Source: an uncultured Alphaproteobacteria bacterium
GTDB taxonomy: Bacteria; Pseudomonadota; Alphaproteobacteria; MPNO01; UBA830
Reading direction: 5' to 3'
Assembly: GCA_913047365.1 (NCBI GenBank)
Contig: CAJWUK010000008.1
Location: 1 to 32,799 of the forward strand
DNA: 32,799 nt
A program made the translations under genes and the position numbers. The notes beneath the pieces were generated by a model, which made no database searches, was not told the origin of the DNA, and worked only from the letters and a program-made list of their open reading frames with translations. Positions 1 to 32,799 of the stretch are shown piece after piece; within the stretch, counting starts at the first letter, position 1, and the number at the start of each line of letters is the position of its first letter.

Positions 1-30
1 GGACTGGTAATCCATCAGATCTTCCGACAT
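1..30 (-). CDS. sspB: N-terminus of a truncated gene, probably SspB family ClpXP adaptor
   Basis: The minus strand from 30 down reads ATGTCGGAAGATCTGATGGATTACCAGTCC = MSEDLMDYQS, open to the window edge. It resembles starts of alphaproteobacterial SspB. sspB-thyA-folA is a known neighbourhood in alphaproteobacteria. Only 10 codons are visible. Confidence 0.5.
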   Translation of the reverse strand, partial: MSEDLMDYQS

Positions 31-119
31 GGCGGCGGGACTCATATGGCATGCCGGGCGAAACCGCAAGCCGAACATTGCACCTCAGAACTGCTCTATT
101 CAGAGAAAGAGTGGGAGGA

Positions 120-405
120 CTTCTGTTGCCCGGCGCCCCCCGGACCGCGCTTACCTAATTAATTAAGCAGCGAGGGCCAAATCGTTATCATTGGCACTTG
201 TAAAAACGGCCCGCTAACGGCGGTACCATACCGGGCAAAAAGCTTGTCTTTAGACGCGTGTCGATCCTGTTTCGCCCCCGATACCGTGCGCCGGAATACG
301 TTTCGCGTCCGGCGGAACCAAATTTGGTGGAGGCGCCGGGTACTGCCCCCGGGTCCACTGCGCTTATTACACAATCCGTTTATCACCATAGCCGGCTAAC
401 CGGCA
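120..405 (-). ncRNA. ssrA: Transfer-messenger RNA, circularly permuted two-piece form (ends approximate)
   Basis: On the minus strand, the acceptor piece ends ...GTGGACCCGGGGGCAGTACCCGGCGCCTCCACCA (CCA ends at 325). A 45-nt intervening segment follows (324..280). The coding piece then starts GGGGGCGAAACAGGATCGACACGCGT at 279. The 5' GGGGGCG pairs with 3' CGCCUCC, giving a 7-bp acceptor stem with a G3:U pair. The tag reading frame at 195..163 is GCC AAT GAT AAC GAT TTG GCC CTC GCT GCT TAA = ANDNDLALAA*. Confidence 0.95.
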
Positions 406-410
406 CTGTG

Positions 411-439
411 ATTATAGGGTGATTCGGACTTAAATTAAA
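411..439 (-). promoter_or_regulatory. Putative sigma70 promoter of the tmRNA gene
   Basis: Minus strand: TTTAAT (439..434), 17-nt spacer, TATAAT (416..411), just upstream of the tmRNA acceptor piece. Confidence 0.6.
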
Positions 440-486
440 GTGAATCTGATATACCCTGAAATGAGAAAAACAGCGGAAAACCGCCA

Positions 487-1281
487 ATGCAGCAATATCT
501 CGAACTTTTGCGGCGCGTCCGAGAAGCCGGCGTCTGGAAAGGCGATCGCACAGGAACAGGCACCTACAGCGTGTTCGGTCATCAGATGCGGTTCGACCTT
601 TTGGAGGGGTTTCCGTTGGTCACCACCAAAAAAATCCATACCAAGTCGGTCATTCATGAATTGTTGTGGTTCCTCGCCGGCGATACCAATATCGGCTATT
701 TGAAGGAAAACGGCGTTTCCATCTGGGACGAGTGGGCCGACGAAGACGGCGATCTCGGACCTGTCTACGGAGCGCAGTGGCGCTCCTGGGATGTCGGCGA
801 CGGCACCACCGTCGATCAGATTTCACGGGTCGTAAGTCATATCGAAAACAATCCGGACTCGCGGCGACTGATCGTCAGTGCGTGGAATGTGCCGCAAATC
901 GAACGCATGGCATTGCCCCCCTGTCACTGCCTATTCCAATTCTATGTCGCCGACGGCCGGCTTTCCTGCCAGTTGTATCAGCGCAGCGCCGACATTTTTC
1001 TGGGTGTGCCGTTCAACATCGCCTCCTATGCCTTGCTGACACAGATGATGGCGCAGGTGACGGACCTGAAACCGGGGGAATTCGTCCACACGCTGGGAGA
1101 TGCACATCTTTACGCAAACCATGTTGAGCAGGCCGATGAGCAGCTTCAACGCGAACCCTATGCTTTGCCGACGATGACCCTGAATACCGACGTTTCTGAT
1201 ATTTTCGGTTTCGTCTACGACGATTTCTCCCTCGACGGCTATCGTTTCCACCCGCATATTCCGGCCGCGGTGGCGGTCTGA
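487..1281 (+). CDS. thyA: Thymidylate synthase
   Basis: 264 aa; [11 protein letters not shown]..., [32 protein letters not shown] active-site Cys, [11 protein letters not shown]-terminus. Confidence 0.97.
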
Positions 1282-1286
1282 AATCT

Positions 1287-1787
1287 TTGCGCGTTTCATT
1301 GATTGTTGCCGTCGCCGAGAACGGCGTCATCGGCAGGGACGGAGATTTGCCATGGCGGCTTTCAAGCGATCTTCGCTATTTCAAAGCCGTTACGATGGGG
1401 AAGCCGATCATCATGGGGCGGAAAACGTTCCAGTCCATAGGAAGGCCATTGCCCGGCCGGCCCAATTTTGTTGTCAGCCGGAATCCGGAATTTAATGCAG
1501 ACGGCATCACTGTTTTTTCGTCTTTGGGCGCTGCAACCGGCCAGGCCAAGGAGTCAGGCTGCGAAGAGGTCTTGATAATCGGCGGCGCCCGAATTTATGA
1601 GGAAGGCTTGTCCGTTGCGGACAGGATTTACCTCACGCAGGTGCATGCAGACGTGCCCGGCGATGTCACTTTTCCGGCTTTCGATCCGACAGAATGGACG
1701 CGGACGTCCCGCGAACGTAAAACAGCCGGGGAAAACGACGACCATGAACATTCGTTCATTGTCCTGGACCGGATCAAAACCGATTGA
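1287..1787 (+). CDS. folA: Dihydrofolate reductase
   Basis: 166 aa; SLIVAVAENGVIGRDGDLPWRLSSDLRYFK...IIMGRKTFQSIGRPLPGR. TTG start 5 nt after the thyA stop. Confidence 0.96.
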   Translation: MRVSLIVAVAENGVIGRDGDLPWRLSSDLRYFKAVTMGKPIIMGRKTFQSIGRPLPGRPNFVVSRNPEFNADGITVFSSLGAATGQAKESGCEEVLIIGGARIYEEGLSVADRIYLTQVHADVPGDVTFPAFDPTEWTRTSRERKTAGENDDHEHSFIVLDRIKTD

Positions 1788-1884
1788 AATCGGATTTCTT
1801 CTCCCGGTCCTGTTTGCAATCGGTTAACCTTTTGGCCTAAATATCTTTTTCTAGCCGCGGTGGTTTATTTATCGGGGATTTTAC

Positions 1885-2409
1885 GTGCGTTGTCTTTCAG
1901 CGATTTTATTGATCATTGTCCTGTCGGCCGCCGCCCCCGCGTTTTCACGGTCAGGCGATGTGGCCCTGTTTACGCCGTTGAAGGCGGACAGGGTCGTTGT
2001 CTTGAAAGGGGAACGGCAGTTGGTCCTGATGCGCGGGGACCGGGTGTTGAAAGTGTATCGGGTTGCTCTGGGGCGCTATGCCGAGGGGCGCAAAACTAGA
2101 AAAGGTGATGCCAAAACACCCGAAGGTAACTACACCATCGACTACCGGCTGGATACTGATAGATCCAAGTTCCATCGCGCGCTTCATATCTCCTACCCAA
2201 ATTCTCAGGACCGCGCGCGGGCCGCTAGGCTCGGCGTCGATCCCGGCGGTCAAATCATGATCCACGGCCTGCCGACAAAGTGGAGTGCCAAAGACGTTGG
2301 GCACCCAAAACTCGATTGGACGCAGGGCTGTATTGCCCTCACCAACCGGGAAATGGATGAAGTTTGGAAGATGGTCTCCGACGGGACTACCATCGAAATC
2401 TACCCCTAA
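1885..2409 (+). CDS. L,D-transpeptidase (YkuD family), secreted
   Basis: N-terminal signal-like sequence; YkuD motif IMIHGLP...DWTQGCIALTNREMDEVW. GTG start. Confidence 0.9.
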   Translation: MRCLSAILLIIVLSAAAPAFSRSGDVALFTPLKADRVVVLKGERQLVLMRGDRVLKVYRVALGRYAEGRKTRKGDAKTPEGNYTIDYRLDTDRSKFHRALHISYPNSQDRARAARLGVDPGGQIMIHGLPTKWSAKDVGHPKLDWTQGCIALTNREMDEVWKMVSDGTTIEIYP

Positions 2410-2487
2410 AGAATTCGTCGTCGCCACTTATCGTATCGCGCGCTAACGGCTAAACTTCCCGTCCAACACAGGGGACGGCAAGAACTC

Positions 2488-4563
2488 ATGGCGGGTGCGC
2501 GCCTTGCTGCCGATATCGGCGGTACATTCACCGACATCGCAGTCGAATTCGATGACAATTTGCATACCTGTAAAGTGCCGACGACGCCTGACGCGCCGGA
2601 GCAGGGGGTCCTCGACGGTGTCGTTCGTACATTGGACGAAACAGGCCTCGGGCCGGCTGATTTTTCTCTGATCGTTCACGGCACGACATTGGCAACCAAT
2701 GCCCTGATCGAACGAAAGGGTGCGAAGACTGCGATGCTTGTTACCGAGGGATTTCGCGATGCCGTCGAAATGGCCTACGAGAACCGGTTCGAGCAATACG
2801 ATATCTACATGGACAAGCCGCCGCCATTGGTACCCCGAGAATTGCGGTTCGGTGTCGTGGAACGTGTCGATTCGCGCGGGAACGTACTTATCCCGCTCCC
2901 GGACGACGCTCTCGCTTCAATCATTCCCATATTGAGATCTGAGAGGATCGACGCCGTCGCTATCGGGTTGATGCATTCGTATGTTGCGCCTGACCACGAG
3001 CGTCGGATTGCTGCAATTCTCAAAAGCGAACTACCTGGCGTGATGGTATCGCTTTCCAGCGAGGTATCGCCTGAAATTCGGGAATACGAACGCTGGTCGA
3101 CAACGGTGGCGAATGCCTATGTACAGCCGCTGATGTCCAGTTATCTTGGCAGGCTGTCCGATAGCCTCTCCGATCTTGGCTTCGGTTGTTCGCTTTGCCT
3201 GATGACGTCGGGCGGTGGGCTGTGCTCACTTGAAACAGCCCGGCAATTCCCAATCCGTCTGGTGGAATCGGGACCGGCAGGTGGGGCGATCCTGGCAGCA
3301 CGCCTGGCACAGGAATGCGGGCTGGATAAAGTCGTCTCCTTCGATATGGGGGGCACCACTGCCAAAATTTGCCTCATCGACAACGGCGAACCACTACATT
3401 CTCGAAGGTTTGAGGTGGCCCGGCAGTATCGTTTCCTGAAAGGCAGCGGTTTGCCGCTTCGCATACCAGTAATCGAGATGGTTGAAATTGGAGCCGGCGG
3501 CGGTTCCATTGCGCGGGTCGATTCTCTCTCGAGGATTCAGGTTGGGCCAGACAGTGCCGGTGCCGTTCCTGGTCCTGCTTGCTATTCCAAAGGTGGAGCA
3601 GCCGCGACCGTAACAGATGCAAATTTGACCCTCGGGAGGATAGATGGAGAGGCGTTTGCGGGGGGTACGATGAAGTTGGATGCCAACGCTGCCGCGAAGA
3701 CACTGGAGGTCGATGTCGGGGTGCCGCTATCACTTTCTGATGAAGGTGCGGCCTTCGGTATCAGTGAAGTGGTCGAGGAAAATATGGCGAATGCAGCCCG
3801 TGTTCACGCAGTTGAAAGTGGCGCAGAAGTGCGCGGTCGGTCAATGATTGCCTTTGGCGGCGGCGCTCCGCTGCATGCCGCAAGCCTGGCCCGGAAACTT
3901 GAAATCGATGAGGTTGTGGTGCCGGTTGCCGCGGGGGTGGGGTCCGCAGTCGGTTTTCTGCAGGCACCGGCGGCTTACGAAGTCGTCCGTAGCAGATATG
4001 AAATTCTGGATAACAGCTTTGACGTCAGCGCCCTGAACGCGCTGTTCAGTGAAATGCGTGACGAGGCTAGCGGTATCGTACGCGCTGCTGCGTCTGATAA
4101 CGCGTTGGTCGAAAACCGAACCGCCGATATGCGCTATCGCGGGCAGGGGCATGAAATTACCATTGTTTTGCCGGACGGGCCCTATAATTACCAGATCGGT
4201 ATAGACATGATCGACCGGTTTGAAACGTCATACGAAGCGACTTTCTCCCGCCGAATTCCAAATCTGGATGTCGAAGTGTTGAACTGGTCGCTTCGTCTTT
4301 CCGCCGCTGTGCCAGATTCGGAATTGTGTCCGCCGGACCCACCTGCAACCGAACCGGAACCAAACGGAACCAGGATGTTATTCGATCCGGAAACTGCCGC
4401 GCCTATGGAGGTTTCTGTCTATGATCGCGATAGTCTGAAGCCTGGCAATCTGATCGTGGGGCCTGCAATTATTACTGAAGACGAGACAACAACAATTGTC
4501 TTGTCCGGTTACGAGGCCACTGTGAACGCACGGAGCCATATCGTTCTAAGAAGAGCCCCATAA
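2488..4563 (+). CDS. Hydantoinase/oxoprolinase family protein, subunit A (HyuA-like)
   Basis: 691 aa; ADIGGTFTDIAVEF, VHGTTLATNALIERKGAKTAMLVTEGFRD, SFDMGGTTAKICLI, EIGAGGGSIARVD: typical HyuA/ASKHA-fold motifs. Confidence 0.93.
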   Translation: MAGARLAADIGGTFTDIAVEFDDNLHTCKVPTTPDAPEQGVLDGVVRTLDETGLGPADFSLIVHGTTLATNALIERKGAKTAMLVTEGFRDAVEMAYENRFEQYDIYMDKPPPLVPRELRFGVVERVDSRGNVLIPLPDDALASIIPILRSERIDAVAIGLMHSYVAPDHERRIAAILKSELPGVMVSLSSEVSPEIREYERWSTTVANAYVQPLMSSYLGRLSDSLSDLGFGCSLCLMTSGGGLCSLETARQFPIRLVESGPAGGAILAARLAQECGLDKVVSFDMGGTTAKICLIDNGEPLHSRRFEVARQYRFLKGSGLPLRIPVIEMVEIGAGGGSIARVDSLSRIQVGPDSAGAVPGPACYSKGGAAATVTDANLTLGRIDGEAFAGGTMKLDANAAAKTLEVDVGVPLSLSDEGAAFGISEVVEENMANAARVHAVESGAEVRGRSMIAFGGGAPLHAASLARKLEIDEVVVPVAAGVGSAVGFLQAPAAYEVVRSRYEILDNSFDVSALNALFSEMRDEASGIVRAAASDNALVENRTADMRYRGQGHEITIVLPDGPYNYQIGIDMIDRFETSYEATFSRRIPNLDVEVLNWSLRLSAAVPDSELCPPDPPATEPEPNGTRMLFDPETAAPMEVSVYDRDSLKPGNLIVGPAIITEDETTTIVLSGYEATVNARSHIVLRRAP

Positions 4564-6293
4564 TGGCGAGTCCGAAAGATCCTTTTTCCCCCATTCGGCT
4601 CCAAATCATGTGGGATCGGCTGATCGCCGTGGTGGAAGAACAGGCCCAGGCACTGATCCGCACGGGGTTCTCCACATCTACGCGCGAAGCCGGCGATTTA
4701 TCCGCGGGTGTCTTCGATGTATCTGGGTATATGCTGGCGCAGGCGGTTACCGGCACGCCGGGACATGTGAATTCTATGGCCCGGTCGGTAAAGCACTTTC
4801 TCGACCGCTTCCCGGTATCGGAGATGGCCGATGGGGATGTGTTTCTGACCAACGACCCCTGGAAGGGAACGGGTCATCTGCATGATTTCACGTTTTTGAC
4901 CCCCTGCTTTAAAGATCAAGACCTGACCGCGCTGTTTGCCAGTACATGTCATGTCGTTGACATCGGTGGCCGTGGAATGACGTCAGATGGACGCACCATC
5001 TATGAAGAAGGCCTCTACATCCCGCTTATGCGGTTCGCCCATGCCGGGAAAATTGACCAGACACTGATCGACATTGTGACGGCGAATGTCCGTGAACCGG
5101 TGCAGGTGGTCGGTGATCTGCATTCTCTGGCAACGTGCAACGATGTTGCGTGTCGGCGGCTTCGGGAAATGCTGGACGAATTCGCTCTTACAGATCTTAA
5201 CCGGCTGGGTAGCCATATTTTGGAAAAGTCCAAATCGGCATCGCTGGAAGCAATTGCAAAGGTGCCGTCTGGCACCTACCGGAACAGCATGCGGATAGAT
5301 GGGCTGGAGGAACCGGTTGATCTGGTAGCCGAGATGACGGTTGGCGAAGACGGCATTCATGTCGATTTTTCGGGTTCTTCCGGCATCTCCTCCTACGGGA
5401 TAAATGTTCCGTTCTGTTACACGGAGGCTTACGCATCGTTCGGCGTGAAATGCATTGTCGCACCAGAGGTTCCAAACAATTCGGGCTCGCTTTCCACGAT
5501 CCGGATTACGGCACCTGAAGGCACCATTTTGAACGCAGAACATCCGGCGCCGGTTTCGGTACGGCACGTCACTGGCCAGATGCTGCCGGATGTCGTTTTT
5601 GGCTGTTTGGCGCAGGCCGTCGATGACGCGGTCCCGGCGGAGGGCACCTCCTGCCTCTGGAATCTCTATGCCTATGGCGGTCCCGGCCGGGTAGAGGCTG
5701 ATCCGAAGCAGCTTGCCGATGCGGATACTTTCACGGTGCTCAGTTTTCATTCCGGCGGTGCGGGTGCACGGCCTGGTAAGGACGGATTATCGGCTACGGC
5801 GTTTCCCAGTGGTGTCCGGAATGTACCGGTCGAGGTAACGGAGGCCATTTCGCCGCTAATTGTCTGGCGCAAAGAATATCGGTTGGATTCCGGCGGAGCA
5901 GGTGAATACCGGGGTGGGTTGGGGCAAACCATGGAACTCGGTCTGTTACAGGATGCACCCTTTGCATTCAGCGCGTTGTTCGACCGGATTGATTATCCGC
6001 CAAGGGGACGCGATGGCGGAGATAACGGTGGCGAGGGGGCGATTTATCTGGCGTCTGGATCTCGATTGAACGGTAAAGGCACCCAGACCATTCCGCGGGG
6101 CGAGAGAGTGGTGGTTGATATGCCTGGAGGTGGCGGTCTGGGTGAGGCAAGAATGCGCGATCCAAGAAGGGTGGTGGATGACGTTCGAGGAGGTCTGGTG
6201 TCTGCGGATGTCGCCAGAAGCACTTATCGTGTTGCAATTGATGACAACGGCGACGTAGATGAGAACGTGACGCAAAAATTGCGCGCCAATTAG
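4563..6293 (+). CDS. Hydantoinase B/oxoprolinase family protein (HyuB-like)
   Basis: 576 aa; FLTNDPWKGTGHLHDFTFLTP, CHVVDIGGRG, EGLYIPLMRF, GGGGLGEARMRDP. Start overlaps the hyuA stop (TAATG), implying translational coupling. Confidence 0.93.
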   Translation: MASPKDPFSPIRLQIMWDRLIAVVEEQAQALIRTGFSTSTREAGDLSAGVFDVSGYMLAQAVTGTPGHVNSMARSVKHFLDRFPVSEMADGDVFLTNDPWKGTGHLHDFTFLTPCFKDQDLTALFASTCHVVDIGGRGMTSDGRTIYEEGLYIPLMRFAHAGKIDQTLIDIVTANVREPVQVVGDLHSLATCNDVACRRLREMLDEFALTDLNRLGSHILEKSKSASLEAIAKVPSGTYRNSMRIDGLEEPVDLVAEMTVGEDGIHVDFSGSSGISSYGINVPFCYTEAYASFGVKCIVAPEVPNNSGSLSTIRITAPEGTILNAEHPAPVSVRHVTGQMLPDVVFGCLAQAVDDAVPAEGTSCLWNLYAYGGPGRVEADPKQLADADTFTVLSFHSGGAGARPGKDGLSATAFPSGVRNVPVEVTEAISPLIVWRKEYRLDSGGAGEYRGGLGQTMELGLLQDAPFAFSALFDRIDYPPRGRDGGDNGGEGAIYLASGSRLNGKGTQTIPRGERVVVDMPGGGGLGEARMRDPRRVVDDVRGGLVSADVARSTYRVAIDDNGDVDENVTQKLRAN

Positions 6294-6310
6294 GAAATAG
6301 GGAGAGCCCG

Positions 6311-7318
6311 ATGCGTGTCAGTGCAGGTTTGCCGACGGGGATGGAAGGGCTGACCTATCCGATCCCGTTTTCCGATCCCGACGCAGTTATCCGAATCGCC
6401 AAGCATGCGGAAAAACTCGATTATCACTCGGTCTGGGGAAACGACCACATGACCACCCAGCACTATGTGCGGGCCGAATTCGAAACTCCGCCGCGATTTT
6501 GGGAGCCGCTCATCACCTATTCCTTCGTTGCGGCGGAGACGACGACCCTTCGGTTTGGTACCGGTATTCTGGTGCTGCCAATGCGGCGAGATATCGTCGT
6601 CGCGGCGAAGCAGCTTGCCACGCTGGATCATTTTTCAGGCGGTCGATTGGAAATCGGCGTGGGCATCGGTGCATACCGGGAAGAGTTTCTTGCCCTCCAG
6701 CCAGGCGAAACTCTGCCGCGAGGTAAAATCGTCGATGAGGGTATTCCGGCGCTGAAGCAATTGCTCACCGACCGGGTTGCGAGTTTTAAGGGTGAATTTT
6801 TTGCCTATGAAGACGTGGAGCTTTATCCCAAGCCTCTGCAGGATCACGTGCCGATCTATATCGGTGGGAATAACGAAAACAATCTCCGCCGAGCAGCGAA
6901 ATGGGGCGATGGTTGGCTGCCGGCCGCGGTGCATTTGGATCGGATCCGCGATGACATCAAGACATTACGGGAATTGACCGAAGCAGAAGGCCGGGATTTC
7001 GCTGACATCGAGGTGGCGCCGCAATACATCGTCCATATCGGAAAAACGAGGGAGGCGGCTCTGGAGAGCTTTAACCAGACCCAGATGTGCGCCCATCTGA
7101 CTTCCTTACGGAAATCCACCCTGAAAGGCCAGGGAGAGCTTAATCACGAAGATATCAATTTGATCGGTACCGTCGAAGATGTGGTTGAACGGGCCAATCT
7201 GCTCGGAGAGGCAGGTGTAACACACCTACTTGGTCTGTATTTCGCTGCGAACAATATCGAAGAGCTTCTCGACCAGATGCAGATCTTCGCAGAAGATGTC
7301 GTCCCCCGGCTATGCTGA
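6311..7318 (+). CDS. LLM class flavin- (or F420-) dependent oxidoreductase
   Basis: 335 aa; luciferase-like TIM-barrel motifs ...LRFGTGILVLPMRRDIVVAAKQLATLDHFSGGRLEIGVGIGAYREEF..., PIYIGGNNENNLRRAAKWGDGWLP. Confidence 0.92.
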   Translation: MRVSAGLPTGMEGLTYPIPFSDPDAVIRIAKHAEKLDYHSVWGNDHMTTQHYVRAEFETPPRFWEPLITYSFVAAETTTLRFGTGILVLPMRRDIVVAAKQLATLDHFSGGRLEIGVGIGAYREEFLALQPGETLPRGKIVDEGIPALKQLLTDRVASFKGEFFAYEDVELYPKPLQDHVPIYIGGNNENNLRRAAKWGDGWLPAAVHLDRIRDDIKTLRELTEAEGRDFADIEVAPQYIVHIGKTREAALESFNQTQMCAHLTSLRKSTLKGQGELNHEDINLIGTVEDVVERANLLGEAGVTHLLGLYFAANNIEELLDQMQIFAEDVVPRLC

Positions 7319-7323
7319 ACCGG

Positions 7324-8289
7324 TTATAACAGGGCGCGTAATGTCGATCGGATTTCGTCCGGATCCGCAATACCGCTGATGATCACTTGATCAAGCCCAG
7401 CCGAGAAATACTCTGAAAGACGGTTTCGAACATAGGCGGCATCACCGCATGCAGCATGGGCACCAGCGACCTCCGGTCCTATAATCTTTTCCAACTCGTC
7501 CCAGTCTTGTGCGGAAAAAGCTTGTCGCAATTGGTCCTGGTCGAGGGCTGACCCTCCCATCTCGATATTGGTTGCGTGGTGTTCGCCACGCAGAATGAAT
7601 GCCAATGTGCGCCGTACGGGAGCGATTGCTTTGTCCTGATCGGGGTCGATACAGGTGTAAACAATTCCATAATTCCGAATGGATCGTCCTCCCGCTCCCG
7701 CTGTGACGCGTTTGAGACAGGTCTTCACAAACGGTGCGGCCGTGGCACCTGAGACAATTGCCCCATCGGCATGAGTGCCTCCCAGGGCCAACATTCTGGG
7801 CCCCGATGCTGCGAGGAAAATTGGGATTTCTCTCGCACCGTTTACCAGCCTTCGGCCGGAAATTCGGAACTTCTCCCCCTCGAAATGGACGGCGTCGCCA
7901 GCGAACATTTCCCGGCATATTTCCGTTGCTTCTCGAATTGTCAGTAGAGGCCGGTCGCTCTCGATGCCGGCACCTTTCAGATCATTTGGCGCACCCACAC
8001 CAAGACTGAGGACCACGCGTCCGGGGAACAATTCGTCAAGAGTGGCGGCCGACATCGCGGCGTAGACAGGGTGGACGGAAAAAGGGCTGACAGCCATTAA
8101 GGCGACCTTCAAAGTCTTCGTGGCAGCCAGTGCAGCTGACGCAAGGGCGACGGGATCGCGCTGGAACAAGTGGGTCGCTATCCAGAGCGTTTGTGCTCCA
8201 CCTTCCTCTGCTGCCTTCGCCTGCCCCGCGATGTCGGTGGCGGGAGTAAACCCATCGATGGCAAGACCGAGTTCAGACATGGAAGCCAT
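7324..8289 (-). CDS. LLM class flavin- (or F420-) dependent oxidoreductase, second subfamily
   Basis: 321 aa; ELGLAIDGFTPATDIAGQAKAAEEGGAQTLWIATHLFQRDP..., LDELFPGRVVLSLGVGAPNDLKGAGI, PIFLAASGPRMLALGGTHADGAIVSG. Confidence 0.88.
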   Translation of the reverse strand: MASMSELGLAIDGFTPATDIAGQAKAAEEGGAQTLWIATHLFQRDPVALASAALAATKTLKVALMAVSPFSVHPVYAAMSAATLDELFPGRVVLSLGVGAPNDLKGAGIESDRPLLTIREATEICREMFAGDAVHFEGEKFRISGRRLVNGAREIPIFLAASGPRMLALGGTHADGAIVSGATAAPFVKTCLKRVTAGAGGRSIRNYGIVYTCIDPDQDKAIAPVRRTLAFILRGEHHATNIEMGGSALDQDQLRQAFSAQDWDELEKIIGPEVAGAHAACGDAAYVRNRLSEYFSAGLDQVIISGIADPDEIRSTLRALL

Positions 8290-9517
8290 AAGCGTTAGAA
8301 AGAGCGCCCAACACCGAGCTGAGGCTGGGATCGACTTCCAGAGCTTCTAACCGGTCAGTACCGGAAGTTCCGTAATCCTTCAGCCCGGATGCGGTTAACA
8401 CTGCAAGCACATTGTCCTCTGGGCCAATAATGTTTCTGGAAGCAAGCACGTCAATTGCCGCGAAGGCCGCTGCAGACGACGTCTCAACTGAGAGCCCGCT
8501 TGTGCGGGCCAGCTTGTTTTTTGCGTCAACAAGTGCAGTGTCATCAAGGGCGATGGCGCAGCCGTGGGATCGTTTCAGTGCTTCATGTGCCTGAAAGGTT
8601 CCCCGTGTTACATCGATGGAGTTAGCAATACTTTTGCTGTTTCGCGACACGGCAGGCGGCATATCTAGGTTTTGATCTGCCGCGGCGGAGAGTGAGCCGG
8701 ATACTTCGGCAGCCACCAGTCGTGGGCAGGCGTCAATCCAACCCCACCGGATCATTTCATCGAAACCTTTCCACATACCGAACAGGGCGTCTCCGTAGCA
8801 AACGGGAAGCACGCACCAGTCTGGCACATTCCAGTTCGACTGTTCCGCGATTTCGTATGCGAGCGTTTTGTAGCCTTCGATTCCAATGGGGTTGCTGCCC
8901 ACAGCGGGCCCGAAAAAGGGAGAAGTCGGAAACCAGCCGAATTCCTCAATGGCTTGCGATAGGATCGTCCATCTGTCCTGCATCTCTGGGACAGTCAACA
9001 CCATGGCGCCGTATGACCGCATCTGGGCGACAATGGCGCCAGCCGCTCCTTTATAAGTAAGGACGATGCAGGGTATGCCTGCCCGGGCAGCATAGGCAGC
9101 AGCAGCGGCCCCGGCATTTCCGGTGGAACTTGTTGCAATGGCTGGAGCGCCAATCATCCTTGCCCAGGAAACTGCCACTGTCGCGAGCCGATCCTTGAAC
9201 GACCAGGTGGGATTCCGGGATTCATCCTTTACGCGGATGGGCTTGTGACCGAACCCTTCGACGTTAACTATTGGAGTGCATCCTTCACCCAGGGACACCG
9301 CGTTATCTATACCTACAGGTAAGAAGTCAGCATACTTCCATAGTGATGAGGGGGTTGCAGGAATATTTCCCCGGTCCGGCATATCTTGATTGGGTGCCTG
9401 GCAGGTGAGGTTGCTGGAAACCCCTTCCAACGCGCATGTCTCACAACAACGGTCTATTGCGGTTAACGGATAGGGTCTGCCGCACCGAATACATTCAAGT
9501 CCGATTGGTTGGGCCAT
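8273..9517 (-). CDS. Threonine synthase-like PLP-dependent enzyme (fold type II) with N-terminal zinc ribbon
   Basis: N-terminal CIRCGRPYP...CCETC zinc-ribbon-like segment; PLP lysine region DESRNPTWSFKDRLA; SSTGNAGAAAAAYAARAGIPCIVLTYKGAAG. The ORF track starts at a TTG (9538); the first ATG (MAQPIGLECIRCG) is at 9517. Confidence 0.88.
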   Translation of the reverse strand: MAQPIGLECIRCGRPYPLTAIDRCCETCALEGVSSNLTCQAPNQDMPDRGNIPATPSSLWKYADFLPVGIDNAVSLGEGCTPIVNVEGFGHKPIRVKDESRNPTWSFKDRLATVAVSWARMIGAPAIATSSTGNAGAAAAAYAARAGIPCIVLTYKGAAGAIVAQMRSYGAMVLTVPEMQDRWTILSQAIEEFGWFPTSPFFGPAVGSNPIGIEGYKTLAYEIAEQSNWNVPDWCVLPVCYGDALFGMWKGFDEMIRWGWIDACPRLVAAEVSGSLSAAADQNLDMPPAVSRNSKSIANSIDVTRGTFQAHEALKRSHGCAIALDDTALVDAKNKLARTSGLSVETSSAAAFAAIDVLASRNIIGPEDNVLAVLTASGLKDYGTSGTDRLEALEVDPSLSSVLGALSNAYGFHV

Positions 9518-9592
9518 ACGCTTGCTGTGGTTTCCCAATCCGCAATTGCAGTTTGTGTGGTTTTAAAACACCACCGAAGGACCGTCACGATT

Positions 9593-9619
9593 TAATCCGG
9601 TTCCTGATCTCCGACGTAA
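9593..9619 (+). promoter_or_regulatory. Candidate ECF11/RpoE-ChrR-type promoter
   Basis: TAATCC-GGTTCCTGATCTCCGACG(18 nt)-TAA, about 35 nt before the DUF6134-like start. Matches spacing and 3' context of the site at 14596..14622. Confidence 0.45.
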
Positions 9620-9653
9620 CAGAAGAGAAGGTCGTAAACGGAACCCTTGGCGA

Positions 9654-10355
9654 ATGCTTTCTCGTCCCTCGATCCACATATCGGTTCTGATATTTGGGTT
9701 GGTGCTTACCACCAACTTTGTCGGTGCATCCCAAAACCCTATTGGTATTTATGGGGACGAGATCGTGTTCGACGTAATTCGCAATGGAAAAACCGTGGGC
9801 GAGCACAAAGTAACGTTCGTACCAACTGAAGAAGGGCTTTCGGTCGATTCGCGCCTTCGTATTGACATCAGATTTCTTGGATTGACGGTCTATAAATATC
9901 GATATGTATCCCGTTCGATCTGGGGGGGAGGACGGCTGTTATATTTGAATGCGGCCGTCGATGATGATGGGAAAAGGCACAATGTAGCTGTGGAGCATTT
10001 CAAAGGCAGATTGCATATTACTGGCCCGGCCGGGCTCAAGTTTGCTTCTCCGAACACGCTCCCCACTAATCACTGGAATGTTTCGGTTCTCCGATCAGAC
10101 CATGTCATCAATACAATTACCGGTAAGGTGAACCGGGTCAGGATTGAGCGTGTAGGGGAGGCCACCGTGACCACGAATGCCGGTCCCAGATATGCAACCC
10201 ACTACCGTTATACCGGGGATCTCGACGTAGATGTCTGGTACGACCAAATGGGTCGCTGGGTAAAATTGCGTTTCGGTGTAAAAGATGGCTCGATCGTAGA
10301 ATACATGTGCAAACGTTGCGGAAAGCCTAAGAGGCAGCCAAATGGCCCGAAGTAA
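9654..10355 (+). CDS. DUF6134-like secreted/periplasmic protein
   Basis: 233 aa; signal-like N-terminus, then IYGDEIVFDVIRNGKTVGEHKVTF...YRYVSRSIWGGGRLLYLNA. Coupled to the downstream SDR by a 14-nt overlap. Confidence 0.7.
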   Translation: MLSRPSIHISVLIFGLVLTTNFVGASQNPIGIYGDEIVFDVIRNGKTVGEHKVTFVPTEEGLSVDSRLRIDIRFLGLTVYKYRYVSRSIWGGGRLLYLNAAVDDDGKRHNVAVEHFKGRLHITGPAGLKFASPNTLPTNHWNVSVLRSDHVINTITGKVNRVRIERVGEATVTTNAGPRYATHYRYTGDLDVDVWYDQMGRWVKLRFGVKDGSIVEYMCKRCGKPKRQPNGPK

Positions 10356-11124
10356 ACTTGAGGCGGGCTCCGTTGTCTGGATTACGGGGGCAGGAAAAGG
10401 CATTGGCCGTGCCTTGTCTGTTGAACTCGCCAAGCGCGGAATGAAGATCGCGGCAAGCGCGCGAACTCGATCAGATCTTCAATCGTTGGTTTCGCAATCC
10501 ACTGAGCTAGCCGGATCGATATCCTCCTGGCCTGTCGATGTTACGGAGCGGGAAGAAATGTCGAAAACGGCTTCTGCTATCGAAGCCGAGTTAGGTTCAA
10601 TCGATTTGCTAGTCTGCAACGCGGGCACACACAGCCCTGTCACCGCTGAAAACTTCGATGCGGAGGCTTTCAACCAACTCCTCGACATTAACATCATGGG
10701 CGTGGTTAACGGGATAGCCCCTGTTTTACCTAGGATGACGGCCAGAAGTTCGGGAAGAATTGCTGTCGTTTCCTCCGTTGCGGGTTACCGAGGTTTGCCT
10801 TCGGCCCCCTCATACGGAGCGACCAAGGCGGCGCTCATAAACATGTGTGAGGCGTTGAAGCCGGAACTGGAACACTCTGGTGTCAAACTACATCTTGTCT
10901 GTCCAGGTTTCGTCAGGACCCCCTTAACTGATAGGAACAGCTTCCACATGCCGTTTTTGATGGAACCGGAAGATGCGGCGCGTCGTATCGCTGATGGTAT
11001 CCAGCGCAACAAATTCGAAATTACGTTTCCCTGGCGTTTTGTTTTCTGGCTCAAGTTGGGCCGCATATTGCCCTATTGGGCGTACTTCGCTCTGACCCGT
11101 CGGCTGGCGGCGGCAGGAAAGTAG
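10342..11124 (+). CDS. Short-chain dehydrogenase/reductase
   Basis: 260 aa; WITGAGKGIGRALSVELAKRG Rossmann motif, NAGTHSPV, YGATKAALIN catalytic YxxxK. Confidence 0.93.
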   Translation: MARSKLEAGSVVWITGAGKGIGRALSVELAKRGMKIAASARTRSDLQSLVSQSTELAGSISSWPVDVTEREEMSKTASAIEAELGSIDLLVCNAGTHSPVTAENFDAEAFNQLLDINIMGVVNGIAPVLPRMTARSSGRIAVVSSVAGYRGLPSAPSYGATKAALINMCEALKPELEHSGVKLHLVCPGFVRTPLTDRNSFHMPFLMEPEDAARRIADGIQRNKFEITFPWRFVFWLKLGRILPYWAYFALTRRLAAAGK

Positions 11125-11140
11125 AGAAACGCGAAGGTCT

Positions 11141-12388
11141 TCAGTTTTTCTGCGTCGATAGGATGTATTGGGAAACATCAATTGTACCGCGCCGAAATCC
11201 TGCTTCACTGTAGGCTAGGTAGTATCGCCAAAGCCGCCGAAAACGCTCGTCCATGCCGAGCTTCTGAATTTCAGGCCAGGCTAACTCGAATCGCTCGCGC
11301 CACCGCGCCAAAGTGTTCGCATACGAATTTCCAAAAGAATATATGTTGTCGATTTGAAGCTTATGTGCGGTCGCTTGGGTTTCGATCGATCTCGGCGACG
11401 GTAACATGCCGCCAGGGAAAATATATGCCTGTATGAAATCGGCCGCTTTTCGATACCGGTCAAAGCGTTCATTGGCGATCGTGATCGCCTGCAGTCCGAT
11501 ACGACCCTCTCGCGCCAGTCTTTCCTTCAAGGTTCCAAAATACGCGGGCCAGAATTTTTCACCTACCGCTTCTATCATTTCGATAGACACGATCCTGTCG
11601 AATTTCCCGGCGATGTCACGGTAATCTTGGAATTTTATCGTTACCTTATCCTGCAGGCCGGCTCGCCGCATTCGATTTCGCGCGTATTTTTCCTGTTCAC
11701 GCGAAACAGTCACAGCTGTTACATCGCACCCGTAAGCAGAAGCAGCGATCTCGGAAAAACCGCCCCAACCACAGCCGATCTCAAGAAGCTTCATACCGGG
11801 TTTAAGTCCTAGTTGGTCGGCAAGACGACGGTATTTTCTTTGCTGAGCGTCTTCCAGTTTTTCAGCAGGGTGACGGAACAGAGCTGATGAATATGTCATA
11901 CTGTCATCTAGCCATCGCCGGTAAAATTCGTTTCCTAGATCGTAGTGTGAGGCGATGTTTTTCCGGCTGCCCAACCGGGAATTGGAGCGAAGAAGATGGC
12001 GGGTCCGGTTCAAGGCTCGAACCGGCCATATTCCTTCCAGGGTTTGTTGAATCTTTGCCTCGTTTCCTATTCCGGCTGAAATTGTTGCGACCAAATCGTC
12101 TGCATCCCATTCACCTTCAATATACGCTTTCACCATTCCCAGATGGCCACCCAAAAATATACGTCTGGCAACGCGCAAAGTATGCAATCGGACTTTCGCG
12201 TCCGGGAGATTGCCTTCTTTGGGTGGAATGGTAGTGCCGTTAGGCATCGTCAGCGCAATATTGTCCGGCGTAAGACGGAGAAGGGTCGTATTAAGAGAAA
12301 AAACGACAATTTTAGGCAGCGATCCTTCGGGAGAGATGGTTGGCGGCACGGGATTTGCGATTGAACTGTTTTGAGTGTCGTTGCTCAT
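11141..12388 (-). CDS. Cyclopropane-fatty-acyl-phospholipid synthase family SAM methyltransferase
   Basis: SHYDLGNEFYRRWLDDSMTYSSALF, LLEIGCGWGGFSEIAA, ERIGLQAITI-like CFA signatures. The ORF track start (12430) is probably too long; ATG at 12388 (MSNDTQNSS) follows the DUF1365 stop. Confidence 0.93.
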   Translation of the reverse strand: MSNDTQNSSIANPVPPTISPEGSLPKIVVFSLNTTLLRLTPDNIALTMPNGTTIPPKEGNLPDAKVRLHTLRVARRIFLGGHLGMVKAYIEGEWDADDLVATISAGIGNEAKIQQTLEGIWPVRALNRTRHLLRSNSRLGSRKNIASHYDLGNEFYRRWLDDSMTYSSALFRHPAEKLEDAQQRKYRRLADQLGLKPGMKLLEIGCGWGGFSEIAASAYGCDVTAVTVSREQEKYARNRMRRAGLQDKVTIKFQDYRDIAGKFDRIVSIEMIEAVGEKFWPAYFGTLKERLAREGRIGLQAITIANERFDRYRKAADFIQAYIFPGGMLPSPRSIETQATAHKLQIDNIYSFGNSYANTLARWRERFELAWPEIQKLGMDERFRRLWRYYLAYSEAGFRRGTIDVSQYILSTQKN

Positions 12389-12395
12389 TTCCAAT

Positions 12396-13175
12396 TTATT
12401 CGCCAGGCGATGGCACAACCGTGACCACATTCCTTGGGCTTTCTGGTTTTTTGTAAACCGCTGCGCCCTTTCGCCAAAGCCTCAACGCCTCCCAATGAAT
12501 TCCGACAATTATTTTCAACGTCATTAGAGGATAACGGAAAAAGGCTTGCAACAGGGTTCGATCGGTAAGTGGACGCCGGGTGCCCGTAAATGCCGCCTGC
12601 AAAAGGACTCCCTGGTCATCGCTTTCAGCGATAGTGAGAATGATTTCTTGGCTTGGAGGGCTGATACGGAAATTGTAACGGGCATCCATTCCGATAAAGG
12701 GAGACACATGGAGCTGTTTATCGCAAGATTGCCGGATAGGCCCAGTCCCAGTTCCGTTCGCCCGGATCAGGTAGGCATGTCGCTCGCCAAAGGTATTGTG
12801 AACTTCGTAAAGGATGGCTACCAGCTCTTCATTGGGCCGGTAGCAGAAGTAGACGCTGAGGGGATTGAATACGTACCCAAGGACACGGGGATAGCACAAA
12901 AGCCGGATTGGACCGTTTTGGGTATCTATGCCGGCATCGGATAGTTCTTTTTTGACCCATTGCCTTACCGTGTAGCCCGCTGTCCCATGATCGTTTTCGT
13001 GAAAAGAGAACAGGTTGAAACGGTTCAAAGAGAAAAGACGGCAACTGGCTGCGGTGTCTTCGAGTTTGTCGAGATCGATTAGAAGCGAGAATACACTATA
13101 TCGGAGACGGTGGCGTCGCGGTCGGCTTCTCGTATGAACGACCTCACCGAAATAAAGGGCGCCTTTCATGGTCAC
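12396..13175 (-). CDS. DUF1365 domain-containing protein
   Basis: 259 aa; ALYFGEVVHTRSRPRRHRLRYSVFSLLIDLDKL, VFNPLSVYFCYR, VHNTFGERHAYLI. Start overlaps the stop of the FAD protein gene. Confidence 0.92.
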   Translation of the reverse strand: MTMKGALYFGEVVHTRSRPRRHRLRYSVFSLLIDLDKLEDTAASCRLFSLNRFNLFSFHENDHGTAGYTVRQWVKKELSDAGIDTQNGPIRLLCYPRVLGYVFNPLSVYFCYRPNEELVAILYEVHNTFGERHAYLIRANGTGTGPIRQSCDKQLHVSPFIGMDARYNFRISPPSQEIILTIAESDDQGVLLQAAFTGTRRPLTDRTLLQAFFRYPLMTLKIIVGIHWEALRLWRKGAAVYKKPESPRNVVTVVPSPGE

Positions 13176-14533
13176 GCAGCTCTCTCCAGCGACTGTTCTC
13201 CCGGCTGTCTCAGATTTATGCGTCCGGATTCATTTGCGACGTTCCAGGGACGCCGAACACCGCCAATGTCCTCCGCAACAGCCAACCCGGCCTGCAGCGC
13301 GTCTTCGTGGAAACCGTATCCAAAATAGCTGCCGCAAAACCAGGTATTTCGGACGCCCTGAATCTGCGAGATTTTTTTTTGGGCACTCAGAGCGCTTAAA
13401 TTAAACATTGGATGATCGTATTCAAACTCTGCTTCGATTGATCCCGGGTGGGGTTCCCGTGACGGGTTTAAGGTGACGAAATAGTTCTTGTCGGTGTCCA
13501 ACCGTTGGAGCTTGTTCATCCAATATGTGACACAAACCGAATTATCTTCGACGTCGCTGTTCCTAACATAGTTCCAGCTTGACCACGCTCTTCGCCGTTT
13601 CGGCATCAGGGTGGAATCCGTGTGCAGCACGGCGCGGTTTTTGGAGTATTTAAATTGTTGAAGGAGAGACCGTTCTGCATGGTCAGTGTCTGAAAGTATA
13701 GAGAACGCCTGATCCGCGTGTGTTGCCAACACCACGGCATCGAAATTCTCTTCCCGACCGAATTGGTCTGTTATAACAGCCCCAACGGGTGTGCGCCTGA
13801 CACTTGTGATGCAGCATCCGGATTGAACTGTAGAAGACATATTCGACCTTAGTCGCTCGACGTAGGAACGGCTGCCTCCGACGACTGTTCGCCAGTCGGG
13901 CCGTTTTCGGAATTTCAATAGGGAATGATTCACATAAAAGCGGAGAAATGCCTCCAGCGGATAATTACGCATTTCATCCGAGGGTGAAGACCAGATTGCG
14001 GCCCCCATAGGCAAAAGATGGTCTCTGACAAACGGTTCCGAATAATTGTTTAGGTCCAGGTATTCTCCTAGAGAAAGATGTGGAATCTCGGATTGTCCCA
14101 ACAGGTCCGGAGCCTCCGAATAAAACCGTCTTATGTCCGAAACCATATTCCAAAATCGAGGTGAAATAGCGTTCAGTGGCCTTGCAAACAAGCCTCCAAA
14201 ATTTCCGGCATATTCGAATTTTCCCCTGTTTATGGAGACAGAAAATGACATATGGCTTGGCGACGTCGTGACATTCAAATAATCGAATAATGCGGTCAGA
14301 TTTGGGTAGTTCGGCTCATTGTAAACGATGAAGCCAGTATCTATCGGAATACGGGCGCCTTCCGAGGTGACGTCCACTGTATTGCTGTGACCGCCCAAAC
14401 GGTTTTCTTTTTCGTAAATTGTAACTTCGTGTTTATTGCTTAAGAGCCAGGCGGCGGATAGGCCGGCAATACCTGTGCCAACGACCGCTATTTTTCGAGG
14501 AATGATTTCTGAGTTCGTATTGCTCGCGGCCAT
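13172..14533 (-). CDS. FAD/NAD(P)-binding amine oxidase-like protein
   Basis: 453 aa; KIAVVGTGIAGLSAAWLLSNKHEVTIYEKENRLGGHSNTVDV dinucleotide-binding motif; C-terminal NTWFCGSYFGYGFHEDALQAGLAVAE. Confidence 0.92.
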   Translation of the reverse strand: MAASNTNSEIIPRKIAVVGTGIAGLSAAWLLSNKHEVTIYEKENRLGGHSNTVDVTSEGARIPIDTGFIVYNEPNYPNLTALFDYLNVTTSPSHMSFSVSINRGKFEYAGNFGGLFARPLNAISPRFWNMVSDIRRFYSEAPDLLGQSEIPHLSLGEYLDLNNYSEPFVRDHLLPMGAAIWSSPSDEMRNYPLEAFLRFYVNHSLLKFRKRPDWRTVVGGSRSYVERLRSNMSSTVQSGCCITSVRRTPVGAVITDQFGREENFDAVVLATHADQAFSILSDTDHAERSLLQQFKYSKNRAVLHTDSTLMPKRRRAWSSWNYVRNSDVEDNSVCVTYWMNKLQRLDTDKNYFVTLNPSREPHPGSIEAEFEYDHPMFNLSALSAQKKISQIQGVRNTWFCGSYFGYGFHEDALQAGLAVAEDIGGVRRPWNVANESGRINLRQPGEQSLERAA

Positions 14534-14595
14534 TCTGGCGGATTCCCGATTTGCAAACTATCGCCGGAACACCCGCGACAATATCAATTACGGCA

Positions 14596-14622
14596 TTACG
14601 TCTGTTTTTTCGATAAGGATCA
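14596..14622 (-). promoter_or_regulatory. Candidate ECF11/RpoE-ChrR-type promoter
   Basis: Minus strand: TGATCC-TTATCGAAAAAACAGACG(18 nt)-TAA, about 63 nt upstream of the FAD protein ATG. The TGATCC -35 element is the hallmark of RpoE-ChrR promoters. Confidence 0.55.
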
Positions 14623-14645
14623 GTTGGAATAGCGAATCTTTTTGC

Positions 14646-15545
14646 TCAGCCGCTTCCCGGTGAAAAGCTCGAATTAGCAGAGACCGAACCATTGCATTCG
14701 GCCCGGCCAGTTTCCACCATATGCTCCATATGAGCGAGTACGGAACGGGAGGCGGCACCGTGCATTTTTTCCGGCAGGTGCGTATACATTCTTCGCACCA
14801 TCTCCGGAATCGTGGCCAGGCCTTCCGCAAGGCATTTGGCAATTTCGCCTTCCCGCATCAGTCGATGGTTCAGGTAGGCCCTTACAAAAGGCTTGGTGTC
14901 AGTGATTTCTGGACCGTGACCCGGGAGATAAAGATCTTCGTCACGTTCAAGGCACACCCGAAGAGAATCGAGATATTCCCGCATATTGCCATCGGGTGGC
15001 GAGACGATTGTAGTATTCCAGCCCATCACGTGATCGCCGGAAAAAAGGAGGTTTTGTTCTTTAAAGGTGTAACAGTGGTGGTTGGACATGTGCCCTGGCG
15101 TATGAACCGCTTCCAGGGTCCAGCCTGGTCCTTCAATCGCGTCGCCATCGTCGATTTCTTCGTCCGGGGCGAAATCTTCTTGATGCGCTTCGACGGTTTG
15201 TCCTCCGTCCAGCGGGCGTGGATATGCACCAACGATTGGGGCACCCGTCAGCTCTTTCAGCCAATCGGACGCCGGCGAATGGTCCATATGTGTGTGGGTG
15301 ACGACGATGTGAGTTACCGCCTCTCCAGCTAATGCGTTCCTTATTTTGTCGACGTGCTCTTCAATCATCGGGCCAGGGTCGATAACGGCTACTTCACCCT
15401 TTCCGACCACATAGGTGTTGGTTCCTAAATGTGTGAATGCGCTGGGATTTTCAGCAACGATCCTACGGACCCCCGGGGCAACTTCCTGTGCCACTCCGTA
15501 TTCGAACGGCATTTCCTTACGGAACGGAATTTCTGCTGAACCCAT
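14646..15545 (-). CDS. MBL-fold metallo-hydrolase
   Basis: 299 aa; VTHTHMDHSPAS metal-binding motif, HTPGHMSNHHCYTF, LFSGDHVMGW, LPGHGPEI. Confidence 0.92.
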   Translation of the reverse strand: MGSAEIPFRKEMPFEYGVAQEVAPGVRRIVAENPSAFTHLGTNTYVVGKGEVAVIDPGPMIEEHVDKIRNALAGEAVTHIVVTHTHMDHSPASDWLKELTGAPIVGAYPRPLDGGQTVEAHQEDFAPDEEIDDGDAIEGPGWTLEAVHTPGHMSNHHCYTFKEQNLLFSGDHVMGWNTTIVSPPDGNMREYLDSLRVCLERDEDLYLPGHGPEITDTKPFVRAYLNHRLMREGEIAKCLAEGLATIPEMVRRMYTHLPEKMHGAASRSVLAHMEHMVETGRAECNGSVSANSSFSPGSG

Positions 15546-15557
15546 CTGCTTGCTCCG

Positions 15558-16649
15558 TCATTCAAAGACGATGTTCGGTGTCTCGACTTGGTTTGAGCCG
15601 ACCTTCGCCCATATTTTTTCGGCGATCGCGCGATAAGCAATGGCATGCGGGCCATCCGGATGTGAGGCAACAATGGGGGTGCCCCCGTCCCCGCCCTCGC
15701 GAATGGCCATGTCCAGCGGGATTTCACCCAGGAAATCGACCCCCATTTGCGCCGCCGTTTCTTCCGCGCCTCCATGAGCGAAAATGTCGGAGCGTTCGCC
15801 GCAACTTGGGCATACGAAATAGCTCATGTTCTCCACGAAGCCGAGGACTGGTACATCCACCTTGCGGAACATATCCAGCCCTTTGCGCGCATCTATCAGC
15901 GACAAATCCTGGGGAGTTGAAACAATCACGGACCCTGCGATGGGCACGCGCTGCGCCATCGTCAATTGCGCGTCGCCCGTTCCGGGTGGCATGTCCACGA
16001 CCAAAATGTCCTGCGGTCCCCATTGAACGTCCCCCATCATCTGTTCAAGAGCACCCATGACCATCGGTCCCCGCCAGATCATCGCCGTTTCCTGCGGAAC
16101 TAGGAGGCCGATGGACATGCAGGTGATTCCGTGCGCCTCCAACGGAATAATGGTTTTGCCGTCGGGTGACGAAGGCCGATCGGTTATGCCCATCATCATC
16201 GGCAACGAGGGTCCATATATATCGGCGTCCAGCATGGCGGTTTTCAGACCCATCTGGAGAAACGCAACGGCCAAATTGGCTGCGGTAGTGGATTTACCGA
16301 CGCCGCCTTTTCCCGATGCCACCGCAATAATAGTGCCGACCTGGGGCAACAATTCTCTCGGTTTCTCCGGTTGGGGCGCTGCTTGCTGGGGCTGAGCCCC
16401 TACGTGGGCCGTTAGAACCGCGGTAACGGAAAGGACACCATCCCTCCCGGTGACAACTGCTTCTGCTGCCTTTCTGACCGGTTCCATCTGCTCTGCTTCG
16501 TTCGGATCTATTTCCAGCGTAAACTGTACATGTCCGTCTTTCAGCACCAGGCCCGACACCAGGCCCGCATCCACGATATTCTGATCCGATCCTGGCAGCG
16601 GGATAGACTTAAGGGCCTCGGTAATATCTGCTTCTGATGGCGGCGCCAT
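15558..16649 (-). CDS. Mrp/NBP35/ApbC family iron-sulfur cluster carrier P-loop ATPase
   Basis: 363 aa; IIAVASGKGGVGKSTTAANLAVAFLQMG, LDADIYGPS, DMPPGTGDAQLT, SYFVCPSCGERSDIF CxxC. Confidence 0.95.
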   Translation of the reverse strand: MAPPSEADITEALKSIPLPGSDQNIVDAGLVSGLVLKDGHVQFTLEIDPNEAEQMEPVRKAAEAVVTGRDGVLSVTAVLTAHVGAQPQQAAPQPEKPRELLPQVGTIIAVASGKGGVGKSTTAANLAVAFLQMGLKTAMLDADIYGPSLPMMMGITDRPSSPDGKTIIPLEAHGITCMSIGLLVPQETAMIWRGPMVMGALEQMMGDVQWGPQDILVVDMPPGTGDAQLTMAQRVPIAGSVIVSTPQDLSLIDARKGLDMFRKVDVPVLGFVENMSYFVCPSCGERSDIFAHGGAEETAAQMGVDFLGEIPLDMAIREGGDGGTPIVASHPDGPHAIAYRAIAEKIWAKVGSNQVETPNIVFE

Positions 16650-16704
16650 GCTTGACTTCTCCGTCTGGGTGACAATTTTGCTCTACGAGACCAGTCCCGC
16701 TGCG

Positions 16705-16733
16705 TTGCACAAAAGTACAACCTATCATATAAG
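16705..16733 (+). promoter_or_regulatory. Putative sigma70 promoter for hflKC
   Basis: TTGCAC (16705..16710), 17-nt spacer, TATAAG (16728..16733), upstream of hflK. Confidence 0.6.
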
Positions 16734-16825
16734 GCGCGCGGTCGGGCTCAAAGATCGCACGGGTATACGTGATCGCCCTGCGCGGTTATGGTCCGCGGTT
16801 ATTACTCAAGATAGGAATTAGCGTC

Positions 16826-17932
16826 ATGCCATGGAAACAGCAAGCCGGGGGCGGAGGCGGGCAGGGCCCTTGGGGCGGACGGCCATCTGGCGGCGGCGGC
16901 GGCAGTGCCGGTGGGCCACCCGATATCGAAGACATTTTCCGCAAAGGTCAGGATCGTTTCAAAAGCTTCATTCCTGGCGGGTTCGGTGGTTCCAGAGGCA
17001 TTCTGATCATTGTATTGCTGATCGTGTTTGCTTGGCTTCTGAGCGGATTGTACAGGGTGCAACCGGGCGAGCGAGGCGTCGAACTGCTGTTTGGCAAGTT
17101 CGTTAACACGACCGATGCCGGTTTGAATTACTGGGCGCCATGGCCAGTCGGAACGGTCCAACGGCCCAACGTCGAGAAAACGAACCAGATAAACATCGGT
17201 TTCCGCGGATTGGGATCAGCCGGTCGCTCAGATAGTGTTCGCGACATTCCTCAAGAAAGCCTGATGTTGACCGGCGACCAGAACATCATCGATATCGATT
17301 TCGTTGTGCAGTGGCGCATCAAGAGCGCACCGAATTTTCTTTTCAATATTCGCGATCCGCAGACCACGATTAAACTGGCAGCGGAGAGCTCCATTCGTGA
17401 AATTGTCGGCCAGACGCCTCTGGAAGAGGTTTTGGCGACAAAAAGAACAGAAGTGGAAGCCCGGACGCGGGATGTCCTGCAGCGCATCATGGATGACTAC
17501 AAGGCCGGCGTGTTCATTGCCGACGTAAAAATGCAGCAAGTCGATCCACCGCAAAAGGTGATTGATGCGTTTAATGATGTGCAGCGCGCACGTCAGGATA
17601 AAGAACGCCAACAGAACGAAGCAGAAGCCTATCGGAACGATATCGTACCGAAGGCCAAGGGTGAGGCCTCTCGCCAAGTTGAGCAGGCGGCAGCCTATCG
17701 CGAGAGACTAATCAAGGAAGCTGATGGTGAGGCTAAAAGATTCATTTCCGTTTTCGAGGCCTACAAGACAGGCAAGGATGTGACCCGGCAGCGACTGTAT
17801 CTGGAGCGGATGCAGGATGTTCTTAGCAAGTCCGAAAAGGTCATCGTAGACAAGGGTCAGGGCGGTTCTGGCGTCGTGCCCTATCTGCCCTTGCCTGAAC
17901 TTAGAAAGAGATCCGGGGGAGCGCAGCAATGA
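16826..17932 (+). CDS. hflK: FtsH protease modulator HflK
   Basis: Gly-rich N-terminus MPWKQQAGGGGGQGPWGG, SPFH domain, RQVEQAAAYRERLIKEADGEAKRF. ATG at 16826 preferred over the longer ORF start at 16769. Confidence 0.95.
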   Translation: MPWKQQAGGGGGQGPWGGRPSGGGGGSAGGPPDIEDIFRKGQDRFKSFIPGGFGGSRGILIIVLLIVFAWLLSGLYRVQPGERGVELLFGKFVNTTDAGLNYWAPWPVGTVQRPNVEKTNQINIGFRGLGSAGRSDSVRDIPQESLMLTGDQNIIDIDFVVQWRIKSAPNFLFNIRDPQTTIKLAAESSIREIVGQTPLEEVLATKRTEVEARTRDVLQRIMDDYKAGVFIADVKMQQVDPPQKVIDAFNDVQRARQDKERQQNEAEAYRNDIVPKAKGEASRQVEQAAAYRERLIKEADGEAKRFISVFEAYKTGKDVTRQRLYLERMQDVLSKSEKVIVDKGQGGSGVVPYLPLPELRKRSGGAQQ

Positions 17933-18819
17933 CCAACCTTAGACTTATCGTCATTGGTGTCTTTGTTATAATTGCCGGCATGGTGCTATTTGGCAGCATG
18001 TACACGGTGCATCAGACCCGCCAGGCGCTTATTCTTGAATTTGGCCAGCCTCGAAATGAAGAGCCAAACCCAGGCCTCCATTTCAAATTACCCTGGCGAA
18101 CGGCAACTTATTATGACAAGCGCGTCCTTAGTCTCGATCCGCCTGCGCAGGAAATCATCCTGTCGGATCAGAAACGTATCAACGTCGATGCCTTTGTTCG
18201 GTATCGCATTGTATCGCCTCTGAAATTCAAACTTCGCGCAGATACCGAAACGAACTTTATTGACATTTTTGGTCGCATCCTGAATTCCGCTGTTCGAGCG
18301 GAGGTCGGCCGTGTTCTGCTTGCCGACATGCTATCGAGTAAGCGCGATGACGTGATGAGCCGGATTACGACAGAGCTGAAATCACAGGCCAAGGATTTCG
18401 GGATCGTTGTGGTCGATGTACGGATCGGGCGCACTGACCTTCCGCCAACGACTAGTGAGTCCGTCTACAATCGGATGAGGTCACAGCGTGTCGCACAGGC
18501 GGCTAAGCTTCGCGCCGAAGGTGCAGAAATTAAAGCTCGCATCCAGGCAGAGGCTGATCGCGAACGGACGGTCATTCTCGCAGAAGCGCAGCGAAAAGCA
18601 CAAATTTTGCGTGGTGAAGGCGAGGGTGAACAAACCCTTATTCTTAACCGGGCGTTTGGGCAGGATCCGGAATTCTTTGCGTTCTACCGGTCGATGGAGG
18701 CTTATGAGAAAGCGCTTGGGGACGGAACGACCATGGTCCTGTCGCCCGATAGCGAATTTTTCCGGTTCTTCAATGATCTGCCCGGAAGGGTGCCGGCTAG
18801 GGAAGCGGCTCCCAGATAG
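17929..18819 (+). CDS. hflC: FtsH protease modulator HflC
   Basis: 296 aa; MYTVHQTRQALILEFGQPR..., SPFH domain, RSMEAYEKALGDGTTMVLSPDSEFFRFF. Overlaps the hflK stop. Confidence 0.95.
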   Translation: MTNLRLIVIGVFVIIAGMVLFGSMYTVHQTRQALILEFGQPRNEEPNPGLHFKLPWRTATYYDKRVLSLDPPAQEIILSDQKRINVDAFVRYRIVSPLKFKLRADTETNFIDIFGRILNSAVRAEVGRVLLADMLSSKRDDVMSRITTELKSQAKDFGIVVVDVRIGRTDLPPTTSESVYNRMRSQRVAQAAKLRAEGAEIKARIQAEADRERTVILAEAQRKAQILRGEGEGEQTLILNRAFGQDPEFFAFYRSMEAYEKALGDGTTMVLSPDSEFFRFFNDLPGRVPAREAAPR

Positions 18820-18834
18820 ACACTTATTCCCCTC

Positions 18835-19023
18835 GTGCCTGATGAACTGATTATTGCGATTGCGCTGATCCTTGTGCTCGAAGGCGCTCTTTACGCTTTG
18901 TTTCCGAACGGCATGAGAAGAATGGCCCTGAAACTTGAACGCATTCCTGTATCATCGCTTCGGAGCGCGGGCTTACTGTCCGCGATCGTGGGGGTTGGAA
19001 TCATTTGGCTCGTCAGAAACTGA
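18835..19023 (+). CDS. DUF2065 small membrane protein
   Basis: 62 aa; ALILVLEGALYALFPNGMRRMALKLERIPVSSLRSAGLLSAIVGVGIIWLVRN, immediately after hflC. GTG start. Confidence 0.88.
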   Translation: MPDELIIAIALILVLEGALYALFPNGMRRMALKLERIPVSSLRSAGLLSAIVGVGIIWLVRN

Positions 19024-19120
19024 CCGATTGTTTGCGACGTATTATATTGCGTGAAGTTGGTGCCAGTTGCTGATTTGGCCGGCTTTTTTGGCACAATGCC
19101 GGTCCATAAGGAGACCTAAC

Positions 19121-20587
19121 GTGAAGATATCGAGACGTCTTGTTTCTTCGTCGGTTTTCGCCATCGCCTTCTGTGTGATTGGTGCCGGCACAGGCTTTGC
19201 CCGGGGGGCGCCCGATACTTTCGCGGATCTGGCGGCGCGACTGTTACCCTCCGTCGTCAATATTTCGACCACCCAGGTCCAGAAAAAAGATCAGAAGAGT
19301 GGCCCGCAGGTTCCCCATTTCCCGGAAGGATCGCCCTTTCAGGATTTCTTCAAGGAATTCTTCGATCGCCAGCAACGCGATACCCATAAGCGCAGGGCAA
19401 CGTCTCTTGGGTCAGGTTTTATCATCGATGCCAGCGGCTATATCGTAACGAACAATCACGTGATTGCCGAGGCAGATGAGATCACAGTTACGCTGCACGA
19501 TGATACAAAGCTTGAAGCCAAATTGATTGGCCGCGACCCCAAAACCGATTTGGCCCTTTTAAAGGTGAAGCCTAAGACGAAGCTTCCCGCAGTTCCCTTT
19601 GGAGATTCAGATAAAACCCGTGTCGGAGACTGGGTTGTCGCGATTGGGAATCCCTTCGGACTGGGCGGCACGGTTACTGCCGGTATTGTCTCGGCGCGCC
19701 AGCGCGACATAAATTCCGGGCCATATGACGATTTCATTCAGACCGATGCGTCCATCAACCGGGGTAATTCCGGCGGCCCGATGTTCAATCTCGAGGGCGA
19801 GGTTATTGGCATCAATACGGCCATCTTTTCACCGTCTGGCGGCAGTGTGGGAATCGGATTTGCGATCCCGGCAAATCTTGCGCGGCCAATTATCCAACAA
19901 CTTCAGAAATACGGAAAACCGCGGCGTGGATGGCTGGGTGTTCGTATTCAAACCGTAACCGACGAAATCGCCCAAAGCCTCGGTCTTGATGCCGCCACGG
20001 GTGCACTGGTTGCGTCCCTTACGAAGGGCGGGCCAGCCGAAAAGTACAAGATCAAAGTCGGTGACGTGATCTTGAAATTCGACGGTAAGACGGTTGGGGA
20101 AATGCGCCGCCTGCCGAGGATCGTCGCGGAAACAATGATCGGTAAGGCTGTGCAGGTCGAGGTCTGGCGGCAGGGAATGCGGGTCCGTTTGCCTGTTACC
20201 CTCGGCGAATTTCCTGAAAATAGCGCAAAGCTTGCGGCGGAAATGCCTGGTGCGGCGCCCGAAAAAGCGCCCCTGTTAGAACTGAAGGAGCTCGGCATGA
20301 CCTTGTCCATGCTGACGCCGGAACTACGGGAACAGTTCAAGCTGAATCAAAATGCAGACGGTGTCGTGATCACTAAAATAAAGCCTGCCGGACCCGCCGC
20401 TGAAAAGCGGATTCCTGCAGGAGCAATTATCCGGAAAATCGGTCCGGATCAGGAAATTGTGAAGACACCCGATCAGGTAAAACAGAAAGTCGCACAAGCG
20501 CGAAAAGACAACCTGGATACGATCCTCGTTCTGATCGAAGCCGGCGGCGCGCAGCGTTTTGTTGCTTTGAATATCGCCAAGGGTTGA
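19121..20587 (+). CDS. Do/DegP-family periplasmic serine endoprotease
   Basis: Trypsin-like motifs NNHVI, LALLKVK, GNSGGPMFNLEGEVIGINTAI; two PDZ regions; signal peptide MKISRRLVSSSVFAIAFCVIGAG from a GTG at 19121 preceded by AAGGAGA. Confidence 0.95.
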   Translation: MKISRRLVSSSVFAIAFCVIGAGTGFARGAPDTFADLAARLLPSVVNISTTQVQKKDQKSGPQVPHFPEGSPFQDFFKEFFDRQQRDTHKRRATSLGSGFIIDASGYIVTNNHVIAEADEITVTLHDDTKLEAKLIGRDPKTDLALLKVKPKTKLPAVPFGDSDKTRVGDWVVAIGNPFGLGGTVTAGIVSARQRDINSGPYDDFIQTDASINRGNSGGPMFNLEGEVIGINTAIFSPSGGSVGIGFAIPANLARPIIQQLQKYGKPRRGWLGVRIQTVTDEIAQSLGLDAATGALVASLTKGGPAEKYKIKVGDVILKFDGKTVGEMRRLPRIVAETMIGKAVQVEVWRQGMRVRLPVTLGEFPENSAKLAAEMPGAAPEKAPLLELKELGMTLSMLTPELREQFKLNQNADGVVITKIKPAGPAAEKRIPAGAIIRKIGPDQEIVKTPDQVKQKVAQARKDNLDTILVLIEAGGAQRFVALNIAKG

Positions 20588-21525
20588 CCCGTAAACCTGT
20601 CATCGTTGTTGGCGGACCGACTGCCAGCGGTAAATCGTCGGTAGCACTTGCCATTGCTGAGGCGTTCAACGGTTCTATCGTCAACGCAGATTCGATGCAG
20701 ATATATAACGGATTGGGAATAGTCACAGCCCGGCCCGATAAATCCGCTTTAGCGCGTGTTCCCCATGAACTCTATGGATTGTTTGGCAATGATCGTCGAT
20801 GTTCGGCCGGTGAATGGCGTGACCTCGCTCTGGACGCCATTAATAGAATCAACGATGTAAATCGGGTTCCTATTCTTGTTGGAGGAACCGGTCTCTACCT
20901 ACGGGCGCTCATGACCGGATTTCACAGGATGCCCGCCGTAGCATCCGAAATACGGACCGCGTTGAATGAAAGATTAAAACGGGAAGGGGCGGATGTTCTC
21001 CATACAGAACTCGTGTCTTTTGATCCTGTAACCGCTTCTAGGCTTCACCGCAGCGACGGCCAGCGAATTGTCAGGGCTCTAGAGGTCTTTGCGGCTTCCG
21101 GTAAACCGTTATCGGCGTGGCAATCCGGACAGACGGAGGCGGCACCCGAAAATCTAAGATTCCTAACCGTTCTCAGTCTGCCGGATCGCGAAGAGCTTTA
21201 TGAACGGATCAATTCGCGTTTCGAAAACATGTTGGAATCTGGGGCTATCGAGGAAGTTGAAAGCTTTATTTCTGCTGATCCGCAAGTCGATCATCCTTTA
21301 TGGAAAGCGGTTGGCGTTTTACCGATTTCCACCTTCCTCAAAGGTGAGATAGATCGTAACCATATGATTGAACGGGGAAAACAGGATACCCGAAGATATG
21401 CCAAACGGCAAATGACATGGTTTCGGCATCAGATTATTCCAGATTTATCCATTTCTGAGCAATATTCGAAAAAAATAGAAACAAAAATCTTTTCAAAAAT
21501 TAGTAATTTTCTGTTGACCGGGTAA
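20584..21525 (+). CDS. miaA: tRNA dimethylallyltransferase
   Basis: 313 aa; VVGGPTASGKSSVALAIAEAFNGSIVNADSMQIYNGL, LVGGTGLYLRAL. TTG start overlaps the protease stop. Confidence 0.95.
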   Translation: MTRKPVIVVGGPTASGKSSVALAIAEAFNGSIVNADSMQIYNGLGIVTARPDKSALARVPHELYGLFGNDRRCSAGEWRDLALDAINRINDVNRVPILVGGTGLYLRALMTGFHRMPAVASEIRTALNERLKREGADVLHTELVSFDPVTASRLHRSDGQRIVRALEVFAASGKPLSAWQSGQTEAAPENLRFLTVLSLPDREELYERINSRFENMLESGAIEEVESFISADPQVDHPLWKAVGVLPISTFLKGEIDRNHMIERGKQDTRRYAKRQMTWFRHQIIPDLSISEQYSKKIETKIFSKISNFLLTG

Positions 21526-21594
21526 ATTTACGGCGATAGTTTGCGCCCCTCGCACAAATTGTGCATTGCGAAATATATATAGAACTTCATGCCG

Positions 21595-21616
21595 ACCGGC
21601 CCCTAGGCCGGTTTTT
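21595..21616 (+). terminator. Rho-independent terminator-like hairpin
   Basis: ACCGGCC-CCTA-GGCCGGT followed by TTTTT, between miaA and ilvB. Confidence 0.75.
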
Positions 21617-21677
21617 CATTCTGCGCGGGCGAATCGCTTTTGCGGTAGTCCGGGCCGAATAGGCGGACGGGGAAAAG

Positions 21678-23441
21678 ATGATGTCGGACCAAAAGATGAA
21701 TGGCTCGGAAATAATCATAAAGGCCTTGATCAACGAGGGTGTTGATACCGTTTTCGGTTATCCGGGTGGCGCAGTGCTTCCGATTTACGATGCCATATTC
21801 CAGCAGAACCAACTTCGGCATGTTCTGGTACGGCAGGAAGGCGGCGCCGTCCACATGGCCGAGGGCTATGCGCGTTCGACCGGTAATGTCGGCGTGGTAC
21901 TGGTGACGTCCGGGCCAGGTGCAACAAACGCCGTGACGGGTCTGACCGATGCCCTGATGGATAGTATTCCGATTGTTTGTCTGACCGGTCAGGTTCCCAC
22001 GCATCTGATCGGGAACGATGCGTTCCAGGAAGCTGATACCACCGGCATCACCCGCCCTTGCACAAAGCATAACTACCTTGTGAAGGATATGGCTGACCTG
22101 CCTCGGGTCATGCACGAAGCATTTTATGTTGCCCGTAGCGGCCGGCCGGGCCCGGTCGTGATCGACCTGCCCAAGGATATCCTGATGGGTGAGGGCACTT
22201 ACGAAGATTTCAGTAGCGTCGAACACAGGACATATCAGCCTCGTTTTAAAGCGGCCAAAACCGAAATCGATCGCGCTGTGTCGATGATCGCCGCTTCCAA
22301 AAAACCGGTATTTTATTGCGGCGGGGGCGTGATCAATGCCGGTCCCAAGGCCAGTAAATCGCTTAGGCGTCTCGTAAAGCTGACCGGAGCACCGATTACC
22401 CAAACCTTGATGGGGTTGGGTGCCTACCCCGGTTCCGACAGGCAGTTTCTTGGCATGTTGGGTATGCACGGCACTTACGAAGCCAATCTTGCCATGCACG
22501 ACGCAGATTTGATCGTAGCGGTTGGTGCACGTTTTGACGATCGCATCACAGGCAGGCTCGCGGATTTTGCACCGAACTCCCAAAAGATACATATCGATAT
22601 CGATCCATCATCGATCAACAAGAACGTGGCGGTTGACCTGCCAATTGTGGGTGACGTCGGTGCGGTTCTTGATCAGATGCTTCGTGCCTGGAAGGCGAAA
22701 AACCTGAAGACCAATCAGAAGGCGCTAAAGGCATGGTGGGCCGAGATCAATGAGTGGCGGAAGAAAGATTGTCTGAAGTACAAGCAAGCCGGCGATATCA
22801 TAAAACCGCAATTCGCCATCGAACGTCTTTATGAGCACACCAAAGATCTGGATTGCTACATCACGACCGAGGTCGGACAACACCAGATGTGGGCCGCGCA
22901 GTTTTACAAGTTCGAAGAACCCAACCGTTGGATGACATCCGGTGGACTTGGCACGATGGGCTATGGCCTTCCTGCTGCGATCGGTGTTCAGGTCGCCCAT
23001 CCCAATTCGCTCGTTGTCGATATTTCAGGCGAAGCGTCGTTCCTGATGAACATGCAGGAAATGTCAACCGCAGTTCAGTACCGAGCACCCGTGAAGGTCT
23101 TCGTGACAAACAATCAATATATGGGAATGGTGCGTCAGTGGCAGGAACTTCTGCATGGTGGACGCTATGCGGAGAGTTACACCGATGCGCTGCCGGATCT
23201 CGTAAAGCTCGCCGAAGCGTGCCATTGGGTCGGACTTCGGGCGACCAAACCGGACGAGGTCGATGACGTCATCAAGGAAATGATCGCCGTCGATAAACCG
23301 GTGATCGCCGATGTCTGGGTAGACCAAACAGAGAACTGCTTCCCTATGATTCCTTCAGGCGCGGCACACAACGAAATGCTTCTGGGGCCGGAGGACGAGG
23401 CCGAAAAACCGATCTCCGAAGAGGGGATGGTACTCGTCTAG
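21678..23441 (+). CDS. ilvB: Acetolactate synthase large subunit
   Basis: 587 aa; TVFGYPGGAVLPIYDAIF, RQEGGAVHMAEGYARSTGNVGVVLVTSGPGATN, TPP-binding C-terminal region. Confidence 0.97.
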   Translation: MMSDQKMNGSEIIIKALINEGVDTVFGYPGGAVLPIYDAIFQQNQLRHVLVRQEGGAVHMAEGYARSTGNVGVVLVTSGPGATNAVTGLTDALMDSIPIVCLTGQVPTHLIGNDAFQEADTTGITRPCTKHNYLVKDMADLPRVMHEAFYVARSGRPGPVVIDLPKDILMGEGTYEDFSSVEHRTYQPRFKAAKTEIDRAVSMIAASKKPVFYCGGGVINAGPKASKSLRRLVKLTGAPITQTLMGLGAYPGSDRQFLGMLGMHGTYEANLAMHDADLIVAVGARFDDRITGRLADFAPNSQKIHIDIDPSSINKNVAVDLPIVGDVGAVLDQMLRAWKAKNLKTNQKALKAWWAEINEWRKKDCLKYKQAGDIIKPQFAIERLYEHTKDLDCYITTEVGQHQMWAAQFYKFEEPNRWMTSGGLGTMGYGLPAAIGVQVAHPNSLVVDISGEASFLMNMQEMSTAVQYRAPVKVFVTNNQYMGMVRQWQELLHGGRYAESYTDALPDLVKLAEACHWVGLRATKPDEVDDVIKEMIAVDKPVIADVWVDQTENCFPMIPSGAAHNEMLLGPEDEAEKPISEEGMVLV

Positions 23442-23484
23442 TAAGGCGTCAATAACGGAAAGCTATGCGTAAACGGAGCGGACA

Positions 23485-25072
<1,588 letters not shown>

Positions 25073-25207
25073 TTCCCGGGTTCCTATTTTGTAGAGTTTT
25101 CAGCGAAAAACCGTTGCGTTCGTTGATAAAAACGGCGTAGTAATAAACGTTAACTCAGATCGTTAACAGTTGTCATGCCCCGGCTGATCTATACGGTACT
25201 GCCGAGC

Positions 25208-25387
25208 ATGAAAAACCGTATCGGACCCGCTTTTTTGAGCGAAACAACGATGATGACGAGAGACAGCAACGCTATTTCGGTTGACTCCACAGCATTGGAC
25301 TCTGTGGTGCAGTTGGGTTGCGCGTTGACGGCGACTGCGCTGCAACTCTCCTTCGGTGATGGGGCTCTCCGACTTAGGTGCCCCTGA
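25208..25387 (+). CDS. Candidate leader peptide upstream of leuA (Leu-rich C-terminal half)
   Basis: ORF ...MMTRDSNAISVDSTALDSVVQLGCALTATALQLSFGDGALRLRCP* with 7 Leu codons in its last 30 or so residues. It ends inside a helix-forming region 85 nt before leuA. The exact start (25175, 25208, 25250 or 25253) is unresolved. Confidence 0.35.
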   Translation: MKNRIGPAFLSETTMMTRDSNAISVDSTALDSVVQLGCALTATALQLSFGDGALRLRCP

Positions 25388-25441
25388 ATACGGCTGCAAA
25401 TTTCGCAGCTCTGTTTGGGGGACAAGTTTCTAACACCTAGG
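25361..25441 (+). promoter_or_regulatory. Structured leuA 5' leader with competing helices
   Basis: GGGGC (25361..25365) can pair with GCCCC (25380..25384). Alternatively CTTAGGTGCCCC (25373..25384) can pair with GGGG (25417..25421) and CACCTAGG (25434..25441), enclosing a GCTGC/GCAGC hairpin (25393..25409). Confidence 0.45.
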
Positions 25442-25472
25442 TCAAACACGAAGAGACACGAGGAGCTCTCCA

Positions 25473-27038
25473 ATGAGCGTCAACACCGAAGCAACCACTA
25501 CCTCAAATAACGTCATAATATTCGATACCACTTTGCGCGATGGCGAACAGTCGCCGGGCGCTTCGATGAATCTGGACGAAAAACTCCGCATTGCGGAGAC
25601 GTTGGAAGAAATGGGCGTAGATGTGATCGAAGCAGGGTTTCCCATCGCATCAAACGGCGATTTTGAAGCCGTGAACGAGATTGCCAAGTTGGTGAAAAAC
25701 TCTACCGTGTGCGGACTGGCTCGTTCCGGTCGTGGTGACATCGAACGCGCGGCCGAGGCATTGAAGCCCGCCGCTAGGTCGAGGATTCATACCTTCATTG
25801 CGACCAGCCCTCTCCACATGAAGTACAAGCTTCAGATGGAGCCTGATGAGGTCTACCAGCACGTAATCGACAGCGTTTCCCATGCCAGGAATTTCACGGA
25901 TGACGTCGACTGGTCTCCGGAAGACGGAACTCGATCCGATCACGATTTTCTTTGCCGCTGCGTTGAGGCGGCGATCAATGCGGGCGCGAGCTGTATCAAT
26001 CTCCCTGACACGGTGGGGTATTCCGTCCCCACAGAATTTGGCGGTTTGATCAAAATGTTGATCGAACGGGTGCCGAATAGCGATAAGGCGATTTTCTCCA
26101 CTCATTGCCACAACGACTTGGGCCTCGCGGTTGCCAATTCACTGGCCGGTGTCGAAGCCGGCGCCAGACAGGTGGAATGCACGATCAATGGTCTTGGCGA
26201 ACGTGCTGGCAATGCGGCTTTGGAGGAGGTCGTGATGGCCTTGCGTACTCGGCCTGACGCGATGCCTTATTCCACAAACATCAAGACCGAGATGATTACC
26301 AAGGCCTCTCGCCTCGTTTCGGCGATCACAGGCTTCACGGTCCAGCCCAACAAGGCGATTGTTGGTGCCAACGCATTTGCCCATGAATCCGGCATCCATC
26401 AGGACGGCATGCTGAAGAACGCGAGCACCTACGAAATTATGACGCCCGACTCTGTCGGTCTGACGGAATCAAAGTTGGTGTTGGGTAAATTGTCCGGACG
26501 CGCGGCATTTCGCGAAAAGCTGTCCGAGCTTGGGTATAACCTGGGCGACAACGCCTTTCAGGACGCTTTCCGGCGGTTCAAATCACTTGCTGATAAAAAG
26601 CGCGAAATCTTCGACGAAGATATTTTGACCCTGGTTGATGACGAAATCGTACGCGGCAATGATCGGATGCAGTTCGTTTCGCTGCAGGTGGTCTGCGGTT
26701 CCGAGGGCCCTCAAACGGCTGAACTGACCCTCGAAGTGGACGGCGATGCCAGGAAAACCAAGGCAACCGGTGACGGCCCCGTAGATGCGACCTTTAATGC
26801 AATCAAGGAGTTGACCGGATACAACGCGCGTCTGCAGCTTTATCAGGTGCATGCCGTCACCGAGGGTACAGATGCCCAGGCGGAGGTAACCGTGCGGCTG
26901 CAAGAAGACGGCAAAACGGTAAACGGGCAGGGTGCTGATACTGACACGCTAGTCGCTTCAGCCCGGGCCTATATTAATGCGCTGAACAAGTTGCTGGTGA
27001 AACGTGAGAAAACGGCGCCCAGTGCGCTTAGTGCTTGA
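25473..27038 (+). CDS. leuA: 2-isopropylmalate synthase
   Basis: 521 aa; [87 protein letters not shown] Shine-Dalgarno. Confidence 0.97.
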
Positions 27039-27106
27039 AATTGAAAACGTCACCTACCCCCTTTTTGAAACTGGGGCTGGCGACGGAGTGTAAGAACGAA
27101 TGATGA

Positions 27107-28162
<1,056 letters not shown>

Positions 28163-28258
28163 GAGCGTCCGGAGTTTATTTGCGTTTCGTTAACGGCCTA
28201 CAACTGATTTTTTGGCGGCATTCCGGCAGAAGGCAGATGGTCGGATCGGAGGAAATTT

Positions 28259-29143
28259 TTGAAATATCGAGCTGAATCGGTTGCAAAGGTCACGGGATCC
28301 GCCCGTGCCTTACTCAACAGGTTTGCTCTGCTGTTTTTCATCATCGCGGCATTTGCGATTATGATGCTCGGTAAAGCGGAAACTGTTGCAGTGGAACGCG
28401 TGCGTGCGGGTGTGGTGGATGTCATGGCACCGGTAATGGCGGCGTTGTCGCAACCAATCGTAACGGTTTCGGCCGGCTTCGACCGCCTCGAAAATTTCTT
28501 CAACGTTTATGAAAAAAACGAACTTCTTCGCCAACAAAATACCAGGTTGCTGGAATGGCAAAGCGCTGCGCTGGCACTCGCGGCAGAAAATTCGACTTTC
28601 CGAAAAATGTTGAACTTCGTCCCCGAACGAGGTGTCTCATTTTCTACAGCGCGGGTTATCGGTGATTCCGGTGGCGTGTTTGTTCGCTCGGTGCTCATTA
28701 ATGCTGGCAGGGTGTCGGGTATTGAAAAAGGTGATGCAGCTGTTACCGGCAGCGGCCTAGTCGGACGGGTCGCGGTATCTGGCCGGCAATCCGGCCGAGT
28801 TCTTCTGATTACCGACCTTAATTCGCGTATTCCCGTTGTTTCCGAGAAAGAACGCCTGCGAGCAATTCTTTCAGGGGATAACAGCAACAGCCCAAGGCTT
28901 TTATTCCTGCCTCCCAACGCCCGTCTGTCAGTCGGAGAACGTGTCGTTACTTCCGGCCACGGTGGGGTTTTTCCGGCTGGCCTTCCGGTTGGAACCATTT
29001 CCAGCATGGAAGGCGGTGCGATCCGGATTCGGCCATTTGTCGACTTTGATACCCTGGAGTACATCAGAGTAATCACGGAATTTCCGGGTGAGGTCGCAGG
29101 ACACATCGTTCCCTCTAACGCAGCGACTTCCCGCGTGAAATGA
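28259..29143 (+). CDS. mreC: Rod shape-determining protein MreC
   Basis: 294 aa; N-terminal TM, coiled coil, ARVIGDSGGVFVRSVLINAGRVSGIEKGDAAVTGSGLVGRV. TTG start with GGAGGA Shine-Dalgarno. Confidence 0.94.
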   Translation: MKYRAESVAKVTGSARALLNRFALLFFIIAAFAIMMLGKAETVAVERVRAGVVDVMAPVMAALSQPIVTVSAGFDRLENFFNVYEKNELLRQQNTRLLEWQSAALALAAENSTFRKMLNFVPERGVSFSTARVIGDSGGVFVRSVLINAGRVSGIEKGDAAVTGSGLVGRVAVSGRQSGRVLLITDLNSRIPVVSEKERLRAILSGDNSNSPRLLFLPPNARLSVGERVVTSGHGGVFPAGLPVGTISSMEGGAIRIRPFVDFDTLEYIRVITEFPGEVAGHIVPSNAATSRVK

Positions 29144-29661
29144 TAAACGCGATCTTCCAGCGGCTGGATCGATCGGCCCGACTGGTAGCACCGTTTTTCC
29201 TGAGTGTGTTTTTCGTTCTGTTGTCGGCGCTTCCCGTTCATTTGCCTGGATATGGCCAAATAGCAATGGACGTTGGCCTGATGACGGTTTTCTATTGGGC
29301 AATCTACCGCCCTGATCTGTTTCCCGCTTTTGCTGCCTTCGCTCTCGGTCTTTGGCAGGACATACTCGTCGGGGATCCGATCGGGCTTCATGCATTGATA
29401 CTTCTATTGGCCAACTGGGCCATCGTGTCCCAGCGAACGTTTATTCAGGGTAAATCCTTTGGCGTGATCTGGTGGTCGTTTTCGCTTGTCGCGTTAGCTG
29501 CCAGCATTTTGTCCTGGATAATTATTTGTGGACTGAACGTCACACTGGTTAGTCCCATGCCAGTGCTATTCCAGGCAGTACTTACCGTCGGCGCTTTTCC
29601 CTTCATGGCATGGATTCTCGCGCGAACGCAGCATGTAATTCTAAAATCGGCCGATGTATAG
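29140..29661 (+). CDS. mreD: Rod shape-determining protein MreD
   Basis: 173 aa hydrophobic protein with ATGA overlap to mreC; position between mreC and PBP2. Confidence 0.9.
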   Translation: MINAIFQRLDRSARLVAPFFLSVFFVLLSALPVHLPGYGQIAMDVGLMTVFYWAIYRPDLFPAFAAFALGLWQDILVGDPIGLHALILLLANWAIVSQRTFIQGKSFGVIWWSFSLVALAASILSWIIICGLNVTLVSPMPVLFQAVLTVGAFPFMAWILARTQHVILKSADV

Positions 29662-31531
29662 AGACGCAACCCGGTTTAAGAGATTTACGCGGCGTGTCGC
29701 GCTTTTAGGGGGCGGGAAATTTGTCCTTCTCAGCCTTCTTGCGGGCCGGATGTACCAACTACAGGTCATCGAATCTGACAAGTACAAAACATTGGCGGAG
29801 GAAAACCGGATCAATCTGCGGCTTTTACCTCCGCCACGCGGCAGAATTCTGGACCGGTTCGGCCGTCCCGTGGCCATCAATCAGGAAAATTACCGGGTTA
29901 CGCTGGTTGCCGAGCAGGTAAGCAATGTCGAGGACCTTCTGGATTCTCTGTCGGGGATACTTTCCCTAAGCGATCATGAGCGGCAGAGAATTCTCCGAGA
30001 AGTGCGGCGACGTAGAGACTTTGTTCCCATTACTGTGCGCGAAAATCTGGAATGGGGCGATGTGTCCCGAATCGAGGTTAATGCACCAGATTTGCCGGGA
30101 CTGTCGATTGAGGTTGGTCAGAGCCGTAAGTATCCCTATGCCAGCGATTTTGCCCATGTGTTGGGTTACGTCTCCGCAGTTTCCGAAAATGATGTGACAG
30201 GCGATCCGTTGCTCGAACTGCCGGGTTTCAAGATCGGAAAGAACGGTGTTGAGCGAGTCTTCGATCTCAGCCTCCGCGGCAAGGCCGGTAACAGTCAAGT
30301 CGAGGTGAACGCCATGGGGCGTGTTATCCGGGAGCTTTCCCGTCAGGAAGGCCAGCCTGGAGATGACATCAAATTGACCATCGACCGGGATTTGCAAAAA
30401 CTGGCGGCTGACCGGCTGAAACAGGAAGAAAGTGCGGCCGCGGTTGTGATGGATGTCCACAATGGCGATGTGCTCGTGCTGTCGTCGGTGCCGGGTTTTG
30501 ATCCCAACCGGTTCGTTACGGGTCTCTCCTCCCGCTCCTGGCGGGAGTTGCTGAACGACCCCAGAACGCCACTAATAAACAAGGCGGCATCCGGTCTGTA
30601 TGCGCCCGGTTCCACATTTAAAATGGCGGTTGCTCTTGCGGCCCTGGAAGCCGGGATTGTCGATCAGGATCACGAGGTATTTTGTAGCGGTCACACGCTA
30701 CTCGGAAACACCAAATTCCATTGTTGGGAGAAACATGGTCATGGCTGGCAGGATATGCTGGACGCTCATCAGAATTCCTGCGACGTGTACTTCTACGATA
30801 TCGCCACGCGGGTCGGCGTTGATCGTATCGCCGCCATGGCTAACAAGCTGGGCTTGGGTCGTAAAACCGGTATTGCTTTGCCGGGGGAAAAGAACGGCAC
30901 TATCCCCACAAGGGCTTGGAAAAAGGCGGCTCTAGGCTCTTCCTGGCAATTGGGCGAGACGCTTATCACAGGGATCGGTCAGGGTTTCGTCCTGACCACT
31001 CCGTTACAATTGGCTGTCATGACGTCCCGGCTGGCAAACGGAGGCTTCGCGGTTACGCCGAGGTTGGTCCGTCCACAACTTGACGACGGCCGCTCCGCCG
31101 ATCCGAAGTTTAAGCCAGTAGGAATTTCCGATCGGGCGCTTGATATTATTCGTGAAGGCATGACCCGGGTAACCAACGTTCAACGTGGTACCGCCTATAG
31201 CGCCCGCATCTCCGACAAAGGTATGGAGATGGCTGGGAAAACCGGCACTGCACAGGTGCGCCGTATCAGTAAGGCGGAGCGAGAAACACGTGTTCTTAAA
31301 AACCATGAACGTCCCTGGAAGGAACGTGATCACGCGTTGTTTGTCGGATACGCCCCAACCAAGAATCCCCGATACGCCGCCGCCGTTGTCGTCGAGCATG
31401 GCGGCGGCGGGTCAAAGGTTGCCGCGCCGATCGCCCGCGATCTGCTAAGGGCCACTCAAATGCGCGATCCGTCCGGTAGCGACGCAGTGCCCAACGACGA
31501 ATTTCTGCCGTCGAAAAGCGAAGAGGCCTGA
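29654..31531 (+). CDS. mrdA: Penicillin-binding protein 2
   Basis: 625 aa; PPPRGRILDRFGRPVAINQENYRV, SGLYAPGSTFKMAVALAALEAG (SxxK), MAGKTGTAQVRR (KTG). Confidence 0.97.
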   Translation: MYRDATRFKRFTRRVALLGGGKFVLLSLLAGRMYQLQVIESDKYKTLAEENRINLRLLPPPRGRILDRFGRPVAINQENYRVTLVAEQVSNVEDLLDSLSGILSLSDHERQRILREVRRRRDFVPITVRENLEWGDVSRIEVNAPDLPGLSIEVGQSRKYPYASDFAHVLGYVSAVSENDVTGDPLLELPGFKIGKNGVERVFDLSLRGKAGNSQVEVNAMGRVIRELSRQEGQPGDDIKLTIDRDLQKLAADRLKQEESAAAVVMDVHNGDVLVLSSVPGFDPNRFVTGLSSRSWRELLNDPRTPLINKAASGLYAPGSTFKMAVALAALEAGIVDQDHEVFCSGHTLLGNTKFHCWEKHGHGWQDMLDAHQNSCDVYFYDIATRVGVDRIAAMANKLGLGRKTGIALPGEKNGTIPTRAWKKAALGSSWQLGETLITGIGQGFVLTTPLQLAVMTSRLANGGFAVTPRLVRPQLDDGRSADPKFKPVGISDRALDIIREGMTRVTNVQRGTAYSARISDKGMEMAGKTGTAQVRRISKAERETRVLKNHERPWKERDHALFVGYAPTKNPRYAAAVVVEHGGGGSKVAAPIARDLLRATQMRDPSGSDAVPNDEFLPSKSEEA

Positions 31532-31535
31532 CCGT

Positions 31536-32675
31536 ATGGGCACGTTCTTTTCCACCCCCCGCTTGAGTCTCGGGCGTAAAATGCTTCAGATTAATTGGGG
31601 TCTAATCCTTATCGTAACCGCGACGGCAGCCATCGGATTGGCCATGTTGTATTCCGCAGCGAACGGTTCCTGGAACCCCTGGGCCGGCCGTCAACTGATC
31701 CGGTTTGGCGTCGGACTAGCAGTTCTGATCGTTATCGCATTGGTCGATATCCGGTTCTGGTGGCGCTATGCCTTCCTGATTTACGGTGCACTTCTCTGCC
31801 TCCTCGTTGCCGTTGAAGTATTCGGGTCGGTGGGCATGGGCGCCCAAAGGTGGATAAACCTAGGCGTTATCCGGTTGCAACCATCCGAACTGATGAAGGT
31901 GGGACTGGTGCTCGCTCTTGCCCGATATTTTCACGGATTGTCGACAGAGGATGTGGGGCGAATTCCGTATCTGATCGTTCCGCTAATTCTGGTCGCTCTG
32001 CCAACGGCGCTGGTCTTGAAGCAGCCTGACCTTGGAACGGCACTGTTCCTGATCATGATCGCCGGCGCAATTTTCTTTGTCGCCGGTGTGAAACTCTGGA
32101 AGTTTGTTGTTGTGCTCGGGGCGGCGGGCGCGGCGGTCCCGATCGTATGGAGCACCCTTCGATCTTATCAGCAAAAACGCATCCTGACGTTCCTGGATCC
32201 GGAGAGCGACCCGTTGGGAGCCGGTTACCACATACTGCAATCGAAGATCGCGTTGGGGTCTGGCGGCATGTTCGGAAAGGGCTTTATGCAGGGATCGCAA
32301 AGCCATTTGAATTTCCTCCCGGAAAAGCAGACCGATTTTATTTTTACCGTGCTGGCGGAAGAACTCGGTATGGCCGGCGGGTTGGCGCTGCTTGGGCTAT
32401 ACGTCCTGATGATGATTTATGGTTTCGCGATCGGTCTGCGGGCACGCACCCATTTTGGCCGGCTAGTGGCGCTGGGGATTACCAGCATGGTGTTCTTCTA
32501 TGTGTTCATCAATATTGCGATGGTGATGGGTCTGATTCCGGTGGTTGGGGTTCCCCTTCCGCTTATTTCCTATGGTGGTACCGCCATGCTGACGCTGATG
32601 ATCGGTATTGGTTTCCTAATCAACGTTTATGTTCATCGTGATGTGACGATTTCCCGAACCGGCGGTGGTGCCTAG
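31536..32675 (+). CDS. rodA: Rod shape-determining protein RodA (SEDS glycosyltransferase)
   Basis: 379 aa; LQPSELMKVGLVLALARYFH, KQPDLGTALFL, GLIPVVGVPLPLISYGGTAMLTLMIGIGFL. Confidence 0.97.
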   Translation: MGTFFSTPRLSLGRKMLQINWGLILIVTATAAIGLAMLYSAANGSWNPWAGRQLIRFGVGLAVLIVIALVDIRFWWRYAFLIYGALLCLLVAVEVFGSVGMGAQRWINLGVIRLQPSELMKVGLVLALARYFHGLSTEDVGRIPYLIVPLILVALPTALVLKQPDLGTALFLIMIAGAIFFVAGVKLWKFVVVLGAAGAAVPIVWSTLRSYQQKRILTFLDPESDPLGAGYHILQSKIALGSGGMFGKGFMQGSQSHLNFLPEKQTDFIFTVLAEELGMAGGLALLGLYVLMMIYGFAIGLRARTHFGRLVALGITSMVFFYVFINIAMVMGLIPVVGVPLPLISYGGTAMLTLMIGIGFLINVYVHRDVTISRTGGGA

Positions 32676-32745
32676 GCGTTGGCGAAGCCCGAACAAGGCC
32701 TATCGACAGGCCAAATTCCCTCTGCTATATGCTCGCGCCGCTTGG

Positions 32746-32799
<54 letters not shown>

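Follow-up and report, generated by a model that had tools for sequence, protein, structure and literature searches.

The window (the whole stretch of 32,799 nucleotides analyzed here, contig C8) carries two facing operons, each with a 27-bp intergenic motif site ahead of its first gene. The features are as follows, with gene identities assigned by family and synteny.

9593–9619, + strand: ECF11 (RpoE-ChrR)-type promoter of DUF6134-SDR, TAATCC-N16-CGTA-A, present with the best matrix score in the window
9654–10355, + strand: DUF6134 protein of 233 aa with an N-terminal signal-like segment and a C-terminal CxxCG (PF19630, 174 bits)
10342–11124, + strand: short-chain dehydrogenase/reductase (SDR; PF00106, 176 bits)
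11141–12430, − strand: UfaM-type SAM-dependent fatty-acyl methyltransferase of the CMAS family (PF02353, 302 bits), probably not a canonical cyclopropane synthase
12396–13175, − strand: UfaO homologue (DUF1365; PF07103, 293 bits)
13172–14533, − strand: UfaD homologue, FAD/NAD-binding and amine-oxidase-like (PF01593/PF13450)
14596–14622, − strand: ECF11 (RpoE-ChrR)-type promoter of ufaD-ufaO-ufaM, TGATCC-N16-CGTA-A, present with the second matrix score in the window

Genes and probable promoter sites of the two operons

The initial annotation had paired the two 27-bp sequences as promoters of the facing operons, and both were found at the coordinates and on the strands listed above. The plus-strand site ends 34 bp ahead of the DUF6134 ATG at 9654. 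The minus-strand site (14622–14596) lies 62 bp ahead of the ufaD-like ATG at 14533, inside a gap of approximately 113 bp after a metallo-beta-lactamase gene. Both sites are at promoter distance before core-regulon genes and are conserved in relatives. TGATCC had been claimed as the −35 signature of RpoE-ChrR promoters, in agreement with TGATCC-n16-CGTA, the consensus that ChIP-seq gave for the RpoE-ChrR homologue of Pseudomonas syringae (PMC5507510). Site 14596–14622 matches the ECF11 promoter definition exactly (−35 TGATCC and −10 CGTA, 16 bp apart), whereas the −35 element of site 9593–9619 differs by one base (TAATCC), a change that recurs in promoters of same-family genomes. The sharing of GACGTAA between the two sites was borne out only for its CGTA part, which is the constrained core; GA and the final A are variable.

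The families and order of the minus-strand genes correspond to those of the ufa pathway. UfaO of Rhodobacter sphaeroides carries DUF1365 and makes the furan ring with O2, and UfaD, which is RSP1091 and corresponds to a flavin-containing amine oxidase, desaturates 11Me-12t-18:1 (PMC7380195, PMC5507510). The third gene had been described as a CFA gene of the ChrR regulon. Its product shares the CMAS family and the methyltransferase domain with Cfa of Escherichia coli, in which Glu239, His266, and Tyr317 are the bicarbonate ligands (PMC11387697). The window protein keeps the Glu and Tyr, but has Gln at His266, Ala at His240, and Ser at Cys139 (E. coli numbering). Gln266 was present in all 97 of the 97 ufaO-adjacent CMAS homologues, and a second CMAS of the same genome (a paralogue on contig C30) keeps all three ligands, His included. 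Judging from these residues, the gene most likely encodes UfaM, the furan-fatty-acid methyltransferase, and the module would probably serve furan-fatty-acid synthesis rather than cyclopropane synthesis. Annotation puts the ufa methylases and the true cyclopropane synthases under a single name, and Gln in place of His266 offers a simple sequence mark to tell them apart.

The plus-strand operon pairs the DUF6134 protein with the SDR. By class and linkage, the latter is the likely counterpart of RSP_1087, the SDR of the core σE-ChrR regulon (PMC5507510); many relatives showed the same linkage between SDR and ufa genes. Searches by sequence found no solved-structure relative of either DUF6134 or DUF1365. 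The AlphaFold model of the DUF6134 protein (pLDDT 85.5) gave weak Foldseek matches to LprG, VioE, and LolA/LolB with TM-scores of only about 0.3–0.5, so that its predicted resemblance to LolA/LprG serves as a lead only. The searched literature did not mention DUF6134, and the secreted DUF6134 protein is apparently an undescribed member of the core σE-ChrR regulon. A bolder, joint reading is tentative and somewhat doubtful: the loss of His266 may cause the methyl-branching, double-bond-shifting reaction of the ufa-linked methylase, and DUF6134 may be a secreted LolA/LprG-like lipid binder (with its CxxCG) that is ECF11-driven together with the SDR and handles furan or oxidised acyl lipids in the singlet-oxygen response. 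As a lipid binder, DUF6134 is proposed to carry, protect, or clear such lipids.

Conservation of the motif and chance matches

We scored the window with a matrix derived from 18 rpoE promoters (rpoE-chrR) of other genomes only. Among approximately 65,500 window positions, the two sites ranked first (9593–9619) and second (14596–14622). In relatives, the N16 motif was found ahead of rpoE in 43/60 and ahead of ufaD in 30/75 non-SAR11 cases, and T[GA]ATCY-N16-CGTA was found ahead of DUF6134 in 11/26, while other spacings before these three genes occurred only 0–4 times each. Approximately 60% of the relatives' ufaD and DUF6134 genes had no strict motif in the scanned stretch. SAR11 loci had no N16 motif before ufaD (0/27), and ChrR was absent from eight SAR11 genomes searched whole. 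Full-length ChrR co-occurred with UfaO: of 21 ChrR-positive genomes, 19 had UfaO, compared with 5 among the 20 that lacked ChrR (Fisher p = 2.5e-5, uncorrected for relatedness).

These data bear on whether the ufa promoter alone is real, with the TAATCC site before the DUF6134-SDR operon being decayed or unrelated. The one-base departure from the classic TGATCC and the small share of DUF6134 genes with the strict motif (11/26) favor such a reading. However, this site has the top matrix score in the window, and TAATC[CT]-N16-CGTA precedes ufaD and/or a CMAS gene in five genomes of the same family (G002–G006) and rpoE in one of them (G004). Moreover, the katG promoter of P. syringae, which is strongly induced by its own ECF11 sigma, has TaATCt (PMC5507510). 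A decayed or unrelated DUF6134-SDR site is unlikely.

The pairing had also been called hard to explain by chance. For the raw pattern alone this was weak: T[GA]ATCC-N18-TAA was expected 0.36–0.47 times per window, and of 100 shuffles, 7 had at least two matches (0.05 by a Poisson estimate). For T[GA]ATCC-N16-CGTAA, 0.0055 matches were expected per window and P(≥2) was 1.5e-5 under a dinucleotide model; since this CG-extended pattern was chosen partly after the sites had been seen, the matrix test, which upheld the claim by the first and second ranks, weighs more. Equal matrix scores are expected by chance at about 25 and 122 positions in a 3-Mb genome, and the two sites alone are not rare at that level.

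The genome-wide statistics were obtained by pattern searches. CTAG, which arises on reversing TGATCC, is rare in many bacteria. The reversed-pattern control is therefore probably biased low and was given no weight; other spacer lengths served as the control instead. Genome-wide, exact N16 spacing was over-represented relative to other spacings, accounting for 7 of 14 matches across five spacings (binomial p = 0.012). N16 sites lay 19 bp ahead of a photolyase gene and 60 bp ahead of a glutathione peroxidase gene, both of which are known kinds of target. Several matches with N15 or N17–N19 spacing, and one N16 match on contig C51, were taken as chance because they lie within coding frames or have no sensible gene downstream.

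It is very improbable that both sites are random matches and that a housekeeping sigma reads both operons, even with two or more raw matches in 7% of shuffles and the 25–122 positions above, since the sites lead the window by a matrix from other genomes, exact N16 is kept before orthologues and is nearly absent at other spacings, the motif is missing before ufaD in ChrR-less SAR11, and the additional targets in the same genome are coherent.

ChrR and the presumed sigma factor gene

Neither a sigma nor an anti-sigma gene turned up in the window, as the initial annotation had stated, and its proposal of a regulator acting in trans agrees with a full-length chrR gene on a separate contig, C208 (G000:C208). 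The product scored 194.8 bits against TIGR02451, above the cut-off, and has zf-HC2 (zinc-finger) and Cupin_7 (ChrR-cupin) domains. The start codon of chrR is at base 3 of C208, and in relatives an adjacent ECF gene ends a few bases upstream of chrR. The search for an ECF11 sigma with ChrR recovered ChrR but not the sigma: the assembly, which is 84% complete and in which C208 starts 2 bases before the chrR start codon, yielded no ECF sigma gene. A same-family sigma used as the query found nothing in the genome, a result that carries no weight because chrR sits at the contig end. Because chrR begins at the end of C208, the lack of a sigma gene is put down to the break in the assembly and is not read as true absence, and the existence of the gene is presumed from this position and from the relatives. 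Two PF04542 matches in the genome were rejected as ECF because they are sigma-32-like by length and sequence; no promoter-like site was found in their examined flanks.

That a different ECF sigma of similar preference reads the promoters, while ChrR controls something else, is hardly probable: the identity of the sigma is indeed inferred with none in the assembly, and some phrB genes of Pseudomonas fluorescens have the motif even in the absence of a homologue of that sigma (PMC5507510), but the same motif precedes rpoE-chrR itself in relatives, as autoregulation predicts, and rpoE-chrR adjoins the ufa operon in many genomes.

With the sites, their spacing and conservation, and the presence of chrR observed, both sites are very probably promoters read in trans by an ECF11 (RpoE-ChrR) sigma that drives the ufa and DUF6134-SDR operons. 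The interpretation of the initial annotation is supported, its proposed checks on the genome sequence having turned out in its favor, and the module is very probably a trans-regulated, well-preserved copy of the known core σE-ChrR light/oxygen-damage regulon.

Proposed response and comparison with known systems

In the response that we infer, the zinc/cupin anti-sigma ChrR encoded on C208 would hold the ECF11 sigma. Singlet oxygen or organic hydroperoxides would inactivate ChrR and free the sigma, which would bind the two promoters and turn on ufaD-ufaO-ufaM and DUF6134-SDR. UfaM, UfaD, and UfaO would methylate, desaturate, and oxygenate vaccenoyl chains of membrane phospholipids, and the predicted product, a methylated furan fatty acid, would quench singlet oxygen and protect the membrane. 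The DUF6134-SDR operon would supply a secreted, possibly lipid-binding protein and a dehydrogenase. In R. sphaeroides, furan fatty acid is also needed for ChrR turnover, on which it feeds back (PMC6852236). For an alphaproteobacterium whose genome is known in fragments only, our reading ties the furan-fatty-acid genes to one particular regulator that can be tested, although this regulator is distant from the ufa genes and only half represented in the assembly. It also adds a secreted DUF6134 protein to the conserved neighborhood and regulation of the singlet-oxygen response.

The core σE-ChrR regulon, whose gene list was taken from PMC5507510, comprises rpoE-chrR, RSP1087-1091, and RSP2143-2144 in R. 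sphaeroides, with PSPTO_1043/1042 as the P. syringae counterpart (PMC5507510). The same motif and spacing (TGATCC-n16-CGTA) and the same gene set (SDR, DUF1365 [UfaO], flavin oxidase [UfaD], CFA-family methylase [UfaM], and photolyase) were found here, and ChrR is likewise encoded in the genome. The window differs in that one promoter has TAATCC, ufaM sits in the ufaD-ufaO operon, and the SDR operon has DUF6134 where other genomes have DUF3833/NTF2-like proteins. Its targets also lack linkage to chrR, an arrangement that recurs in several other same-family members. RPA2571-2570-2569 (ufaD-ufaO-ufaM) of Rhodopseudomonas palustris matches the window trio in its families and their order; a 9M5-furan fatty acid product was shown for the R. 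palustris ufa genes (PMC7380195). Azospirillum lipoferum plasmid AZO_p4 likewise carries this operon together with an SDR operon convergent to it, in a locus that encodes ChrR, sigma, FAD oxidoreductase, DUF1365, CMAS, DUF3833, NTF2, and SDR. There, sigma-chrR is adjacent and divergent, and DUF3833 and NTF2 replace the DUF6134 of the window.

Paired ECF11-type promoter sites before two facing operons

The window corresponds to contig C8, part of an alphaproteobacterial assembly of 3.03 Mb in 342 contigs (84% complete). Two operons face each other within positions 9593-14622 of the window, and each is preceded by an intergenic site of the ECF11 (RpoE-ChrR) type.

9593-9619, + strand: TAATCC-N16-CGTAA, 34 bp from the DUF6134 start codon
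9654-10355, + strand: DUF6134, first gene of the DUF6134-SDR operon
10342-11124, + strand: SDR, second gene of the same operon
11141-12430, - strand: CMAS-family methyltransferase, facing operon
12396-13175, - strand: DUF1365 protein (ufaO-like), facing operon
13172-14533, - strand: FAD amine-oxidase-like protein (ufaD-like), facing operon
14622-14596, - strand: TGATCC-N16-CGTAA, 62 bp from the ufaD-like start codon

The initial annotation had described paired sites with equal spacing before the two operons. Both were found at these coordinates and on these strands, confirming the observation, and the promoter interpretation is supported, with the gene label CFA corrected to UfaM. The pair had also been called hard to explain by chance. 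This did not hold for the loose pattern T[GA]ATCC-N18-TAA, which is expected 0.36-0.47 times per window and matched at least twice in 7 of 100 shuffles. The full common form T[GA]ATCC-N16-CGTAA, a pattern partly derived from the sites themselves, is expected 0.0055 times (P for at least two matches, 1.5e-5). The independent test was a matrix of 18 promoters preceding rpoE-chrR, all from other genomes: among ~65,500 positions scanned in the window, the site at 9593-9619 scored highest (15.2 bits) and that at 14622-14596 next (11.7 bits), followed by a third position at 11.5. Scores this high are expected by chance tens of times per whole genome; therefore, position and conservation carry the case.

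Elsewhere in the window, positions 2488-6293 hold a pair of hydantoinase/caprolactamase-like genes, with products of 691 and 576 aa, adjoining luciferase-like monooxygenases.

ChrR and its sigma partner

The genome was expected to contain an ECF11 sigma with a ChrR-type anti-sigma. Full-length ChrR was found on contig C208 (TIGR02451, 194.8 bits, over the cut-off), with zinc-finger and ChrR-cupin domains and visible HxxxCxxC and HxHxxxE motifs, but the rest of the 84%-complete assembly yielded no ECF sigma. Relatives carry an ECF-type sigma gene that stops a few bases (mostly 6-9) short of the region matching the ChrR query, and Pfam regions 2 and 4 were confirmed in one such sigma. Since the chrR ATG is at base 3 of C208, the partner is taken to have been cut off by the assembly. 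A UbiD-family decarboxylase gene directly follows chrR (locus L059:889-2553).

Several genomes of the family have chrR on a different contig from the DUF1365 operon, or ~200 kb away from it; the two are kept together in G001. Regulation in trans, as had been proposed, is therefore usual in this family. Across 41 genomes, full-length ChrR and DUF1365 co-occurred (19/21 vs 5/20; Fisher p = 2.5e-5, relatedness ignored).

Conservation of the motif and further candidate targets

Relatives were retrieved with the DUF1365 protein or ChrR as homology query and scanned for T[GA]ATC[CT]-N16-CGTA. Of 60 regions upstream of chrR's sigma gene, 43 contained the motif; the corresponding counts were 30 of 75 for ufaD and 11 of 26 for DUF6134. 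Spacers of other lengths from 10 to 22 gave 0-4 matches per length in the identical regions. As a conserved target, DUF6134 is apparently new. Thalassospira, Kordiimonas, and Rhodospirillales genomes keep the full layout, with rpoE-chrR divergent from ufaD-ufaO-CMAS, DUF6134-SDR convergent to the latter, and the motif before most of the three units.

In five same-family genomes (G002-G006), ufaD lies away from ufaO and adjoins a second CMAS gene (L234-L238), and TAATC[CT]-N16-CGTA precedes either or both of these genes in 5/5. In G004, rpoE itself follows TAATCC-N16-CGTAA. The P. syringae katG promoter (TaATCt-n16-CGTA) is induced ~41-fold by an ECF11 homologue (PMC5507510). TAATCC is a real -35 variant in same-family genomes, and we count it among the new pieces.

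No motif preceded ufaD in 27 Pelagibacteraceae loci at any spacing scanned, and whole-genome searches in eight of the genomes concerned yielded no ChrR; the same search found ChrR in Thalassospira, Nisaea, and a Rhizobium. The SAR11 furan-fatty-acid genes are thus apparently uncoupled from singlet-oxygen control, the ChrR search covering eight whole genomes. The ufaD-ufaO-CMAS genes occur in SAR11 loci (L168, L171, L172, L175, L185, L194, L204, L218, and further Pelagibacteraceae loci), where an opposite-strand SDR usually lies downstream. On Klebsiella pneumoniae plasmid p2020S07-151-550k (L243), a FAD oxidoreductase-DUF1365-CMAS operon with DUF2878 and DUF3833 lies behind a MerR-family regulator, not an ECF-ChrR pair.

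The proposed genome-wide scan, run as T[GA]ATCC-N15..19-CGTAA, gave 14 matches, with N16 in excess (7, against 2, 0, 3, and 2 for the other spacers; binomial p = 0.012). Besides the two window sites and one match within a coding frame, the N16 matches precede the following genes.

Photolyase: 19 bp to ATG
Glutathione peroxidase: 60 bp, gene cut by the contig end
uvrA: 10 bp, -35 TAATCC
UbiX-like flavoprotein: TGATCC-N16-CGTAA, 106 bp, L061:2461-2487 (contig C30)

UbiX makes the UbiD cofactor; therefore, the UbiX-like flavoprotein and the UbiD-family decarboxylase may belong to the regulon as a pair. Photolyase is a core regulon member (PMC5507510), and an ECF-dependent periplasmic glutathione peroxidase is reported from Shewanella by a study of rpoE and rpoE2-chrR (PMC4336711). 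Relaxing the -10 added a site (L143:673-698, contig C229) before a small secreted EF-hand-like protein of ~104 aa. TGATCC-N16-CGTA lies 27-29 bp upstream of this gene in the own genome, G005, and G006 (L125, L130), and G004 has a near-identical site, making the protein a candidate regulon member.

DUF6134 and the furan fatty acid genes

DUF6134 had no mention in the literature searched. The window protein has a signal-like N-terminus and a C-terminal CxxCG, the latter shared by most members. The predicted structure is a confident all-beta model (pLDDT 85.5) whose best structural matches, at low TM-score, include VioE, LprG, and LolA/LolB-type proteins; a periplasmic lipid-binding role is at most a lead from this model. 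A DUF3833 protein fills a similar place in other genomes, and the P. syringae counterpart of R. sphaeroides RSP1088 is a lipoprotein (PMC5507510).

In R. sphaeroides, the enzyme that methylates cis-vaccenoyl chains is UfaM, the product of RSP2144, a gene that was annotated as cfa for a long time; UfaD is RSP1091, and UfaO carries DUF1365 (PMC7380195, PMC5507510); the three together yield 9M5-furan fatty acid (PMC7380195). In E. coli Cfa, the bicarbonate base is bound by Glu239, His266, and Tyr317 (PMC11387697), whereas the window CMAS protein has Glu, Gln, and Tyr. Gln at 266 occurred in 97/97 CMAS proteins adjoining ufaO in the fetched loci, and most CMAS proteins without ufaO nearby kept His, among them the second CMAS of the own genome (C30). 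The four apparently unlinked CMAS proteins with Gln were the window gene refetched (L224) and three from loci also carrying ufa genes. Judged by this residue, UfaM is therefore the most likely identity of the window CMAS gene, replacing the label CFA. Gln266 as a mark of ufa methylases is another new piece.

Singlet oxygen or hydroperoxides would inactivate ChrR. We infer that the freed ECF11 sigma would bind and read both window promoters and its own, and upon this induction the membrane would gain furan fatty acids as the lipid product, quenching singlet oxygen. The promoters and genes of this scheme can be read directly in the DNA. In R. sphaeroides, furan fatty acids are needed for ChrR turnover (PMC6852236). 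The gene order in the window is identical to that of the R. palustris 9M5-furan fatty acid genes RPA2571-2570-2569 (ufaD, ufaO, ufaM) (PMC7380195).
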